Shown: piece by piece, positions 1 through 64,000 of the stretch
Layout: the number at the start of each line of letters is the position of its first letter
How positions within the stretch are numbered: the stretch's first letter is position 1
From: Adhaeribacter pallidiroseus
Lineage (GTDB): Bacteria > Bacteroidota > Bacteroidia > Cytophagales > Hymenobacteraceae
Assembly (NCBI RefSeq): GCF_003340495.1
Contig: NZ_QASA01000001.1
Location: 5,890,001 to 5,954,000, forward strand
Length of the DNA stretch: 64,000 nt
Direction: 5' to 3'
Notes under the pieces: model-generated
The model's database searches: none
What the model was told of the DNA's origin: nothing
The model's input: the letters and a program-made list of their open reading frames with translations, nothing else
Translations under genes and position numbers: made by a program

Positions 1-1417
1 CGGGATCGTTGAACCGGTAATCTAATTTTAGTTGGGTATATTGTTTGTTCGCCGCTTCGTTAATGGCGTGCAACTCCGACGATAATTTATCGGAACCAAT
101 CACGTACACGTAGTTTTTGTCGTTTTCGTGCTCTTTATCCAGGCGGCCAATCATGTCAATATTTAAATCGACTACGGTATTTTCCAAGGGCAGTACCGGA
201 TGGTCGGTGTAATACTCGGAGCCCAGCAAACCTTTTTCTTCGCCGGTTACGGTCATAAACAATACGCTGCGGCGGGGGCCGAAACCATCTTTTTTAGCTT
301 GCGCAAATGCTTGCGCCAGTTCCAGTACCGTTACGGTGCCGGAACCGTCGTCGTCGGCGCCATTGTACACTTTACCATCCTGTACACCCACGTGGTCGTA
401 ATGCGCGGTTACTACTACAATTTCGTCTTTTTTATCGGTGCCTTCTACCAAGCCCAGCACGTTTTCGGTGGGGAGCGGCTCGCGTTTACGGGCCAACTTT
501 ACCTGAATGGTACGGATGGGTTTAAACGGCGAGGCAATGGCCTGGCTGGCTTTGCTTACCTGGCCGTGGTAGGCGGTTAGGTTGCGCGTAGTGGCGTTGA
601 GTAAACGGCCACCCATTTCGGGGCCGATAAAAATGCCGGGTACTTCCGGCGCTTCGGCTTTTTCTTTCGGAAACTTCACCGAGGCCCGTTCGGCTACGGC
701 TTTAATGCGGGCCACGTACTGGTTAAATTCGTCTTGGGAGGTGCGGCTGCTGATTAAAACTACGGCTAAGGCCCCTTTTTGCGCGGCTACGGTACTTTTC
801 TTTTTCCAATCCGTAGACCAGGCCGAAGGTTTGCTGGTTTGGGTAATTAAAGATTTGCCCTGGCGGTTGGTAGGTTCGCCCACGAACATCAGGGCTACTT
901 TACCGGTAACATCCACATTGGTGTAGTCGGTGTAAGCCGAGTCTTCGATGCCGTAACCCACGAACACCGTTTCCAGGTTTTGCTCCGTGGAAAAAGTAGG
1001 GTCGCCTTGCACGTAGAAATCATCCAGAAAAATAAACTTTTTGGCATCAATGGTTACATAGCCTTCGTCCCAGGAAGTTTTTTCGAGGTTAAAGGTTTGA
1101 TAATACGGGTTGCTGCCGTCTTTTACCGGACCAATTAGGCCATCTTCTTTAAATTGTTTAGAGATATATTCGGCGGCCATTTTCTGGCCCTTTTCGCCGG
1201 TATCTCGACCTTCGTACTCGTCGGAAGCAATAACGGTTAAGTGTTTGGTTAAGTCGGCGGCGGTAATGGTGGCCGCGTACGTTGGAGCGGCTGCCCGCAG
1301 TTTCGTTACATCGGTAATGGCTTTCTCTTCGGCCACACTGCTGATAGCTTTCGGCTTGGAACAACTCGCAGTAATTAAAGTTGCGGCTAAAGCAAGAGTA
1401 TATAAATTTTTGTTCAT
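1..1417 (-). CDS. M28-family zinc aminopeptidase-like lipoprotein (3' end outside window)
   Basis: The gene begins at ATG 1417 and runs off the left edge, so the C-terminus is missing; 472 residues are visible. A short hydrophobic N-terminus ends in a Cys at residue 19 (TASC), a weak lipobox. Residues ~140-310 look like an inserted PA domain. The metal-binding core follows: HYDHVG at 339-344, NGADDDGSG at 352-360, GEEKG at 392-396 and DMIGR at 421-425. This is the ligand order of M28 peptidases, which remove N-terminal amino acids with two zinc ions. It probably acts at the outer membrane or in the periplasm on imported peptides. No partner gene is visible in the window. Family assignment is firm; substrate is unknown. 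Confidence 0.9.
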   Translation of the reverse strand, partial: MNKNLYTLALAATLITASCSKPKAISSVAEEKAITDVTKLRAAAPTYAATITAADLTKHLTVIASDEYEGRDTGEKGQKMAAEYISKQFKEDGLIGPVKDGSNPYYQTFNLEKTSWDEGYVTIDAKKFIFLDDFYVQGDPTFSTEQNLETVFVGYGIEDSAYTDYTNVDVTGKVALMFVGEPTNRQGKSLITQTSKPSAWSTDWKKKSTVAAQKGALAVVLISSRTSQDEFNQYVARIKAVAERASVKFPKEKAEAPEVPGIFIGPEMGGRLLNATTRNLTAYHGQVSKASQAIASPFKPIRTIQVKLARKREPLPTENVLGLVEGTDKKDEIVVVTAHYDHVGVQDGKVYNGADDDGSGTVTVLELAQAFAQAKKDGFGPRRSVLFMTVTGEEKGLLGSEYYTDHPVLPLENTVVDLNIDMIGRLDKEHENDKNYVYVIGSDKLSSELHAINEAANKQYTQLKLDYRFNDP

Positions 1418-1587
1418 TAGGTTACTTTCTGGTGGACAATAAAACGGGGACTACAGCATTAAAATTTAATGGTGAGAAACGAAAAAATTTAAAAAATAGC
1501 GGTTACTAGCGTTAAAAATGTTTAAAGCCTGGTTTACAGGTAGTTTATTTGCTTAAACGTTACTACTAAGCATTACAATATACTACA

Positions 1588-2067
1588 CTACGGTTTATAA
1601 ATTAAAACGGTGGCATAAGCGGCCACCCCTTCTTTTTTACCCACAAAGCCTAGTTTCTCGGTAGTGGTAGCCTTAATGGAGATAGCCTCTTCGGGCAAGT
1701 GCATAACTTCAGCCAAACAAGTTTTCATGGCCGGAATGTGCGGATTTACTTTGGGTTCCTGCAAGCAAACGGTGGAATCGATGTTACTAATTTCATAGCC
1801 GGCTTCCCGGATGAGTTTTAACACGTCGCGAAGTAAAATTTTACTGTCGATGCCTTTGTACTGCGGATCGGTGTCGGCGAAGTGGTACCCAATGTCGCGC
1901 ATATTGGCGGCGCCTAGTAACGCATCGCAGATAACGTGGATAAGGACATCGGCGTCGGAGTGGCCCAGCGCCCCGTGCGTATGCGGAATTTGTATGCCGC
2001 CCAGCCAAAAATCGAGTCCTTCGCGTAGTTGGTGCACATCGTAGCCGAAGCCGGTTCGTATTTTCAT
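1588..2067 (-). CDS. ispF: 2-C-methyl-D-erythritol 2,4-cyclodiphosphate synthase
   Basis: IspF converts CDP-ME 2-phosphate to MEcPP in the MEP isoprenoid pathway, as a cytosolic trimer with one metal ion per active site. The 159-residue reading is the usual length. Metal ligands are D10 and H12 (in GYDVHQL) and H44 (in HSDADVLIH), and the C-terminal KATTTEKLGFVG block typical of the family is present. An in-frame ATG lies five codons upstream (2082), but the family starts at MKIRTGFGYDVH, so 2067 is preferred. It stands alone: the next gene upstream is ~690 bp away. Confidence 0.95.
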   Translation of the reverse strand: MKIRTGFGYDVHQLREGLDFWLGGIQIPHTHGALGHSDADVLIHVICDALLGAANMRDIGYHFADTDPQYKGIDSKILLRDVLKLIREAGYEISNIDSTVCLQEPKVNPHIPAMKTCLAEVMHLPEEAISIKATTTEKLGFVGKKEGVAAYATVLIYKP

Positions 2068-2164
2068 GAAAAATTTAAACATTTCTTTGAAAAGGCAAAA
2101 ATAAGGATTGTTCCGGGGATGTACGGTATTATTTTACTTAATCTTGGTAAAGTGGAGGGTTGGT

Positions 2165-2425
2165 TCTTGCTATATGTTTTTACGGCTTTTACCTGGAGCC
2201 GGGAACCGGCTCCATACGCGGGTGCTATCTTGTTTGCTGGCTTCAAGTATTGCCTCATGGCTGGCCTCGAAAACCCCTCCGCCTGCGGCAAGCTAAAAAC
2301 AGGGGAGGAGATGCGACTACTCCTGTTTTCTTCTTTCCTCGCTCCGCTGCGGAGTGCTCCGCACCGGAACACAGGAAGGCCCTCCATAGCCAAACGGGTG
2401 TCTTTGCTCTTAGCTACGGCTTTTA
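2165..2425 (+). repeat. Dispersed ~230-bp non-coding repeat, copy 1
   Basis: The 2083-2758 gap holds no convincing gene. Most of it is a repeat with two relatives at 7475-7700 and 7955-8150. Shared blocks in order are GGTGCTATCT, TTGCCTC-TGGC, TTCCTCG-CTCCG, GAAGGCCCTCCA-AGCCAAAC and TTGCTCTTAGCTACGGCTTT. This copy carries an internal hairpin at 2272-2310 (CCCCTCC ... AAAAACAGGGGAGG) resembling the 49-bp element at 4391 and 48592, as if one repeat had landed in another. Short ORFs on both strands across it are not conserved between copies. Confidence 0.7.
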
Positions 2426-2459
2426 AGTACTTGAGCAAAAAAAATTAAATTGATAAATA

Positions 2460-2532
2460 TTAGGAATTAATTACTTGATTAATAGTGCTTTATTATACGA
2501 ATAACGAACAACTAAAAACGACAAACTACTTA
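2460..2532 (+). repeat. Dispersed ~110-bp intergenic repeat, copy 1 (short)
   Basis: The right end reads CGAATAACGAACAACT then AAAAACGACAAACTACTTA. The same 35-40-bp core recurs at 25171-25210, 28781-28822, 42043-42085 (reverse) and 52598-52630. All copies sit outside genes. The left half here is only loosely similar to the longer copies. Confidence 0.6.
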
Positions 2533-2758
2533 GGTTTGCTGCCGGACTGATTTATATGATTTAAGATTTAGCATTTGTAAAATTTAAAAAACAACAACTT
2601 GGCGTAAGTGTTAAGCAAAGCGTTACTTGCACCTACGAACAAGAGTCAGTCTCCCGTCTGACGTTTTAGAGCATGGCTACTTGCTACTCAGACGTTATTT
2701 ATTTCTACTGGCTACTGTTGTATTATACATCGTTGTTAAGCAGGAACTTTATCTGTTT

Positions 2759-4228
2759 TTAAGCTTTTTCGCCTTGGCGTAGTTTTAAGATTATTTCTAA
2801 TTTCTGATGAAACAGGTGGCTTTCCAGGCCAACCGGGTACACGTGCGGGTTTAAGAAGCGACGGGTAGTTTCGTGCAATTGCTGCACCTGGTGGCGGGCA
2901 TATTGCTGAATAGCGCGGAGATCCGGATTTTGGTAGACTACTTGCCCTTGATGAAAAACAGGAACCAGTAAATCTTGAAAATTGGTAGCATCGGCCATGA
3001 TTTTGCGCCGAGTTACGTCGTTCGGGTCGATTAAGGTATACGTTGGAGATGTTTCCTCGGAATAAATCATATCGGCAATAAAGCCTTCTTCATTATAAAA
3101 ACGCCGCACCTGCTGGATACCCGGCGTGGAAATTTTGGCTAGTTGTTCCGATAATTTTAATTTGTATTCCCATTGTCCGGTGCTCGTGTTACGCAGGGCC
3201 GCTAATTTATAGACCCCACCCAGCGCCGGTTGGTCGTAAGCAGTTACGAGTTTAGTGCCAATGCCCCAGGTATCAATGCGGGCGCCTTGCAGCTTTAAAC
3301 TCTGTATCAAATACTCGTCGAGGTCGTTACTGGCCACAATCGAAACTTTCGGAAATCCAGCTTCGTCAAATAGGCGGCGGCCTTCTTTGCTTAAATAAGC
3401 CAAATCGCCGGAATCCAGCCGGATGCCCATTAATTCGTGGCCTTGTTCCCGAAGTTTTTTCGCTACTTCCACGGCTTTTTTAATGCCAGCTACGGTATTA
3501 TAAGTATCTACCAGAAACACGGAATCGTCGGGGAAAACGCTGGCGTAGGCAGCAAAAGCATCTTGTTCTTCGTCGAAACTCATGACCCAACTGTGCGCGT
3601 GCGTGCCCCTCACCGGAATATTAAAAATTTGCCCGGCGAGCAGGTTGGAGGTAGCTCCCACGCCGCCAATAAACGCGGCCCGGCTCGCTGATAAAGAGCC
3701 ATCGGGTCCTTGCGCCCGGCGCATGCCAAATTCCATTACCGGATCTCCCTGCGCCGCTTCCACGATGCGGGTAGCCTTGGTAGCTACCAAAGTCTGGAAA
3801 TTAATAATGTTCAGTAATGGCGTTTCTACGAGCTGGCACTGCAGAATAGGTCCGGAAATGCGCAGCAGCGGTTCGTTCGGGAAAACCACGGCGCCTTCGG
3901 GGATAGCAGCCACGTCGCAGGTAAACTGCATTTGCTCCAGGTATTTTAAAAAACCCGCTTCAAACAACGGTTGGTTGCGATTACCGCGTAAACTGCCCAG
4001 GTAAGCCGTGTCTTCCGGGGTAAATTTTAAATGCTGCAAATAATCAATGGCATCGGCTAAACCGGCCGCTACCGTGTAACCACCACTAAACGGGTTTTTC
4101 CGGAAGTACAAATGAAAAACTGCTTCTTGTTCGGCCATGCTTTTTTTCCAGTAACCTTGCGCCATGGTAAGCTGGTACAAATCAGTCAGAAGGGCCAAAG
4201 ACGGACGAAAACGATCGGTGATGTGCAT
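2759..4228 (-). CDS. pncB: Nicotinate phosphoribosyltransferase
   Basis: This enzyme joins nicotinic acid to PRPP (with ATP) to give nicotinate mononucleotide, the salvage entry to NAD. The start at 4228 (MHITDRFRPSLALLTDLYQL) gives 489 residues, matching the family. An upstream in-frame ATG at 4360 would add 44 polar, Asn/Thr-rich residues with no family counterpart. Recognisable blocks are LLTDLYQLTMAQGYW near the N-terminus, RGTHAHSWVMSF around residue 210 (containing the phosphorylatable His) and RLDSGDLAYLS further on. It is a single-gene unit; the NAD kinase of the same pathway is at 57420. Confidence 0.95.
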   Translation of the reverse strand: MHITDRFRPSLALLTDLYQLTMAQGYWKKSMAEQEAVFHLYFRKNPFSGGYTVAAGLADAIDYLQHLKFTPEDTAYLGSLRGNRNQPLFEAGFLKYLEQMQFTCDVAAIPEGAVVFPNEPLLRISGPILQCQLVETPLLNIINFQTLVATKATRIVEAAQGDPVMEFGMRRAQGPDGSLSASRAAFIGGVGATSNLLAGQIFNIPVRGTHAHSWVMSFDEEQDAFAAYASVFPDDSVFLVDTYNTVAGIKKAVEVAKKLREQGHELMGIRLDSGDLAYLSKEGRRLFDEAGFPKVSIVASNDLDEYLIQSLKLQGARIDTWGIGTKLVTAYDQPALGGVYKLAALRNTSTGQWEYKLKLSEQLAKISTPGIQQVRRFYNEEGFIADMIYSEETSPTYTLIDPNDVTRRKIMADATNFQDLLVPVFHQGQVVYQNPDLRAIQQYARHQVQQLHETTRRFLNPHVYPVGLESHLFHQKLEIILKLRQGEKA

Positions 4229-4390
4229 AAGGGCGTTTGATTTTTTTGCAGGTTCGTACGCGGGTTTCCGTAATTTGGTTAATAGGGGAGTAGGGAAGTT
4301 GTTGTTCGTATAGCTGATGCAGTTGCCTTGATTTCTTTTTGAAGTTGTTTCATTGCTCAATTCTTTGTTCTTTTTGTCTTGATAGAAGAA

Positions 4391-4439
4391 ACCCTTCCGC
4401 CCTAAAGGGCACCTTCCCTAAAAACAGGGAAGGAGAGGC
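4391..4439 (+). repeat. 49-bp double-hairpin repeat (REP-like), copy 1
   Basis: Two hairpins lie in tandem: GCCC-TAAA-GGGC, then CCTTCCCT-AAAAAC-AGGGAAGG with a perfect 8-bp stem. It is identical at 48 of 49 positions to 48592-48640; the one difference is in the first loop. The rest of the 4229-4877 gap shows no gene and is very AT-rich. Confidence 0.8.
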
Positions 4440-4877
4440 AGCTATTTCTAAAAAACATCAGCAATCAAGCATTTTAATAACTCGATGAATAACAGAGTAG
4501 TTAAGCGTCAATCCTTGCACGTGGCGGAGGCTGTTTGTTGCATTGTAGGCGAGCAGATTTTTAAATTTTTAAAATATTTATCTATCCACGGTGTCATTCA
4601 GGAGGAACCTATTTAGCTACGCAGCAGCATAATATAAAAAAGCTAAGGCTTATCAAATTTATACACACTTGCCAAAAGAATATAAAGCGCTGCTCAGATA
4701 AATCGTTATAATCTTCACCAACTTTCATTTTATTCTTAGCTGTATAAAAGTCTTCTGTTTTTCATTGTAAAGTATAAAAGTTATTTAGCATTTAATAAAT
4801 AGTAAATAACACTGCTTTTTTAATTTAGAGAGATAAACATTATTTTGCTTTATACTTTCTTTTTACTTACTCAAGCC

Positions 4878-5525
4878 ATGAAAAATAAAAACCCTCTGCG
4901 CCTGTGGGGGCTGCGGATAGGATTCTTTTTTTGGAGTAATCTGGCGGTACATGCTCAGAACCCTCACGCAAATAAAGATAAACAGATTTTCACTAGCTTA
5001 TTCGATGGACATTCTTTAAGTGGCTGGCATACTATCCCGGGCGGTAACTGGCAGGTAGTAAATGGGGCTATTGTGGGCACCAGCACCAAAGACGAGAAAC
5101 GGCACGGTTTACTCGTGAGCGATAAGGTTTACCAAGATTTTACCGTAAAAGTAAAGTTTCGACCCGTAACCGGCAACAGTGGTTTTTACTTTCGCTGCGA
5201 AGAAACTAACAACGAGGTGGGTGTTCATGGTTTTCAGGCCGAAATTGATCCGGAAAAAGATGCGGGTGGTTTGTACGAAACCGGCGGGCGCGAGTGGGTC
5301 GTGCAGCCTAAACCCGAAGACGTAAAACGCTGGCTCAAGCCTGGTTTGTGGAACGATATGACTATTATTGCCCGGGGCGGTTACGTAGTCGTGTTTATTA
5401 ATGGTTACAAAACGGCTTCGCTTAGTAATGATCCAGGCCGCCCGGAAGGCCATCTGGCTTTGCAACTGCACGGCGGCCAAGATATGCACGTGCTGTTTAA
5501 GGATATTCAGATTGCAGAGGAGTAA
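4878..5525 (+). CDS. DUF1080 (3-keto-disaccharide hydrolase-like) secreted protein
   Basis: The predicted product has 215 residues with an N-terminal signal peptide (hydrophobic stretch ending ...LAVHAQ). The rest is one beta-sandwich domain of the DUF1080 type: SLFDGHSLSGWH at the start, then GNWQVVNGAIVG, SGFYFRCEE, GFQAEID, LYETGGREWV, a central WNDMTIIARG strand and a C-terminal LQLHGGQDMHVLFKDI strand. These proteins have a concanavalin-like fold and some cleave 3-ketoglycosides. An ATG 33 nt upstream is in frame but would precede the signal peptide. It is alone on its strand, with other sugar-oxidation genes 3-11 kb downstream. The reaction is inferred from the family only. Confidence 0.85.
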   Translation: MKNKNPLRLWGLRIGFFFWSNLAVHAQNPHANKDKQIFTSLFDGHSLSGWHTIPGGNWQVVNGAIVGTSTKDEKRHGLLVSDKVYQDFTVKVKFRPVTGNSGFYFRCEETNNEVGVHGFQAEIDPEKDAGGLYETGGREWVVQPKPEDVKRWLKPGLWNDMTIIARGGYVVVFINGYKTASLSNDPGRPEGHLALQLHGGQDMHVLFKDIQIAEE

Positions 5526-5545
5526 AATTTTAAAAATTCACTTTC

Positions 5546-6616
5546 CTAGGCATAAAAACCGGGCTCGGGCTTCCAGTTCAGGGCAGCAGTAGGACGAGGC
5601 AATTCAAAAACCTGGGCCAGTAATTCGTAACTGCGCAGCCGGTCGGCAAAATCGTGGGTAATGGTTACAATAACCAGTTCGTCTACGTGGTAGGCAGTAG
5701 CCATTTCGGTTAGTTTTGCTTTTACTTGCTCCGGCGTACCCGCTACCATGCGCTGGCGGTTGTATTGAATGCGCGCCAGTTCGGCTTCGGTATATTGCTG
5801 AGCAATAGCATCTTCATAGGGTGGCACCCCCGCTCGAATGCCTTTTTCTATCCGAAGCATCAATAAATCCATAACTGCCTGTAATTCGCGTGCTTTTTCG
5901 TCGGTGTCGGCGCATAATACAAATACGCTGGCATTAGCTTCCGGCGCGGGCAAATTCTCGGACGGCTGAAATTGCGAGCAGTAGGCTTTTACCATCTGCG
6001 GACCACCGTTAGGATTAATAAAGTGTGCGAACGAAAAGCCAAAACCAAAATGCGCCGCAAAACTAGCACTTTGCCCACTTGAACTCAGTAACCAAACCGC
6101 CGGTACTGTTTCGGCATTAGGCGTAGCCCGGATGTGGACTAAATCGGTGCCTGCTTCAAAAGTATCGTTTAGGTAATGGTTTAAATCGGTAAGCTGCTGC
6201 ACAAAATCTTGCTCGTTAAAGGTATTGTAAGGATTAAGCGCGTGCGCCGTAATCCGGTCGCTACCCGGAGCCCGGCCAATTCCTAAATCAATCCGGCCCG
6301 GAAAAAGGCTTTCGAGCAGCCGGAAATTTTCGGCTACTTTTAAAGCGCTGTAGTGCGGCAGCATTACGCCCCCGGAGCCCACCCGGATGTACTGGGTTTT
6401 ACCAGCTACATGCGCCACTAAAACTTCCGGCGACGAGCCGGCCAAACCGCGGGTGTTGTGGTGCTCCGATACCCAGAAACGATGATAGCCTAGCTTGTCG
6501 GCAGTTTTGGCCAGTTGCACCGTTTCCAAAAGCGCCTGGCGCGCCGTACCGCCTTTGCGAACCGGCGATTGGTCGAGCACACTTAAGCGAATTTTTTTCT
6601 CTTTCATGGTCATCAA
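5546..6616 (-). CDS. Luciferase-like (LLM class) flavin-dependent oxidoreductase
   Basis: This is a TIM-barrel flavin monooxygenase of the bacterial-luciferase type that uses reduced FMN. Seen directly are LSVLDQSPVRKGG at the N-terminus, YHRFWVSEHHN at ~45-55, VRVGSGGVMLPHYSALKVAE at ~75-95 and RIDLGIGRAPGSD at ~107-119, the set found in 'MsnO8/YhbW-like' members. The length of 356 residues fits. ATGs at 6616, 6613 and 6607 are all possible starts; MKEKKIRLS (6607) matches the usual family start. It converges with the DUF1080 gene, with 20 bp between their stops. The substrate cannot be told from sequence. Confidence 0.9.
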   Translation of the reverse strand: MMTMKEKKIRLSVLDQSPVRKGGTARQALLETVQLAKTADKLGYHRFWVSEHHNTRGLAGSSPEVLVAHVAGKTQYIRVGSGGVMLPHYSALKVAENFRLLESLFPGRIDLGIGRAPGSDRITAHALNPYNTFNEQDFVQQLTDLNHYLNDTFEAGTDLVHIRATPNAETVPAVWLLSSSGQSASFAAHFGFGFSFAHFINPNGGPQMVKAYCSQFQPSENLPAPEANASVFVLCADTDEKARELQAVMDLLMLRIEKGIRAGVPPYEDAIAQQYTEAELARIQYNRQRMVAGTPEQVKAKLTEMATAYHVDELVIVTITHDFADRLRSYELLAQVFELPRPTAALNWKPEPGFYA

Positions 6617-6923
6617 ACTTATTTAGCGGCTCTCTATTTTAGCCAAAATCGGAATAAAAGGTTTGTTTTGAATAAGCTGCTGAAACAGAAATTTTACTAT
6701 ATGCCTAACGCAGAAGTTTGAGAAGATAGCATATAAACTAACTGGTTTTAAGAGTTATTTTATTTCTTATTTACATAAATCGCCAAGCTTTTTTAACTCT
6801 GTTTTGCTAAATCCGGGTTTATACGGACTCAAAATAGGTATATTCTTTAAAAACAGTTTACCATTTGTTTTATCTCTAGGCAGCTAAATGCGTACAAGAG
6901 ATTGGAACTACAGCAAACGCACC

Positions 6924-7352
6924 ATGGAAAAATTTAATAGCTTATCTGGTTATTCCGAACCAAATAAGATACCGGAACAAGTCGCGCAGAACCCAGGTTT
7001 GGACAAAATGCCCGCCGAATACGATATAAGTTTTAAAAACATGATGGCCGAAGTTTTTGGTTGGTCGGGTTCGGTATTGAATGTGGCCGGCGAAGATAGC
7101 CTGGAAGATGATGCCAGCTGGCAAAACAACGAAGATCCGGAAGCGGCCGAACACAGCGGAGAAAATATTGGCACCGGCACCACTACCGGCGATACCAGCC
7201 TGGATCAGGAATTAGCTACGAACGGCGAAGTCGGGGGCAACTTAGCCACCGGTGCCGGAGCAGTGGGTGGAACCGGCGAAATTGGCGGCACTACTACCGG
7301 CAGTAACACCGGGGTAGCTGGTATTCCGGGTCAAAACAGCATTAAAAATTAA
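6924..7352 (+). CDS. Small acidic protein with Gly/Thr-rich tail, function unknown
   Basis: I do not recognise this gene. The reading from MEKFNSLSGYSE has 142 residues; an upstream ATG at 6888 would add 12. The first ~50 residues are mixed and contain FKNMMAEVFGW. The middle is acidic (GEDSLEDDASWQNNEDPEAA). Residues ~80-135 are low-complexity Gly, Thr, Ala and Asn (GTGTTTGDTS, TGAGAVGGTGEIGG). There is no signal peptide or membrane segment. Codon use and GC match the neighbours and a hairpin terminator follows, so it is probably expressed. The region before it (6617-6923) shows nothing else. Confidence 0.6.
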   Translation: MEKFNSLSGYSEPNKIPEQVAQNPGLDKMPAEYDISFKNMMAEVFGWSGSVLNVAGEDSLEDDASWQNNEDPEAAEHSGENIGTGTTTGDTSLDQELATNGEVGGNLATGAGAVGGTGEIGGTTTGSNTGVAGIPGQNSIKN

Positions 7353-7366
7353 AAAATGCCATAAGA

Positions 7367-7394
7367 AAGGCCTCCTTACGGGTGGCTTTTTTTG
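7367..7394 (+). terminator. Probable rho-independent terminator
   Basis: An imperfect stem (AAGGCCTCC with GGGTGGCTT, one bulge and one mismatch) around loop TTACG is followed by seven T. It lies 15 nt after the stop of the Gly/Thr-rich protein gene. Confidence 0.55.
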
Positions 7395-7474
7395 TTGTTA
7401 ATTTTGTTGTGAGATCAGCTTGAATTAATATCCTGCTACATCATAGCTAAGTTGATAGGGAAGCGCTTACAGTG

Positions 7475-7700
7475 TTACTCTTTGGAGCCTTTTTAAGTCT
7501 CCATGGCCAAGTGCTATCTAACTTGACACGGCTGAGTTTGCCTCTTGGCCGACGGGGCCCGTTTGGCTCTTCCGGGCGGTCTAAGCTTGTTTTGTTCGGG
7601 CCTCACAATGCCTCGTGCCTCGGCACCACAACCAAAGGTTCGCAGAACCCAGAAGGCCCTCCACAGCCAAACTGATGTCAGCTTCTTTTAGCTGCGGCTT
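7475..7700 (+). repeat. Dispersed ~230-bp non-coding repeat, copy 2 (left arm of inverted pair)
   Basis: The copy begins GGAGCCTTTTTAAGTCTCCA, continues TGCTATCTAACTTGA and CGTTTGGCTCTTCCG, and ends near GGCCCTCCACAGCCAAACTG. It matches copy 1 in the same direction and copy 3 in reverse. With copy 3 it encloses ~250 bp of AT-rich DNA without a gene. The whole 7395-8388 stretch is non-coding. A 67-codon plus-strand ORF inside this copy is not preserved in the others. Confidence 0.75.
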
Positions 7701-7954
7701 TTCGGATTCATTCCGCAAAGTTTGTAGAGTAAGAATTTATATTTATTAGTTGAAATTAAGTAAAAGGACAAATTAAAAGATACATTCCAATATTGAAAAT
7801 ACAAGGTTAAATCACTGATATTTAAATTGTTACGTTTTGTTTTGTCTTGATACTTGTGTCTTACTACTTGTGTCCATTTACTTAACTACCATAATTAAAT
7901 AAATTTATAATACTGATTTTGTTTCTTTCTTCTGGATCAAACGGTAACTAAGAG

Positions 7955-8150
7955 CAAATAATGGCAGTTTGGCTGTGGAGCACCTGCCAGGGTCTCGGTT
8001 CTGCGCAGCAGAATTCCGTAGACGGAGTCGAGGAAAGAGAGGCTGGCGAGGGCGGAAGAGCCAAACGAGGCCCGCCGGCCACGAGGCAAAACTTGTAGCA
8101 TCAAGTTAGATAGCACCTGAGCATGGAGACTTGAAAAGGCTCCACAGAAT
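7955..8150 (-). repeat. Dispersed ~230-bp non-coding repeat, copy 3 (right arm of inverted pair)
   Basis: Read on the minus strand this copy gives GTGGAGCCTTTTCAAGTCTC, GGTGCTATCTAACTTGA, TTTTGCCTCGTGGCCGGC, CGTTTGGCTCTTCCG, TTTCCTCGACTCCG and CTCCACAGCCAAACTG, the same order as copies 1 and 2. It is in inverted orientation to copy 2. Confidence 0.75.
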
Positions 8151-8169
8151 AACGTCAGTATTGTTTTAT

Positions 8170-8221
8170 ATCAATACTAATACAAACACATCAAATATTA
8201 ATACAACTATATCAAAAATAG
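8170..8221 (+). promoter_or_regulatory. 20-21-bp tandem direct repeats upstream of the sugar dehydrogenase gene
   Basis: Two and a half direct copies lie head to tail: ATCAATACTAATACAAACAC, then ATCAAATATTAATACAACTA plus T, then ATCAAAAATAG. The period equals two helical turns. They lie ~170-220 bp before the start of the large dehydrogenase gene and could be a regulator-binding cluster. This is inference from spacing alone. Confidence 0.35.
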
Positions 8222-8388
8222 TTGCGCAAACGCACCAAAATAAATGGGTTCCTGTTATTTGCACGTAAAATTTCCAGAGCCCCGGTTTTTTCTAAAGAAA
8301 TCTGACTAAATTACCAGCCAATTAGATGAACCCGGATGATCCTGAACCATCTTTGGATCAAGGGAATATTTGTTAATTTATTTCTTTC

Positions 8389-11300
8389 ATGTCAAACAAA
8401 AAAACATTACGAAAACAACTACTTACGGGCTCCTGCTGGAGTTTATTGGTCCTGGCTTTTTACGCGTGTACCAACCTGGGGCACGAGAAAAAAGTTTTAG
8501 TTTTTACGCAACCTAAAACCAGTCCAGAAGCCGCTACGGCCGGCGTTTTCGCGCTGCAAAAATTAGCACCCGACCACAAATTTAAAGTAGATACTGCTTT
8601 TACGGCTTCCCGGATAACCGAAGACTCTTTGAAAAACTATGCGGCCGTGGTATTTTTAAATTCCAGCCCCGAAGCCCTGGGTCATAGCCAGCAGGTAGAT
8701 TTAGAGCGGTTTGTGCAGGCCGGTGGTAAAGTAATTAAACCCGAGCCAGTAACTACTCCCGAAAAGTTTAACGATGCGACATACCAGAAGCAACTAGGAA
8801 CCAACATTGAATCGGAAATTGCGAAAACTGAAAAGCTCGACTACAGCAAAGCAACCGTAGCCCGCGTGCCCGAAGAAAGCCGCTTTGTGCAGCAAGTTCT
8901 GGATCAAAACCTGGATGAGCCCATGCAAATGACCGTGCTGGACGAAGGCAAGGTATTGTTTATTGAACGCCGCGGTAACGTGAAACTGTATGACCCGGCT
9001 AAAAAAGCAACCCGGGTAATTTCTAAATTTACCGTGCACACCGAAGGCAACTACGAAGATGGTTTGCTGGGCGTAACCAAAGACCCGAATTTTTCAAAAA
9101 ACCATTGGGTGTATTTCTATTATTCCCCGGAAGTAAAAGAATCCAAGCAAAACTTATCCCGGTTTACCATGATCGGCGATAGCCTGGATATGAAATCCGA
9201 AACTTTGGTTATGGAAGTGCCGGTGCAACGCGAAACTTGCTGCCACTCGGCCGGTGGTTTGGTATTTGGCCCGGAAGGTTACCTGTACATTTCTACCGGT
9301 GATAATACCAGCTCCAAAGAATCCGATGGTTTCTCGCCGCTGGATGAACGTCCCGGTCGCGGACCTTTCGATTCGCAGAAATCATCGGGTAATACCAACG
9401 ATTTACGCGGTAAAATTTTACGCATTATCCCGAAAGCCGAAGGTGGTTACGATATTCCGGAAGGTAACTTGTTCCCGAAAGGCACCCCAAAAACTCGTCC
9501 CGAAATTTACGTGATGGGTACCCGCAACGCTTTCCGGTTCTCCATCGATGCCAAAACCAAATATTTATACTGGGGCGACGTAGGCCCGGATGGCGGTAAA
9601 GACGGTCCGCAAGGCCCGCGCAGCTACGACGAATGGAACCAGGCCCGCAAAGCCGGTAACCACGGCTGGCCGTATTTTGTAGGCGATAACAAACCGTACT
9701 CCGATTGGGATTTTGCTACCAACACGGCCGGTCCACTTTTCGATCCCGCCCGACCAGTAAACAAATCGCCGAACAATACCGGTATGGAAGTATTACCGCC
9801 GGCGCAATTGCCGATGATCTGGTACCCGTACGACGAATCGAAAGAGTTTCCGGAATTAGGCAAAGGCTCACGTAGCGCCATGGCGGGTCCGGTGTATTAC
9901 TCCGAGATGTACGGCGACAGCAAAAAGAAATTCCCGGCTTATTACGATGGCAAGTTATTTATCTACGAGTGGGCCCGCAGCTGGGTAAAAGTTATCAGCT
10001 TTAACGAAGATGGTACTTTAAAGAAAATTGAGCCTTTCCTGCCGAATTCCGAAGTATTTAAACCGATTGACATGCAGTTTGGTCCGGATGGGGCCATGTA
10101 TTTACTGCAATACGGGGCCAATTACTTTGCCCGTAACCCCGATGCCCGTTTAGTACGCATTGAATACACCGAAGGCAACCGCGCCCCGGTGGCCACGATT
10201 GTGGCGGATAAGCAAGTAGGAGCGGCCCCGTTACAGGTAAAATTATCGGCCAAAGAATCGTACGACTACGACAAAACCGATAAGTTAACGTACGAGTGGC
10301 GCTTAACGCCGGGCGGTGAAGTTACTTCGCGCGAAGCCGATGCCACTTTTACCCTGGATAAGCCGGGTGTATACAAACCCGAGCTTACCGTGAAAGACGA
10401 CAAAGGTGAAACCACCATTACCCAAACCGAAATTAAGGTAGGTAACGAACCACCGCAGGTAGTAGTGGATATTACCGGCAACCGGTCGTTCTTCTTCGAT
10501 AATAATACTTTTAATTACAACGTAAAAGTAAGCGATAAAGAAGAAGGCAGCCTAGGCCAGGGAATTGATGCCAGCCAGGTAGTATTAGCTTTTGATTATT
10601 TACCGCAGGGCAAAGATTACGCGCTGATTTCGGCGGCTTCTAAATCGGGCAACGTGGCTACTAAATTTTTGAAAGGAAAAGCCTTAATTGATGGCAGCGA
10701 TTGTAAATCGTGTCACGATTTAGAAAAAAAATCCATCGGGCCGAGCTACAAAATGGTGTCGGAACGTTATGCGGCGGCCGGCGAAAATTCGGTTGGTTTC
10801 CTGGCCGAAAAAATTATTAAAGGCGGTAATGGCAACTGGGGGCACAGCTTAATGGCGGCGCATCCGCAACACAGCAAAGCCGAAACTTCGGATATGGTAC
10901 GGTATATTTTATCGCTTTCGGCTACTAACAATGCGGGGGGCAGCCTGCCGTTACAAGGTAAGTTTACCACCAAAGAGCATATCGGTACCGGCGAGGAAGG
11001 GTCGTACATTATTACGGCTAGTTACCGCGATAAAGGCAGCGAGTTTACCGGCCCATTAACTGACCGTAAAACCTTGGTGCTGCGCCACCCGAAAGTGCAA
11101 GCTGAAGATTATGACGGCTATCAGCAAATTAATACGCAGCGACCGCCTAATTCCGGTGGTTTAGGTTACGTCGATAAAATTCAAAATAATTCCTGGATTT
11201 CGTTTAAAAACATCGACCTGACCGGTATTGAAAGTTTAGTGTTCCGGGTGAATGCCAACGGTACCCGGTATCCGGGCGGTACCATTGAGGTACACAGCGG

Positions 11301-11532
11301 TTCTCTGGAGGGGCCGGTAGTAGCTACGGCGGTAATTAAAAATACTATGGTGGAAGCCAAAGGCCCGTTAATGGCCAACGATCCGCGCTGGACGGAAATA
11401 GCGGCTTCTGTTACCAATTCCGGTGCTAAACCGCAGGATTTGTACGTAGTGTTCCAAAACAAAGAAGTGGCTAAACGCGATTTGTTCTTACTCGATTGGA
11501 TTAACTTTAACCGGAAAAGCCCGCGATCTTAA
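8389..11532 (+). CDS. ThuA-like/PQQ sugar dehydrogenase/PKD/cytochrome c/CBM6 fusion lipoprotein
   Basis: A 1047-residue envelope protein built of five parts. A lipoprotein signal comes first (lipobox LAFYAC, Cys26). Residues ~33-125 match only the N-terminal half of a ThuA domain. Residues ~165-595 are a glucose/sorbosone-dehydrogenase propeller (GLLGVTKDPNF, CCHSAGGLVFGPEG, NDLRGKILRI, GTRNAFRF, NHGWPYF). A PKD domain spans ~598-685. Class I cytochrome c follows, with heme motif CKSCH at 772-776 and a likely Met ligand in GHSLMAAHPQ. A CBM6-like module (VQAEDYDGY ...) runs from ~900 to the end. It probably oxidises a carbohydrate and passes electrons to its own heme. The ThuA half lacks the GIHGAGD..HHWPWY segment seen in the complete ThuA protein at 42325. 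It is monocistronic, with a terminator after it. Confidence 0.93.
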   Translation: MSNKKTLRKQLLTGSCWSLLVLAFYACTNLGHEKKVLVFTQPKTSPEAATAGVFALQKLAPDHKFKVDTAFTASRITEDSLKNYAAVVFLNSSPEALGHSQQVDLERFVQAGGKVIKPEPVTTPEKFNDATYQKQLGTNIESEIAKTEKLDYSKATVARVPEESRFVQQVLDQNLDEPMQMTVLDEGKVLFIERRGNVKLYDPAKKATRVISKFTVHTEGNYEDGLLGVTKDPNFSKNHWVYFYYSPEVKESKQNLSRFTMIGDSLDMKSETLVMEVPVQRETCCHSAGGLVFGPEGYLYISTGDNTSSKESDGFSPLDERPGRGPFDSQKSSGNTNDLRGKILRIIPKAEGGYDIPEGNLFPKGTPKTRPEIYVMGTRNAFRFSIDAKTKYLYWGDVGPDGGKDGPQGPRSYDEWNQARKAGNHGWPYFVGDNKPYSDWDFATNTAGPLFDPARPVNKSPNNTGMEVLPPAQLPMIWYPYDESKEFPELGKGSRSAMAGPVYYSEMYGDSKKKFPAYYDGKLFIYEWARSWVKVISFNEDGTLKKIEPFLPNSEVFKPIDMQFGPDGAMYLLQYGANYFARNPDARLVRIEYTEGNRAPVATIVADKQVGAAPLQVKLSAKESYDYDKTDKLTYEWRLTPGGEVTSREADATFTLDKPGVYKPELTVKDDKGETTITQTEIKVGNEPPQVVVDITGNRSFFFDNNTFNYNVKVSDKEEGSLGQGIDASQVVLAFDYLPQGKDYALISAASKSGNVATKFLKGKALIDGSDCKSCHDLEKKSIGPSYKMVSERYAAAGENSVGFLAEKIIKGGNGNWGHSLMAAHPQHSKAETSDMVRYILSLSATNNAGGSLPLQGKFTTKEHIGTGEEGSYIITASYRDKGSEFTGPLTDRKTLVLRHPKVQAEDYDGYQQINTQRPPNSGGLGYVDKIQNNSWISFKNIDLTGIESLVFRVNANGTRYPGGTIEVHSGSLEGPVVATAVIKNTMVEAKGPLMANDPRWTEIAASVTNSGAKPQDLYVVFQNKEVAKRDLFLLDWINFNRKSPRS

Positions 11533-11544
11533 TCCGTAATAATT

Positions 11545-11584
11545 TTAAAAAAGCCGCTGCCTTTATTAGGTAGCGGCTTTTTGC
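11545..11584 (+). terminator. Rho-independent terminator
   Basis: AAAAAGCCGCTGCCT-ttatt-AGGTAGCGGCTTTTT forms an ~11-bp stem with one G-U pair and a T tract, 15-50 nt after the dehydrogenase stop. The A tract on the other side means it may also serve the converging NmrA-like gene. Confidence 0.9.
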
Positions 11585-11626
11585 TTTTCAAAGAAAGCAG
11601 CAGGTAAACTAAGTTTTTATCTGCAT

Positions 11627-12271
11627 TCAGCTATTAGCGATAAAGGGCGCTTGCTTTACAAATTCATCCGAGTCTAATTGTTCTATCAGAAAACAGGCTA
11701 AGTCCGTGGCGCTGATTTTATCGTCCGGGCAATCTTCTAAACTTACCTGTATTTTTCTTCTTTCATCGGTTTGCTCAATTAAAGGCAATCTAACCAGAGT
11801 CCAGTCTGTTTTACTGGCGGCCAGAATCTCGTACTCGGTTTGTTTATCCTGGGTACTGATGGGGTAATGCGTGTACATCCAACCGGTAGCTGCTTGCGTT
11901 TTCGGACTTTTCTTATCAGATGGCGTGTTTACATTCAGGCCGGTTATAGCTATATACCGCGAAATGGCGTGCGCTTGCATCGCCTGTAAAATATGCGTGG
12001 TAGCTTGGCTGAAAAGGGTAGGTTTGCTAGCGGGCTGCCCTAAACCCAAAGTGCTGATTACCGCCTGGCAGCCTTCCAGTAAAGCCGATATACTGGTGTA
12101 ATCCTGGGCATTGCCATAAACTACTTGAATAAGCGGGTCTATTTTTTTAAATTTTTCCGGATTGCGGACGAGAATTTTAAAAGGAATACTTTTGGCAAGA
12201 AGTTGATGAACCAGGTATTGACCGGCTTTTCCGGTGCCGCCCAATACGGCTATTTTTAAATTTGCTTTCAT
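11627..12271 (-). CDS. NAD(P)-binding NmrA/SDR-like protein
   Basis: The product has 214 residues and a single Rossmann domain. It starts with LKIAVLGGTGKAGQYLVHQL, the glycine-rich dinucleotide loop of atypical SDRs of the NmrA/'NAD(P)H-binding' type. LEGCQAVISTLG and ISRYIAITGLNVN are the usual later strands, and a TDWTLVRLP block near residue 160 is typical. There is no classical YxxxK catalytic pair. Such proteins reduce unknown substrates or sense redox state. It is isolated, flanked by two terminators. A paralogue is at 36255. Confidence 0.85.
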   Translation of the reverse strand: MKANLKIAVLGGTGKAGQYLVHQLLAKSIPFKILVRNPEKFKKIDPLIQVVYGNAQDYTSISALLEGCQAVISTLGLGQPASKPTLFSQATTHILQAMQAHAISRYIAITGLNVNTPSDKKSPKTQAATGWMYTHYPISTQDKQTEYEILAASKTDWTLVRLPLIEQTDERRKIQVSLEDCPDDKISATDLACFLIEQLDSDEFVKQAPFIANS

Positions 12272-12447
12272 GATTGCTTTATAAAATAATTAATACATAA
12301 CTGTTGCGGGACTTTCGGAGAAGAGCCCGGAGCGACCGGAACCAGTATGGCTCCTGATCAGAGAGTATTATTTTATAAAACAGTTTTAATACTACAAATC
12401 TATACTATTTGCCGTATTTCGCAAGTACTGTAGGATATAAGCTAGAA

Positions 12448-12490
12448 ACTAAAACAGCCAACTCGCTAATAGAAAGTTGGCTGTTTTGGT
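12448..12490 (-). terminator. Strong bidirectional terminator
   Basis: AAAACAGCCAACT at 12451-12463 pairs perfectly with AGTTGGCTGTTTT at 12474-12486 around a 10-nt loop. It sits ~45 bp after the stop of the sugar isomerase gene read on the minus strand. Confidence 0.9.
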
Positions 12491-12533
12491 TTTTAGCGTT
12501 GGGGAGCTTCTACCGGTTAAACTATCAGGTTGA

Positions 12534-13373
12534 TCAAACCTTCAGCTTATTCAAGTAATCAATATTGTGTTTTACGCTGTCCATGGGGTCGCCGGCGTAT
12601 TCTTCTTGTTCTACAAAGTAGTATTTTAAACCGGATTTATCGGCGTTCTGGAACAAGCGGGCAATGTTTAAGCTGCCTTTGCCAAACTCGGTACTCACCG
12701 GTTCCGACTTTTTCATATCTTTTAAGTGCCACAACGGAAAACGGTTCGGGTAGCGGGTAAAATAATCAATCGGGTCGAAACCGGAGGCTACTACCCAACC
12801 TAAATCCAATTCCCATTTTACCAGGTTCGGGTCCGTCTCGGCCAGTAACAAATCGTACAACACTTTGCCTTCCACTTTCTCGAACTCGTACTCGTGGTTG
12901 TGGTAGCCAAATATTAAACCGGCTTTTTTACATTCTTCGCCGGCTTTGTTAAACTGGTTGGCTACTTTCTGGTAATTGCTAATGGTCTGGCCTTCGCTGG
13001 GTAACGACGAACAAACCAAATACTGCTGACCCGTTTCGGCGGCATCAGCCACCGTTTTTTGCCAGTCTTTATCGATGTGCACGTGGCCACTGCGCAGGTT
13101 CATGCCTAAGTCGTGTACCAGTTTTTTAAATTCTTTGGGTGAATAGCCGTAATAATTACCCTTCGCGCTTCGCGCCGATTCGAGTTCTTTGTAGCCATAA
13201 GCCGCTAATTTTTTTAAAGTGTTGGGCACACTGGCTTCCAGTTCTTTCCGGACCGTATATAATTGAATGCCGGCCGCTTTGGGTTTGGCAGCCGCATTGG
13301 CCAGAAAAGGAAGCGCAGCCGCCCCCAACGTAAGAGAGCCAGCTTGTTTTAGAAAATTCCGACGATTTATCAT
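12534..13373 (-). CDS. Exported sugar phosphate isomerase/epimerase-type TIM barrel protein
   Basis: Start ATG 13373 gives 279 residues beginning NRRNFLKQAGSLTLGAAALPFL, a Tat-type signal (RRNFLK) as is common on such proteins in this phylum. A TIM-barrel AP-endonuclease-2 fold follows: GIQLYTVRKEL, YGYKELESA, GYHNHEYEF, WELDLGWV and LWHLKDMKK carry the metal-binding His, Glu and Asp residues. An upstream ATG (13418) would hide the Tat signal. The protein probably isomerises or epimerises a sugar in the periplasm. It diverges from the FGE-fold gene across a 447-bp AT-rich gap. Confidence 0.88.
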   Translation of the reverse strand: MINRRNFLKQAGSLTLGAAALPFLANAAAKPKAAGIQLYTVRKELEASVPNTLKKLAAYGYKELESARSAKGNYYGYSPKEFKKLVHDLGMNLRSGHVHIDKDWQKTVADAAETGQQYLVCSSLPSEGQTISNYQKVANQFNKAGEECKKAGLIFGYHNHEYEFEKVEGKVLYDLLLAETDPNLVKWELDLGWVVASGFDPIDYFTRYPNRFPLWHLKDMKKSEPVSTEFGKGSLNIARLFQNADKSGLKYYFVEQEEYAGDPMDSVKHNIDYLNKLKV

Positions 13374-13723
13374 AAGTACTAAATAAGAATAATTTTTAAA
13401 TTTTAAGCGTTTTTGCAACTGTTAAAGATACAATAACCGGGCAATTGCTTTTAAAAACTCTTTATTTATTTTTTGAGAATACCTGAAAGCAAAAACAAAC
13501 GGAGTATTTATGATTGGTAAATCATATACCGATTTTTTAGATTAACCGATAGCTTGCGATCAAAGAGAATTAAGAATTTTAAAAGAGAGTTCTGCTTAAA
13601 AATTTAAAAAAAGTAGCTTTTGATGAGGAAAATAGCTGATAAAACATTATTAATAAAAACACTTAAAGGTTAACAACCTCGTAATAATTACGCAAAAATT
13701 ATGAAAAAATTATAAATCTTGAA

Positions 13724-13752
13724 TTTGTACTAGGACTTACTGTTTAATTTAC
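13724..13752 (+). promoter_or_regulatory. Possible Bacteroidota-type promoter of the FGE-fold gene
   Basis: TTTG at 13724-13727 and TAATTTAC at 13745-13752 (compare TAnnTTTG) are 17 bp apart and lie ~70 bp before the ATG at 13821. The rest of 13374-13820 shows only AT-rich DNA. The match is partial. Confidence 0.3.
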
Positions 13753-13820
13753 AATAAAAAAAGGTTAACTTCGGTAGATTTTGTCAGCAACTGACAGGTA
13801 ATCAAAGGCTTTATCTACTG

Positions 13821-14852
13821 ATGAATTTAAATAAATTTTTTTTATCCGGGACAATTCTTTTGCTGCTAACTACCGGATTTGCCAACAAACCCCAACCTTC
13901 TACCGCTGTCGCTGCTCTTCAAGAAGAAAAATTCGATTCTTATAAGGAGCTTATTCCGGGTTCTAAAGTTTCTTTTGAGTTAGTACCCGTAAAAGGTGGC
14001 GAGTTTTTGATGGGCAGCCCGGCCACCGAAGCCAAGCGCAAACCCGATGAAGGACCGCAGCACAAAGTAAAAATTGAACCCTTCTGGATGGGTAAATACG
14101 AAGTTACCTGGGACGAATTTGAAATTTTCGTGTACAAAGAAATAGAAAAGCAATCTCAGAATGCTTCTTCTATGGCCGCCACCGGCCCTTCCGATGCGGT
14201 TTCGCGGCCTAGCCCGCCGTACCTCGATATGACCTTTGGCATGGGTAAAAGTGGCTTTCCGGCCATAAACATGACCCAGTTTGGCGCGCTAACTTACTGC
14301 AAGTGGCTTACCGCCAAAACCGGGCATTTTTACCGTTTACCCACCGAAGCCGAATGGGAGTACGCCTGCCGGGCCGGGGCTACTACCGCTTACGCCTTTG
14401 GCGACGATCCCGCTCAGCTGGATGAGTATGGCTGGAACTTTAACAACAGCAACGCCGGCACTAAAAAAGTAGGCAGTAAAAAACCCAACGCCTTTGGCTT
14501 GTACGACATGCACGGCAACGTAGCCGAATGGACCCTGGACCAGTACGATCCTAACTTTTACACCCAATTTGCTAAAAATACCGCTACCAACCCATGGTTA
14601 AAACCAACTAAGTTATACGCCCACACCTTACGGGGCGGTTCCTGGGACGATGATCCGGATGCGTTGCGCAGTGCGGCCCGGCAATTCTCGAAACCCGTCT
14701 GGAAGCAGCGCGACCCGCAGATTCCGAAAAGCCAGTGGTGGTTTACCGATGCGCCTTTTATTGGGTTTCGGGTGGTGCGACCACTTAAACAACCTTCCGC
14801 CGAAGAAATTGCGAAATACTGGTCGGAGCCGATTAAAGATTATGGGTCCTGA
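13821..14852 (+). CDS. SUMF1/FGE-fold protein lacking the formylglycine cysteines
   Basis: A 343-residue protein with an N-terminal signal peptide and an FGE-sulfatase domain: FLMGSPATEAKRKPDEGP, PFWMGKYEVTWDEFE, WLTAKTGHFYRLPTEAEWEY, YDMHGNVAEWT, LRGGSWDDDPDALRSAARQ and FIGFRVVRP. In true formylglycine-generating enzymes the block after GGSW contains two catalytic Cys; here the equivalent of RCAAR reads RSAAR and no nearby Cys replaces it. It is therefore unlikely to activate sulfatases, and none is present nearby. It is followed 61 bp later by a Gfo/Idh/MocA gene on the same strand, suggesting a shared transcript. Confidence 0.88.
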   Translation: MNLNKFFLSGTILLLLTTGFANKPQPSTAVAALQEEKFDSYKELIPGSKVSFELVPVKGGEFLMGSPATEAKRKPDEGPQHKVKIEPFWMGKYEVTWDEFEIFVYKEIEKQSQNASSMAATGPSDAVSRPSPPYLDMTFGMGKSGFPAINMTQFGALTYCKWLTAKTGHFYRLPTEAEWEYACRAGATTAYAFGDDPAQLDEYGWNFNNSNAGTKKVGSKKPNAFGLYDMHGNVAEWTLDQYDPNFYTQFAKNTATNPWLKPTKLYAHTLRGGSWDDDPDALRSAARQFSKPVWKQRDPQIPKSQWWFTDAPFIGFRVVRPLKQPSAEEIAKYWSEPIKDYGS

Positions 14853-14913
14853 GTTGTCCGGCAAAGTAAAAATTTAAAAAAGTAAATAATTATTAACCAA
14901 AATAGCTACCATC

Positions 14914-16263
14914 ATGAGCGAAGAAAAAGACCTCCAAAATCCATTTCCCCATCTGTCGCGGCGGGGTTTCTTTAAAGGTTCAGCGGCCCTTCTGGGAGGT
15001 GCCCTGGTTAGCCAGATTCCGTTCGAGACCAATGCGTATGCCCGTTATGGTGCCGACGATACCCTGAAGATAGCTTTAGTGGGTTGCGGGGGGCGCGGTA
15101 GGGGTGCTGCTATTCAGGCTTTGAGTACACAAGGTAAAGTAAAACTGGTAGCTATGGCCGATGCTTTCCGTGACAACCTCGACGAAAGTTTTACGATTAT
15201 TGGTACTAGATTCCCCGATAAAAACCGGTTTGATGTACCGGAGAAAAACAAATTTGTAGGTTTTGATGCTTACAAAAAAGCCATTGCTTTAGCCGATGTG
15301 GTTATTTTGGCTACGCCTCCGGGCTTCCGCCCGATTCATTTTGAAGAAGCGGTGAACGCGGGCAAGCATATTTTCGCCGAAAAACCCATGGCAACTGATG
15401 CTCCCGGCGTACGTCGCGTGTTAGCTGCGGCGGAGGTAGCGAAAAAGAAAAATTTAAAAGTAGTGGTGGGTTTACAGCGCCGTTACCAGAATGCGTATCT
15501 GGAAACCTTGAAGCGCGTAAACGATGGCTCTATTGGCGATATAACCAGTGCCCAGGCTTACTGGCATAACGCCGGCGTATGGGTGCGCCCGCGCAAAGAA
15601 GGCCAAACCGAGATGGAATACCAGATGCGCAACTGGTACTACTTTAACTGGCTCTGCGGCGACCATATTCTGGAGCAGCACATCCACAACATCGACGTTA
15701 TTAACTGGGTGAAAAACGCGTATCCGGTTTCGGCGCAAGGCATGGGTGGCCGCCAGGTGCGGAACGGCAAAGACCACGGCGAAATTTTTGATCACCATTA
15801 CGTAGAATTTACTTACGCCGATGGTACCATCTTTAACAGCCAGTGCCGCCACCAGCCCGGCACCATGAACCGCGTAGAAGAAGTATTAATAGGCACTAAA
15901 GGCCGGGTAACGCTTTCCGGCGATGGTAAAGGCGTTGTTACCGACCTAAAAGGTACTTCCATCTACAACCATCGCGCTAAAAACGATCCGGATCCGTACC
16001 AAACCGAGCACGACCGCTTGTTCGCGGCTATCCGCAACAACACGCCGGTAAACGATGCCGAATACGGTGCCAAGAGTACCATGACCGCTATTCTGGGCCG
16101 CAACGCTACTTACTCCGGACAAGTAGTGAAATGGGACGATGCCCTAAATACGCAGCTTAGCATTATGCCGGAGAAATTTGCCTTTGATGCGCCCACGCCT
16201 ACCAAACCCGATGCCAACGGATTTTACCCGATACCAACGCCCGGCGTAACCCGCGTTATTTAA
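14914..16263 (+). CDS. Exported Gfo/Idh/MocA family oxidoreductase
   Basis: A 449-residue NAD-dependent sugar oxidoreductase carrying a Tat signal (SRRGFFKGSAALLGG). The nucleotide loop is IALVGCGGRGRG at ~53-64. AGKHIFAEKPMATDAPG at ~152-168 contains the EKP motif of the family, and HNIDVINWV at ~260 contains the catalytic-type His. The C-terminal alpha/beta domain is complete. In this phylum exported members are fed by sugar oxidation in the periplasm with a tightly bound cofactor. It lies just downstream of the FGE-fold gene and ends at a strong terminator. Confidence 0.92.
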   Translation: MSEEKDLQNPFPHLSRRGFFKGSAALLGGALVSQIPFETNAYARYGADDTLKIALVGCGGRGRGAAIQALSTQGKVKLVAMADAFRDNLDESFTIIGTRFPDKNRFDVPEKNKFVGFDAYKKAIALADVVILATPPGFRPIHFEEAVNAGKHIFAEKPMATDAPGVRRVLAAAEVAKKKNLKVVVGLQRRYQNAYLETLKRVNDGSIGDITSAQAYWHNAGVWVRPRKEGQTEMEYQMRNWYYFNWLCGDHILEQHIHNIDVINWVKNAYPVSAQGMGGRQVRNGKDHGEIFDHHYVEFTYADGTIFNSQCRHQPGTMNRVEEVLIGTKGRVTLSGDGKGVVTDLKGTSIYNHRAKNDPDPYQTEHDRLFAAIRNNTPVNDAEYGAKSTMTAILGRNATYSGQVVKWDDALNTQLSIMPEKFAFDAPTPTKPDANGFYPIPTPGVTRVI

Positions 16264-16283
16264 ATAATTTTAAAATTTAAGCT

Positions 16284-16320
16284 AAAAAGGCCTTCCGGAA
16301 TTAGGAAGGCCTTTTTTTTG
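16284..16320 (+). terminator. Strong rho-independent terminator
   Basis: AAAAAGGCCTTCC-ggaatta-GGAAGGCCTTTTTTTT has a perfect 9-bp GC-rich core and eight T. It ends the FGE-fold/oxidoreductase unit. From here to 16696 I see no supportable gene. Confidence 0.95.
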
Positions 16321-16696
16321 TGCATTTGGGTTTATAAAGTTTAAATAATTATTTCGGGATAATCATGTTCCATCCAATCATCTTCAAAATCAAAAAAATT
16401 TAATAGATGAGATGGCTATTGAATATGGTTCCAGGTTACTGGGTTTTTTAACTTATGAAAATGCGATTTCTTGTTTCAGGAAATTATTTTTAACCTTAAG
16501 GTTTTCCGGAGAAGTAAAGCAACTATTTAGCTGTTATTTGCTTGCGGGGATGGTTGCTTTGCAGAAAATCCACAGCGCCTGGATGATTTATAAATTAAAA
16601 TGTTTAGATTAATTAATGAATAATAAGGCCAGAAAACAGTAAACTTCTTCGCAAAATGTAGAAAATACCCGGTAAACTAAGAAACTACTCCTCTAT

Positions 16697-16745
16697 ACAC
16701 AATGTAGATAACCGGAACAACTCCGTTTATCTACAAGTTAGGTGC
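16697..16745 (+). other. attC-like recombination site 0 (left border of cassette-like array)
   Basis: GTAGATAACCGG (16704-16715) pairs at 11 of 12 positions with CCGTTTATCTAC (16723-16734) around a 7-nt loop, followed two bases later by GTTAGGT (16737-16743), a full match to the attC core GTTRRRY. The left RYYYAAC partner is degenerate. The first small ORF starts 26 bp after the core. Confidence 0.5.
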
Positions 16746-16762
16746 AATAAGTAATATTAAAA

Positions 16763-17077
16763 TTGACTAAAGAAATTATTATTTGGGTTCTGTTTTATCT
16801 GTACGGAATTAGTTGGGGCTTAAAAGCATATTTTCATTTCTTACTTTTCAAAAAGAAAAAGAACTCAGACATGTCCCTCTTCGATTTGTGGTTTAATCCC
16901 TTCAGCTACTTGTACACTAAATTATTTATATACTTCCCTTTTTATCTATTTAAGTCAGTAGAAGAAAATAAAGAATACATGAGGTTAAGAAGACTCATAA
17001 TAATTTTCTCTTGGATTAGCTTTGTTTCATTTATAACATTTGGAAGTTTAGCTATATATATGGAAAAAAGTTCTTAA
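16763..17077 (+). CDS. Small membrane protein, first ORF of cassette-like array
   Basis: I do not recognise a family. The 104-residue reading begins with TTG (TTG ACT AAA GAA). Predicted segments: a hydrophobic helix at 6-30 (IIIWVLFYLYGISWGLKAYF), a Lys-rich loop, aromatic-rich residues ~42-63 (NPFSYLYTKLFIYFPFYLF) and a C-terminal helix ~78-98 (IIIFSWISFVSFITFGSLAI). The sequence is clearly more AT-rich than the oxidoreductase gene upstream. It lies between two attC-like hairpins and is probably a captured cassette gene. Confidence 0.6.
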   Translation: MTKEIIIWVLFYLYGISWGLKAYFHFLLFKKKKNSDMSLFDLWFNPFSYLYTKLFIYFPFYLFKSVEENKEYMRLRRLIIIFSWISFVSFITFGSLAIYMEKSS

Positions 17078-17104
17078 GTACTCATGATAAAAGAAAAAAA
17101 TACC

Positions 17105-17160
17105 ACACCTAACATAACCTATAGTGCATAAACGCACTATAGCCCAGACGTTAGTTGCAA
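17105..17160 (+). other. attC-like recombination site 1
   Basis: CTATAGTGC (17119-17127) pairs perfectly with GCACTATAG (17134-17142) around loop ATAAAC. Outside it CTAAC (17109-17113) pairs with GTTAG (17150-17154), with unpaired spacers between, as in folded attC sites. ACCTAAC fits RYYYAAC; GTTAGTT fits GTTRRRY except at one position. The next ORF starts 21 bp after the GTT. Confidence 0.6.
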
Positions 17161-17170
17161 CTTTAAGAAA

Positions 17171-17773
17171 ATGAATAAAGTACTTAAAGCATTTTTGATT
17201 CTTATTGGTATCCTCTTTACACTTGCTGGAGGTTTCTTTTTATTTATCCATATAGCGTTTGAAGGAATCTTCACAGAGCCAAGCTATTTTAAAGCGGATT
17301 TAGTAGAAAATTTTGAAGAAAGGAAAACACATATTTTTGAAGCCAAGAATTATTTTAAATCAATTGTACCTAAGGAAACCTTTGTTAAGGTAGAATTTGA
17401 AAAAGGACAGCTCGGCATCTTCCATATTAAAAAGAACGGAATCTACCAAAACAACTGGAACCTTGATATAGATTCAAAAAAAGTTGATTCTTTGCTTCAG
17501 GTGCTTGGTTGGACTAAAACTGAACTTAATACACTGAAATCAAAGCTTGACAAAGCCAATTGCGTCTCAGCAGCAAGTGGAAATCCAGTGAACATTGGTT
17601 GGCAGAGAAGCGGAATGGGAATGTACTTTTATAACATTTTCGACCAAAATTTGAATGACAGCTTAATTTCAGAATATAATGACAGTTGCACCTACATTTT
17701 CTATAAAGACAATGTGGTTTTAGAATATGGAGGCGGCGCTACTGGGTCACAATGCTTTCCAGGCTTAAAATAA
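17171..17773 (+). CDS. Signal-anchored protein of unknown function, second cassette ORF
   Basis: A 200-residue protein with one N-terminal hydrophobic segment (VLKAFLILIGILFTLAGGFF) and a soluble remainder facing the periplasm. Visible features are an FVKVEFEKGQLGIFHI strand pair, two Cys (in ANCVSAAS and NDSCTYIFY) that could form a disulfide, and a C-terminal EYGGGATGSQCFPGLK tail. No family is recognised. Base composition is AT-rich like the other two array ORFs. It is bounded by attC-like sites on both sides and in the same direction as its neighbours. Confidence 0.65.
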   Translation: MNKVLKAFLILIGILFTLAGGFFLFIHIAFEGIFTEPSYFKADLVENFEERKTHIFEAKNYFKSIVPKETFVKVEFEKGQLGIFHIKKNGIYQNNWNLDIDSKKVDSLLQVLGWTKTELNTLKSKLDKANCVSAASGNPVNIGWQRSGMGMYFYNIFDQNLNDSLISEYNDSCTYIFYKDNVVLEYGGGATGSQCFPGLK

Positions 17774-17783
17774 AAAAAGGCAG

Positions 17784-17915
17784 CCCATAACACTATGTTT
17801 AAATTATGCCCGGATGACGTGGTTCTCGAAGTTTTCTGCTTTCTACTTACATTAGTGCAGCCCGACCCGGAACTGCTGTTAAGCGGGCACAATATAAACA
17901 CTTAACGTTAAGTGG
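17784..17915 (+). other. attC-like recombination site 2 (long form)
   Basis: Arms TGTTTAAATTATGCCCG (17796-17812) and CGGGCACAATATAAACA (17884-17900) pair at 15 of 17 positions across a ~70-nt interior. CCCATAAC (17784-17791) lies outside the left arm and CTTAACGTTAAGTGG (17901-17915) outside the right arm. GTTAAGT (17907-17913) is a full GTTRRRY match. Total length ~130 bp is like the long Vibrio-type sites. The next ORF starts 17 bp after the GTT. Confidence 0.6.
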
Positions 17916-17923
17916 TATTAAAT

Positions 17924-18244
17924 ATGAAAAACGAATGGTTAGCCAGCATGAGAACTTTACTATTGTATCTTCCTTATATTCTCGTTCCGTTATTAATTAA
18001 CGTAGCAGTTGGAAAATCGAACCTTCCTAAAACAGGAATCACTTACATATTTTATCTTATAATTTTTTTATTTTATCCATTTCTTACATTTAAAGTGGAT
18101 GAATATTTTAATCCTCCAACAACAGATTTAACCTGTGGAATGCCGCAGTTTGCCTGGATATTATGTAATTGGATGTTTGTGATACCGGTGTTATTTATTG
18201 TTCAAGCATTTATAAACCGAATATTGGTAAGGTATTTTAATTAA
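17924..18244 (+). CDS. Small multi-pass membrane protein, third cassette ORF
   Basis: The reading from ATG 17924 has 106 residues; a GTG at 17912 would start inside the attC-like core and is unlikely. Three hydrophobic helices are predicted: ~9-29 (MRTLLLYLPYILVPLLINVA), ~37-57 (GITYIFYLIIFLFYPFLTF) and ~77-100 (FAWILCNWMFVIPVLFIVQA). A loop holds VDEYFNPPTTDLTCGMP. No family is recognised. The gene is AT-rich and is followed within 20 bp by the last attC-like site. Confidence 0.6.
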   Translation: MKNEWLASMRTLLLYLPYILVPLLINVAVGKSNLPKTGITYIFYLIIFLFYPFLTFKVDEYFNPPTTDLTCGMPQFAWILCNWMFVIPVLFIVQAFINRILVRYFN

Positions 18245-18257
18245 AAATTAAAAAAAA

Positions 18258-18316
18258 CAGCACCTAACCACACCTAAATAAGCCTTGAAGCACTTCTTAG
18301 TTCAGTACGTTAGCAA
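18258..18316 (+). other. attC-like recombination site 3 (right border)
   Basis: ACCTAAC (18262-18268, fits RYYYAAC) and GTTAGCA (18309-18315, two bases off GTTRRRY) form the outer pair CTAAC/GTTAG. Inside, CTAA-AAG (18274-18282) pairs with CTT-TTAG (18293-18300) with a small bulge. No ORF follows; 18317-18459 is empty. Confidence 0.5.
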
Positions 18317-18459
18317 CAAGGCAAAGAATAATATAGGCTAGCAAATGAAAATTTATTCCTGTATGATGTAGGAATAAGGCAAAGTTTAAAACAGTGTACA
18401 GCAGTTTCCAAAGTTTTTTAAACAACTTATACCGGGACTAGAAATGACGAGAAATTCTT

Positions 18460-19086
18460 TTATTGCTTTGCAGTAGCAGGATTGTCTTTTCTCATATAAT
18501 TACCAATTTGCTTTTCCGAATCATAGTGGCTGTTTTCCAAAGCGTTTATTATTCTTTGCTTCTCGACTGCCGTTTTGTTCTGGCTTAACTTTTTCTTGGC
18601 CTGCAAGTCTGTTACCTCTACCTCAAAAGCCACAATACCATTCAACATTTTAAATTTAAATTCATCTGGTAAATTATGCCATTGTTTTAAATAATCTACT
18701 TCGTAGGTGGTAATCATTGCCTCCAGTTTTTTTAAAATTTCTTCTGGTTCCGAAATAATTTTGCCCTGTCCGTAGGCGTGCACGGCTAAGTAATTCCAGG
18801 TGGGTACGTTTAACTCTTTCTCGTAATGCTGCGGTGATATATAGGCGTGCGGCTCATTAAAAATAACTAAAACCTTGTTAGCCGTTACTTCTTGCCATTG
18901 CGGATTAGCCTTCGCGAAATGGGACGTGAGAATAACTTTATCATCTCTTTGGCTAATACTAAAGGGCAGATGCGTGGCCGTTGGCAGGTTATCTTTTACC
19001 GTTATAATGGTAGCAAAACTATACTGCTGCATGAAGCTGACGATTTCGGTTTCATCGGTCATGGCGTTTATTTTGGGTATGTACAT
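18460..19086 (-). CDS. PaiB-like FMN-binding negative transcriptional regulator family protein
   Basis: A 208-residue single-domain split-barrel protein of the PaiB family. It begins MYIPKINAMTDETEIVSFMQ and contains THLPFSISQRDDKVILTSH, ANPQW, VLVIFNEPHAYISPQHYE, VPTWNYLAVHAYG and a KMLNGIVAFEVEVTDLQAKKKLSQNK tail region, all typical. In Bacillus PaiB affects sporulation and protease genes with PaiA; here no PaiA (polyamine acetyltransferase) neighbour is seen. It probably binds FMN or heme in the cytoplasm. It is transcribed alone. Confidence 0.9.
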   Translation of the reverse strand: MYIPKINAMTDETEIVSFMQQYSFATIITVKDNLPTATHLPFSISQRDDKVILTSHFAKANPQWQEVTANKVLVIFNEPHAYISPQHYEKELNVPTWNYLAVHAYGQGKIISEPEEILKKLEAMITTYEVDYLKQWHNLPDEFKFKMLNGIVAFEVEVTDLQAKKKLSQNKTAVEKQRIINALENSHYDSEKQIGNYMRKDNPATAKQ

Positions 19087-19327
19087 AAGCGGTTTTTAAA
19101 TTTTAAAATTTTGGCTGCATTATGAATGATGGTAGGAAATGAGAGCTTGTTTAGAAGATATCCATATTAAATTTTAAAGCCTTCCAAAAAGGGTAGTTTT
19201 AAAAACAGGATTTTTAAATTTCGGCTTAGTGTCAGTAAATTTCTGTCTTAACTGCCATTCAAGAAGGATTTAACCGCGTTGCGGCGCTAACCTGAGCCGC
19301 AACGCTATTGGGTATTATTTGGTTGTT

Positions 19328-20116
19328 CTAATCCAAGTAAATTTCCCCCGCTAAATATAACTTTCCTTGGCCGCTAATCTCAACCCGGTCGTTTAAATAG
19401 GTGCATTGCAGATAACCTTTGCGTTCCGAAAGTTGGATGGCTGATAATTGCGTCTTGTTAAGTTGTTTGGCCCAATACGGAGTTAAGGTAGTATGAGCCG
19501 AACCAGTTACCGGGTCTTCGTTAATTCCGGATTGCGGAGCAAAAAACCTTGATACAAAATCCACCTGGTCGCCTTTAGCGGTAACAATAACGCCGCGCGC
19601 TTTTAATTTGGCAATTACCTCGTAGGCAGGCGTTAATTTGTTTATTTCCGCTTCTTTGTCAAAAACGAGCAAGTAGTCCGTTTTGCCTTTAAACGCTAAC
19701 CGAGGTTTCAGATCAAAGCAGTTTATTATTTCGTCAGATAAGGCTGCTGGCTCTATTGTATCTGCAGGAAAATTCAGGGTTAATAATTTCCCTTTTTTAG
19801 TAACCGTTAACGCTCCGCTTCTGGGGGAGTAAAAGTGGATGATATCTTCCGGATGACCTTCGTGGTAGAATAAAACAAAAGCGGCCGCTAAAGTAGCGTG
19901 TCCGCAAAGGGCCACTTCCATAGTGGGGGTAAACCACCTGATTTGATATTGATGGCCTTGCTTTACATAAAAGGCCGTATCAGCCAGGTTGTTTTCCAAG
20001 GCAATGTTTTGCATAGTATCGTCTTCTAACCATTGATTTAGCGGACAAACGGCGGCCGGGTTTCCGGAGAAAACTTTGTCGGTAAAGGCGTCTATTTGAT
20101 ATATTTTCTGTTTCAT
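19328..20116 (-). CDS. PhzF family isomerase/epimerase
   Basis: A 262-residue protein with two related alpha/beta-barrel halves (diaminopimelate-epimerase fold). Characteristic blocks are YQIDAFTDKVFSGNPAAVCPL at the start, ENNLADTAFY (with the catalytic Glu of PhzF enzymes), WFTPTMEVALCGHATLAAAFVL and, in the second half, GINEDPVTGSAHTTLTPYWA. In phenazine producers PhzF isomerises a dihydro-anthranilate; no phenazine genes are nearby, so this is one of the many family members of unknown substrate. A hairpin lies just upstream. Confidence 0.92.
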   Translation of the reverse strand: MKQKIYQIDAFTDKVFSGNPAAVCPLNQWLEDDTMQNIALENNLADTAFYVKQGHQYQIRWFTPTMEVALCGHATLAAAFVLFYHEGHPEDIIHFYSPRSGALTVTKKGKLLTLNFPADTIEPAALSDEIINCFDLKPRLAFKGKTDYLLVFDKEAEINKLTPAYEVIAKLKARGVIVTAKGDQVDFVSRFFAPQSGINEDPVTGSAHTTLTPYWAKQLNKTQLSAIQLSERKGYLQCTYLNDRVEISGQGKLYLAGEIYLD

Positions 20117-20170
20117 TCAACAACGATTTTTTAAAATTTTGTAATTACAAGAATCCTAAAACTACAATCA

Positions 20171-20198
20171 AAACCAGGGGGTAGGATCCCCCTGGTTT
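20171..20198 (-). terminator. Hairpin terminator between the astacin remnant and phzF-like gene
   Basis: AAACCAGGGGG (20171-20181) pairs perfectly with CCCCCTGGTTT (20188-20198) around TAGGAT. The flanking T-rich runs are short, so strength is uncertain. Confidence 0.65.
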
Positions 20199-20314
20199 GA
20201 TTAGTTTATTTAAGTAATATTAAAATTTACCCTTTCAGGCGTGTATTACTGGCTTCGGGTAATTGAAATCTAATAATACAATAATAGAAAAAGTAACTTT
20301 TCGACTGACTTACT

Positions 20315-21023
20315 CTAATCAATAAGTTTAGGATTACGGGTGGCCCCGATAGATTCGGTGTAAGCATAGAGTTTAGATAGAATTTGCTTATTGCTAAACT
20401 CATCCATCTTAATCAAGTTAGCGCCCGAAACAATGTATAAATAGCCGGCCACTCCGGTCATGGCTTTTACATCGGCAAAGTTCTCCCCACCTAAAACCGC
20501 TCCGGTAACCGTATTAACTTGGAATAAAGCGTCTTTGCGCATTACATAAATTTTGTCCGCACTGCCATGCACCGCGGCAATGCCTTTTACATCATACCAG
20601 GTTACCCCGGCATATTTCTTTTCTACCTGCCCGGTGGTCGTATTTACTTTATATAAAATGTCCTTCCAAACTAAATACAGGGCATTATTATGATAATAAA
20701 TGGCCGTGGTACCTGACCAATCCGCAATAGAACCCCATCCGCCCACGGGTGCGTGGTTGCCTAGAATTTACTTAATGGAGCCGCAGACCAATTTCGTTAT
20801 TTGGCAGGTAATAACTAAGCGTAGATAGTTCATACACAATCTCCTGATAGGTGATAGCTATGGCTCTAGACCTACCTGGTGTGATAATGCCGGTGCGGCC
20901 CGGCTTAGAGGTATCAACCAGCAGTGCCGGAGTAGTCGGCTTTAGTTCTGACTGGCAGGAAGTAAGCAAGGAACAGGTTAGTAAGAGGCCGGTTGCCCAG
21001 ATGGGCAGAAAATTAATTTTCAT
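20315..21023 (-). pseudogene. Remnant of an astacin-type lipoprotein with the protease domain excised
   Basis: Two ORFs in series match the two ends of the intact protein at 30402-31970. The first (start 21023) has the same lipoprotein signal (FLPIWATGLLL ... LLTSC) and an AITYQE segment, then diverges and stops at 20772. The second (from ~20758 down to 20315) matches the last ~140 residues: GNHAPVGGWGSIADWSG aligns with GNHTRLGGPQALENWSG and continues through YHNNALYLVWKDILYKVNTTTG to SIGATRNP. About 300 residues in between, including the HExxH zinc site, are missing. The product cannot be a protease; each half could still be translated. Confidence 0.85.
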
Positions 21024-21153
21024 AAAATTGTAGAAATTTAGAGTATAGAAAGCCCTTTATATCGGGCCGAATTGTGGGTATAGTAATCTATAAAAAGGTT
21101 TAAGCTGGAAGCGAACAGCAGGACAAACCAGGAAAATTTTAAATAAATCTAGC

Positions 21154-22551
21154 TTATAGCGCGGGCACCTCGGTTTTCGGCATTTGCCGGGTAATGCAGT
21201 GAATTCCCCCACCGCCTACGTTAATGGCCCGGGCATCAATGGCCACTACCTGCCGGCCTGGAAAAGCCTGCTGCAGCACTTGTATGGCCTGGGCATCTTT
21301 GGCCGCCATATCGGGGTAGAGTTCGGCGTATTTAGCCACCAGAACCAGGTTATTGGTTACTAAGTAATTCAGGTAACTAGAGGCCAGTACACCGGTGATC
21401 GGTTTGGTTGGGTCAATATTAGTCTTGCCTTCCCGTTCAAAATTTAAAAAAGTCATCAATTGATAAATCTTGTCCTGTTCATCCAGCTTCACCAGCATAG
21501 ACCGGGTTTCGGGCATGTACCGGATTTGCAATGGTTGGTTGTCCTGGTCGGTGGAAGTAGAAAGGACTCGTTGCGCTTCCAATAAGGTTTTGCGGTTTTG
21601 GGCCACTACCGGGTCCTGGGCGGCTTCCTGCTCGGAAGGGGGCTGGGCCAAAAGCACCGTATTGGAACTGGTAAAGCGCACAAACGCATCGGTGTGGCCA
21701 TTGGTGGTCATGAGCGTGTAAACAGGCTGTGGAGTCTCCTGAACAGCCATTTGGTACGGGGAATTAATTACCGGGTGCGCATCGTTGCCCATAAAACCTG
21801 TCAGCCAGATTACTTTTCGCGTGCTAAACAATCGGCGGAACTCGGCCTCTACTTGCAACTTGTTCCAGCCAGGATTCCGCTGGAATACCACGTCTTCCGA
21901 GACAATCACGGTTCCTTGGCCGTTAAATTCCAGAGCTCCTCCTTCCAAAGTCAATTTCGACTTCACGGGAGTAACGTTCACCATTTGGGCGATGGAACGA
22001 TCTACGCCCTCTTCTAACTGTAAAAAGTCAGAAAATTCCGGGTCTTTGACAAACCCACCCCAACCCCAACCGTCGAAATTGAAATCTACGGCCAGCAACT
22101 GTTTTCCTTGCTGTACGAATATCGGTCCGGTGTCGCGTAACCAGATGTCCTGGTAGTTCATAATTCGGAATCGGATCCTGGATCCGAACTGGCCAGCGGC
22201 AATGCCTTTTGCTTGCAGGTAGGCTTGTACTTTTTGCTGCATGGCCGCATCCGCCACGCACAATTCCACGGGCACCTTAGTAATCAAGGCTTGGAGCAGT
22301 TGGGCGTAGGTAGCTTCCGCATCCCAGTCGTGTTTGTTATGATAGGTAGGCCAAGCCATCCAGATAGACTCGTGGGCTTCCCACTCGGCTGGTACCCGCT
22401 TTTCTTCTGCGGCAATTGCCTGCCGATGGACGCTTTGGCTGGTTCCGTGACTGGTAAACAGGTCAGGCTCCCGGCAGCCCAGCAGGCTGCTTAGTAATGA
22501 ACTGGCCAATAAGAGCCTGGTTGCCCAAACAGGCAAGTAAATGATTCTCAT
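21154..22551 (-). CDS. Exported agmatine deiminase/PAD-like lipoprotein
   Basis: A 465-residue member of the agmatine deiminase/bacterial peptidylarginine deiminase family, which hydrolyse a guanidino group. Signals seen: RVPAEWEAHESIWMAWP, NYQDIWLRDTGPI (substrate Asp), LEGGALEFNG, TTNGHTDAFVRF (catalytic His-Thr-Asp) and GGGGIHCITRQMP, with the nucleophile Cys452. The N-terminus is a lipoprotein signal ending LLGC, whose LPVWAT motif is shared with three other proteins in this window. Agmatine deiminase is normally cytosolic, so the exported form is notable. An insertion around residues 300-380 is longer than in short agmatine deiminases. Confidence 0.9.
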   Translation of the reverse strand: MRIIYLPVWATRLLLASSLLSSLLGCREPDLFTSHGTSQSVHRQAIAAEEKRVPAEWEAHESIWMAWPTYHNKHDWDAEATYAQLLQALITKVPVELCVADAAMQQKVQAYLQAKGIAAGQFGSRIRFRIMNYQDIWLRDTGPIFVQQGKQLLAVDFNFDGWGWGGFVKDPEFSDFLQLEEGVDRSIAQMVNVTPVKSKLTLEGGALEFNGQGTVIVSEDVVFQRNPGWNKLQVEAEFRRLFSTRKVIWLTGFMGNDAHPVINSPYQMAVQETPQPVYTLMTTNGHTDAFVRFTSSNTVLLAQPPSEQEAAQDPVVAQNRKTLLEAQRVLSTSTDQDNQPLQIRYMPETRSMLVKLDEQDKIYQLMTFLNFEREGKTNIDPTKPITGVLASSYLNYLVTNNLVLVAKYAELYPDMAAKDAQAIQVLQQAFPGRQVVAIDARAINVGGGGIHCITRQMPKTEVPAL

Positions 22552-22707
22552 AAGAATGGAAGATTGATAAAAATTTAAAAATTGAAGCCCTTGATTTAAG
22601 ATTTTGAGCGGGCCATGTTAAGAATGTTTAAGAAAGGGAAAGCAATCGGATTATTTTGTAAATAGTACTTTAAGCTTGCTAGTCAGAGGCAAATGGCTGT
22701 AAAGGCA

Positions 22708-23949
22708 TTAGCTTACAGCTATAGATTGATTGCTAATTTGATTTTTCCGGAAGGGCTGCCACGCTCGGTAAGTAAGCGAGCGCCAGAGCCATTCGGCCGG
22801 ACCGAAACGGAAGTACCGGACCCAGCTATGGCTTAAAAACACTTGCAAACTGTATATAGCCAAGGCAATGAGTAATAGTTGCGTGGGGCCAACCTGCGCT
22901 TCCAACGCGAAGCCGTAACTTTTAAAAATAAACACACAAATCAACGATTGCAGGAGGTAATTGGTCAGGGCCAACTGGCCCACCGGAGCAAAAAAAGCTA
23001 ATCGCTTTTTCCAGGCTGGCTTGTCGTATAGTAAGGCTATAATAGCTGCATAGCTCAGGCACAAAGCCGGTATGCCATACGCATAGGCCAACGGTTGAAT
23101 AATTCCTAAGGGTTTAAGTTCCTTGTAATCACTTATGTTTACAATAGTGGCTAGCACCAGGTTGCACGGAATCCCGATGATTAATCCCCAAAGTATTACT
23201 TTTTTAAAAAGGGAGCGATATTCCGGCACCTGGGCATAAATCTTATTTAGGGCAACGTAAAAACCAATCAGGAACATGGCCAATACTTTAAAAAAGCGCC
23301 CGGTAAAAAAAAGATCGGGGTACCGCCCGAAGATTAATCCGCCAATATTTGCTTTTATAATGTCGAGGTAGCTTCCGGTCCGGAACATGCGGATCATCTG
23401 ATCCAGCATGCGGGGGCCCGCCGGTTTGGGAACCGGCGGATGGGCGAGATGGACTGCCCAAATGATAGCGTATTGAACCAAGGGCAGCAACAGCAAAATA
23501 AAAGCCACTCGCAGTAAATTTATATTTGAAAAATTCCGGAACAATAAGAGCACAAAGCCCAACAAGGCATACACCGTAAGAATGTCGCCCGGGTACAAGA
23601 AGATGGCGTGACATAAGCCCAGGAATAATAAGATAAGCAGCCGTCTCCGGAATAAAGATTTAAAGTTAGTGTTGGTGGTTAAGGATCGCTGCAGCTGTAA
23701 ACCAAAGCCGATTCCAAAAAGCATGGAAAAGAGAGAATAAAATTTCCCATCGATCCATAGCAAGTGGAAGCTGTTAACGAAATGGTCAATAGTATAGGAA
23801 CGGAATGCTTGTTTCGCATCTTCCGACAAGAACGCATAGCCGGAGAGCGTGGCCATATTGGCAATGAGCACCCCGAGCAAGGCAAAGCCCCGCAAAACAT
23901 CCAGCAATTGGTAGCGTTCGTTGGGCAAGGTTGGTTGAATTGTTGTCAA
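22708..23949 (-). CDS. DUF418 (YeiB-like) integral membrane protein
   Basis: A 413-residue polytopic membrane protein. It opens with RYQLLDVLRGFALLGVLIANM, the hallmark of the heparan-acetyltransferase-like/DUF418 superfamily, followed by FYSLFSMLFGIGFGLQ and FRRRLLILLFLGLCHA. About nine or ten helices follow. The DUF418 part ends with GQLALTNYLLQS ... GPAEWLWRSLTY, the conserved C-terminal signature. Function is unknown; a transporter or acyltransferase role is proposed for the superfamily. The 23950-24266 gap holds only a doubtful 71-codon ORF. Confidence 0.9.
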   Translation of the reverse strand: MTTIQPTLPNERYQLLDVLRGFALLGVLIANMATLSGYAFLSEDAKQAFRSYTIDHFVNSFHLLWIDGKFYSLFSMLFGIGFGLQLQRSLTTNTNFKSLFRRRLLILLFLGLCHAIFLYPGDILTVYALLGFVLLLFRNFSNINLLRVAFILLLLPLVQYAIIWAVHLAHPPVPKPAGPRMLDQMIRMFRTGSYLDIIKANIGGLIFGRYPDLFFTGRFFKVLAMFLIGFYVALNKIYAQVPEYRSLFKKVILWGLIIGIPCNLVLATIVNISDYKELKPLGIIQPLAYAYGIPALCLSYAAIIALLYDKPAWKKRLAFFAPVGQLALTNYLLQSLICVFIFKSYGFALEAQVGPTQLLLIALAIYSLQVFLSHSWVRYFRFGPAEWLWRSLTYRAWQPFRKNQISNQSIAVS

Positions 23950-24266
23950 AATGATTGATTTTTTAAAGTTTTATCTGATTTGTATTGCTTTGCAGTTAAT
24001 CAAAATCTTTTGTTTTTGCTCCTGAATAGGAAACCAGCTAAAGCTATTTTGTACAGCAATTTGTCCGCAGCTTGCGGAATACTGGGTTTAGTAACGGGCA
24101 GTTTGGTGGAAGGCGGCCGATTGAGCCATGAACAGCAGCGCATTGCTTCGGCAATTTTTAATAAACATCCCCTACAATCATTGAGCCTGTGCTGAATGCC
24201 TGAAAATTTAAAAAATTAGGCTATCAGGAGGCTTTTTTGAGGAAAACGGTCACGGTTCTGAGATGA

Positions 24267-24641
24267 TTACACCTTAAAACAACTTCCTCCGATTACTTTT
24301 AAACCGTCAGAGAACTTTTTCCATACTCTGATGTAGCGAAATTGACCCAGGATAGGATTTCCTAACATCTTTCCTTTGGTATCATAAACCACTACTACTA
24401 TGGCGTTATCGCCAATTATTTTTATGTCTTCAAACTCGGCTGTTAACTGTTCCACCTCCATTTCACCCGCCTGGTGAGAAGCCAAGTCCATTTCCTTGGT
24501 TACCACCTGTCCGTTTGGGGCTATAAATAACAAATCGTTGTGGAGGAGTTTGTCTAATAATGCTAAATCACTCGTTTGTATTCCTTGTAATAATTTATTT
24601 TCAATTTCAATAATTTCTTTTATTTCCATTTTGTCTTTCAT
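24267..24641 (-). CDS. NTF2-like (DUF4440) protein
   Basis: A 124-residue single-domain NTF2-fold protein: an N-terminal helix (EIIEIENKLLQGIQTSDLALLDKLL), then HNDLLFIAPNGQVVTKEMDLA and a curved sheet ending LGQFRYIRVWKKFSDGLKVIGGSCF, the usual DUF4440 pattern. There is no signal peptide. Such proteins bind or convert small hydrophobic molecules. It starts the stretch of the window rich in NTF2-fold genes and is preceded upstream by a broken NTF2-fold gene. Confidence 0.8.
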   Translation of the reverse strand: MKDKMEIKEIIEIENKLLQGIQTSDLALLDKLLHNDLLFIAPNGQVVTKEMDLASHQAGEMEVEQLTAEFEDIKIIGDNAIVVVVYDTKGKMLGNPILGQFRYIRVWKKFSDGLKVIGGSCFKV

Positions 24642-24678
24642 GAGAAATGCTATGGCAGTACTACTAACTTCTTACTTA

Positions 24679-24890
24679 CTATCTGCACTCCATCCACGAA
24701 CAGGGCATCGATAAAAATTCCAGTTCAAATTGTTGATTAGCCAGTTTGCCAATTCTGGGTTCGGTGTTATTCTCCTGCCTAATCACTTCTTCGTGGTAAT
24801 ACTTTTCACAAGCCTCCATCATTTTGCCTTCTACTACCATATTGTTTAAGTCTGTGATTTTTTCAGTAAGTTTTCCATTGTTCTTGAGTT
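24679..24890 (-). pseudogene. Fragment of a SnoaL-like (NTF2-fold) gene
   Basis: The minus-strand frame reads KITDLNNMVVEGKMMEACEK, then YYHEEVIRQENNTEPRIGKL, ANQQFELEFL and a stop. This is the N-terminal half of a SnoaL-like protein (compare the YYHEDVVMQEN type). The only ATG upstream (MENLLKK) is in another frame, and the C-terminal half is absent. The rest of 24891-25232 contains a dispersed repeat. Confidence 0.65.
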
Positions 24891-25102
24891 TTGATTAATG
24901 TGATTAATTCTTGTTTTGGAATTTAAATTTTGACTGAGTTTTGGGTATGATTAATAAGGATAGTTATACCTTAAAGCTATAACTACCCTTATTAGTAGAT
25001 AATAAAATTTTATTACTTTCTCATAATGAGAATGGGTGATTGTAGCCTGCCCGATAAAGCAATAAGCACGTTTAAACCCGTAACTGGTTCTTTGGTTTCG
25101 AA

Positions 25103-25210
25103 GTTAAGTACTTGGCCAAAATTAAATAGATGGACAGGTTCGATTAGGTAGTTGATTTTTAAGATAATAACCATCGAACAACGAACAACTAATAACGACC
25201 AACTACTTAT
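25103..25210 (+). repeat. Dispersed ~110-bp intergenic repeat, copy 2
   Basis: This copy starts TTAAGTACTTGGCCAAAATT and ends ATCGAACAACGAACAACT, AATAACGACC, AACTACTTA. It has both the left and right blocks of the family shared with 28715-28822 and, in reverse, 42043-42161. It lies just beyond the 3' end of the DUF3574 lipoprotein gene. Confidence 0.65.
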
Positions 25211-25232
25211 ATAGGTTAAAAAATAAGAAATT

Positions 25233-25691
25233 TTAAAATTCTACCGCGGCCGGATGCGTTATGCGCAATACCGATTCTTGTTGAAAGCGTTTTTTGTACT
25301 CCTGGATAATGGCATTTAGTTTAGCATCATCGGTTTTACCTTCCGGATGGACAATTTCCAGGATAAACGTAGATTCCCGGGTAATAACCCCATCTTCTTC
25401 CTGCCACTGACCAGCGGCCTCCCACTGGGTGAGGCCATCCGGAAAGCGGGGCGTGATGACTTCGTCCACAAATAAATTCCAGTCCTTCCCGGATACTTCT
25501 TTTCCGTTAGGCATGGAACGGCCAAAATACAAGCGGTCGAGCACCCACTGGTCTGTTTTTTCCGGCTGGGGTTTTACGTCTTCTTTTTCACAGCTCATTA
25601 AGCCTGCCGATAGCATTAATCCAAGTAAAGTGTAGAGAAAGGTGAGCCGGAGACGGAATATGGCAAGGGGTAACATATTGCTGGTTTTCAT
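25233..25691 (-). CDS. DUF3574 lipoprotein
   Basis: A 152-residue protein with a hydrophobic signal ending LMSC (lipobox, Cys34). The mature part is one DUF3574 domain: WVLDRLYFGRSMPNGKEVS, WNLFVDEVITPRFPDGLTQW, AAGQWQ and a final EYKKRFQQESVLRI. The family is widespread, small and uncharacterised, probably periplasmic. It is 11 bp downstream of the cupin gene at 25703 on the same strand, so the two are likely co-transcribed. Confidence 0.85.
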   Translation of the reverse strand: MKTSNMLPLAIFRLRLTFLYTLLGLMLSAGLMSCEKEDVKPQPEKTDQWVLDRLYFGRSMPNGKEVSGKDWNLFVDEVITPRFPDGLTQWEAAGQWQEEDGVITRESTFILEIVHPEGKTDDAKLNAIIQEYKKRFQQESVLRITHPAAVEF

Positions 25692-25702
25692 GGGTGTTAA
25701 GA

Positions 25703-26263
25703 TTAATAGAGCTGATAATACTTTTCTAAATCCTTGTGCTTGCCCAGCTTGCGGGCTATTTTGGCCATCAACCCGAACAAACCATTCATCAGGCTGATAC
25801 CTCCGGCAATTTTGGTTTCCGATAATTCTACCAGCAGGGCCAGGTGCCAGATACTTTTGGGCATTCCATTGGGCCGCATTAGACCATCAGTGGCCAGGCC
25901 ATAGCCGGCTTGCAGGGCTTTCTCAAAACCTCTGTTTCCCGGCTCCAGAATTACATCACACACCAGTGTTTCTTTGGATATATTAGACCAAGCATGCCGC
26001 GTATTAGTTGGCACGATAGCTTTTTCACCGGCCCGCAATACCAGCTTGCTGTGGCCTAATTGCAAACGGAGGGTTCCGGAACGTACGATAAATGTTTCCG
26101 AAAAGGTATTGTGGTAATGCGGATTTACCTGGCCGCCGGGTGCAACTTCCAACAAACCGTGGGTACGTTTGCCGCCACTTTCCCCGGAGGTTTCTAAAAA
26201 GGTCACGTAATCTTTCTGGACGGGATTGTAAAATCGTCTTGGAAGGGTGTTATTTGTATGCAT
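25703..26263 (-). CDS. Cupin-domain protein (family A)
   Basis: A 186-residue protein with one RmlC-type cupin. Metal-site motif 1 is VNPHYHNTFSETFIVRSG (two His and Glu), and motif 2 is GEKAIVPTNTRHAWSN. A C-terminal helical region (GFEKALQAGYGLATDGLMRPN ...) is shared with the cupin at 32215 and may bind a partner. A damaged copy of its 3' two-thirds lies at 27590-27855. Together with the cupin B fragment just upstream it shows that a B-A gene pair was duplicated. It probably binds a small ligand or acts as a dioxygenase or isomerase. Confidence 0.85.
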   Translation of the reverse strand: MHTNNTLPRRFYNPVQKDYVTFLETSGESGGKRTHGLLEVAPGGQVNPHYHNTFSETFIVRSGTLRLQLGHSKLVLRAGEKAIVPTNTRHAWSNISKETLVCDVILEPGNRGFEKALQAGYGLATDGLMRPNGMPKSIWHLALLVELSETKIAGGISLMNGLFGLMAKIARKLGKHKDLEKYYQLY

Positions 26264-26473
26264 GATAGGATTGTTTATAATGGTTTAAAGTTTATAATAG
26301 ATGAAGTGCATAATGAATCCGGATATCTGGTGCGGCTACGGCTTGTTGTATGGCTAACTTCTGTTGTGGCAGTTGGTAAATAAATCTGTCTTAAACAATC
26401 TCTATAAGGATAGGAGCTCTCGCGAGAAGAGTTCAAGCAGCTGTCGCAACATTTTTTAAAAATTTAGCAGGAA

Positions 26474-26735
26474 TTAAACCAGGAGTTTTTCGGGTGGCAG
26501 AAACTCCATGTATTTTTCCAGAACCTGCCGCATGGCTTGCAATTGCTGTGGGATAGGAAGTTCCTCCTCAGCCATTAATAAGTAAGGCTCCTCCCAAGGC
26601 TGACCTAATTCCTGCAACAAACCTTCCATTACCTGAGCACTGTGCAATACTAGAAAACGCCCGGGGGTATCGCTTACATTTTTGAATTTGTGTCAGGTCA
26701 TAGAAGGAATGGACAGCACATCGCCGGGTTGTGGA
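26474..26735 (-). pseudogene. Broken copy of cupin B (nonsense mutation, 5' end lost)
   Basis: The minus strand matches the C-terminal half of the cupin at 28046-28555 nearly codon for codon: QPGDVLSIPSM, then a stop where the intact gene has Trp (TGG to TGA), then KNVSDTPGRFLV, MEGLLQELGQPWEE and MRQVLEKYMEFLPPE. The start and first cupin motif are missing, cut off by the membrane-protein gene next to it. Confidence 0.85.
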
Positions 26736-26746
26736 CATGGTAAAGT

Positions 26747-27445
26747 TTAATAAAAAATAGTAGCAAACTTTTCCCCAACGGCCTGCCATAAAAAGCCATC
26801 CCGGAACTGCCATGCCAGGTGCCCCAATACCATCACCAGCACGGTAATGGAATACGGCGCAACAGGCTTTTTCTGAAAAATGTCTGTTATCAACAGCAGG
26901 AAAGCAATAGCTATTATAAGGTAATTAGCATAGTCAACGGCATCCAGAAACGGTACATTGAAAAATATAATTTGCACCCTGCCTAGCGCCGGGCCAATCA
27001 TAAGCAGGGAGGTTCCCAACATATACCGCATGTGAATGCGGGATTTCTTTTTATTCCAAATGGCTAGGCCATAAAGAACAGCAAAGGCCAAGAGGGCAGG
27101 AATGATCTGCGCTAGGCTTGCAATGGCTTGCTGTGGTGATACGGCAATCATTTTGTTGTAACTAATCTTGCCAACCATAAAAATGGAAAGAAGCAGCAAT
27201 GGCACCACAAAATAAGATGCTTTACCGACTGCCCTGTGCAGCGACAGCTTTCCGGACCTGATCAATAGCGGCTGAACAATAAGCATAAAGATCCACAGCA
27301 TCATCAGTAGTCCATGCATGTGGTGCGTATATCCAAACCCTTGGAAAGTGGGAAAGGACACGATATATGTTTTCCAGAATCCCCATACGACAACAAAAAA
27401 GATACTCATAAAGAAAATGTGAATATAGTTGTAAGCTCTTTCCAT
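26747..27445 (-). CDS. Seven-helix membrane protein, possibly DUF2306-like
   Basis: A 232-residue protein with about seven hydrophobic helices and few soluble residues. Conserved-looking polar sites inside or near helices are YTHHMHGLLMMLWIF, LSLHRAVGKASYFVVPL, a second SRIHMRYMLGTSLL, and HLAWQF near the end. The His and Arg spacing resembles heme- or quinone-linked DUF2306 proteins, but I am not sure. It sits between the two halves of a duplicated cupin pair, as if inserted there. Confidence 0.7.
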   Translation of the reverse strand: MERAYNYIHIFFMSIFFVVVWGFWKTYIVSFPTFQGFGYTHHMHGLLMMLWIFMLIVQPLLIRSGKLSLHRAVGKASYFVVPLLLLSIFMVGKISYNKMIAVSPQQAIASLAQIIPALLAFAVLYGLAIWNKKKSRIHMRYMLGTSLLMIGPALGRVQIIFFNVPFLDAVDYANYLIIAIAFLLLITDIFQKKPVAPYSITVLVMVLGHLAWQFRDGFLWQAVGEKFATIFY

Positions 27446-27589
27446 AACGGTGATTTTAAGTATAAGAAAAAATGATACCTCCCTTTAATTTTTCAAGGGT
27501 TGTTCGGGTGAACAGTTAGATTTTTAAAAATTTTGGAAGATTTGTTAATAATTAATTGCCATTATTTAAAGTTTTGACAGGCTGTTCAA

Positions 27590-27855
27590 AACACTTAAGC
27601 CTCCGGCAATTCTGGTATCCAACAATTCCACCAGCAAGGCCAGATGCCAGAAGTTTTGGGCCTGCCATTCGGTTGAATCAAACCAGCCGTAGTCAGACCA
27701 TAGCCGGCCTGCAAGGCTTTTTCAAAACCTCTGTTTTCCGGCTTCAGAATTAAATCACATACTAACTTTTCTTTAGTTGTATGAGACCAGGCAAGCCAAG
27801 TGTTCTTTGGCACCGTAGCTTTTTCACCGGCCGCAATACCAGCTTGTTTAAAATG
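27590..27855 (-). pseudogene. Broken copy of cupin A
   Basis: About 255 bp match the 3' part of the cupin at 25703-26263 at roughly four of five bases, including CTCCGGCAATT, CCATAGCCGGC and the segment for GEKAIVP. Small indels break the frame and the first cupin motif and start are absent. It lies downstream of intact cupin B. The flanking spacer to 28045 also resembles the spacer at 26270-26470. Confidence 0.8.
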
Positions 27856-28045
27856 ATTTAATGTTTATAATTAATGGAATAAATACTGGATCTAAAATCT
27901 GCTGTGGCAAATGCTTGGGTAAAAGCTATTCTTAAGTTGGACAGTTGGTAGATAAATCTATCCTGGACTGCCCCGATAAAATGGAGGCTTTACCCAAAGG
28001 TGTTCAAGCAATTGTTGACTTAATTTTTAAAAATTCCTATGGAAA

Positions 28046-28555
28046 TTACCGGGTGAGTTGGTCCGGGGGCAGAAACTCCATGTACTTTTCCAGAACCTGC
28101 CGCATGGCCTGCAATTGCTGCGGGGTAGGAGGCACCTCCTCAGCTATCAAAAAGGAAGAATCCTCCCAAGGCTGACCTAATTCCTGCAGCAAGCCTTCCA
28201 TTACCGGAGAACTGTGCACTACCAGAAAACGCCCGGGGGTATCACTCACATTTTTAAAATTATGCCACGCCATGGAAGGAATAGACAGCACATCGCCGGG
28301 TTGTACCAGTTGCGTCCGTATCCGTGAATGGCTATCCGTGGTACTAACGAGAAAGGTGCCTTTCAGGAAGTAAAAGGTTTCGGCGTATACATGCCGGTGC
28401 AACATGGGCGGGCCTCCGCCGGCAGGTACGGTTACTTCTAATACCAGCATTGTTCCGCCAGTTTCCTGGCTGCCGGCTTTTACGATAACCAGATCGGAAC
28501 CCAACAGAAAATACTTGCCGGTTCCGGCTTTTATTAAATGGATTGTTTGCATCAC
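28046..28555 (-). CDS. Cupin-domain protein (family B)
   Basis: A 169-residue single cupin. Motif 1 is PPMLHRHVYAETFYFLKG (His, His, Glu), and motif 2 is QPGDVLSIPSMAWHNFKN. The C-terminus has a helical tail (MRQVLEKYMEFLPPDQL). It is of the quercetinase/'small-ligand' cupin type; a metal is expected but the reaction is unknown. Its own degraded duplicate is at 26474-26735. It probably formed an operon with a family A cupin, now broken, immediately downstream. Confidence 0.85.
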   Translation of the reverse strand: MMQTIHLIKAGTGKYFLLGSDLVIVKAGSQETGGTMLVLEVTVPAGGGPPMLHRHVYAETFYFLKGTFLVSTTDSHSRIRTQLVQPGDVLSIPSMAWHNFKNVSDTPGRFLVVHSSPVMEGLLQELGQPWEDSSFLIAEEVPPTPQQLQAMRQVLEKYMEFLPPDQLTR

Positions 28556-28714
28556 GTATTTTATAGATGAAATTGTATGACAGATATTCTAAATTTACAT
28601 TCAACTCTGTGAGAGAAATTAACGATTGCTGCTTGCTGCTATTGGACTGGGCAAGAGGACCATTGCCCAAGTGGAAAGTGCCTAAATTTTTAAAATGGAG
28701 AAACTTGGCAACAA

Positions 28715-28822
28715 CTAAGTACTTGGACAAAATTAAGTTGGTAAAATATTGATTTTAAGTAATTTATGGTTAAAGTTATAACAATCGAATAACGACCAAC
28801 TAAAAACGACCAACTACTTAAA
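28715..28822 (+). repeat. Dispersed ~110-bp intergenic repeat, copy 3
   Basis: The left block is CTAAGTACTTGGACAAAATT and the right block is ACAATCGAATAACGACC followed by AACGACCAACTACTTA. The element fills much of the gap 28556-28904, which has no gene. Confidence 0.65.
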
Positions 28823-28904
28823 TACAGATGCTAAGTGGGCTAAAAGCAAGCTATTTACCTAGGTAGCAAAGCTATTTGCCAATCGGGGGCAAAATGAAAT
28901 ATCT

Positions 28905-29669
28905 CTATTTTTCAACTTGCTGTAGATCCTTTGTTTTATCCGTGACCAGGTCAACTTCCAGAAAAGCTTTATTAGTAGGCAATACCAACGATAATTCGTG
29001 GTATTTTTCTGTTTGAACCGTACCCCTTTCCATTATAAAGTCCAGCACATGCCCGCCCCGTTTTCCATCGGCCGATAAAAAATGCAGGTGAAAGCCCGGT
29101 ATATTTATTCCCTTTACATAAGCGGGGCTTCGAAAACCTACCAGGGTGCCCCTTATATTTTGGTAATTAAAAACCGATTGTTGATCCACTATTTGGGTCA
29201 TTTTGGGATAAGGCTTCGTTTGCGCCGGAACACTGCGTACCTTAATCGAAAAAACACCTTCCACCCAGATAGCATAGGATAAATTAGGGGAAGCGAGCAC
29301 CTTGTCCATTTCTTTTTGGAAGGAAGTATACGTTAGATCGTCTGGTAAATGGTGTTGTTGCCCTTCTTGGAAAAAAGAGACCGTTGCCCACGGAATGCGG
29401 GTAGTATCCTGTACTTCCTGGCTCGAACCATCCGCCTGAATCTGGTATACTTTCCCGTTCAGCATTAGCAGCTCACCATTTAAGCTGTGAAATGTACCAA
29501 TACCAAAATTGCCACGTTGCTTTAATTCCTTCACGGTAAAGGTGCCCTCATACAAGCCGGCTAATAAAGCATCGATGGTGGAAAAAGTAGTAGCCACGCC
29601 TTTTTGGGCAAAAACTTGATTAAAATTTAAAAAAAAGGTGAATAATAAAATTAAACGAATAAAATGCAT
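28905..29669 (-). CDS. budA: Acetolactate decarboxylase, exported
   Basis: This enzyme decarboxylates alpha-acetolactate to acetoin using zinc. Family blocks are TIDALLAGLYEGTFTVKEL, NFGIGTFHSLNGELLMLNG, VYQIQADG, YQNIRGTLVGFRSPAY, and GFHLHFLSADGKRGGHVLDF with the zinc-binding His cluster. The start at 29669 gives 254 residues headed by a signal peptide (MHFIRLILLFTFFLN ... VFAQ). An ATG at 29771 would add 34 residues, also hydrophobic in part. No acetolactate synthase is nearby. It shares a strand and a close junction with the membrane protein upstream. Confidence 0.92.
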   Translation of the reverse strand: MHFIRLILLFTFFLNFNQVFAQKGVATTFSTIDALLAGLYEGTFTVKELKQRGNFGIGTFHSLNGELLMLNGKVYQIQADGSSQEVQDTTRIPWATVSFFQEGQQHHLPDDLTYTSFQKEMDKVLASPNLSYAIWVEGVFSIKVRSVPAQTKPYPKMTQIVDQQSVFNYQNIRGTLVGFRSPAYVKGINIPGFHLHFLSADGKRGGHVLDFIMERGTVQTEKYHELSLVLPTNKAFLEVDLVTDKTKDLQQVEK

Positions 29670-29774
29670 CGGGGTAATAGTCATCTTAGTAGGGTTAGAT
29701 AGCAGCCCCTGGATAAAGCCGGTTCGCAGCAAAACGCTTAGAATTTTTCCCGCCACTGCTTGATTCCGCAAGAA

Positions 29775-30338
29775 TTAATACTCGTACTGAGGTCTTGTTT
29801 TTAAAGTGCTTCTTTCGGTAGCCATGCCAATTCCCAGAAATAACCAAGGCACACCCCAACCCATAATCGCCACCAGGTCGGGGTGGCCGGTAATAACCAG
29901 TAGCGGGAACATCACCAGAAAAGGATAAAGCCCCACGAACAGCGGCAAGGTGCCTTTGAAGCCCGGCCAGCGTTTACCCACCAGTACCTGAATGCCCGTA
30001 ACCACCATCCCGATTCCCGACAATAAAGCACCTAGCGGCAGGAACATTTTGGTATTCATGTGCAGCCAGTAACCGAAAAAATAATTAATGGAATAGGAAA
30101 TTGCCCCGGCCGCGGCAATCGAAACGCCCAATGCTTTCCATTTGCTGCCGCTCGCAATTTTCCACCGGTACAAATACGATAAGATCAGGAGAATACCTAT
30201 TTGGCCCAGCGTCCATAATCCACCCAAAATAGCATTCAGCGAGTGGCTTGGCGGATAAGAAGACCACACCACGAACTCCGTTAGGTAGCAAATGCCGGGT
30301 AGCAAGAAAAATGCGGATAGATGGTTGTTTCTTTTCAT
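29775..30338 (-). CDS. Six-helix membrane protein, function unknown
   Basis: A 187-residue polytopic protein; helices are predicted at ~8-28, 36-56, 66-88, 96-116, 128-150 and 155-175. Notable short motifs are WKALGVSIAAAGAISYSINY and GHPDLVAIMGWGVPWLFLG. I recognise no family. The 105-bp gap to the budA start used here suggests co-transcription. Confidence 0.65.
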   Translation of the reverse strand: MKRNNHLSAFFLLPGICYLTEFVVWSSYPPSHSLNAILGGLWTLGQIGILLILSYLYRWKIASGSKWKALGVSIAAAGAISYSINYFFGYWLHMNTKMFLPLGALLSGIGMVVTGIQVLVGKRWPGFKGTLPLFVGLYPFLVMFPLLVITGHPDLVAIMGWGVPWLFLGIGMATERSTLKTRPQYEY

Positions 30339-30401
30339 GATTTAATTGTTTGCTAGTTCCTCTGGACCAGAGTAGCCCGGAGGATGAGATTTTTTTAAAT
30401 T

Positions 30402-31970
30402 TTATTGCAGAAGAGCCGGATTAGTGGTAGCGCCAATGGAAGTAGAACCTTGAAAACCAGAACCGATTGACTGCTTTTCGCCGTACACGTTTACGCTGAA
30501 TAACTTAGTACCGCTAATGAGGTACAGTTTGCCCGAATAACCAGTCATTAGCGTGGTGCCGGGGAAAACTGCGCCACCCGTTACCGCGCCGGTTGCCACA
30601 TTCACCCGAAACAGCTGATCGCCGCGCAACACGTAAATTTCGTCGGAGGTGCCGTCCATGGCGGCAATTCCTTTTACATCGTACCAAGACTGGCCGGTTA
30701 TATTCATTTCCGGTTTACCCGTAGTGGTGTTAATCTTGTACAAAACATTTTTCCAAATCATGTACACGTAATTCTTATGGTAGTAAATGGCCTGGGTGCC
30801 GCTCCAGTTCTCCAGGGCTTGGGGTCCGCCCAGGCGGGTATGATTGCCGTATTTATCAATCTTCCAGAGCCGGATGCCTTGCTGGGCGTATAAGTTACCC
30901 TGCGGATCTTTCCCCGTTACGCCCACCGGGTTTTCCCAGTAACCGTTCCCCACCTTTTCGTAGGCGCCATTAAAGCGGTTTGTTTTCCATAAGTTCAGGC
31001 CTTGCATGCCCCAGATGTAGCGATCGTCTTCGGCCAGCGTTTTCGCGGCACCATCCCAGCCCGGACCCAGGTTGGCCATGCTGCCATCTTTTACATTTAC
31101 CGCGAAGAGAGAACCTCCCTTAACAATGTAGAGGTTCGCGTACATCGAAATGACGGTTTGGGCATCTAAACTTGTCGGGGTGGTGCTGGGGTCAATAGGT
31201 TGCCCGTCTTTCCGGGTCATGGTTGGCTGGTTGTTTTGCGAAAAAACCAAGGGACCATACATCATTACCGACTGATAATCGAAAGAGCCTAAATCAAATC
31301 CATATCCTGCCGGCCAGCGGTTAAAATAGGGCCTTGCTTCGGGCTTGATATTGTTCCAGTGGATGGTGAGGTAAATTTCCCGGTCCTGCCGGATGTGTTC
31401 GTGAAATAAGCCAATGGCATGGCCGATTTCATGGGTAACCACCCGGAGGCTCCAGTCATCTACTAACCAGATGTTTTGCGGACCGCCTATCCGGCCGACA
31501 CTGGATAAGTTGATATTTGGGTCTTTCACAAACTTTATATAGTCTTTCTCATTTGTCCGTTTTACAAAGTCGAGTGGGGTCCTTATTTCCCAGGCAGCAA
31601 TTGCCTTTTGGATAATATCCTGCCGCATGCCCGGCTCTATTTCGTAAGGGATGGTAAAATTTTGCCAGCGGTAGTTCTTGTTGGCCATGCCGGCGCCACT
31701 GGTGCGGGCAACGGGGCTGGTCGTACTCTCCGATAAATCTTCAGCGGTAAGTGCTATATCTCCTTCCAGAATAGCCTGGCCATTTACTTCCTGGTACGTG
31801 ATGGGTATACCCCGGAAAGTACCTTTTTTAAATACAGAAGTGCTATCGTTTGGGGTACTATCTTTTACGGCATTAGGTACTTGTTTTTCTAAATCTTTTT
31901 CGCAGGAGGTGAGCAACGAAAAAGACAATAGAATTCCGGTTGCCCAAAAGGGCAAAAATTTTGTTTTCAT
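30402..31970 (-). CDS. Astacin-like (M12A) metallopeptidase lipoprotein with beta-propeller tail
   Basis: A 522-residue lipoprotein (SLLTSC, Cys23). Residues ~97-275 form an astacin-type protease: IPYEIEPGMRQDIIQKAI, then the zinc site HEIGHAIGLFH at 180-190 (HExxHxxGxxH) and the Met-turn SVMMYG at 235-240. Residues ~280-522 carry about six short repeats of the tectonin/propeller type (GSLFAVNVKDGSM, RFNGAYEKVGNGYW, WYDVKGIAAMDGTSDEIYVL), probably for binding surface glycans. The signal contains FLPFWATG, almost identical to the alpha/beta hydrolase at 38715. A deleted relative lies at 20315-21023. Confidence 0.92.
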   Translation of the reverse strand: MKTKFLPFWATGILLSFSLLTSCEKDLEKQVPNAVKDSTPNDSTSVFKKGTFRGIPITYQEVNGQAILEGDIALTAEDLSESTTSPVARTSGAGMANKNYRWQNFTIPYEIEPGMRQDIIQKAIAAWEIRTPLDFVKRTNEKDYIKFVKDPNINLSSVGRIGGPQNIWLVDDWSLRVVTHEIGHAIGLFHEHIRQDREIYLTIHWNNIKPEARPYFNRWPAGYGFDLGSFDYQSVMMYGPLVFSQNNQPTMTRKDGQPIDPSTTPTSLDAQTVISMYANLYIVKGGSLFAVNVKDGSMANLGPGWDGAAKTLAEDDRYIWGMQGLNLWKTNRFNGAYEKVGNGYWENPVGVTGKDPQGNLYAQQGIRLWKIDKYGNHTRLGGPQALENWSGTQAIYYHKNYVYMIWKNVLYKINTTTGKPEMNITGQSWYDVKGIAAMDGTSDEIYVLRGDQLFRVNVATGAVTGGAVFPGTTLMTGYSGKLYLISGTKLFSVNVYGEKQSIGSGFQGSTSIGATTNPALLQ

Positions 31971-32214
31971 AAAATTAATTAATTGTTTACTGTTTAAATG
32001 TTAAAGGTGCCCTGGGGGTATAATGGGCCGGGCCGGCCCCAGTTCAGCGTAACGTTTTAAGGTACATTTCCCTTAAGGCAAGGAAAGATGATTTTAATGG
32101 CGCATCAACCAGCAATAATTTTTTAAATTTTTTGTATGAAACAGCGGCATGAAGCTAGGAAGAACAACTAGATCAAAATGGCTTAAAAAACGTGCTGCTT
32201 CCCCCGAATTTGCA

Positions 32215-32838
32215 TTAAACTAAGTTTTTACAATACCTATTCATTAGCCTTTCTTCCTCTCCGCGTTTGCGGGCCCGGGCAGCCAGAAACTTAAGTAGAG
32301 GAGCAAGCAGTACGAATATACCGGGCAAGGAGGTATCGCCCATTTCGGCGATTAAAGCAGTCAGGGCTAAACTCTTGGGCAAGCCTTTTTTATCTGTTTG
32401 TCCATCCTGGGCCAGGCCGTACAAGATGCGCAGCATGTACTCAAAACCTTCGAAGCCAGGGGAGAGAACTAGATTAAACCGGATGGTTTCCGGACCGGGG
32501 TTAAAAAAATAATGAACTACTCCAATCGGCACGGTAAATGTTTCGCCGGGTTTCAGAATAACTGTTTTACCACCTGCCTTTACTCCTAAGTTTCCTTCTA
32601 ACGCCGTAAAGGTTTCGCTGTATTTTCGGTGAATATGCGGTACATTCTTGCCCCCTGGTAAAAGAGTTACTTCGCACTCGCTGTATTTTCCATCGGTTTC
32701 CACCGCCCTTTTTATAAAGGTGGCGGTATCTTTAAAAATAGGATTAACGATGGTACGTCCCGGATTTTCATCTGTTCCAGTCATTACTTTATTACTCTTT
32801 TTGGTATCTGGATGGGAGATAACTGCGTTTGCTTTCAT
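32215..32838 (-). CDS. Cupin-domain protein (family C)
   Basis: A 207-residue cytosolic cupin. Motif 1 is KNVPHIHRKYSETFTALEG, and motif 2 is GETFTVPIGVVHYFFNPG. It is followed by the same GFEYMLRILYGLAQDGQTDKKG helical segment as family A. The N-terminus (MKANAV ... GTDENPGRTIVNPIFKDTA) is duplicated as a fragment at 33775-33903. The promoter region carries the paired 18-bp palindromes shared with two other units, so it is probably co-regulated with the membrane cupin and the sigma factor. Confidence 0.85.
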   Translation of the reverse strand: MKANAVISHPDTKKSNKVMTGTDENPGRTIVNPIFKDTATFIKRAVETDGKYSECEVTLLPGGKNVPHIHRKYSETFTALEGNLGVKAGGKTVILKPGETFTVPIGVVHYFFNPGPETIRFNLVLSPGFEGFEYMLRILYGLAQDGQTDKKGLPKSLALTALIAEMGDTSLPGIFVLLAPLLKFLAARARKRGEEERLMNRYCKNLV

Positions 32839-32891
32839 GGGTTTATGAGATTATTATTTGGCAAAGAGCGGGAAATTAGCCTTAAGCAGCA

Positions 32892-32972
32892 ATCCCCGAA
32901 AACGGGGATATTCGTAAGAAAAAGTAGAAATTTGTAAAATCAGCGAATTAATCTATCCTCAATTGTGGGGAT
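32892..32972 (-). promoter_or_regulatory. Paired 18-bp palindromes, set 1 (cupin C promoter)
   Basis: ATCCCCGAAAACGGGGAT at 32892-32909 is a perfect palindrome around AAAA. ATCCTCAATTGTGGGGAT at 32955-32972 is near-perfect. Centres are 63 bp apart, six helical turns, and the nearer one is ~60 bp before the ATG. Conserved DNA between and beside them (GTAAGAAAAAG, TTGTAAAATCAG, GGCAAAGAGCGG) matches sets 2 and 3. Confidence 0.75.
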
Positions 32973-33067
32973 TATTCCTTCCACAACGCATCGGAGATAA
33001 GCTACTCGGGTGAGCACCATACTGGTTAAAGTACACCTCCGGGTTAAACTCGCTCCGGGTAGCAATA

Positions 33068-33754
33068 TTATATTGGTTTTTTCCATTTCTTGGAATATTG
33101 CGGTTTCCAGGTCCGGTAGCCCAAGAGCCTCGCCGTTGGCGCCAGAAGAAACGAAAGAACTTTTTGGGCCAGTATAGGAATATCGGCGGTGTAGGTTCGG
33201 TAATAATCAACAAAGAGCATGGCCTGTAAAAAAAATTCTGCTTTTGATCTGGGTCGGTCTTTTTCCGTAAAGAATCCGTGGGTCTGGGCCAGCATTAGAT
33301 CATGTTTAGCAGCCGGGACGACTCGATTAATCGTAACAATTTCCTCATTTCCTTTACTAACCGGTTGGTGAGCCGTGCCTCTGGGGATTGTCAAGGAATC
33401 GCCCGGCTGAAGTACGTGCTCCGAGCCGTTGCAGATCACCGTTAGACTTCCTTGTATAACTTTAAACGTTTCATCATAGTCGGTATGCATGTGGGCGCGG
33501 GGCACGGCTCCGCCCGGTTTGAGACGGAATTCCCGTAAAGAATACGCTCCGTTGGTTTCTATCCCGCTTTTAAGAAAAGTGATTTGCTCCCCGGCAAATG
33601 GATTGGTAATCACGTCTCCCGCAACCGGGTACATGGTATTATGGGGAAGCGGTTCCGGGAAAACATAACGATGAATAAATTGCCCAACAAAAATATATAC
33701 TAATAGAATGCAGATGATCACGGAAATGAGCCGGTAAAATTTTTTAATAAACAT
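33068..33754 (-). CDS. Membrane-anchored cupin protein
   Basis: Start ATG 33754 (MFIKKFYRLISVIICILLVY) gives 228 residues with one N-terminal membrane anchor; the cupin would face the periplasm. Motif 1 is PRAHMHTDYDETFKVIQG, and motif 2 is GDSLTIPRGTAHQPVSKG. A C-terminal region (LAQTHGFFTEKDRPRSKAEF ... VDYYRTYTADIPILAQK) has no cupin counterpart. Directly upstream lie the first 42 codons of a family C cupin and the shared palindromic promoter, so this gene seems to have taken over that promoter. The function is unknown. Confidence 0.82.
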   Translation of the reverse strand: MFIKKFYRLISVIICILLVYIFVGQFIHRYVFPEPLPHNTMYPVAGDVITNPFAGEQITFLKSGIETNGAYSLREFRLKPGGAVPRAHMHTDYDETFKVIQGSLTVICNGSEHVLQPGDSLTIPRGTAHQPVSKGNEEIVTINRVVPAAKHDLMLAQTHGFFTEKDRPRSKAEFFLQAMLFVDYYRTYTADIPILAQKVLSFLLAPTARLLGYRTWKPQYSKKWKKPI

Positions 33755-33774
33755 ATTCAAACAAACAGGTAGGT

Positions 33775-33903
33775 TTAGCAAACAGATGATGCGGTATCTT
33801 TAAAAACAGGATTAACAATGGTGCGATCCAGAGCATCGGTGCCCATCAATACCTTACCATACTTTCTAGTCACAAGGCTTGCCCTAAATTCAATAGCTTT
33901 CAT
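33775..33903 (-). pseudogene. 5' fragment of a family C cupin gene
   Basis: ATG 33903 opens a 42-codon frame, MKAIEFRASLVTRKYGKVLM then GTDALDRTIVNPVFKDTA, matching the N-terminus of the cupin at 32215-32838 (GTDENPGRTIVNPIFKDTA). Similarity ends after KDTA and a stop follows. It still has the palindromic promoter and leads into the membrane-anchored cupin gene, so it may now act as a leader ORF. Confidence 0.8.
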
Positions 33904-33957
33904 GTGTTTTTTTAAATTTTTATCGGGCAAATAGCGGTAAATTAGTCTTTAGCGACA

Positions 33958-34037
33958 ATCCCCAATAGTGGTGATTTTGTAAGTAAAAGAGGCACCTTGT
34001 AAAATTAAAAGAGTATCCCATCCCCATATTGGGGGAT
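33958..34037 (-). promoter_or_regulatory. Paired 18-bp palindromes, set 2 (membrane cupin unit)
   Basis: ATCCCCAATAGTGGTGAT at 33958-33975 and ATCCCCATATTGGGGGAT at 34020-34037 have centres 62 bp apart. Flanks CAAATAGCGGTAAATTAGTC and CTTGTAAAATTAAAA match set 1. Confidence 0.75.
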
Positions 34038-34092
34038 TACTTCTTCCTAAACAAATGTGGGAGAAGTTACCAGGGCGGGTAATAGGCTGGAT

Positions 34093-34124
34093 AAAAAGCT
34101 CATTAATATTAACGAGGCTTTTTA
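34093..34124 (-). terminator. Probable terminator of the DUF1772-like gene
   Basis: AAAAAGCTC and GAGGCTTTTT pair with a one-base bulge around an AT-rich loop. It lies ~105 bp beyond the stop of the membrane gene at 34230 and before palindrome set 2, insulating the two units. Confidence 0.55.
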
Positions 34125-34229
34125 TAGGAATTTAAAAAAAATAACTTTTTTACGGTTTAGAGATAAGTAAAGGATGCAGTCTTTGCTCATGCAGGGCACA
34201 ATGCTATAAGCTTACCATTCCGGATATTT

Positions 34230-34745
34230 TTAAATTTCTGTTCGGTAAGCGGCTTTCTGATTAAAAGGAATAATAGAAAGGGAAGCAAAGGAAACCAGGG
34301 CCAATACCAACCGGTTTTGAAAATTACTAATTGATGTTGTTTGAGCGCGTGCTAGTTCAGTCATGCTCTTTGGGGTGAGGTGTGCTAAGTCCAGTTGGTT
34401 TATGAATGCATTAATGGGCAACTGTTGGGTAAGGGTAAAGCCAACATCTACCAAGAACATTATAAAGGAGAGCAGTAGTAAAAGAAGAGTAGGGCTTTCC
34501 CAATTTTTTAAGTGTAAGGCTATATTCACCACAAATAGCCCGATCATCAAGGGTCCCATAACTCCCATGCGCCGGTGCATAAAAGTACCGTCCACTATTT
34601 TCCAGTAACGGCCATACTCCAAAGGCGTTAATTGCGTTTCCACCGGGCACATTTCGTGGAAAAAGTGCATACCGGCGTACAAGCCAACCACCAGGAGCAA
34701 TAGGTAGAGTAAAATGTTTTTAAAGGAATAAAGGAGGAAACTCAT
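34230..34745 (-). CDS. Four-helix membrane protein, DUF1772-like
   Basis: Start ATG 34745 gives 171 residues: a first helix LYSFKNILLYLLLLVVGLYA, then GMHFFHEMCPVETQLTPLEY, GRYWKIVDGTFMHRRMGVMG, two middle helices, TLTQQLPINAFINQ and a last helix. The polar pattern (GxHFFH, W/F-MHRRM, LPIN) resembles DUF1772/anthrone-oxygenase-like proteins, which use no known cofactor. An upstream ATG at 34814 would add 23 residues. The enzyme role is only a possibility. Confidence 0.65.
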   Translation of the reverse strand: MSFLLYSFKNILLYLLLLVVGLYAGMHFFHEMCPVETQLTPLEYGRYWKIVDGTFMHRRMGVMGPLMIGLFVVNIALHLKNWESPTLLLLLLSFIMFLVDVGFTLTQQLPINAFINQLDLAHLTPKSMTELARAQTTSISNFQNRLVLALVSFASLSIIPFNQKAAYRTEI

Positions 34746-34939
34746 AAAATTTGAAAATAAAAAAGTAAATAATAAAATAAATGGATTAGACTCTATGCCA
34801 TTAGGCAGTTCCAAGATTCATGAAATTTACGAGCTCGATGCTGCTTTTTACATTGACCCTGCGGAATAGGTATAGTTCTTTAGTACTAAAAAACTAATTA
34901 TTAATTTTAAAAAATCCGGTTGTTTAACAAGGATGAGAA

Positions 34940-36232
34940 TTAATCTGGCTGATTCCCCACCATAGTTTGCTTCTGAACCAAGGTGTTAATACAGCCTGTG
35001 ATAAACTGAGCATCTTCTTTAATACCAAGTAGCAAACTCGACTTCCGGTTTCTGAGCCAGGGAAGCCCCAAAAAGTACAAGCCTTTTACCAAGGATTTAC
35101 CTTGTTGGTGCACCGGATTACCCGTTTCGTCGAAAACCGGCAATTGAATATACGCCATAGCCGGCCGAAAACCCGTTGCCCAAATAATAGTGGAAATGCC
35201 TTCCTTACGGAACTGGATAGAACCTGGGTGGCCGGACAAATTCAAGGAATTATCGGGTTCATCGTCGGGGTCTGGTTCTGCCGTAGGCGCGGGCAGATGT
35301 TTCTCGGCAATAAAGTTGTCAATAAAACCTTTCACCTGTGCAGAGAACTCATCGGCAAAACTTACATGTGCCCCGGCATCTTCTGAAAAGTAAGCAAAGT
35401 CATTTACTACATCTTGTAGTTTGCCCAATAAGATAACTCCACTGCGTGCCAGAGACTGCAGACTCAAGGTTTTTCGGCCATTGTCGTTGCCCTTCAGCAG
35501 CGGTGTTCGCACATGTAGTTGGGCGGAGTCCGCGATATCTTCGGATCGGACGTTGAAAAATCCGGTGAGGATCAGCCAATCCATAATATCTTTGCCCCGG
35601 TAATACCGGGGGCACCGGGGCACTCTACTGGTAGAAAGATAAACGATTCGCCCGGCCAGGATTAGGTCTTCGGCAATTTGGCAACCCGATTGCGCACTTC
35701 CCACCACCAACACACCGCCTGCGGGTAAATCAGCCGCGGTTCGGTATTCACTGCTGTGTAATTGCTTGATTTTCGCATCGATCTTACCAGCTAACCTTGC
35801 TGGTTGTTTTTGACTTTGCGCTCCCGATGCTACAATTACTTGCCAACAAGAGTAGGTTTTGGTACTACCATTTTGCACTGTTTGTATTTCAAATAATTCG
35901 GACCCAGGAGCTTTACGCAGGCTTATAACCGTTGTATTCGTCAGTACCGGTAGACCATAATTTTGAACGTACTGCTTCATCGAGGCCACTAAATTTTGAG
36001 CCGTTCCGAAGCTGTCCGGCTCCGTTTCATCGGTTTCCCAGCCGGGTAAGGTATTTAGCTTATTGGCCGTATTCATCCGGAAACTATCCCACCTTTGGGA
36101 CGCCCAGGATTCCCCGATTAAGCCGCGTTCCAATACCACGTGCTGTATTCGGTGTTGTTTTAGAAAGTAGCTGGCGCTCAGTCCCGCATGACCGGCACCG
36201 ATCACAATTACAGCCAAAAGATTTGTGTTCAT
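34940..36232 (-). CDS. Flavin-containing monooxygenase-like (CzcO-type) FAD oxidoreductase
   Basis: A 430-residue two-dinucleotide-domain flavoprotein. The FAD loop is VIVIGAGHAGLSASYFLKQH at residues ~8-27; ESWASQRWDSFRMNT follows as in Baeyer-Villiger-like monooxygenases. The NADPH loop is VLVVGSAQSGCQIAEDL at ~175-191, and the ATGFRPAM motif lies near 360. It probably hydroxylates or oxidises a small molecule. It is 22 bp downstream of the NAD(P)-binding protein gene and probably co-transcribed with it. Confidence 0.9.
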   Translation of the reverse strand: MNTNLLAVIVIGAGHAGLSASYFLKQHRIQHVVLERGLIGESWASQRWDSFRMNTANKLNTLPGWETDETEPDSFGTAQNLVASMKQYVQNYGLPVLTNTTVISLRKAPGSELFEIQTVQNGSTKTYSCWQVIVASGAQSQKQPARLAGKIDAKIKQLHSSEYRTAADLPAGGVLVVGSAQSGCQIAEDLILAGRIVYLSTSRVPRCPRYYRGKDIMDWLILTGFFNVRSEDIADSAQLHVRTPLLKGNDNGRKTLSLQSLARSGVILLGKLQDVVNDFAYFSEDAGAHVSFADEFSAQVKGFIDNFIAEKHLPAPTAEPDPDDEPDNSLNLSGHPGSIQFRKEGISTIIWATGFRPAMAYIQLPVFDETGNPVHQQGKSLVKGLYFLGLPWLRNRKSSLLLGIKEDAQFITGCINTLVQKQTMVGNQPD

Positions 36233-36254
36233 GGTAAAAGAAAAATTTAAAAAT

Positions 36255-36893
36255 TTACTTTAAAGCGGGCATCAGACGCACTGGTTGGCGCAGATAACGC
36301 ATATCGGTTAACAGGCTCAACATAAAATCCGCGATGTCCGCCCGGGATAAGGCAGGGGCAAACCGGTTGGATTTTAAGTTTTCGCCGCTTCGGTATTTTC
36401 TGGTGAGGGGGCCGTTCGTTAAAATGGGTGCCCGTACAATTTGCCACTCTAAATCTGATTCGCAAATCATTTTTTCTCTAACCTCGTGGCCTTTAATTTC
36501 GGTTCGCAAGAGGGTAGGCGCTAAATTTCGGATTATAAATCCCGCATCGTTCCGGCTTTCTGATACGCCTAAAGTAGATAAATAGACTAAGCGGCGGACG
36601 TTACTCGATTGCATGGCTTTGATAATATTGGCCATCCCATCCAGTAAAGCCTGGTCTAATTGAAACATATGGTCCGCGCCCAAGGCCGAAACCACTACTT
36701 CCTGTCCGGCTATGGCTCGTTGCACGCTAACTAAATCGCTCACATTCCCTTGCTCTAAGGTTAGAGCCCGATGAGAAACTTTTAATTTTGCCGGATTACG
36801 CAAAAAAGCGGTAACCTGGTGTTTCTGTTCCAACGCCTGCCGGACCAGATGGCGGCCGGTAGCACCGGAAGCTCCTAGAATCAGAATTTTCAT
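36255..36893 (-). CDS. NAD(P)-binding SDR/NmrA-like protein
   Basis: Start ATG 36893 gives 212 residues beginning MKILILGASGATGRHLVRQAL, the Rossmann loop. GQEVVVSALGADHMF, VRRLVYLSTLGVSESRNDAG and LEWQIVRAPILTNGP are the typical NmrA/YwnB-type blocks. It resembles the protein at 11627 but has a GASGATG loop and a different C-terminus. It sits between the monooxygenase and sigma factor genes in one minus-strand run, 57 bp after the sigma factor stop. Confidence 0.88.
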   Translation of the reverse strand: MKILILGASGATGRHLVRQALEQKHQVTAFLRNPAKLKVSHRALTLEQGNVSDLVSVQRAIAGQEVVVSALGADHMFQLDQALLDGMANIIKAMQSSNVRRLVYLSTLGVSESRNDAGFIIRNLAPTLLRTEIKGHEVREKMICESDLEWQIVRAPILTNGPLTRKYRSGENLKSNRFAPALSRADIADFMLSLLTDMRYLRQPVRLMPALK

Positions 36894-36950
36894 GTTGTTT
36901 TTTTTCCTAAGAGACTGCATCTGGTTCTAAAGTTCGGTGTTGATTTAAAT

Positions 36951-37874
36951 TTATTTTTCCGATGGGTGAAAAAAGACCCGACTGGCTTTGCCTTTATCCC
37001 GGTTAATAATAGCTACCGACGTAGGCGGGCAATGATCCGGGTGTTCGCTGGAATTAAAGTGCTGGGCTTCGATAACCGAGACACGGCCGCTGCTAAAAAC
37101 CCGGACCGGTTGCAACCAGCTACCTACCCGGCGATCTTCCTCCACCATATTTTCTAATACCTGCCCTCCGGAAGAACTTTTGCCGTTTGGAAACAAAATC
37201 TGGCTATGCTGCAAATGATTTATAAATTTAATTTTGCTGCTTTCCTGTGCGTGCATCTCCCCGTAAAGCGATTGGTAGAAACTATTCCACTCTTCGTTTT
37301 CCCGGAGATGAACATCGCTGGCATCATCGTGTTTTTTCCACGCTTCTTCCAGCTTGCGTTTGGCCTCACTCAGGCGGCTTCTCACGGTGCCTATCGGCAC
37401 CGCCAAAATAGCGGCGATTTGTTCATACGTTTGATAATTAGAAAAATAGCGCAGTACCAAGGTGCTATGCAGCACATCGGGTAGTTGCGCCAAGGCACTG
37501 TAAAGCTGGTTTTGGGAAGAAATCTGCTCCATTTGCCGGTTCATCTCATCTTCCCAATATGCTTCTTTTTCCAGGGCCAAGCTTTCTAACGAAGTATTTT
37601 TTTGATGACGCACTAAAGCCCGATAACTCATGTGGGTGACGATTTGCCGGAGCCAACCAGGAAAATTTTGTGAATCCTTTAGCTGAGAAAGTTTAAGATA
37701 AGCCTTTATAAAGGCTTCCTGCACCACATCGGAAGCCACCTCCGGATTACGGCAAATAGGAAGTGCGATTACGTACATTCCCGGGTAAAAAGTGCGATGT
37801 AGCTTATTCCAGGCGGTAGTTTCTCCGACGGCGGCGGCTTTCACCCATTCGGTATAATTGAGGATTGGAGTCAT
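36951..37874 (-). CDS. ECF sigma factor with C-terminal extension (NTF2-like?)
   Basis: A 307-residue protein. Region 2 covers ~12-90 (AWNKLHRTFYPGMYVIALPI, EVASDVVQEAFIKAYLKLSQ). Region 4 covers ~140-190 (LPDVLHSTLVLRYFSNYQTY, EQIAAILAVPIGTVRSRLSEA), a helix-turn-helix for -35 recognition. About 110 residues follow (RENEEWNSFYQSLYGEMHAQ ...) ending in a beta-rich part; such tails in ECF families often are SnoaL/NTF2-like domains that control activity. No anti-sigma gene is adjacent. Its promoter has palindrome set 3, the same as the two cupin units, so it may be part of the circuit it controls. Confidence 0.88.
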   Translation of the reverse strand: MTPILNYTEWVKAAAVGETTAWNKLHRTFYPGMYVIALPICRNPEVASDVVQEAFIKAYLKLSQLKDSQNFPGWLRQIVTHMSYRALVRHQKNTSLESLALEKEAYWEDEMNRQMEQISSQNQLYSALAQLPDVLHSTLVLRYFSNYQTYEQIAAILAVPIGTVRSRLSEAKRKLEEAWKKHDDASDVHLRENEEWNSFYQSLYGEMHAQESSKIKFINHLQHSQILFPNGKSSSGGQVLENMVEEDRRVGSWLQPVRVFSSGRVSVIEAQHFNSSEHPDHCPPTSVAIINRDKGKASRVFFHPSEK

Positions 37875-37988
37875 TGATTGTTAAAAGCTGATAAGGTACG
37901 TTTTAAGAAGAAAGTCAAAAACAAAAACAGCTAAGGACAAGTGCCTGATATTCAAAAACAAAGTGCGGAAATTTAATCTTTAACAACA

Positions 37989-38069
37989 ATACCCAAAAAA
38001 GGTAGTTTTAGTAAGAAAAAGCAACCACCTGTAAAATCAGGAAAGGAATCTATCCCCGTATTCGGGGAT
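37989..38069 (-). promoter_or_regulatory. Paired 18-bp palindromes, set 3 (sigma factor promoter)
   Basis: ATCCCCGTATTCGGGGAT at 38052-38069 is near-perfect. ATACCCAAAAAAGGTAGT at 37989-38006 is the weakened partner. Centres are 63 bp apart. Flanks CAAAGTGCGGAAATTTAATC, GTAAGAAAAAG and CTGTAAAATCAG match sets 1 and 2. The rest of the 37875-38217 gap shows nothing else. Confidence 0.7.
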
Positions 38070-38217
38070 TTTTCTTTTAAAAACGATTCCCGGATGAGTA
38101 ATTTTTAAATTTTTAAATTTCTCTGAATTATTCTAAAATTAAATGCTAGAAATCATCCGCTCGCGGGGTGCTGTTAGCCGTTGCTGATAACTGTTTACCC
38201 TGAAATTTTAATGCTCC

Positions 38218-38715
38218 TCATTCGGGTTCCGGAACCGGAGTGCCGGCTTTCAAGGCAATGTTATGGTAGGCCACAATCATCCAATCACCGGCTTCTTTTT
38301 GAAAAACTTGCAGGAGTCGCGTATAGATCCGTCCTAGGGAATCAACAGGTACTCCTTGAGGCACATTAGTTGGGGAGAACTTGGAAATCCAGGTAAGCGT
38401 TTCTGCAATGGCCACATCAGATCCTAAAAACCGCAGGGAAATTATTTCCTGCTGCAATACCGTTTTTGAAAATATCCCTTGGAACAAATCCACGTGCCGG
38501 TCGAAGAATTGTTTGTACCCGGTAAAATACATACCTCGAATATTAGTAAACGTTCCGTGTTCGGAAAAATATTTGGCATAAGCCGGCGCATCGCCATTGT
38601 TCCAGGAAGTTACTTCTTCCTGAAGGATGGCCAGGATGGCCAGCGAATCGGCAATATGCTGCGCTGCTAGCGCTGGGGCTAAAAGCAGAAATACGGATAT
38701 CAAAGTGGTCGCCAT
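38218..38715 (-). CDS. Secreted NTF2-like (SgcJ/DUF4440-type) protein
   Basis: A 165-residue protein with a signal peptide (MATTLISVFLLLAPALAAQH). The NTF2 domain reads LQEEVTSWNNGDAPAYAKYF, SEHGTFTNIRGMYFTGYKQF and, near the end, LLQVFQKEAGDWMIVAYHNI, matching the SgcJ/EcaC group. Its ATG overlaps the stop of the alpha/beta hydrolase gene by one base (TAATG), so translation is probably coupled and both products act in the envelope. Confidence 0.85.
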   Translation of the reverse strand: MATTLISVFLLLAPALAAQHIADSLAILAILQEEVTSWNNGDAPAYAKYFSEHGTFTNIRGMYFTGYKQFFDRHVDLFQGIFSKTVLQQEIISLRFLGSDVAIAETLTWISKFSPTNVPQGVPVDSLGRIYTRLLQVFQKEAGDWMIVAYHNIALKAGTPVPEPE

Positions 38716-39554
38716 TAATAGTTAGTATTGAAACTAATCAGCAGGTCAAGCAAGGCTTCCGGCCGGGAAAAGAAGGGCGAATGACTAGTGGCTAATGTAA
38801 CTACTTTGTTGACGGATACATTTTTCGCCATTTCGGACATATTTCCATTTCGGGCTTCCGTACAAACAATGTAATATTTAGGAATAACCCCGTAAATAGC
38901 CTCGGTAACCTGCACCGGTGTAGCGAACGGGGCTACTGGTTGCTTACCCAGATTTGCTTTCGCAAACGCAATATCTTTGGCCGAACAGTCGTGATAAAGA
39001 AAGTTAACTACTTTAGCAGTATCTAAAGTAAAAGTAGCTCCCGTTTGGTCGAAGATAAAACTATCGGTGAAAGTAGGTTTGCCCGTTCCCGGAGGAGGTA
39101 TAAATTTGGCAGCCAGCGAAAAAACAGACTCTCCGTTTTGGGGCAGGAACGCATCCAGAAAAATCAACTTCTCTACCTTGGCAACTCCCAACCGCTCCGC
39201 CGCTTGGGCAATGGTAACGCCACCGGCAGAATGGCCCACCAAAATAACGGGTCCGGGCTGCGCCTTTGCCACATCCACTACTTGGCGCACATAATCGTCC
39301 AGCGTAACCTTTTCCGGCGGGGATTGATCGTTACCGTGACCAGGTAAGTCAATTGCCAAAACCCGATGGCCCTGGGTTTGTAAAAGGGGCGCTACTTTCT
39401 TCCAGGCCCACGCTCCGTGGCTGGCCCCGTGCACCAACAGGTAAGTCTTGGTTGAATTAATTTTTGTATTTTCCAGATCATCTTTACAGGAGATCAGCAG
39501 TAATAAAGGCAATAGTACCCCGGTTGCCCAAAAGGGCAGAAACTTTGTTTTCAT
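38715..39554 (-). CDS. Alpha/beta hydrolase lipoprotein (methylesterase/EstC-like)
   Basis: Start ATG 39554 gives 279 residues. The signal MKTKFLPFWATG ends LLISC. The hydrolase fold follows: YLLVHGASHGAWAWKKVAPL (oxyanion HG), LAIDLPGHGND, nucleophile elbow GHSAGG, YGVIPKYYIVCTEARN and the catalytic His in TSHSPFF. This is the group of plant-type methylesterases and EstC. The cytosolic paralogue at 39800 shares IPKY and SHSPFF blocks but lacks the signal. The first codons are nearly identical in DNA to those of the astacin-like gene at 31970. Confidence 0.9.
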   Translation of the reverse strand: MKTKFLPFWATGVLLPLLLLISCKDDLENTKINSTKTYLLVHGASHGAWAWKKVAPLLQTQGHRVLAIDLPGHGNDQSPPEKVTLDDYVRQVVDVAKAQPGPVILVGHSAGGVTIAQAAERLGVAKVEKLIFLDAFLPQNGESVFSLAAKFIPPPGTGKPTFTDSFIFDQTGATFTLDTAKVVNFLYHDCSAKDIAFAKANLGKQPVAPFATPVQVTEAIYGVIPKYYIVCTEARNGNMSEMAKNVSVNKVVTLATSHSPFFSRPEALLDLLISFNTNY

Positions 39555-39799
39555 AAAATGCGGAATTTGATAATTGATTAGATAAGTTCTGAACGGTAAG
39601 TAAAGCAAGGAAAAGGCGCCTAACGTAGATTATCCTTTTGATTAAGTAAATAGTAAAAAACACGAATGTATAAAAACAGCTGGCCTGCTATAAAAACCTG
39701 TACTGGTAACAAGCGCTAACGGCAACCATTACGGATCATTTTTTAAATTTTAACAATGATCCATGGGAGTTGTCTGGCCAAAAATACAGTACTACTGGC

Positions 39800-40564
39800 T
39801 TATTTTAGTTCAGTTAGTATCTCCACTAATTTTTCAGGCATGGAGAAAAAAGGAGAATGGCTGCTGGCAAGCGTATACACTTTCTCACAAGGCACGTGGG
39901 TCGACAGGAAGGTCTTATCCATGTCTTGACTTTCCGTACAAAGAATAAAGTATTTAGGGATCACGCCGTAAATCTCATCCGTTAAACTAAGGGGAGTTGC
40001 CAAGGGCGCAACTGGTTCTTGGGAAATCCGGGCTAAGGCAAACTTTTTATCTTCGTCGGAGCAATCGTGATAAAAAATCTGCGCGGCCATTTCGGGATTT
40101 ACCCAGTTAGTTTGGTAATCCTCCGCAGTAATAATATTCTCTACAAGATAAGGTTTTCTGGAGGCATGGGGTGGCAAGTGTTGCAGCGTTGCTTCTACCA
40201 ACGCAAACAGCGATTCCCCGTTTCGGGGCAGGAAGGCATCCAGATAAATTAAGGCCGAAACTTTTTTACTACCTAGCTTTTCCGCAGCTTGTGCAATAAC
40301 GATACCGGCCATGGAATGTCCGACTAAGATTACCGGCCCGATTTGGTCATTAGCTGTTTTTACTACTGCGTTTACGTAGTCATTTAAACTAATCTGGGAA
40401 ATACGCCCATTATCTGGGCCGTGCCCCGGTAGTTCTACGGCAATGGCCTTATGTTCTTTGGCTTGTACCAACGGAATTACTTTATTCCAGCACCAGGCGC
40501 CATGCCAGGCTCCGTGAACGAATAGGTAAGTTTTACTGGATGGAGAAAATGCATTATGGATCAT
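39800..40564 (-). CDS. Cytosolic alpha/beta hydrolase, paralogue of the lipoprotein hydrolase
   Basis: Start ATG 40564 gives 254 residues without signal peptide (an upstream ATG at 40624 is possible). Blocks are YLFVHGAWHGAWCWNKVIPL, IAVELPGHGPDNG, GHSMAG with the nucleophile Ser, YGVIPKYFILCTESQD and SSHSPFF with the catalytic His. It lies 245 bp upstream of the lipoprotein version in the same orientation, a tandem duplication that has diverged in location. The substrate is unknown; small esters are likely. Confidence 0.9.
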   Translation of the reverse strand: MIHNAFSPSSKTYLFVHGAWHGAWCWNKVIPLVQAKEHKAIAVELPGHGPDNGRISQISLNDYVNAVVKTANDQIGPVILVGHSMAGIVIAQAAEKLGSKKVSALIYLDAFLPRNGESLFALVEATLQHLPPHASRKPYLVENIITAEDYQTNWVNPEMAAQIFYHDCSDEDKKFALARISQEPVAPLATPLSLTDEIYGVIPKYFILCTESQDMDKTFLSTHVPCEKVYTLASSHSPFFSMPEKLVEILTELK

Positions 40565-40692
40565 TACTAATAAATTAATGGTAGAAAATAAATTAACTTC
40601 ATAATCAAATATTTGATGAAGCAAATTTGCGGGTTATCTACCAATAACTAGTGGTAAAAAAAGGACAAACCACTGGTAAAAAAAGGACATTA

Positions 40693-41565
40693 TTACATGA
40701 CCGGGATAGAAGCCTGCGCCCGGCTTTTGTAAACTTCCGAGGCAATACCCAGCCTACTCTCCGGCGAGTTATTTTCTAATAGATGAAAGTCGTTGGGGAT
40801 ATGTTTGGTAAATTCTTTGTAATCTTTAACTAAGTGCTGGTAATCGAAATACCCACATTCCAAAGCAATTCGTAACCAATCTCTATGCGGATAAGCGTTC
40901 TTCAGATGAATGGCTTTGGTAAACCGAATGATTCTCAGGTAGGTTTTAGGATTTACGCCGGTGCGTTCATAAAACTTTCTCGTAAATTGTTTAGTAGATA
41001 AGCACGACTCCCCGGCAAGCCAGTTCAGCGAAGCTTTGCCACCCGAATAGATCATCATCCGGCTTATAGTATCTAATCGGTGCGTTTCTCTTCGGGCATT
41101 GCTGACTAAAGAAGTAACAAAGCGGTCCCCGATGGTTACCATTTGGTGGTAGCTGGCAGCATTTTGCAATTGCTCCAGAATAAGGCGAATATTTTTTGAA
41201 AAAATAAGTTCCGCATCCAGGTATTGATTCGTTAACTCGAAGGCTGAAATACCCGTTAGTTGAAATAAGGCGGTAGGTTGAAAAGCAATGTTGAAGGTGA
41301 TAAAATTTTTGCCCATCAGATACCGATTTAGAACCGCCGTCTGTTGGCCGGCCAGAACGACAGGAAAATTATAATCTACTTTGGGGCCATCACCTAATTG
41401 AACCAGCTCGCGTTCCCGCAGAAAGAAATGAAGACATACTTCCGGCCGGGGTGCATACGCTTTAAATACTGGCTCGGGCGCCTGCACAAAGTCAAAGTGA
41501 ACGATCCGGTAACACTGCACGAATTCCGTTAGCGATGGATGAGGGGTTAAATCTTGTAAAATCAT
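40693..41565 (-). CDS. AraC-family transcriptional regulator
   Basis: A 290-residue protein. The N-terminal ~150 residues match the DUF6597-type sensor half found with AraC domains in this phylum (YAPRPEVCLHFFLRER, GKNFITFNIAFQPTALFQLT). The C-terminal AraC domain has two helix-turn-helix units: SLNWLAGESCLSTKQFTRKF then IALECGYFDYQHLVKDYKEF. It precedes the hydrolase genes on the same strand with 128 bp between, and may regulate them. Confidence 0.9.
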   Translation of the reverse strand: MILQDLTPHPSLTEFVQCYRIVHFDFVQAPEPVFKAYAPRPEVCLHFFLRERELVQLGDGPKVDYNFPVVLAGQQTAVLNRYLMGKNFITFNIAFQPTALFQLTGISAFELTNQYLDAELIFSKNIRLILEQLQNAASYHQMVTIGDRFVTSLVSNARRETHRLDTISRMMIYSGGKASLNWLAGESCLSTKQFTRKFYERTGVNPKTYLRIIRFTKAIHLKNAYPHRDWLRIALECGYFDYQHLVKDYKEFTKHIPNDFHLLENNSPESRLGIASEVYKSRAQASIPVM

Positions 41566-42042
41566 CCAAATTAAATTAAGGGTAAAATAGAAAAGTTAAT
41601 TTTTAAATAAATTTCCAATGATCCGTTTCGCGGGCAGCGACTTTAATTCAAGCGCCATAAACGAGAGATGTAGACGTAATTTGAAAGCACTATGAGCTGG
41701 TTCAGAAGCAATTGATTAGAAATTAATATTCAGAAATAATGATATTTAAATGGTTGTGAATCAATGCTAAAGGGCTTAAATTTAATTTATTTTATCTTAA
41801 AGGATATCTTAAATTGTCTGAATTTTTAAAAGAGGTACCAGACCCATGATTTATACGGGCGAGCAGAATAAATATACTTTACACAAACGGGTATGAAGAA
41901 GGAGAATAAAGGGAGTAAGTAACAGCATTGTTTTACCGGATTTTTTAAATTTTTGTGCAGGAGGCAGATTTAGGAACTACTTTCTTATGAGGAGTTTAGA
42001 AAAAGTAGTTTACGCCGGCAATAGATGGTGTTCGACTTAATA

Positions 42043-42161
42043 AATAAGTAGTTGTTCGTTAGTAGTTGTTGGTTGTTCGATTCATAAGACACTAATAATC
42101 AATGTTTTATTATAAGTTATGCACTTAATTAATTTTGTCCGAGTACTTAATATAAATTACT
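42043..42161 (-). repeat. Dispersed ~110-bp intergenic repeat, copy 4
   Basis: Read on the minus strand this copy has TTAAGTACTCGGACAAAATT then, 60 bp later, GAATCGAACAACCAACAACT and ACTTA, both blocks of the family. The gap 41566-42324 contains no complete gene. Confidence 0.65.
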
Positions 42162-42210
42162 CTAGGTAATATTTTGTTTGCTTGTTGCATCTCAATAAGG
42201 ATGTTTTGCT

Positions 42211-42285
42211 TTAAAATTTTACCGTAGCAATACGCACCGGATGCACCCAGCCATAATCCTCCGTATTATTACACCGGCACGTTAT
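42211..42285 (-). pseudogene. Possible 3' tail of a lost gene
   Basis: A minus-strand frame NNTEDYGWVHPVRIATVKF ends at a stop at 42211-42213. Codon use looks like real coding DNA, but only ~23 codons remain and no start is present. I cannot name the parent family. Confidence 0.3.
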
Positions 42286-42324
42286 TGGTGAACTTTATTA
42301 AAAGCAACTACCATGTGTTTTAAA

Positions 42325-43173
42325 TTACTGTATAGACCAATAGAGGGCATTTTCCACGAGATGAATAAAGTTTTGGTCTTGCCACACTTCTTTGCTGTGA
42401 CCCATGGAAGTATAAAAAGTTTTTCCTTTTCCCACCAACCGGTACCACGCTACGGGGTGATAGCTACCCATCCCGAAGTTTTTATCTGTACCCCAAAGCC
42501 AATTCCCATCAGGAATAATTTGATTTCCGTTGATGTACGCTATTATATGCGCTTCTTGGGGTTGGTTAAAAAAAACATACCATTCATCTTCGTGAACCCA
42601 CGAGCAAGGTAAATTTTTAAATAAAGTGGTGTTGCCGGCCGAATTGATATGTACAACGGTTTTTTGCAAATGGGGTTTGAGCGAATGATGCGAGAAGCGG
42701 GTGCCGAGTAAGCTGTTCTCATACCAGGGCCAGTGATGCGAGTTATCGCCGGCACCATGTATACCCAGTAAAACTCCACCTTCTGCTACATACTGGCTTA
42801 AGGCTTGTTGCTGCGTATCATGGAGCACCCGACCGGTAGAATTATTAAAGATAACAGCCTTAAATTGTCGGAGCTGCTCCGGATTAAAAACGCCTCCTTG
42901 TTCGGTGTAATACAAAAACCATCCGTTTCGCTGCGCTATTTTTTGAAAAACAAGCTTAGAGGCCGCTATGGCCGCTCCGTGGCGAAAGCCCGTTGTTTTC
43001 GAAAAGACCAATATAGCGGCTTGGCCCGAAGGAAATTGAATTACAGGTTTTTCGGTTTCATAAGTAACCGGAAAGCCGTAGGTAATTTTATAAAAAAATA
43101 TACCCATGGCAGTGCCTCCCAGCCAGATGAAAGCAAGCAGGCTCCCGAGGATATTTTTTTTAAATTTTTTCAT
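42325..43173 (-). CDS. Membrane-anchored ThuA-domain protein
   Basis: A 282-residue protein with an N-terminal anchor (LGSLLAFIWLGGTAMGIFFY) and one complete ThuA domain, a glutamine-amidotransferase-like fold: ILVFSKTTGFRHGAAIAA, FKAVIFNNSTGRVL, GVLLGIHGAGDNSHHWPWY, EDEWYVFFNQP, HPVAWYR and YTSMGHSKEVW. ThuA proteins take part in disaccharide (trehalose/3-keto-sugar) use. It is 105 bp downstream of the sugar isomerase lipoprotein gene, forming a likely sugar-processing unit like the fusion protein at 8389. Confidence 0.92.
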   Translation of the reverse strand: MKKFKKNILGSLLAFIWLGGTAMGIFFYKITYGFPVTYETEKPVIQFPSGQAAILVFSKTTGFRHGAAIAASKLVFQKIAQRNGWFLYYTEQGGVFNPEQLRQFKAVIFNNSTGRVLHDTQQQALSQYVAEGGVLLGIHGAGDNSHHWPWYENSLLGTRFSHHSLKPHLQKTVVHINSAGNTTLFKNLPCSWVHEDEWYVFFNQPQEAHIIAYINGNQIIPDGNWLWGTDKNFGMGSYHPVAWYRLVGKGKTFYTSMGHSKEVWQDQNFIHLVENALYWSIQ

Positions 43174-43277
43174 TTCCGGTAAACACTATTAGCCAAAACA
43201 ACCCGGTTACTTTGGCTACAGCCACGAGCACTACTATATGCTAAACAATAGTTTTTGGTTTAATGCTGTACGCAGCG

Positions 43278-44156
43278 TTATTGCACCTGCTGGACTTGTT
43301 GGGTGTAATACTTAACCGTTTGGATTACGGACGGCAGGTTACTAGGCTTATCTTCGGCGTCGCGTTCTATATAAATATACCCTTTGAACTGCTGCTTTTT
43401 TAATTCCCGGAAAATAGCAGGAAAATCAACAACACCCGTTCCTACTGGTACATCCTGGAGTTTCGGATCATTAAAAGCGGCAATATCTTTTAAATGAACC
43501 CCAATGATGTGCCCTTCCAGCTTTTTCACAGCTTCCAGGGGGTTAATTCCGCTCTTGGGCCAATGACCCAGATCAGCGCAAGCGCCAAAGTTGGGGTGAC
43601 CTTTTATAGCGGCTAAAACTGAATCGGGGTGCCAGTAGCGGCTCACGCCTTTCCAATGTTCATGAATGGCTACTTTCAGGTGGTAAACTCCGGCCAAGCT
43701 ATCTACACTATCCCACATGTTTAGGGGGGGCTCGGCGGTTACGAAAGTAGCTCCTAGCTGTTTGGCTATTTCAAATTGTTTCTGCCAGGAAGAAACGGTA
43801 GAATCGCCAACGATGTAAACCGAGCCAACGGTTAATTTTTTCTGGTCCAGAAGCGTCCGAAGTTTGGTTAAACCCGCCGGCGAAAGTTGCAGAATTAAAG
43901 AATCTTTTAGCTCAGGCCCTGTTTTATGAAAGGTATTGGGTTCTACGAACTGCACCCCCGCACTGTCTACCTTAGCTAAGGCCTCCGAAAAGTTAAAAGT
44001 ATGAAACGTCCATAATGCTACGCCAAATTTCCAGGCTTTGGGTACATCGCTAGTAACGGCGTTTGTATTGGTAGCATTTTCCGTGGTGGGTTTGTTTTGA
44101 CTACAAGCAATTAGGGCTATCAGGCAAATAAAACAAGCGTATAATAAAGTTTTCAT
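43278..44156 (-). CDS. Sugar phosphate isomerase/epimerase-type lipoprotein
   Basis: Start ATG 44156 (MKTLLYACFICLIALIACSQ) gives 292 residues with lipobox LIAC, Cys18. Upstream ATGs at 44231 and 44192 would bury the signal. The mature domain is a TIM barrel with VQFVEPNTFH, TFVTAEPPLN, VAIHEHWKG, ACADLGHWPKSG, GVHLKDIAAF and GYIYIERDAED, where Glu, His and Asp bind the metal. It likely interconverts sugars in the periplasm together with the ThuA protein downstream. A relative with a Tat signal is at 12534. Confidence 0.9.
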   Translation of the reverse strand: MKTLLYACFICLIALIACSQNKPTTENATNTNAVTSDVPKAWKFGVALWTFHTFNFSEALAKVDSAGVQFVEPNTFHKTGPELKDSLILQLSPAGLTKLRTLLDQKKLTVGSVYIVGDSTVSSWQKQFEIAKQLGATFVTAEPPLNMWDSVDSLAGVYHLKVAIHEHWKGVSRYWHPDSVLAAIKGHPNFGACADLGHWPKSGINPLEAVKKLEGHIIGVHLKDIAAFNDPKLQDVPVGTGVVDFPAIFRELKKQQFKGYIYIERDAEDKPSNLPSVIQTVKYYTQQVQQVQ

Positions 44157-44250
44157 AGCAGCATTTTTTAAGTGGGAGCTTCTTTTAGCCATTACAAAAT
44201 AGGATATTTTGGTAAATAAAACGCTGGGCAAAAGATTAATTTACTCATCA

Positions 44251-44284
44251 AAAAGACACCTTTGCCAATAAGGTGTCTTTTTAA
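44251..44284 (-). terminator. Rho-independent terminator
   Basis: AAAAGACACCTT and AAGGTGTCTTTTT form a perfect stem around a 7-nt loop, between the secreted small protein (ends 44459) and the sugar isomerase gene. The 44157-44458 gap holds nothing else. Confidence 0.85.
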
Positions 44285-44458
44285 TGAGTAATACTTTAAC
44301 AAGTTGTATTTTAATTAATTAAAGGAAAAGCTTCGGGCTTGCAGTCATGCCGCATTTATTTTTTATCCGGAAGGCATCCCATTTTAAAATGGGAGCAAAG
44401 AAGACACATGAGATTTCATAAACGGGTGAAAGTAAACAACAGCCTTAGCGGGATACTA

Positions 44459-44845
44459 TTACTTAGCTTTGGTACCCTCCATATGAAACATATCCATGAT
44501 ACTACCGGTAACATTGGTATCATCTTTCTTTTCTAAAGTCAGGTACACATCCATTTGCTGCTCCGGAGCTATAAAATTGGCTGTTAATTTATTAGAGGCC
44601 AAGTCCACACGAGTAAAAGGGTTGATCACTTTTTTGGTTGCCGGGTCCACAAAACCGCCGCTTAGTTTTCCATCCTTTTTTTCAAATTGAATAATTAAAT
44701 CTTTATCGCCATCGGGTAAGCCAAAAGCTTTCACGTTCCAGGTACCCACAAAATAATCTGCCGAGATGGTTTGGGCTTGTAAACTGGCGGCAAACAATAC
44801 CAGAGATAAAAAACTAAAAATAAACCGGGGGCTTAACTTTTTCAT
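44459..44845 (-). CDS. Small secreted lipocalin-like protein, function unknown
   Basis: A 128-residue protein with a signal peptide ending SLQAQ. The mature ~105 residues are all-beta by pattern: FVGTWNVKAFGLPDGDKDLI, KLSGGFVDPATKKVI, KLTANFIAPEQQMDVYLTLE and TGSIMDMFHMEGTKAK. FVGTWNV near the mature N-terminus is reminiscent of lipocalin-like domains. No enzyme motif is seen. It is transcribed divergently from the Nudix regulator gene. Confidence 0.75.
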   Translation of the reverse strand: MKKLSPRFIFSFLSLVLFAASLQAQTISADYFVGTWNVKAFGLPDGDKDLIIQFEKKDGKLSGGFVDPATKKVINPFTRVDLASNKLTANFIAPEQQMDVYLTLEKKDDTNVTGSIMDMFHMEGTKAK

Positions 44846-44991
44846 GATGTAATAAGGGTTTTAAGGTAAATGGTTTAATAACTAAGTTTTCTGTAACAGT
44901 AAAATATTAATTCGTAATATTTACGTAATAAAGATAAAGGATATTTTACCAATATGTATATTTTACGGAATGATTTTTTTAAATTTATAGC

Positions 44992-45768
44992 ATGAACACC
45001 GAAGCAGATGTAAATGATTTTATCCAGAATGGTTACCAGGAGTACCTCACGCACCTGAGCATCGACCCGGTAATCTTGGGCTACCATCAGCAGCAGCTTA
45101 AAATTTTACTCCTGAAATGGAAAGGGTATAAAGATTGGGGCTTACCGGGAGGATTTATAAAGCAAAGAGAACCTTTAAGTAAAGCTGCTCACCGGATATT
45201 AAAGGAAAAAACGAGTTTGAGCAATTTGTTTCTGCAGCAGTTTTATGTTTTCGGCGATTCGCCTTACCGGGTTCAGGAAAGAAGTCCGCAGGAATTCAGA
45301 GACAAATTTAATCTGCAAGTAGAAGATGATAACTGGTTGTTAAAGCGAACGATAGCAATTGGCTATTTTGCCCTCGTGGATTATTCGAAAGTGCGTGTTC
45401 AAACAGATTTTTTTACCGAAGATTATCAGTGGTGGGACGTAGCTGCGGTGCCAAAGCTTTTATTTGATCACAATGAAGCCATCGATAAAGCTTTGTTAAC
45501 GCTGCGATTACAGATTTATCATCAACCCATTGGGTATAACCTTTTACCCGAAAAATTCACGCTGCCCGAAATCCATTCTCTCTACGAATCCATTCTGGGC
45601 AAGGAACTGGATCAGCGTAATTTTGCTAAAAAGTTAATCGCTTTAGGCCTAATTCAGAAATTAGAAGAACGCCGGTCTATCGGGGCGCACCGATCACCTT
45701 ACTTGTATCAGTTTGTGAAAGAAAAATATGAACAGGCTTTACAGGAAGGGATCGTGCACACGTATTAA
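44992..45768 (+). CDS. Nudix-domain transcriptional regulator (NrtR/AraR-type)
   Basis: A 258-residue protein with a Nudix domain (~20-150) and a C-terminal winged helix (~175-245). The Nudix box starts well (GGFIKQREPLSKAAHR) but continues ILKEKTSL instead of the EUxEExGU catalytic core, so hydrolysis is probably lost. The C-terminus (LPEIHSLYESILGKELDQRN, FAKKLIALGLI) is the DNA-binding part typical of NrtR-like regulators, which control NAD or sugar genes in this phylum by sensing ADP-ribose or sugars. The divergent neighbour and the sugar genes beyond are candidate targets. Confidence 0.88.
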   Translation: MNTEADVNDFIQNGYQEYLTHLSIDPVILGYHQQQLKILLLKWKGYKDWGLPGGFIKQREPLSKAAHRILKEKTSLSNLFLQQFYVFGDSPYRVQERSPQEFRDKFNLQVEDDNWLLKRTIAIGYFALVDYSKVRVQTDFFTEDYQWWDVAAVPKLLFDHNEAIDKALLTLRLQIYHQPIGYNLLPEKFTLPEIHSLYESILGKELDQRNFAKKLIALGLIQKLEERRSIGAHRSPYLYQFVKEKYEQALQEGIVHTY

Positions 45769-45931
45769 CTCTAGTTTTTTAAATTTTAGATTAAAGGGTC
45801 GCCTTAGTATACGGATGAATTCCTTTCCACAAAGATTTATTAAGGTTTTAAAAATAATTATAGGGGAAAGCAAGGCAAATGTTTATTCCTCTTTTTTTAA
45901 ACACGCTCTAAACAGCTAACGCAAATAAAAT

Positions 45932-46978
45932 TTATTTCACCCATTTTAACTGCCGGAAACGACGTGATTGCGCTTGTTGCAGTTTACCATTGGTGTTCCA
46001 GACAATAGATGCCGCGGCTTGGGGCGTGCGATTTGCTAGTTTTATACCTTGGGCAGTGGGTAAAACACTTAAAGCCGTAGAAAGCCAATCGGCATCGGTG
46101 CCGTTTTTAGCCACAATGGTTACCCGTCGCTGATCCGTTAAGCCTAAACCGGTAAACGGATTAATGATGTGGGAGTACCGTTGGCCGTTAATTTCCACGA
46201 ACTGGTATAAGTCGCCGGAAGTAGCTACGCCGGCATTTTTCAGATAAATCTTCTGGCCACCAATATGATCGGTTTCGTTGCTAATACTTAAATCAATTTC
46301 CCAGCCTGGGGTGCCGGGTGGCGCCTGGCTGACCCGGATATTGCCGCCGCCATCTACTAAAGCTATCTTTATTTTATGTTGTTGCAGCACCCGCATGGCT
46401 TCGTCTACGGCGTAGCCTTTGCCAATCGCGCCCATGTCCAGCTGCATGCCGGGTACTAGTAATTGCGCAGTTTTTTGCTTTTTTTTTAAAATTATATGCT
46501 GGTAACCGGTAGTAGCTTGGGCTTTAATCAGCGCTTCCGGCGAAGGCATTTGGTGTTGCCGGCGGGCTCGTCGCCAGAGTTGCACCACGGGGCCCACTGT
46601 TACGTCGAAGGCTCCGTTTGTTTTACGGGAAACTCGTTGCGATTTTTGCAAAACGGCCCATAAATCCGGGCTTAACGGAACGGCTTGGATAGTACCAGCG
46701 GTAGCCGAAAGTTTATTTAATTCGCTGTCCGGAATGTAATCACTTAATATTTGATTGAGCGTATCTACCCGGTTTAGCGCGGCCTCAGCGGCAACTTTGG
46801 CTATACTTTCGGAAGGGGCAAAAAGCACCACCCGGAAAATAGTACCCATCTGCGGGCGGCTGTATTCGTAGCGTTGCAGCGGCGGTTTAGCGGGTACTGA
46901 CCCTTGCTGCGGAAAGCCATTTAGAATAACAAAACCGTAAAAATTTAAAAAAAACAGCCAACGCACCACCCAGAACAT
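45932..46978 (-). CDS. apbE: FAD:protein FMN transferase
   Basis: A 348-residue ApbE protein that attaches FMN covalently to Thr of partner proteins such as NQR subunits. It has an N-terminal hydrophobic export segment (WVVRWLFFLNFYGFVILNGF). Characteristic blocks are SRPQMGTIFRVVLF, ALNRVDTLNQILSDYIPDSE, GAFDVTVGPVVQLWRR, MQLDMGAIGKGYAVDEAM, ALVDGGGNIRV, YSHIINPFTGLG and DADWLSTALSV with the magnesium-binding Asp. No flavinylated target is seen nearby. It is 14 bp downstream of the RsmI-like gene. Confidence 0.95.
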   Translation of the reverse strand: MFWVVRWLFFLNFYGFVILNGFPQQGSVPAKPPLQRYEYSRPQMGTIFRVVLFAPSESIAKVAAEAALNRVDTLNQILSDYIPDSELNKLSATAGTIQAVPLSPDLWAVLQKSQRVSRKTNGAFDVTVGPVVQLWRRARRQHQMPSPEALIKAQATTGYQHIILKKKQKTAQLLVPGMQLDMGAIGKGYAVDEAMRVLQQHKIKIALVDGGGNIRVSQAPPGTPGWEIDLSISNETDHIGGQKIYLKNAGVATSGDLYQFVEINGQRYSHIINPFTGLGLTDQRRVTIVAKNGTDADWLSTALSVLPTAQGIKLANRTPQAAASIVWNTNGKLQQAQSRRFRQLKWVK

Positions 46979-46992
46979 AAAACCAACGCTGA

Positions 46993-47706
46993 TTACGAAC
47001 GATAAATTAAAAAAACGGCGGGTTGTTTATGAATATCGGGCAGGTTGCCTTGCCATTTAGCAATAGTAGTGGTTTTAATAAACTCGTTGGTGCCGGAAAT
47101 ATTGGCCGCAATGCACAGTTGCGTGGTGGGGTTTAGCTGTTGCAGCAAATCCGCGAGCAGTTGGTTGTTGCGGTACGGCGTTTCCATAAAAATCTGGGTT
47201 TGGTCGCGCTGCAGCATGTCTTTTTCTAAATTCCGGATGGCTTGTACCCGGTCTTTTTTCTCGATGGGCAAATACCCGTGAAACGCAAAAGACTGGCCGT
47301 TAAAACCCGAACCCATTAAAGCCATCAGAATTGCCGAAGGCCCAACCAAAGGCACTACTTTTATCCCGGCCCGGTGCGCCCATTTTACAACTTCGGCTCC
47401 GGGGTCGGCTACGCCGGGGCAACCGGCTTCCGAAATAATGCCGGCGCTTTTTCCTTTTGTAACGGGTTCCAAGGCTTTTTTTACTTCGGCTTCGGATGAG
47501 TTTTTATCAACTACGGTTATTTGCAGCGACTCGATTACTTTTTCGGGCGCCATGGTTTTAATGTAACGCCGGGCCGTACGCGCATTTTCCACGATAAAGT
47601 ACTCCAGACCAGCCATGCATTGGGCTACTTGCGCCGGAATAACCGCTGGCGCTGTTTCTTCCGCGAGTACCGTCGGAATCAGGTAGATAATACCGGGAGC
47701 CAGCAT
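46993..47706 (-). CDS. Tetrapyrrole-methylase-fold SAM methyltransferase (RsmI-like)
   Basis: A 237-residue protein of the RsmI/YraL group, which 2'-O-methylates C1402 of 16S rRNA. It starts LAPGIIYLIPTVLAEET rather than the usual VGTPIGNLxD, then has FIVENARTARRYIK, GKSAGIISEAGCPGVADPGA, GIKVVPLVGPSAILMALMGS, FHGYLP and METPYRNNQLLADLL. The N-terminal difference is common to a Bacteroidota subgroup, so the exact target is less certain. It lies 3 bp after the esterase gene, and apbE follows: one operon. Confidence 0.88.
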   Translation of the reverse strand: MLAPGIIYLIPTVLAEETAPAVIPAQVAQCMAGLEYFIVENARTARRYIKTMAPEKVIESLQITVVDKNSSEAEVKKALEPVTKGKSAGIISEAGCPGVADPGAEVVKWAHRAGIKVVPLVGPSAILMALMGSGFNGQSFAFHGYLPIEKKDRVQAIRNLEKDMLQRDQTQIFMETPYRNNQLLADLLQQLNPTTQLCIAANISGTNEFIKTTTIAKWQGNLPDIHKQPAVFLIYRS

Positions 47707-47709
47707 AGC

Positions 47710-48471
47710 TTATTTGATGAAGTCAACAACCAGTTGGTAAAACTTTTCGGGCGCTTCGGCGTGTACCCAGTGGCCGGCATTCGCCACGGTTTCCACTTGT
47801 GCCTGCGGAAATAATTGTTGAATGGCCGGTAAATCCTTTTCCTGAATATAGCGCGATTTCTCGCCTTTTATAAATAGCGTGGGTTTAATAAACGGGGTAT
47901 CCGAGGTGGTTTCGCGACCTACTTCTTCAATGCACGCCTCAATGGCCGCCAGGTTCATGCGCCAGCCAAACGAATTGTCTTCGCGGCGGTATAAATTCTT
48001 TAATAAAAACAAACGGGTTTCGGCTTCCGGAATGTATGGCCTTAAAGCAGCTTCGGCTTCGTTCCGGCTGGTCATCTTGGAAATATCAATGGCGTTTAGG
48101 CCATCAATAATATCCTGGTGGTGCACCGGGTAGGGACGGGGCGCAATGTCCACCACAATCAGTTTACTTACCTGGGCCGGGTAACTTAAGGCAAAATTCA
48201 TGGCTACTTTACCGCCCATGGAGTGGCCCATAATTACCGGATTCTGGAGTTGGTGTTCAATTATAAATTCTGCTAAATCCTCCACCATCAGGTCGTAACT
48301 AAATTCGTTACTGTGCGGGGAGCGACCGTGGTTGCGTAAATCTACCAGGTACACGTGGTATTTCTGGCTCCAGAATTTAGCTAAGGTTTGCCAGTTATCC
48401 GAAAGCCCGAATAAGCCGTGCAGAATTACAAAAGGAGTGCCTTGGCCTAAGTCGCGGTAGTGTAGTTGCAT
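47710..48471 (-). CDS. Alpha/beta hydrolase (YbfF-type esterase)
   Basis: A 253-residue cytosolic hydrolase: LHYRDLGQGTPFVILHGLFG, VYLVDLRNHGRSPHS, nucleophile elbow GHSMGGKVAMNFAL, VVDIAPRPYPVHH, and the C-terminal GHWVHAEAPEKFYQLV with catalytic His. These are the signatures of YbfF-like acyl-CoA/ester hydrolases. It is the first gene of a run with the RsmI-like and apbE genes; gene spacing of 3 and 14 bp supports an operon. Confidence 0.92.
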   Translation of the reverse strand: MQLHYRDLGQGTPFVILHGLFGLSDNWQTLAKFWSQKYHVYLVDLRNHGRSPHSNEFSYDLMVEDLAEFIIEHQLQNPVIMGHSMGGKVAMNFALSYPAQVSKLIVVDIAPRPYPVHHQDIIDGLNAIDISKMTSRNEAEAALRPYIPEAETRLFLLKNLYRREDNSFGWRMNLAAIEACIEEVGRETTSDTPFIKPTLFIKGEKSRYIQEKDLPAIQQLFPQAQVETVANAGHWVHAEAPEKFYQLVVDFIK

Positions 48472-48591
48472 GATAATTTTAAATTTTTAAAAATTCATCC
48501 GGATTCAAGGGTAAAGGTAAGTAAAGCGACAAGATATGCTATTTGTTGGCATCGCAACAGCTATAGTTTATTTTATTGCTCGGGTGTTTTT

Positions 48592-48640
48592 ACCCTTCCG
48601 CCCGAAAGGGCACCTTCCCTAAAAACAGGGAAGGAGAGGC
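48592..48640 (+). repeat. 49-bp double-hairpin repeat (REP-like), copy 2
   Basis: The element is GCCC-GAAA-GGGC followed by CCTTCCCT-AAAAAC-AGGGAAGG. It is identical to 4391-4439 except for one loop base, which here makes a GNRA-type GAAA loop. The remainder of 48472-48810 shows no gene. Confidence 0.8.
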
Positions 48641-48810
48641 GGTTGTTCCAATTATCATTTACCAGGCTAGCTTAAAACGTGCGGAACAACGGAGCCGTTT
48701 ACCGCTATTCCGGGCACCTCAATCGGTTTATTGTGGTATCGGTAACTGGGTATAGTTATAACCTTAAACTTTGAACCTTCTAACCTTCCAACTTTACAAC
48801 CCACAACCTC

Positions 48811-49398
48811 TTACAGCCAACAAATGGTTTTGGTTTGCGTCTGGATGGTTGTGGTGGGTAAAAACTTGGTGAGTTGGTTTAAAGGCAGCAGGAGCGAAGT
48901 AACGATTACTTTATCGCCGTTCGTCATTTCGAAGGTAAGATACTCGTACTGGCTCCAGAAATACTGGCGCGAACGGCAGCGGGTATAGGTGGTGCGCATG
49001 ATTTTTTCTTTCGCGTAAAAGTGCTTGTGCTGCAAGTTGTAAATCTTAAACGACTCGTTGCGTTTATCTATTTCCACTAAAAATGGCCGGCTAAACCGCC
49101 AGTATTGGCTGTGCAGAAAAAAAGTAGGCAGCGAAAAAGATAACAGTAGGGTAGAAGCTACAATTAAAAATATTGTTTCGATGGGCAGCAGTGCCGCGGC
49201 GGAGTTTATGAGTGCGCCTATTAAGGGAATTAAAACTAAAAAACACAAAATAGACCAGAAAAGCAAAGAAAACTGCCGGTGAAAATCCAGGGTAAAGGTG
49301 CTTTGCCGCCGCGAAAACAGCCCGATTAAAAACCGCAACGCGTACAAACCACCTACTAACAGGCCCAGCGTTTTAATCAGATTTAAGTATAACGACAT
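48811..49398 (-). CDS. Membrane protein of unknown function
   Basis: A 195-residue protein with hydrophobic helices at ~5-27, ~42-66 and ~72-95 (ALLPIETIFLIVASTLLLSF), then a soluble C-terminal half with aromatic and basic residues (FYAKEKIMRTTYTRCRSRQY). It ends in TTTIQTQTKTICWL. No family is recognised. It stands alone, 50 bp upstream of the selD stop-side spacer on the opposite flank of a repeat. Confidence 0.65.
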   Translation of the reverse strand: MSLYLNLIKTLGLLVGGLYALRFLIGLFSRRQSTFTLDFHRQFSLLFWSILCFLVLIPLIGALINSAAALLPIETIFLIVASTLLLSFSLPTFFLHSQYWRFSRPFLVEIDKRNESFKIYNLQHKHFYAKEKIMRTTYTRCRSRQYFWSQYEYLTFEMTNGDKVIVTSLLLPLNQLTKFLPTTTIQTQTKTICWL

Positions 49399-49448
49399 GT
49401 AACGTTTTGTTTGAACCGGCTGGTAACAGGTACGATTTTTTTAAATTT

Positions 49449-50498
49449 TTACGCAACAGTAATTAACGCGCGCTTATTTTCTGGTTCTTGTAAATAACCA
49501 AAAGGCTCTAAAGTTAAATTAAACTCCTGAAAAACCGGCATTACTTCTTCCCGGTCCGTGGGGTCAACAGCGACGAGTAAGCCGCCGCTGGTTTGCGGAT
49601 CGCAGAGAATGGCGCGTTGGTAATCGGTGATTTCGCTTATTTTATGACCATAGCTATCCCAGTTGCGGGTAGTGCCGCCGGGTACCGATTTTTGCGCCAG
49701 GTATTCGTCTATTTCGGGCAAGCGAGGCACTTTTGCAAAATTAACGATGGCTTGTAAGTTGCTGGCTTCGCATACTTCGGACAGGTGGCCCAGCAAACCA
49801 AAACCCGTTACATCGGTTAGGGCCTTAACCGCCGGTATTTTGCCTAATTCAGCACCAATTTTATTTAGCTGCATCATTTGCTGCGGGGCCAGAGTCGCGT
49901 GTTCGGGTTTTAAAATGTTTTTCTTCTGCGCCGTGGTCAGGATGCCCACGCCTAAAGGTTTGGTGAGGTACAATTCGCAGCCAGCGGTGGCCGTATTGTT
50001 TTGTTTTAAATGCGCGATGTTTACCAAGCCCGTTACCGCCAGACCAAAAATGGGCTCCGGACTATCGATGCTATGGCCACCGGCCAGCGGAATGCCCGCT
50101 TCGTGGCAAATAGCGCGGCTACCTTCAATTACGCGTTGGGCCACCTCGGCGGGCAAAGTATTTACGGGCCAGCCCAGCACGGCAATCGCCATCAAAGGGT
50201 TGCCACCCATCGCATACACATCGCTAATGGCATTGGCCGAAGCAATTTTGCCAAAATCAAACGCATCGTCCACAATCGGCATAAAAAAATCGGTAGTGCT
50301 GATAATGGCCGTACCATCACCTAAGGCATACACGGCCGCATCGTCGCGGGAACTGTTCCCTACCAGTAGGTTTTTATCTTCGGGCGCTTTAAAAGTAGTA
50401 TGCAGAATGGTGTCGAGTACTTTCGGCGCAATTTTGCAACCGCAACCAGCACCGTGGCTGTACTGGGTTAGTTTAATATTATTATTAAGGTCTTGCAT
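49449..50498 (-). CDS. selD: Selenide, water dikinase (selenophosphate synthetase)
   Basis: SelD makes selenophosphate from selenide and ATP. The 349-residue protein starts with [20 protein letters not shown], including the active-site Cys and Lys in ordinary Cys form (no selenocysteine codon). Other blocks are [58 protein letters not shown] and [14 protein letters not shown]. It follows mnmH after a 170-bp gap on the same strand; the two supply selenium for tRNA selenouridine. Confidence 0.97.
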
Positions 50499-50668
50499 GT
50501 TTTAGGCGGGTTAAGCTTTAGGGTAGCTTTTAAAATTTTGTTCTTCGATAGAATGTATATAACCACGAAGCTAACCAGTATTCTACAGAAAGTAGAAAAT
50601 TTAAAAATTTGATTTATTTATCTGGATAAAGAGATGCAACAGGAGATTTTAAAAAAGTTATGGAATTT

Positions 50669-51730
50669 TTAAATTTTGGTTGTTCCTGGAAACAGCAACT
50701 CTTTTAAATCTGCCATTTCTAAAATCTTGCGGGCATTCTCCGGGGCATTCGTACTTTCTAATGGTACGGTTATAATCTGGTGCGCAGATTTATGCGCTAA
50801 CTGGTAAGTGTACGCTTTATCGTAGTAACCCAGGGCCAGTTCCACCATTTTCTCGATGTCGCCGGTTTCAATGGCCTGTAGGGCTTCTTTGTAGGCCAGG
50901 CCGCCTAGGCGTTTTTTTATGCGTTCTATTGCGTTTTCTAATAATGCTTTATCGGCTGACCGGTAGTTCTCGGCTAGTTTTTGAATGCGCATGGCTTGGG
51001 GTACTTCTAACTTTAAAAGCGGGGCCTGTTGCATTTGGTCGTAGAGCGGTTTGGGCAAGTTCACGCGGCCAATGGTAATGTTTTCGTCTTCGAGCCAAAT
51101 AGGCCGCTGGTGGTTGGCTTGCAATAAAGCTAATCCTAAGTGGTTTTCAAATTGCTCCATGGTAGGCTGTGGTTCTTTGCCAATGCCGCCGAAAGCCGAA
51201 CCGCAGTGGTGGGCCAGTTGCTCCAGGTCAATAACCTGCTCCCCTAATTTATGCAGTTCCTGCAGTACCTCGGTTTTGCCGCTGCCCGACATGCCGCCGA
51301 TTAATAGTAAGGGGAGGGGTTGCTCAAAAGTTTGGTGTATTAATCGCCGGTAAGCTTTATAGCCGTCCTGGAGTAAGTTTACTTTAAATCCGGCTAAATC
51401 CAGAAGCCAGGCCACGCCGGAACTACGCATGCCGCCGCGCCAACAATGCAGCATTACTTCTTTGCCCGGCGCCAGTTTTTCGGCTTCCCGCACCATCCTG
51501 GACATTTTTGGGCCGAATAAATCCAGGCCAAGTAATACCGCTTTGTCTTTACTGATTTGTTTATAAGCCGTTCCTATCTGGGCCCGTTCGTCGTCGGTAA
51601 ATAAGGGTAAACTTTCAGCACCTGGTATATGTCCTTCGGTAAATTCTTTGGGTGCCCGCACATCTAGCACCGGAATATGGCGCTGGGCCGAATATTTTAA
51701 AAAATCATTAATTTCGAAGGGCTGAATCAA
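50669..51730 (-). CDS. mnmH: tRNA 2-selenouridine synthase
   Basis: MnmH replaces sulfur by selenium at U34 of certain tRNAs using selenophosphate and a geranylated intermediate. It has 353 residues: an N-terminal rhodanese domain (VLDVRAPKEFTEGHIPGAES, active Cys in MLHCWRGGMRSSGVAW), then a P-loop domain (LLIGGMSGSGKTEVLQEL, VIDLEQLAHHCGSAFGG, WLEDENITIGRVNLP). It is 10 bp downstream of pdxJ and upstream of selD. No selenoprotein machinery (selA/selB) is seen in the window. Confidence 0.96.
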   Translation of the reverse strand: MIQPFEINDFLKYSAQRHIPVLDVRAPKEFTEGHIPGAESLPLFTDDERAQIGTAYKQISKDKAVLLGLDLFGPKMSRMVREAEKLAPGKEVMLHCWRGGMRSSGVAWLLDLAGFKVNLLQDGYKAYRRLIHQTFEQPLPLLLIGGMSGSGKTEVLQELHKLGEQVIDLEQLAHHCGSAFGGIGKEPQPTMEQFENHLGLALLQANHQRPIWLEDENITIGRVNLPKPLYDQMQQAPLLKLEVPQAMRIQKLAENYRSADKALLENAIERIKKRLGGLAYKEALQAIETGDIEKMVELALGYYDKAYTYQLAHKSAHQIITVPLESTNAPENARKILEMADLKELLFPGTTKI

Positions 51731-51740
51731 ATTGCTAATT

Positions 51741-52454
51741 TTAAGAAAGCTGACGTAAATAAAGCTGAATCGTATTCTCCAGGCCTAAATACAACGCGTC
51801 GCAAATAAGCGCGTGACCAATGGAAACCTCCAGTAAACCCGGAATATTTTGCTTCAGGTATTTTAAATTATCTAAATCCAGATCGTGGCCCGCGTTAATG
51901 CCTAAACCTAAGGCTACGGCTCGCTCGGCAGCTTGGGCGTACGGCGCAATGGCTTGATCGCGGTTTTGGTGGTAATGGCTGGCGTAGGCTTCGGTGTATA
52001 ATTCAATACGATCGGTACCGGTTTCAGCGGCTCCTTCTACCATTTCTACCACCGGGTCTACGAATATCGACACTCGGGTGCCGATGCTTTTTAAGTCTGC
52101 GATAATTTTTTTTAAAAAATCCTGATGGCGCAAGGTATCCCAACCCGCATTAGAGGTGATGGCATCGGGCGCATCGGGCACTAATGTTACTTGTTCCGGT
52201 ACTACTTTTTTTACCAGCTCTAAAAATTCCGGCGTAGGGTTGCCTTCTATGTTAAACTCAGTGGTTACTACTTTTTTTAAATCCAGCACGTCTTGGTAGC
52301 GAATGTGGCGCTCGTCGGGCCGGGGGTGTACCGTAATCCCCTGAGATCCGAATCGTTCGCAGTCTAAAGCGCTTTGTACCAGGTTGGGCCGGTTGCCACC
52401 CCGGGCATTCCGGAGCGTAGCAATTTTATTTATGTTTACGCTGAGTTTGGTCAT
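51741..52454 (-). CDS. pdxJ: Pyridoxine 5'-phosphate synthase
   Basis: PdxJ condenses aminoacetone phosphate and deoxyxylulose 5-phosphate to PNP, the last ring-forming step of vitamin B6 synthesis. The 237-residue TIM barrel starts [20 protein letters not shown] and has [58 protein letters not shown] and [15 protein letters not shown], all family signatures. In this phylum pdxJ commonly neighbours the plus-strand hydrolase, CBS and nadK genes; here it is divergent from them with ~360 bp between. Confidence 0.97.
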
Positions 52455-52559
52455 TTTTTAGATGTTAGATATTGGACGTTAGACCTTAGACTAGATAACA
52501 GAACCATTTACGAAGACAAAAATTTAAAAATAGGTATTTTGCCAAAATTAGCTTTGAGT

Positions 52560-52633
52560 ATTATTTTTAATAAAGCACCAATTAATAATACTTTACTTAT
52601 CAAACAACGAACAACTAATAACGAACAACTCCA
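52560..52633 (+). repeat. Dispersed ~110-bp intergenic repeat, copy 5 (right part)
   Basis: TATCAAACAACGAACAACTA followed by ATAACGAACAACT matches the right block of the other four copies; a weak left block TTTTGCCAAAATTA is at ~52536. It lies in the divergent gap between pdxJ and the YqeY gene, which otherwise shows no feature. Confidence 0.55.
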
Positions 52634-52814
52634 TATCGCCTTTTTGCGGCTCACTGGCCGTTGGTGTTTGTTCGGCTTCGGCTAAATACAAATTTATTTA
52701 GTAATTTCAACCCTGCGGACGATCACGAGTTCGATAACAATCATTGGCAGGTCGAAATTGTTCGCCAGAAAGTTAAATATCTGTATTCATCCGAAAAACA
52801 AAAAATCAAAAACT

Positions 52815-53276
52815 ATGAGTTTAAAAGAAAAAATAGAAGGCGACATTAAAAAAGCCATGCTGGCCAAAGATAAAGTTCGTTTAGAAGCTTTGCGCAGCAT
52901 AAAATCCCAAATATTATTGGCCGAAACGGAAAAAGGCGCTTCTGAAAATTTAACTACCGATGCCGAGTTAAAATTATTAACCAAAGCAGCTAAACAACGC
53001 CGTGAATCGGCCGAAATTTTTGCGAAGCAAAGCCGCACAGATTTAGAAGAAGTAGAATTAGCGCAGTTAGCCGTAATAGAACAATATTTACCGGCTCAGT
53101 TAGACGAAGGCGATTTGCGGGCTCGGTTAGTAGAAATTATTCAGCGCGTGGGTGCTACCGGTCCATCGGATTTAGGCAAAGTTATGGGCGTAGCGGCGCG
53201 CGAACTCAGCGGCCAGGCCGATGGTAGAGCTATTTCGGCAGCGGTGAATCAATTATTAAATAACACTAACGCTTAA
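52815..53276 (+). CDS. GatB/YqeY-domain protein
   Basis: A 153-residue helical protein from ATG 52815 (MSLKEKIEGDIKKAMLAKDK); an earlier ATG at 52758 is unlikely. EALRSIKSQILLAETEKGAS, AAKQRRESAEIFAKQSR, EQYLPAQLDEGDL and SDLGKVMGVAARELSGQADG are standard YqeY blocks. The domain resembles the tRNA-binding tail of GatB, and the protein may modulate amidotransfer or tRNA handling. It is first in a plus-strand run; CvpA follows 7 bp later. Confidence 0.93.
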   Translation: MSLKEKIEGDIKKAMLAKDKVRLEALRSIKSQILLAETEKGASENLTTDAELKLLTKAAKQRRESAEIFAKQSRTDLEEVELAQLAVIEQYLPAQLDEGDLRARLVEIIQRVGATGPSDLGKVMGVAARELSGQADGRAISAAVNQLLNNTNA

Positions 53277-53283
53277 TTATACC

Positions 53284-53802
53284 TTGACTACCTTTGACTT
53301 TTTTCTGCTGGCGCCTATTGCCTACGGTGCCTTTAGAGGTTTCCAAAAAGGGCTATTGCTCGAAGTGGTATCGTTGGTAGCTTGGTTTATCGCGGTTATT
53401 CTGGGCTTGCAGTTTTTAAACCTGGCTATTCCAACTATGCGCGGGTTTATTGGCGAAGCTTATGGTTTTTTGCCTTTTGTTACCTTTATCGTGGTTTTTA
53501 TTTTAATTATTATGGCGGTGCGGGTAGTAGGTATTCTGGCTAAAAAAGTAATTCACCTAACCCCGCTGGGTATGTTCGACAGCTTAGGTGGCGGCGTGTT
53601 GGGTGGCTTAATTTGGTGCTTAGGCGTTAGTCTGTTTTTGTACGGTTTAAATTTAACCGGCATTACTATTACCGACACCGCCCTTAAAAAATCGGAATTT
53701 TACCCGGTAATTGTAAAAGCTACGCCTTATGCCTTAGAAGTGCTGGGCTTTTTTCTGCCATTTGTTACCTCTTTATTAACCACTTTAAAAGGTTTATTTT
53801 AA
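53284..53802 (+). CDS. CvpA-family membrane protein
   Basis: A 172-residue protein with four helices: FDFFLLAPIAYGAFRGFQKG, LEVVSLVAWFIAVILGLQFL, FVTFIVVFILIIMAVRVVGI, and a glycine-rich helix SLGGGVLGGLIWCLGVSLFL. This is the CvpA pattern, linked to colicin V production and envelope stress. The only sensible start is TTG at 53284; no ATG or GTG fits. Translation is probably coupled to the YqeY gene upstream. Confidence 0.9.
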   Translation: MTTFDFFLLAPIAYGAFRGFQKGLLLEVVSLVAWFIAVILGLQFLNLAIPTMRGFIGEAYGFLPFVTFIVVFILIIMAVRVVGILAKKVIHLTPLGMFDSLGGGVLGGLIWCLGVSLFLYGLNLTGITITDTALKKSEFYPVIVKATPYALEVLGFFLPFVTSLLTTLKGLF

Positions 53803-53852
53803 ATTTATAGCGTGCCGGTAAGCAGGCGCACCCCACAATTTTACGCGGCGCT

Positions 53853-54422
53853 TTGATTTTACTCTTAGATTCGTTCGATTCTTTTACGTATAATCTGCTG
53901 GATTATTTCGGGCAGTTGGGTGTAACCGCCCAAGTGGTGCGTAATAGTGTCCCTTTGGCGCAGATCCAGCTCTTAGATTTTCAGGCCATTGTGCTGTCGC
54001 CGGGACCCGGCAAGCCGCGAGAAGCCGGGGTTTTAATGGAATTAATAGATTTCTATCACGATAAATTACCTATGCTGGGAATTTGCCTGGGGCACCAGGC
54101 CATGGGAGAGTTTTTTGGGGCTACCTTGGTGAAAGGCATCAAACCCATGCACGGCAAAGTTTCGGAAATTACCTGCGCACCCGATCCGATTTTTGCCGGC
54201 CTGCCCCGCACCATGCCGGTAGTGCGGTATCATTCGCTGGTATTGCAGCAGCCCAGCGTGCACATGGTACCTTTGGCCTATACGGCGGCCGGCGAACTGA
54301 TGGCGTTCCGGCATGTATCGTTGCCCTTGTATGCTTTGCAGTTTCATCCGGAGGCTGCTTTAACTACTTACGGCTTGCATATTCTGCGTAATTGGGTTAC
54401 TATTGCTGGTATCAAAAAGTAA
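53853..54422 (+). CDS. Class I glutamine amidotransferase, aminodeoxychorismate/anthranilate synthase component II
   Basis: A 189-residue protein that releases ammonia from glutamine for chorismate amination. It starts with TTG: ILLLDSFDSFTYNLLDYFGQ. Blocks are VLSPGPGKPREAGVL, GICLGHQAMGEFFGA (catalytic Cys in GICLGH), YHSLVLQQ and ALQFHPEAALT (catalytic His and Glu). The synthase partner is not in the window, so PabA and TrpG roles cannot be separated. It is in the same run as CvpA, 50 bp downstream. Confidence 0.92.
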   Translation: MILLLDSFDSFTYNLLDYFGQLGVTAQVVRNSVPLAQIQLLDFQAIVLSPGPGKPREAGVLMELIDFYHDKLPMLGICLGHQAMGEFFGATLVKGIKPMHGKVSEITCAPDPIFAGLPRTMPVVRYHSLVLQQPSVHMVPLAYTAAGELMAFRHVSLPLYALQFHPEAALTTYGLHILRNWVTIAGIKK

Positions 54423-54453
54423 AAAATTTAAAAAATAAGGTTTATCCTGAGGA

Positions 54454-55212
54454 ATGGAGTTTACAATTAAAGAAGAAGGTGATTTTAAATACATCGACGA
54501 GGGCGAAGGCGAAGTACTATTGCTGCTCCACGGATTATTTGGGGCACTCAGTAACTGGGCGGGCGTTATAAATAATTTTTCCGACCGCTACCGGGTAGTT
54601 ATTCCGTTAATGCCCATCTACGAAATGCCCTTGCGCGAAGCAGGCGTACCCGGCTTAACCACGTTTATAGAAAAATTTGTCTCTTTAAAACACCTGAATA
54701 ACTTTACCTTATTAGGTAATTCTTTAGGCGGCCATATTGCTTTGGTGTATACCCTTAACAATATTTCGCGGGTAAAAAGGTTAGTACTAACGGGCAGCTC
54801 GGGTTTGTTCGAAGATTCGATGGGCAGCACCTTTCCGAAACGCGGGAACTACGGTTACATAAAAGAGCGGGTAGAATTTACTTTTTACCAACCCGAAACC
54901 GCTACCAAAGAACTGGTAGACGAGGTTTTTTCGATTACAAACAGTAATTCTAAAGTGCTCCGGATTATTGCCATAGCTAAATCGGCACAACGCCATAACA
55001 TGACAAAAGATATTACCCGCATTACCGTGCCTACGTGTTTGATTTGGGGCTTAAACGATACCATTACCCCGCCGCACGTAGCGCATGAGTTTAACCGGTT
55101 AATTAAAGGATCAATCTTACATTTTGTAGATAAATGTTCGCACGCGCCCATGATGGAACAACCCGAAGTTTTTAATAAATATTTAGAGAAATTTCTGGAG
55201 TTGAATCCCTAA
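54454..55212 (+). CDS. Alpha/beta hydrolase
   Basis: A 252-residue hydrolase: LLLLHGLFGALSNW (oxyanion), VIPLMPIYEMPLREAG, nucleophile elbow LGNSLGGHIALVY, CLIWGLNDTITPPHVA (catalytic Asp) and VDKCSHAPMMEQPE (catalytic His). The elbow has Gly-Asn-Ser-Leu-Gly in place of Gly-His-Ser, as in meta-cleavage-type and BioH-like hydrolases. In Bacteroidota this gene is a common neighbour of CBS and nadK genes. The substrate is unknown. Confidence 0.9.
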   Translation: MEFTIKEEGDFKYIDEGEGEVLLLLHGLFGALSNWAGVINNFSDRYRVVIPLMPIYEMPLREAGVPGLTTFIEKFVSLKHLNNFTLLGNSLGGHIALVYTLNNISRVKRLVLTGSSGLFEDSMGSTFPKRGNYGYIKERVEFTFYQPETATKELVDEVFSITNSNSKVLRIIAIAKSAQRHNMTKDITRITVPTCLIWGLNDTITPPHVAHEFNRLIKGSILHFVDKCSHAPMMEQPEVFNKYLEKFLELNP

Positions 55213-55293
55213 TAGCGGCAAAATACGTAAGTGAATTAAATAAAATAAATTTCCGTTTTACCTATAGTAAACAGAAAGGCAGAAGTAAACCGC

Positions 55294-55959
55294 ATGATCG
55301 CAGAAGAGCTAATAAACCAAATGATTCCACCCCTTAAGCTATCGGATACGCCAGCCAAGGCGGTGCGGTGGATGGAAGAATTCCGGGTAAACCAGCTTCC
55401 GGTGGTAAAGCTGCGTCAATTTTTAGGTTTAATTACCGAAGAAGACATTCTGGAAGCCAAAGTGGCCCATGAGTCTTTACAAACGGTTCCTTTTGGATAC
55501 GAAGATGTATTTGTGCTGCACAACCAGCATTTTTATAACGTAATGGAAACGGCCATTAAAAATAAAGTGCAGGTGGTGCCGGTCCTCGATGAGCAACGCG
55601 AGTTTTTGGGCGTTATTACCGTGAACGATACCATTTCGGCTTTCGGGCAAATGTCAGCCTTGCAAGGGCAGGGCGGTATTCTGGTACTCAGCATGAACGA
55701 GCGCGATTATTCCCTTACCGAAATCAGCCGTTTAGTGGAAAGTAACAACGCTAAAATTCTGAGTTCTTATGTGTCGCCCGACGAAGTAGACCCTTTTCGA
55801 ATTCGATTAACCCTCAAGATTAACACCAGCGACCTGAAGCGCATTATTGCTACTTTCGAACGTTTTAATTACCGCATTACGGCCCAGTACCAGGATGCCA
55901 CCGAAGAGAAAGATGACCAGGACCGTTTAGATATGCTTCTGCGGTTTATTAATATATAA
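55294..55959 (+). CDS. Two-CBS-domain protein
   Basis: A 221-residue protein: two CBS motifs (SDTPAKAVRWMEEFRVNQLP at ~18-37 and HNQHFYNVMETAIKNKVQVV at ~75-95) form a nucleotide-binding pair. An ACT-like C-terminal part follows (LSMNERDYSLTEISRLVESN ... RITAQYQ). CBS pairs sense AMP, ATP or NAD-type ligands. Its position before the barrel protein and nadK is conserved in this phylum, suggesting a link to NAD or envelope synthesis. The stop is 3 bp before the next start. Confidence 0.9.
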   Translation: MIAEELINQMIPPLKLSDTPAKAVRWMEEFRVNQLPVVKLRQFLGLITEEDILEAKVAHESLQTVPFGYEDVFVLHNQHFYNVMETAIKNKVQVVPVLDEQREFLGVITVNDTISAFGQMSALQGQGGILVLSMNERDYSLTEISRLVESNNAKILSSYVSPDEVDPFRIRLTLKINTSDLKRIIATFERFNYRITAQYQDATEEKDDQDRLDMLLRFINI

Positions 55960-55962
55960 CCG

Positions 55963-57411
55963 GTGCGGAGTTTTCCGTTTTTTTTAATTTTTTTCTTTTT
56001 TAGTGGGCTACCCAGTATAGCACAAATGTCTGCTGGGTCGGCACCGGGTATTTCGGTTGATTCTGCGCAAAACATATTCGGCTGCCCCACCGACTCGGGG
56101 CAAGTGCAGATCCGCAGCATTCAGTTCGAAGGTAATAAAATCACGCAGGATAAAATCCTGCGGGCAGAGCTTAACCTGCAAGAAGGCAACGGGGTAACCC
56201 TTACCGACTTAAAGCAACGCTTAGCCGAAAATCAGTTGCGGTTGTATAACTTACAACTTTTTCATTGGGTGCGCTACATCACGCTTTGCGAAAACGGGCA
56301 GTTACATCTTATTTTTACGGTGCAGGAACGCTGGTACATTTGGCCGGTTCCTATCTTTTCGTTGGCTGACCGCAATATTAACGCCTGGCTGCAGCACCAC
56401 GATTGGCACCGGATTGATTACGGCCTGCACCTGGATGTTAAAAATTTTCGGGGTTTAAACGAAACGCTCCGGGCCAATGTGCAGCACGGCTATAATCGCA
56501 AATTGGAAGTGTTTTACCGAAAACCAACCGTTGGCCGTTTAAAAATTGGAGCTACTTTAGCCGCTTCGTTTTACCGCAGCCACGCCTTAGATTACACCAC
56601 CGAAGATAACCGCTTGCTTACTCTGCACCAGAATAATGGTTTTGCCGTGCAGCGCATTTACGTATCGCCGGGCTTGCTTTACCGGCCCGATGTGCAACAC
56701 CAAACTGCCCTTACCTTTACTTATAACTGGCAACAAATTTCCGGAGAAGCGTTTATTTTAAATTCAGTGTATTTTCTAGGTCAGCAGAAAAGGCAGTTTG
56801 CCGAAGTAAACCTGGTGCATACCCGCAATTTCCGGAATACTTTTTCGTATCCATTATCGGGGAGTTATTTGCAGATAGGTTTTTCTCAAAGATTGTACAG
56901 CCATAATAGCGGGGGTAATGCCAGCACTTCCCTTCGGGCCAAATACAGTAGGTATATTCCTTTATCCGCCAATTGGTTTTACAGTTTTGGTCTGGAAGGC
57001 AAATCTATGCTCACGCAGCATCCTGCTTTTGCCGATAATCAGGTATTGGGTTATGGCACGGTACTCGTGCGAGGATACCAGTTGTATGTGGTAGGCGGGC
57101 AACAGTTTGGTTTAGCCAAGCAAAGCATTTCCCGGAATATTTTATCGCCCCGCGAAATAGAGCTAAGTTTTATTAAAAGTCCTAAGTTTAACCGGATTCC
57201 GTTGAGTATTTACCTGAATGGCTTTACCGATACGGGGTATGCCCACGATAAATATTATTCGGCCGAAAACAGTTTTGCCAATCGCTTGTTGCTTTCGGCA
57301 GGAATCGGTTTGCACCTTGTTACGTATTACGATAAAGTTGTTACTTTGGAGTATACTTTAACCAACACCGGGCAAACCGGATTTTTTGTGAACACAGGCA
57401 TTCCATTTTAA
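55963..57411 (+). CDS. BamA/TamA-like outer membrane protein with one POTRA domain
   Basis: A 482-residue protein starting with GTG (RSFPFFLIFFFFSGLPSIAQ, signal peptide). Residues ~45-115 form a POTRA domain (IRSIQFEGNKITQDKILRAE, LAENQLRLYNLQLFHWVRYI). The rest, ~120-482, is a beta-barrel of alternating residues ending TNTGQTGFFVNTGIPF with terminal Phe, as outer membrane barrels do. It is shorter than BamA at 61265 (one POTRA against five) and probably a specialised insertase or transporter. It directly precedes nadK (9 bp). Confidence 0.88.
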   Translation: MRSFPFFLIFFFFSGLPSIAQMSAGSAPGISVDSAQNIFGCPTDSGQVQIRSIQFEGNKITQDKILRAELNLQEGNGVTLTDLKQRLAENQLRLYNLQLFHWVRYITLCENGQLHLIFTVQERWYIWPVPIFSLADRNINAWLQHHDWHRIDYGLHLDVKNFRGLNETLRANVQHGYNRKLEVFYRKPTVGRLKIGATLAASFYRSHALDYTTEDNRLLTLHQNNGFAVQRIYVSPGLLYRPDVQHQTALTFTYNWQQISGEAFILNSVYFLGQQKRQFAEVNLVHTRNFRNTFSYPLSGSYLQIGFSQRLYSHNSGGNASTSLRAKYSRYIPLSANWFYSFGLEGKSMLTQHPAFADNQVLGYGTVLVRGYQLYVVGGQQFGLAKQSISRNILSPREIELSFIKSPKFNRIPLSIYLNGFTDTGYAHDKYYSAENSFANRLLLSAGIGLHLVTYYDKVVTLEYTLTNTGQTGFFVNTGIPF

Positions 57412-57419
57412 AATTTTAC

Positions 57420-58301
57420 ATGAAAGTAGCTATCCTGGGGAAGCCTTTTACCGAAGCGCTGTTGCCGTACATTCAAAAACTTTTTGATGAACTAGCCGCA
57501 CGCCACACCGAAATAACCATTGTAGAATATTTTAAAATTTATCTGCAAAACCATATCCATTTGCCGCCAGGTGTTGATACTTTCCGGCGAGGCGATGCGC
57601 TACTGGGAGTAGACTTTGTGTTAAGCATTGGCGGCGATGGCACCTTACTCGATACCATTACGTACGTAGGGGCCAAACAAATCCCCATTGTGGGCATTAA
57701 CACCGGCCGCTTAGGCTTTTTAGCCACGGTACCTTTCGACCAAACCGCACCCGCCATTGAGGCGCTTTACCAGGGCCAGTATACCCTGGATGAACGGTCT
57801 TTAATCCGGGCCGAAACCGATTCCGAAATATTCGACGGGATTAATTTTGGTTTAAACGAGTTTTCGATTTTAAAAACAGATACTTCCACCATGATTGTGG
57901 TGCATACTTACATTGATGGCGAATATCTGAATTCGTACTGGGCCGATGGCTTAATTGTAGCAACGCCCACGGGTTCTACGGGGTATTCTTTAAGTTGCGG
58001 AGGGCCAGTAGTTTTACCGCAAACCAACAATTTTGTTATTTCCCCCGTATGTCCGCATAATTTAAATGTTCGTCCGTTAATAGTTTCAGATAAGAGCGTT
58101 TTATCGTTTGAAATTGAAGGACGCAGTAATAATTTTTTAGTTTCCCTCGATTCCCGGTCTAAACCGGTAGATGCTTCCATTAAAATTGCCGTAAAACGGG
58201 AAAACTTTAATGCGCGATTGGTGAAAATTACGGGGGCTAATTTCTTAAATACGCTGCGGACCAAGTTAAATTGGGGCTTCGATAAGCGAAATGATTTATA
58301 A
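57420..58301 (+). CDS. nadK: NAD kinase
   Basis: NadK phosphorylates NAD to NADP. The 293-residue protein has VDFVLSIGGDGTLLDTITYV with the GGDGT motif, IPIVGINTGRLGFLATVP, NGLNEFS-type INFGLNEFSILK, WADGLIVATPTGSTGYSLSC and GPVVLPQTNNFVISPVCPHN, all diagnostic. It is cytosolic. The same plus-strand run holds CBS and envelope genes. Confidence 0.97.
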   Translation: MKVAILGKPFTEALLPYIQKLFDELAARHTEITIVEYFKIYLQNHIHLPPGVDTFRRGDALLGVDFVLSIGGDGTLLDTITYVGAKQIPIVGINTGRLGFLATVPFDQTAPAIEALYQGQYTLDERSLIRAETDSEIFDGINFGLNEFSILKTDTSTMIVVHTYIDGEYLNSYWADGLIVATPTGSTGYSLSCGGPVVLPQTNNFVISPVCPHNLNVRPLIVSDKSVLSFEIEGRSNNFLVSLDSRSKPVDASIKIAVKRENFNARLVKITGANFLNTLRTKLNWGFDKRNDL

Positions 58302-58409
58302 AGAATGCCCTGATTGGTTAAAAATATTTTTTAATCTATATTAAATTTCTAATTTTGGACAGATTACACCTATTCAGCAAAGTAACAATATCTGCAGCAT
58401 AGTATACTT

Positions 58410-59453
58410 GTGATGGAAGTGAAAACAAAAATTGGTTGTGCCTCGGTTGTTTTTTTAATTTTTTTATTAGCCACAACGGTTAATGATGCTTATAGTCAAA
58501 GTTGGGCGAAGCAAAGGCGTTATAGAAAAACAGGCATTAATTTGCATGTTTACGATGCGTATGGCCAACGCTGGTTGAAAAAAAGACGGTATTCTACTAT
58601 TGGAATTAACCTGAATGCCATTAATTATTTTGGCGAAATGGCACCCGATGCCAATATCGCTAGTTTGCGGGTGCTTTCTACCCGATTAAATATAGGTGCT
58701 AATTACACCTATAAATTTACTCCCCGCCTCTCGGCGCGCGGTAATATAATGTGGGGCCGTTTATACGGGGATGATTCAAAAAGCGCCGCGGAAAACGAAT
58801 CAGATAATGTGCCCCGGTTTCAGCGCAACTTAAATTTCCGGAACGATCTGGTTGAATTTAGCGCGGTGGCCATATATGAAATATACGAAAACCGCTTTCC
58901 GTACCGTCGTCGGCCCGATTTCATGCCTTATGTTTTTGCCGGTTTAGGTGTTTTTCATCATAATCCCAAAGCTTATTTTAATGGGGAAGGCATGGCCGCC
59001 GGTTGGCATGCTTTACAGCCTTTGGGCACCGAAGGGCAATACGTTCCGGATCGGGAAAGTAAAAATTATCCCAAGCCGTATCGGAAGATTCAGTTAGCTA
59101 TTCCGGTTGGTATTGGTGCTAAATACAAACTGGATGCTAATTTTGATATAGGATTTGAAATTTGCTGGCGCAAAACTTTTACGGATTACCTGGACGACGT
59201 AAGTAGTAATTACGCGGATAAAGGAGAACTGGCTGCCGCTAACGGTAACAATGCCGCTTTACTATCAGACCGGAGCGGCGATTCTGGTTTTACCCCGGTT
59301 TTAACCGATCCGTATGGCTACAAGTACATAAATGGTTTTGGTTTAAAAGGGGATCAGCGCGGCGATGTAACTGATAAAGATTGGTATATTACAACGGGCG
59401 TGTCTTTGTATTATATTTTACCGAAACAAGTTAAAAATCCCAAAATAAGGTAA
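58410..59453 (+). CDS. DUF6089-type outer membrane beta-barrel protein
   Basis: A 347-residue protein with a signal peptide ending NDAYSQ. The barrel repeats are of the DUF6089 kind: TIGINLNAINYFGEMAPDAN, LSTRLNIGANYTYKFTPRLS, ARGNIMWGRLYGDDS, LVEFSAVAIYEIYENRFPYR and YVFAGLGVFHHNPKAYF; the C-terminus (DWYITTGVSLYYILPK) fits a final strand. The N-terminal 40 residues contain an internal repeat, WAKQRRYRKTGINLHVYDAY then WLKKRRYSTIGINLNAINYF. The gene is followed by a terminator and a broken paralogue. Confidence 0.88.
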   Translation: MMEVKTKIGCASVVFLIFLLATTVNDAYSQSWAKQRRYRKTGINLHVYDAYGQRWLKKRRYSTIGINLNAINYFGEMAPDANIASLRVLSTRLNIGANYTYKFTPRLSARGNIMWGRLYGDDSKSAAENESDNVPRFQRNLNFRNDLVEFSAVAIYEIYENRFPYRRRPDFMPYVFAGLGVFHHNPKAYFNGEGMAAGWHALQPLGTEGQYVPDRESKNYPKPYRKIQLAIPVGIGAKYKLDANFDIGFEICWRKTFTDYLDDVSSNYADKGELAAANGNNAALLSDRSGDSGFTPVLTDPYGYKYINGFGLKGDQRGDVTDKDWYITTGVSLYYILPKQVKNPKIR

Positions 59454-59519
59454 TACGATGAAGTAAACTTTACTTTACTTATTTAGTTTTTTCATGTTCA
59501 AACCAGGTGTACGCACTAC

Positions 59520-59559
59520 ACTCCTTATTACTTTTTTAGCAGTAAGGAGTATTTTTTTT
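59520..59559 (+). terminator. Rho-independent terminator after DUF6089 gene
   Basis: ACTCCTTATTACT and AGCAGTAAGGAGT pair (one G-U, one mismatch) around a T-rich loop and run into eight T, 65 bp after the stop. The following broken gene begins directly behind the T tract. Confidence 0.85.
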
Positions 59560-59570
59560 GTAATAAATTA

Positions 59571-60229
59571 TTTGCGCAAAATACCAGCGAAATAGGCGGC
59601 GGCATAGGCGGGTTGGTTTATAAAGGCGAAGTAGCGCCTAATTACCGTTTTCAAAATAATCGTCCCGGAGCCGTTCTCTTTTATAAAAAGACATTTCTAA
59701 GCCAGTTACCTTAAAGGCTAATTTAATGGCTGGCTTTTTACGGGCTAAAGATGAAAACGCCGATTTGCCCGTTAATACTTTCCGGCAGGCAAATATTAAA
59801 ACTAACCTGGTAGAGTTATCGGCTGGGTTAGAATACAACTTTCTCGATTATTATAACCAACGGCGGCGTACCCGCTGGACTCCTTATTACTTTATTAGCT
59901 TTGCCGCTGCCCGCTTTAATAATAAAGCCGAATTACAAGGCAGAGAAAAACCCGCCGAAAGTGCTACTGTTCTTTCTATACCTACCGGCATTGGTTTTAA
60001 ATACGCCTTATCGTATAACTGGAATTTAGGTTTAGAGGTAGGCGCCCGGAAAACCTTGGCTCAGAACGGCGATCGGTTAGATTACCTGCAAACCAAAGAT
60101 TACGCGGGATTATCTGCTCGCCAACTCCCGCATACCGATCCCTATAATAACGACTGGTACTTCTATAATGGCTTAAGCCTCTCGTATACCTTTTATAAAT
60201 TGCTTTGTCCACCAGCCGCTTACAAATAA
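59571..60229 (+). pseudogene. Broken DUF6089-type barrel gene
   Basis: After the terminator a frame reads LFAQNTSEIGGGIGGLVYKG then EVAPNYRFQNNRPGAVLFYK, the mature N-terminus of a DUF6089 protein, but signal peptide and start codon are missing. At ~59690-59705 the frame shifts by one base, and the second part (KPVTLKANLMAGFLRAKDEN ... NGLSLSYTFYKL) continues to the stop at 60229. So the copy is 5'-truncated and frameshifted. An ATG at 59728 could still start a ~167-residue C-terminal piece, without export signal. Confidence 0.8.
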
Positions 60230-60509
60230 TTTAAAAAAATCTGCTCAGGCAACCTCACGGGTGCGTTGTGCATCTGGTAAATACCCGGTTTAATTAATAA
60301 AATCAATAATGTAATTACAGGAGCTTTCTTTAAGCTAAAATCGCTGGTACTGCGGCAGTAAACAAGGCTTTATATAATGTTACTTCCTGAAAATCAGTTA
60401 TTTTTTAAATTTTTCTCATTGCTGCTGGGTAAAGGAAATAATTGTTTATTACGGATTCATAACGCATAATTGCCAGGGTTTTTGTAACTTGCGCGGAAAT
60501 TTGGGTTGA

Positions 60510-61265
60510 ATGAATCTTCAAGAAAAAATAGATTTGAACAATTTGCCAAAACACGTTGCCGTTATTATGGACGGTAATGGGCGTTGGGCAAAACAAAAGG
60601 GAGGAGCCCGAATATTCGGGCATCAGAATGCGATTGCTGCCGTGCGGGATACGGTAGAAGGAGCTGCAGAGTTGGGCATTGAATATTTAACCCTGTACGC
60701 TTTTTCCACCGAAAATTGGAATCGTCCGCAATACGAAGTAAACGCATTAATGGAGTTACTGGTTTCTACTATCCGGAAAGAAACGGCTACTTTAAATAAA
60801 AATAATATTCGACTACAAACCATCGGCGACACCGAAAGCTTACCAAAAACCTGCCGGAGGGAGTTGCTGGAAGCTATGGAAATTACGGCGCATAATTCCC
60901 GCATGACCTTAAATGTTGCTTTAAGTTATAGCGGGCGTTGGGATTTAACGCAGGCTATGCGCCAGATTAGTGGTTTAGTAGCGGCCGGCGAATTGCAGCC
61001 TGCTGATATAAATGAACAACTAATTGCGGAGCATATTGCCACCGCCGGAATGCCTGATCCGGAATTACTTATCCGGACGAGCGGCGAAATGCGCATCAGT
61101 AATTTTTTGCTCTGGCAATTGGCTTATACCGAAATATACATTACCAACTTGCTCTGGCCGGATTTTCGGAAACAGCATTTACACGAAGCTATTTTATCTT
61201 ACCAAAGCCGCGAACGCCGTTTTGGTAAAACCAGTGAACAATTAACGAATAAAAGTATTACTTAA
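60510..61265 (+). CDS. uppS: Undecaprenyl-diphosphate synthase (isoprenyl transferase)
   Basis: UppS condenses eight isopentenyl diphosphates onto farnesyl diphosphate to make the carrier lipid for peptidoglycan and O-antigen. It has 251 residues: HVAVIMDGNGRWAKQKGGAR (catalytic Asp), GIEYLTLYAFSTENWNRPQY, LNVALSYSGRWD, PELLIRTSGEMRISNFLLWQ and YTEIYITNLLWPDF. The RTSGEMR reading has Met where RTSGExR often has Gln or Gly-type residues. Its stop overlaps the bamA start (TAATG). Confidence 0.97.
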   Translation: MNLQEKIDLNNLPKHVAVIMDGNGRWAKQKGGARIFGHQNAIAAVRDTVEGAAELGIEYLTLYAFSTENWNRPQYEVNALMELLVSTIRKETATLNKNNIRLQTIGDTESLPKTCRRELLEAMEITAHNSRMTLNVALSYSGRWDLTQAMRQISGLVAAGELQPADINEQLIAEHIATAGMPDPELLIRTSGEMRISNFLLWQLAYTEIYITNLLWPDFRKQHLHEAILSYQSRERRFGKTSEQLTNKSIT

Positions 61266-63748
61266 TGATTAAATATTTCTGGTTGTTTTTATTTGTTTTA
61301 CTAACAACCGCTGCATCTGCCCAAGTAAATTTAGGTAACCAAGGCGCCGTAGGGGAACTGGATTACAATAATCCCAAAGAATATCGTGTAGGTGGGGTAA
61401 CCGTAAGTGGGGCTAAATTTTTAGATCCGAATACACTTATCTCTATAACCGGATTACGCGTAGGTGACCGTATTAAATTACCCGGCGAAGACTTAAGCAA
61501 AGCTATCCATAAATTGTGGGACCAAGGTATTCTGGGAAACGTAGAAGTTTCTATTTCCAAAATAGAAGGCGATCAGGTTTTTTTAGATTTTTTCTTAACA
61601 GAGCGCCCTCGTTTATCCCGGTTTGACTTTACTGGTATTAAAAAAGGGCAGGCTGATGCCTTAAAGGATAAAATAAAACTGATTCGGGGTAAAGTAGTTA
61701 CCGATGCATTACTCAGTACAACTAAAAACACCGTGCGGAATTATTACCTCGAAAAAGGGTATATGAACGCCAAAGTAAATGTATTTCAAAAACCAGATTC
61801 GGTATTGCCCAATAGTGTTATTTTAAATATTGCGGTAGATAAAGGCAATAAAGTTAAAATTGAAGAAATAGCTTTTGAAGGAAACGAAGCTATCTCGGAT
61901 AAAAAATTACGCCGCAAAATGAAGAAAACCAAAGAAAAGCGGCCTTATAAACTTTTCACGGCTTCTAAGTTTAACCGGCCTTTATACGAAACCGATAAAA
62001 ACAGCGTAATTGAATACTACAACTCACAGGGTTTTCGGGATGCTACCATTGTGTCGGATTCGGTGTACATGCGCCCGAATGGCAAATTAGCCATTCAAAT
62101 TAAAGTAGACGAAGGTCGTAAATACTTTTTCCGAAACATCACCTGGACTGGTAATTACATTTACGATGCCAAGCAATTAGGAAGCGTTTTAGGGATTAAA
62201 GAAGGCGATGTATACAATAAAGAAGAACTGAGTAAACGCTTGCAATACAATCCTAATGGAAGTGATGTGTCATCGTTATACATGGACGATGGTTATTTGT
62301 TTTTCCAGATTGATCCGGTAGAAGTATTAGTGGAAGGTGATTCTATTGATATTGAAATGCGGGTGCGCGAAGGCGCTCAGGCCCGGATTAAAGAAGTAAC
62401 CGTAGCCGGTAATACTAAAACCAGTGACCACGTAATTTTACGGGAATTATACACCATTCCGGGGCAGAAATTTAGCCGTTCTGATTTAATACGGTCGCAG
62501 CGGGAAATTGCTACCCTGGGTTATTTCGATCCGGAACAAATAGGCATGAATCCTATCCCGAACCAGGAAGATGGCACGGTAGATATTAAATACACCGTAA
62601 CCGAAAAACCAAGCGACCAGATTACGTTATCCGGTGGTTGGGGTGGCCCGTACGGAATTGTAGGTACGGTAGGTTTAGTACTAAATAACTTTTCCCTGAA
62701 AAAAGCCGGTGATCCCCGCAACTGGCGGCCAATTCCGGGTGGCGATGGACAGCGTTTAGCTTTAAATATTCAAGCGAATGGGGTTCGGTATCAATCTTAC
62801 TCTTTATCCTTTACCGAACCTTGGTTAGGTGGCCGGAAGCGGAATTCGTTTAGTGTAGGAATTAACCGGACAGTATCACGGGTTATCAGTAATGGCGAAG
62901 AAACCCAAGGAATTCGGATTAATGGTGGTTCAGTGAGTTTAGGTCGTCGCTTGAGTTGGCCCGATAACTACTTTAGTTTATCGCACTCGTTATCATTCAA
63001 TCAGTATATTTCTAAAAACTATCCGATTTTTGGAAGTTACCAAGACGGAACCTTTAATAGTGTTTCATTTATTAATACTTTATCGCGGAGTAGTATTGAT
63101 CAGTTAACCTTTCCGAGAAGTGGATCTACCTTGAGCTTAAGTGTAAATTTAACACCTCCATACTCTTTGTTCGATCCAAATCGGGATGCTATGAAGTGGA
63201 TAGAGTTTAATAAATGGATGTTTGATGCTTCGTTTTTTACCGCTCTTTCCCGCAAAGGCAAATTGGTATTAAATACCCGGGCGCACTTTGGATTTTTGGG
63301 AAGTTATCGCAAAGACCAACCTGTAGGACCAGTAGAACGCTTTAAATTAGGTGGTTCCGGTTTAGGTGGCGGTAATATCTTAGTAGGTACCGAGTATATT
63401 GGCTTACGTGGTTATGAAGATGAATCGGTTAGTCCTTCCCAAACGGGTGGAGTAGCTTACAATAAATTTGTAACGGAGCTGCGCTATCTGGTATCGCCTA
63501 ATCCACAAGCTACGGTTTACGTGTTAGGTTTTGCGGAGGCCGGTAACAACGTAGGTTCTTATCAGCAATACAATCCATTTAAACTTTATCGCTCTGCCGG
63601 GATAGGTGCCCGTATTTTTATGGCAGCGTTTGGTTTACTGGGCTTTGATTATGGTTGGGGCTTTGATAAAGTACCAGCAGCACCTAATGTGCCTAGTACA
63701 AAACCGGGCGGTATGTTCCACTTTATTATTGGACAGCAAATACGGTAA
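61265..63748 (+). CDS. bamA: Outer membrane protein assembly factor BamA
   Basis: BamA folds beta-barrel proteins into the outer membrane. It has 827 residues with a signal peptide (LLTTAASAQ) and five POTRA domains, recognisable at YRVGGVTVSGAKFLDPNTLI, FTGIKKGQADALKDKIKLIR, KIEEIAFEGNEAISDKKLRR, KYFFRNITWTGNYIYDAKQL and ARIKEVTVAGNTKTSDHVIL. The barrel begins near residue 450 (ITLSGGWGGPYGIVGTVGLV). It contains KLGGSGLGGG, equivalent to the conserved surface-loop VRG/F region. The one-base overlap with uppS couples translation. Confidence 0.97.
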   Translation: MIKYFWLFLFVLLTTAASAQVNLGNQGAVGELDYNNPKEYRVGGVTVSGAKFLDPNTLISITGLRVGDRIKLPGEDLSKAIHKLWDQGILGNVEVSISKIEGDQVFLDFFLTERPRLSRFDFTGIKKGQADALKDKIKLIRGKVVTDALLSTTKNTVRNYYLEKGYMNAKVNVFQKPDSVLPNSVILNIAVDKGNKVKIEEIAFEGNEAISDKKLRRKMKKTKEKRPYKLFTASKFNRPLYETDKNSVIEYYNSQGFRDATIVSDSVYMRPNGKLAIQIKVDEGRKYFFRNITWTGNYIYDAKQLGSVLGIKEGDVYNKEELSKRLQYNPNGSDVSSLYMDDGYLFFQIDPVEVLVEGDSIDIEMRVREGAQARIKEVTVAGNTKTSDHVILRELYTIPGQKFSRSDLIRSQREIATLGYFDPEQIGMNPIPNQEDGTVDIKYTVTEKPSDQITLSGGWGGPYGIVGTVGLVLNNFSLKKAGDPRNWRPIPGGDGQRLALNIQANGVRYQSYSLSFTEPWLGGRKRNSFSVGINRTVSRVISNGEETQGIRINGGSVSLGRRLSWPDNYFSLSHSLSFNQYISKNYPIFGSYQDGTFNSVSFINTLSRSSIDQLTFPRSGSTLSLSVNLTPPYSLFDPNRDAMKWIEFNKWMFDASFFTALSRKGKLVLNTRAHFGFLGSYRKDQPVGPVERFKLGGSGLGGGNILVGTEYIGLRGYEDESVSPSQTGGVAYNKFVTELRYLVSPNPQATVYVLGFAEAGNNVGSYQQYNPFKLYRSAGIGARIFMAAFGLLGFDYGWGFDKVPAAPNVPSTKPGGMFHFIIGQQIR

Positions 63749-63871
63749 GCAATTCAAAATAAAATATTTGTGGCACGAAATTTAAAGTTGCTAATCTGTG
63801 TTTATCCTATATAAAAGTGGTAGTTTACTAAGTTTATAGTCGAATGAACAGCAAATTAAAATAATTTAAAA

Positions 63872-64000
63872 ATGAAAAAATATTGGTTTTTCGTTATCTT
63901 ACTACTTCTTTTAACAAATGTTTCGTTTGCCCAGAAGTTTGGTTACGTAGATTCGGAGTTTATATTAAGTAAAGTACCCGCTTACAATACAGCTCAAAAA
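63872..64000 (+). CDS. OmpH/Skp-family periplasmic chaperone (5' end only)
   Basis: Only the first 43 residues are in the window: a signal peptide MKKYWFFVILLLLLTNVSFA then QKFGYVDSEFILSKVPAYNT. The xxGYVDSxxIL opening is the mature start of OmpH/Skp proteins, which escort barrel proteins to BamA. Position right after bamA, 123 bp downstream, is the usual order. Confidence 0.9.
   Translation, partial: MKKYWFFVILLLLLTNVSFAQKFGYVDSEFILSKVPAYNTAQK

Follow-up and report, generated by a model that had tools for sequence, protein, structure and literature searches.

What kind of element is formed by the paired palindromes of the type ATCCCC-N6-GGGGAT that lie ahead of two cupin frames and a sigma factor gene in Adhaeribacter pallidiroseus, which genes share it, and which protein might bind it? 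The window, i.e., the whole stretch of DNA analysed, comprises 64,000 nt of the forward strand (assembly GCF_003340495.1, contig NZ_QASA01000001.1, positions 5,890,001-5,954,000). The promoter element and its core were searched in 148 genomes, regulator orthologs were compared in 59 genomes, and eight genomes of the genus, a small sample, were compared with each other (G000-G007, with G000 being the host genome, G006 a sister species, and G003 a third species with the element).

Palindrome pairs of the window and the genes behind them

With at most one mismatch, five palindromes are found in the window (32892, 34020, and 38052 exact; 32955 and 33958 with 1 mismatch each); 100 dinucleotide shuffles gave 0.10 on average and never more than 1, so the palindromes of the window are genuine and above chance. 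At up to 3 mismatches the window exhibits no excess of palindromes (27 vs. 21.8 expected, 27 being reached by 17 of 100 shuffles); site pairs 60-66 bp apart at this tolerance number two, compared to one in 30 shuffles summed. Concerning the three palindrome pairs initially annotated, A and B stand as described, whereas the partner in pair C (37989-38006) is degenerate and, owing to its 4 mismatches, absent from the 3-mismatch list. Since all three pairs serve minus-strand genes, the sites at 32892, 33958, and 37989 are the gene-proximal ones.

32955..32972, minus strand: distal palindrome of pair A, sense ATCCCCACAATTGAGGAT
32933..32943, minus strand: spacer word of pair A, sense CTGATTTTACA
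32892..32909, minus strand: gene-proximal palindrome of pair A, ATCCCCGTTTTCGGGGAT, followed by TG (TTG of the -33/-35 region)
32862..32865, minus strand: TTTG of promoter A, presumed -7 box, ending 30 nt past the proximal palindrome
34020..34037, minus strand: distal palindrome of pair B, 62 bp from the proximal one
33998..34008, minus strand: spacer word of pair B, sense TTAATTTTACA
33958..33975, minus strand: gene-proximal palindrome of pair B
33928..33931, minus strand: TTTG of promoter B, presumed -7 box
38052..38069, minus strand: distal palindrome of pair C, exact
38030..38040, minus strand: spacer word of pair C, sense CTGATTTTACA
37989..38006, minus strand: gene-proximal site of pair C, degenerate with 4 mismatches, sense ACTACCTTTTTTGGGTAT
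37959..37962, minus strand: TTTG of promoter C, presumed -7 box

The spacings of 63, 62, and 63 bp and the common spacer words were confirmed. The conservation claimed for about 120 bp holds strongly between the spacers of A and C (33/45 identical) and between C and its sister-species ortholog (41/45), but drops to 16-22/45 when either A or C is set against the distant host members D and H (B, with a spacer of 44 nt, being left out); C shares 28/45 with elements E6 and G6. A T-run is situated after position 38069 on the plus strand, and the annotated genes around it lie on the minus strand. An intrinsic terminator at this T-run was rejected by eye on account of these minus-strand neighbours and because the T-run is not general.

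The following genes stand behind the pairs:

32215..32838, minus strand: cupin-domain protein of 207 aa, target of promoter A (Pfam Cupin_2, 1e-14)
33784..33903, minus strand: cupin gene-start remnant, a duplicate of the first cupin's start (40 codons, 53% identity to that start)
33068..33781, minus strand: cupin with a presumed membrane anchor (seen by eye), downstream of promoter B (Pfam Cupin_2, 1.1e-14)
36951..37874, minus strand: ECF-type sigma factor of 307 aa, extended at its C-terminus by about 125 aa
36255..36920, minus strand: NAD(P)-binding SDR/NmrA-like protein, probably in the predicted sigma operon (Pfam NAD_binding_10, 6.5e-43)
34940..36232, minus strand: FAD-dependent oxidoreductase, MSMEG_0569-like (below the model cut-off), probably in the predicted sigma operon

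What had been taken for a cupin fragment behind pair B is thus a 40-codon remnant, and the membrane cupin follows it. Concerning the sigma factor, its C-terminal extension remains without a Pfam match at E<=1 (last 132 aa searched), and matches to solved structures cover only approximately residues 4-184; ECF41-like sigma factors carry a SnoaL C-terminal domain.

Register to the core promoter

The collection of pair promoters contains 12 members (5 in G000, 6 in G006, and 1 in G003), several of which are degenerate. In 12 of 12, a TTTG ends 30 nt past the proximal palindrome, leaving 26 bp between this gene-side site and the TTTG, with the two EamA pairs among them having been found by a model that already includes TTTG. 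The spacing between the sites amounts to 63 bp in 10 of these pairs and to 62 and 64 bp in the remaining two, where for E6 and the two EamA pairs, with 3-4 mismatches in the distal site, it derives from an ungapped alignment. The Bacteroidota sigma-A promoter motif TAnnTTTG is located at -12 to -5 (PMC9723704). This housekeeping motif is incomplete in the pair promoters, all 12 possessing TTTG and none (0/12) the TA. At the regulator genes introduced below, the TTTG register is likewise 30 nt (2/2), and at the kinase genes it is 38 nt (2/2), a difference that is not a full helical turn; the host kinase promoter carries TAATTTTG at the -7 box.

Given the fixed TTTG distance, the two sites would be centred near -43.5 and -106.5 relative to predicted start sites, a layout suggestive of an activator abutting the -35 region together with an upstream helper. 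The DNA loop considered initially is unneeded, since a proximal site at one fixed core-promoter distance fits an activator contacting RNA polymerase, and the second site lies on the same face six turns up. Repressors also use locations overlapping the -35 region, as the proximal site does, and a pair of repressor dimers could bind the palindromes, the proximal one blocking this region; however, the exact 30-nt register and the non-consensus -7 box would be typical of activated promoters, repressors presumably needing no register, and we regard this explanation as quite unlikely. An RNA leader hairpin or riboswitch was rejected, as its stems exhibit no compensatory changes: among 10 sequences, 0 of 12 base pairs are changed on both sides, and three proximal pairs are unpaired in 5 of the 10.

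Members of the regulon in the genome and the genus

In the host, the paired element is found at five promoters, i.e., at A, B, and C in the window and at two others at 2.46 and 3.43 Mb (pair D precedes a SnoaL gene, pair H a TIGR03118 gene). The sister species possesses the pair before its counterparts of the sigma (81%), SnoaL (70%), and TIGR03118 (72%) genes. An element model built from 10 elements, TTTG included and with rough E-values throughout, matched 3 of 148 genomes at E<=0.001, all within the genus. It also matches elements in G006 (4e-9) and G003 (5e-10) that it does not include and that precede the same EamA gene, and at the host EamA gene the proximal half alone is matched (2.3e-5). 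The exact core CC-N6-GGGGATTG-N24-TTTG occurs four times in G000 and six times in G006, all ten within the set, compared to three times in the remaining 146 genomes; the reversed control occurs twice in 148. A core-like site in G002, 4.8 kb from another kinase/regulator pair, is without distal partner and was dismissed as background.

The genome-wide search for such sites that the initial annotation had proposed turned out largely in its favour: of 16 host sites with at most one mismatch, 10 are situated at promoters of the set, and two promoters beyond the window obey the 63-bp rule as well. Six host sites fall outside the set, three of them with a common CCCCTTCGGAGGGG; among the four checked for frames, three lie within open frames of 138-300 codons and one lies outside. 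In G006, 3 of 10 such sites are off-set, and the palindrome count alone does not set this genome apart (10 near-exact vs. 6 in the control). Taking both species together, five of seven off-set sites checked lie within open frames of at least 100 codons. The strict pattern CCCC-N6-GGGG-N46-52-CCCC-N6-GGGG is not specific, with matches in 13 of 148 genomes, of which only one in G000 (D) and one in G006 (F) belong to the regulon. CCCC-N6-GGGG pairs of another kind are present in relatives.

Because members are located at 2.46, 3.28, 3.43, and 5.92 Mb, the regulon is genome-wide and not, as had been assumed, local. The best reading is a small regulon common to two sister species, predicted from sequence, and the idea of a dual-dimer operator defining a regulon with a sigma factor inside it gains support at this predictive level. 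Part of the set was spread by local duplication, since A and B precede copies of one cupin start. Copying of a mobile or repeat sequence (REP/MITE-like) to places near genes, with no regulatory role, might be suspected from this duplication and from the other kind of pairs in relatives; against it stand the few copies with constant orientation and promoter register, the divergent spacers, and the element being conserved ahead of counterpart genes across two to three species, which make it scarcely credible.

The set's own ECF sigma factor could also be responsible, with the proximal half (GGGGATTG ... CTTTG) being its promoter, the palindromes in part a -35 element, and the factor feeding back on its own gene. 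The -7 TA of the housekeeping type is missing in all 12 pair promoters, the sigma gene itself is a target, and orthologs of at least 81% exist in 2 of 148 genomes, G000 and G006. This would, however, leave unexplained the symmetric second site 63 bp upstream and the kinase promoter, where the site is 8 bp further off and the host carries TAATTTTG; the distance between GGGGAT and CTTTG exceeds the usual spacing of ECF promoters; G003 has the element, yet its sigma matches are only about 30% identical; and the loci of the 51% and 48% orthologs (G105, G093) are without element. We therefore consider it unlikely. Among the 80 of 573 loci listed when the sigma protein was compared to genome contigs, identities were 25-34%, as for generic ECF factors, where near relatives of the window may be missing among the matches listed.

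Candidate binder and proposed mechanism

Single sites precede the genes of a propeller-type sensor kinase and an adjoining response regulator in G000 and G006:

G000:C1:3430847-3431491: NarL/VraR-type response regulator, candidate binder

The regulator contains Response_reg and GerE domains and resembles VraR, DevR, and NarL, with every NCBIfam equivalog (NarL and MctR among them) remaining under the cut-off; the kinase contains HisKA_3, HATPase, Reg_prop, and Y_Y_Y. At the regulator and EamA promoters of the host only the proximal site exists. The site of the regulator gene reaches into the final codons of the kinase gene, and its left half is consequently partly coding; GGGGATTG and TTTG lie past the stop. 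In G006, the kinase site doubles as the distal site of a divergent pair. Of the four sites taken to indicate autoregulation, two hence do not count as fully independent evidence.

Regulator identity amounts to 100% in G000 and 89% in G006, compared to at most 54% in the other 57 genomes (matches at E<=1e-40). Operator and close regulator occur together in G000 and G006, and neither occurs in G001, G002, G004, G005, and G007, whereas G003 possesses the element only (one EamA element with weaker sites; best regulator homolog 46%). Among 30 regulator-homolog loci, just the two with 89-100% have the core signature within 600 nt upstream; the 28 more distant ones show no core signature by the strict pattern over these 600 nt, kinase promoters being left out. 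The binder, given as unknown at first, is thereby narrowed, though not settled, to a response regulator with a site at its own and its kinase's genes in two species.

The same regulon and promoter logic might be served by another binder, foremost an AraC/DUF6597-type regulator (window 40693-41565), with kinase and regulator being mere targets. Its orthologs are present in exactly the three element genomes (G000; G006, 87%; G003, 55%), with no match at E<=1e-20 in G001, G002, G004, and G007 and just 26% in G005, a distribution that matches the element better than that of the response regulator but rests on eight genus genomes. In G006, some 300 nt separate the TTTG of one upstream element from the AraC start; in G000 and G003 no element precedes the gene (1/3 vs. 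4/4 for kinase and regulator genes). The usual binding sites of AraC proteins are asymmetric direct repeats, unlike the symmetric distal palindrome. This is the least unlikely of the alternatives.

Activation and autoregulation of a small two-species regulon by the NarL/VraR-type regulator, at a two-operator, activator-dependent promoter, is in our view moderately probable. One dimer would occupy the proximal site (centre about -43.5), reach into the -35 region (GGGGAT-TG), and contact RNA polymerase; a second one, six helical turns farther up and on the same face of the helix, would sit on the distal palindrome (centred near -106.5) and may add cooperativity or a second contact. The regulator would be phosphorylated by the propeller-type kinase encoded alongside. 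As the -7 TTTG is without the TA of TAnnTTTG, the core promoter is probably weak without activator, and as kinase and regulator genes both carry a site, the system would autoregulate. Predicted targets are the two cupins, a SnoaL-like protein, an EamA permease, a TIGR03118 protein, and the ECF sigma operon, the latter suggesting a two-component-to-sigma cascade.

The host CCC-N6-GGG would fit the geometry of a 7-2-7 site of NarL heptamers, and BldM of Streptomyces is a NarL-like response regulator. At the NarL-activated ogt promoter of E. coli, with sites at -44.5 and -77.5, one palindrome abuts the -35 element and one lies upstream, as here; in contrast, the sites are 33 bp apart there and 63 bp here, where the half-site is ATCCCC, the core promoter is of the Bacteroidota type, and a whole regulon follows one layout (PMC7419079). 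Similar positions are known from class II/III CRP promoters of E. coli, with an activator site near -41.5 and, in class III, more near -90; at deoC, CRP sites flank another protein's site, but CRP is unrelated to the proposed binder and its site sequence is another (PMC5957442). BldM homodimers bind a symmetric palindrome, and BldM-WhiI heterodimers a site in which one half is altered, paralleled here by the symmetric distal and the altered proximal site, whereas no second regulator is linked to the proximal site here and the part of the BldM paper considered mentions no fixed pairing (PMC4125116).

Different dimers per site are conceivable, though very unlikely: a regulator homodimer on the symmetric distal site, and a heterodimer or regulator plus sigma on the asymmetric proximal one (ACC-TTTTTC-GGGGATTG), together forming a rigid composite enhancer of 63 bp in which TTTTACAG near -79 would be bound by a third factor, the promoters without -7 TA being transcribed by the regulon's ECF sigma. 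If true, this would constitute a feed-forward two-component/ECF switch.

To our knowledge, little is known about operators of propeller-type kinase/NarL-type regulator pairs, which are numerous in Bacteroidota, and among the titles listed in a search of the open-licence literature, none described such an operator. Here, operator, spacing, core-promoter register, and target set are all readable from the DNA, whereby binder and target list become testable. This kind of gene control is already known, and the present regulon is a fresh example of it. In Porphyromonas gingivalis, likewise of the Bacteroidota, the two-component system PorXY acts through the ECF sigma factor SigP, with PorX binding the SigP protein (PMC4800418). 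In the present case, the connection would be made by an operator at the sigma gene, and an ECF sigma operon is placed under a probable two-component operator.

Paired palindromes and the promoter set

In the window, the palindrome ATCCCC-N6-GGGGAT occurs with at most one mismatch at five positions found by pattern search, against a mean of 0.10 in shuffled sequence. Together with a degenerate sixth site, these form three pairs, each followed by minus-strand genes.

Paired promoters in the window
Pair A: 32892 and 32955; minus strand; cupin gene
Pair B: 33958 and 34020; minus strand; cupin-gene remnant, then a second cupin gene
Pair C: 38052, with a partner of four mismatches at 37989; minus strand; ECF sigma gene, then SDR-like and FAD-oxidoreductase genes

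The starts of the remnant and of the first cupin gene are 53% identical (40 residues compared), and therefore A and B likely derive from one duplication, in which promoter and gene start were probably copied together. The leftover of the duplicated gene start occupies 33784-33903, downstream of promoter B and ahead of the second cupin. An alpha-acetolactate decarboxylase and an astacin-family peptidase are situated close to the cupin cluster (28905-29771 and 30402-31970). The ECF sigma factor (36951-37874), like those of loci L035, L036 and L037, carries at its C-terminus a conserved extension of roughly 125 aa, to which no Pfam family matches; full-length relatives are found in only 4 of 148 genomes (100, 81, 51 and 48%).

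The window spans C1:5890001-5954000 of the own genome (G000), which as a whole contains 16 sites with at most one mismatch, compared with 3 for a control (the same pattern read backwards). Judged by context, ten of the 16, among them all five exact palindromes, fall into one promoter set.

Set sites with at most one mismatch in the own genome
Pairs A, B and C: two, two and one
Pair D, before a SnoaL-like gene: one (partner with two mismatches)
Pair H, before a TIGR03118-family gene: one (partner with two mismatches)
EamA permease, sensor-kinase and response-regulator genes: one before each
Outside the set: 60903, 5014306 and 5858416 (all with CCCCTTCGGAGGGG), 1690213, 3214261, 6017863

Of the 10 such sites in the sister species (G006), 7 belong to the set (outside it: C1:1428681, C1:3094344, C2:21927), a count that is weak alone because the control reaches 6. 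Genomes G001 to G005 possess 2, 0, 1, 0 and 0 sites (controls 2, 3, 7, 6 and 2).

Anatomy of the paired promoter

In sense orientation, the two palindromes, distal first, are separated by 45 nt (B: 44; pair F of the sister species: 46), and TTTG, part of the presumed -7 box, ends 30 nt after the proximal one. This last distance is exact in all 12 pair promoters (five own, six of the sister species, one of the genus member G003); two of these, the EamA pairs of the sister species and of G003, were found by the sequence model and are thus not independent of TTTG, while the others came from palindrome searches, the original finding or, for C of the sister species, the sigma ortholog. Four mismatches are present in the proximal sites of C, of G6 (sister species) and of the G003 EamA pair, and in the distal sites of E6 and the EamA pair of the sister species. 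In both species, the distance is likewise 30 nt at the regulator gene, and 38 nt at the kinase gene. The promoter-side half, GGGGAT-TG, is almost invariant, the proximal site is only loosely kept in its far half, and the distal palindrome is the more symmetric one.

For Flavobacterium psychrophilum, an excerpt of PMC9723704 places the -7 box TAnnTTTG at -12 to -5; on that basis, the palindromes would be centred at about -43.5 and -106.5, with TTG at -35 to -33. The word TTTTACAG lies near -82 to -75, each column being conserved in 7 to 9 of nine rows (A, B and C6 excluded). All 12 pair promoters lack the TA of the box (e.g., 32862-32869, 37959-37966) and retain TTTG; unlike them, the own kinase promoter has TAATTTTG there. 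The TA-less box may indicate either a weak activated promoter or an alternative sigma factor. The promoter type, together with the Reg_prop kinases, makes the organism a probable member of the Bacteroidota.

Distribution among genomes

A sequence-only model built from 10 elements found two full-length elements outside its training set, at 117556 in the sister species (E 4e-9) and at 1387016 in G003 (E 5e-10), and matched a proximal half at 3279238 in the own genome (2.3e-5), the palindrome of which the pattern search had already listed. The gene downstream is the same in all three cases and encodes an EamA-family permease (Pfam EamA; 81-82% identity). No element precedes this gene in G004, where it is present at 83%, nor its homologs (54-59%) in G001, G002, G005 and G007. 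Among 148 genomes, searched with stricter filters that lose weak matches, hits at E <= 0.001 were confined to the own genome, G003 and the sister species. Counterpart genes carrying the pair in both sister species are sigma (81%), SnoaL (70%) and TIGR03118 (72%).

The exact core CC-N6-GGGGATTG-N24-TTTG occurs four times in the own genome and six times in the sister species, always within the set, and once each in G068, G116 and G131, but nowhere else among the 148 genomes (reversed control: 2 among 148). With one mismatch allowed, 7 of 9 hits are set members in each of the two species (controls 2 and 3), and the six remaining genus members show one hit each (controls 0 to 3), that of G003 being the EamA element. 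The strict pair pattern alone is unspecific, as 13 of 148 genomes match, mostly through palindromes of another family. Other CCCC-N6-GGGG pairs, mostly CCCCTTCAAAGGGG-like, exist in G008, G013, G034, G038, G063, G068, G076, G078, G080 and G091; these pairs span 74-80 bp in total, with up to 18 partly overlapping matches per genome, and are MITE-like. A single core-like site (G002:C23:199379-199422; L284, L295) precedes a TonB-receptor-like gene; a further kinase/regulator pair, with a 47% identical regulator, is encoded a few kb away.

Candidate binders and mode of action

A sensor-kinase gene (Reg_prop, Y_Y_Y, HisKA_3) adjoins a response-regulator gene (C1:3430847-3431491; Response_reg, GerE; closest solved structures VraR, DevR and NarL), with sister-species identities of 73% and 89%. 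Both genes carry a site in both species. This is subject to two qualifications: the regulator-gene site overlaps the last kinase codons, its left half being partly coding, though its GGGGATTG and TTTG are located after the kinase stop; and in the sister species, the kinase site doubles as the distal palindrome of D6, the pair ahead of a lipoprotein-like gene in divergent orientation. Since the sites are conserved at both its genes and the symmetric palindrome suits a NarL-type dimer, the regulator is the candidate we rate ahead of an AraC-type protein.

AraC/DUF6597 regulator, with the element's distribution in the genus
Own genome, window 40693-41565
Sister species, C1:4006432-4007295 (87%)
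G003, C2:4640110-4640958 (55%)

This protein, which could bind the element instead, tracks its distribution, and in the sister species an element lies about 300 nt upstream of its gene; however, none precedes the gene in the own genome or G003. Against simple coupling to the response regulator, G003 retains the EamA element though its best regulator homolog reaches 46%. Among 59 genomes, no other regulator match above 54% was found at E <= 1e-40 (at most 51 candidates scored per genome). The G003 element (C2:1387016-1387139; L220, L248), a weakened pair in a genome without a close regulator ortholog, may be a relic or serve a different binder. At L112 (G013), the palindrome ATCCCC-N4-GGGGAT, with the same half-sites and a 4-nt gap, lies 377 nt ahead of the gene for a regulator homolog of 41% identity.

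A reading as RNA structure is unsupported, no compensatory change having been found. DNA looping, considered in the initial annotation, is not required for the paired element. Taken together, the fixed core-promoter register, the -35 overlap, the non-consensus -7 box and the phased upstream site suggest activation, comparable to that of ogt by NarL from sites at -44.5 and -77.5 (excerpt of PMC7419079) and to that at CRP promoters (excerpt of PMC5957442).
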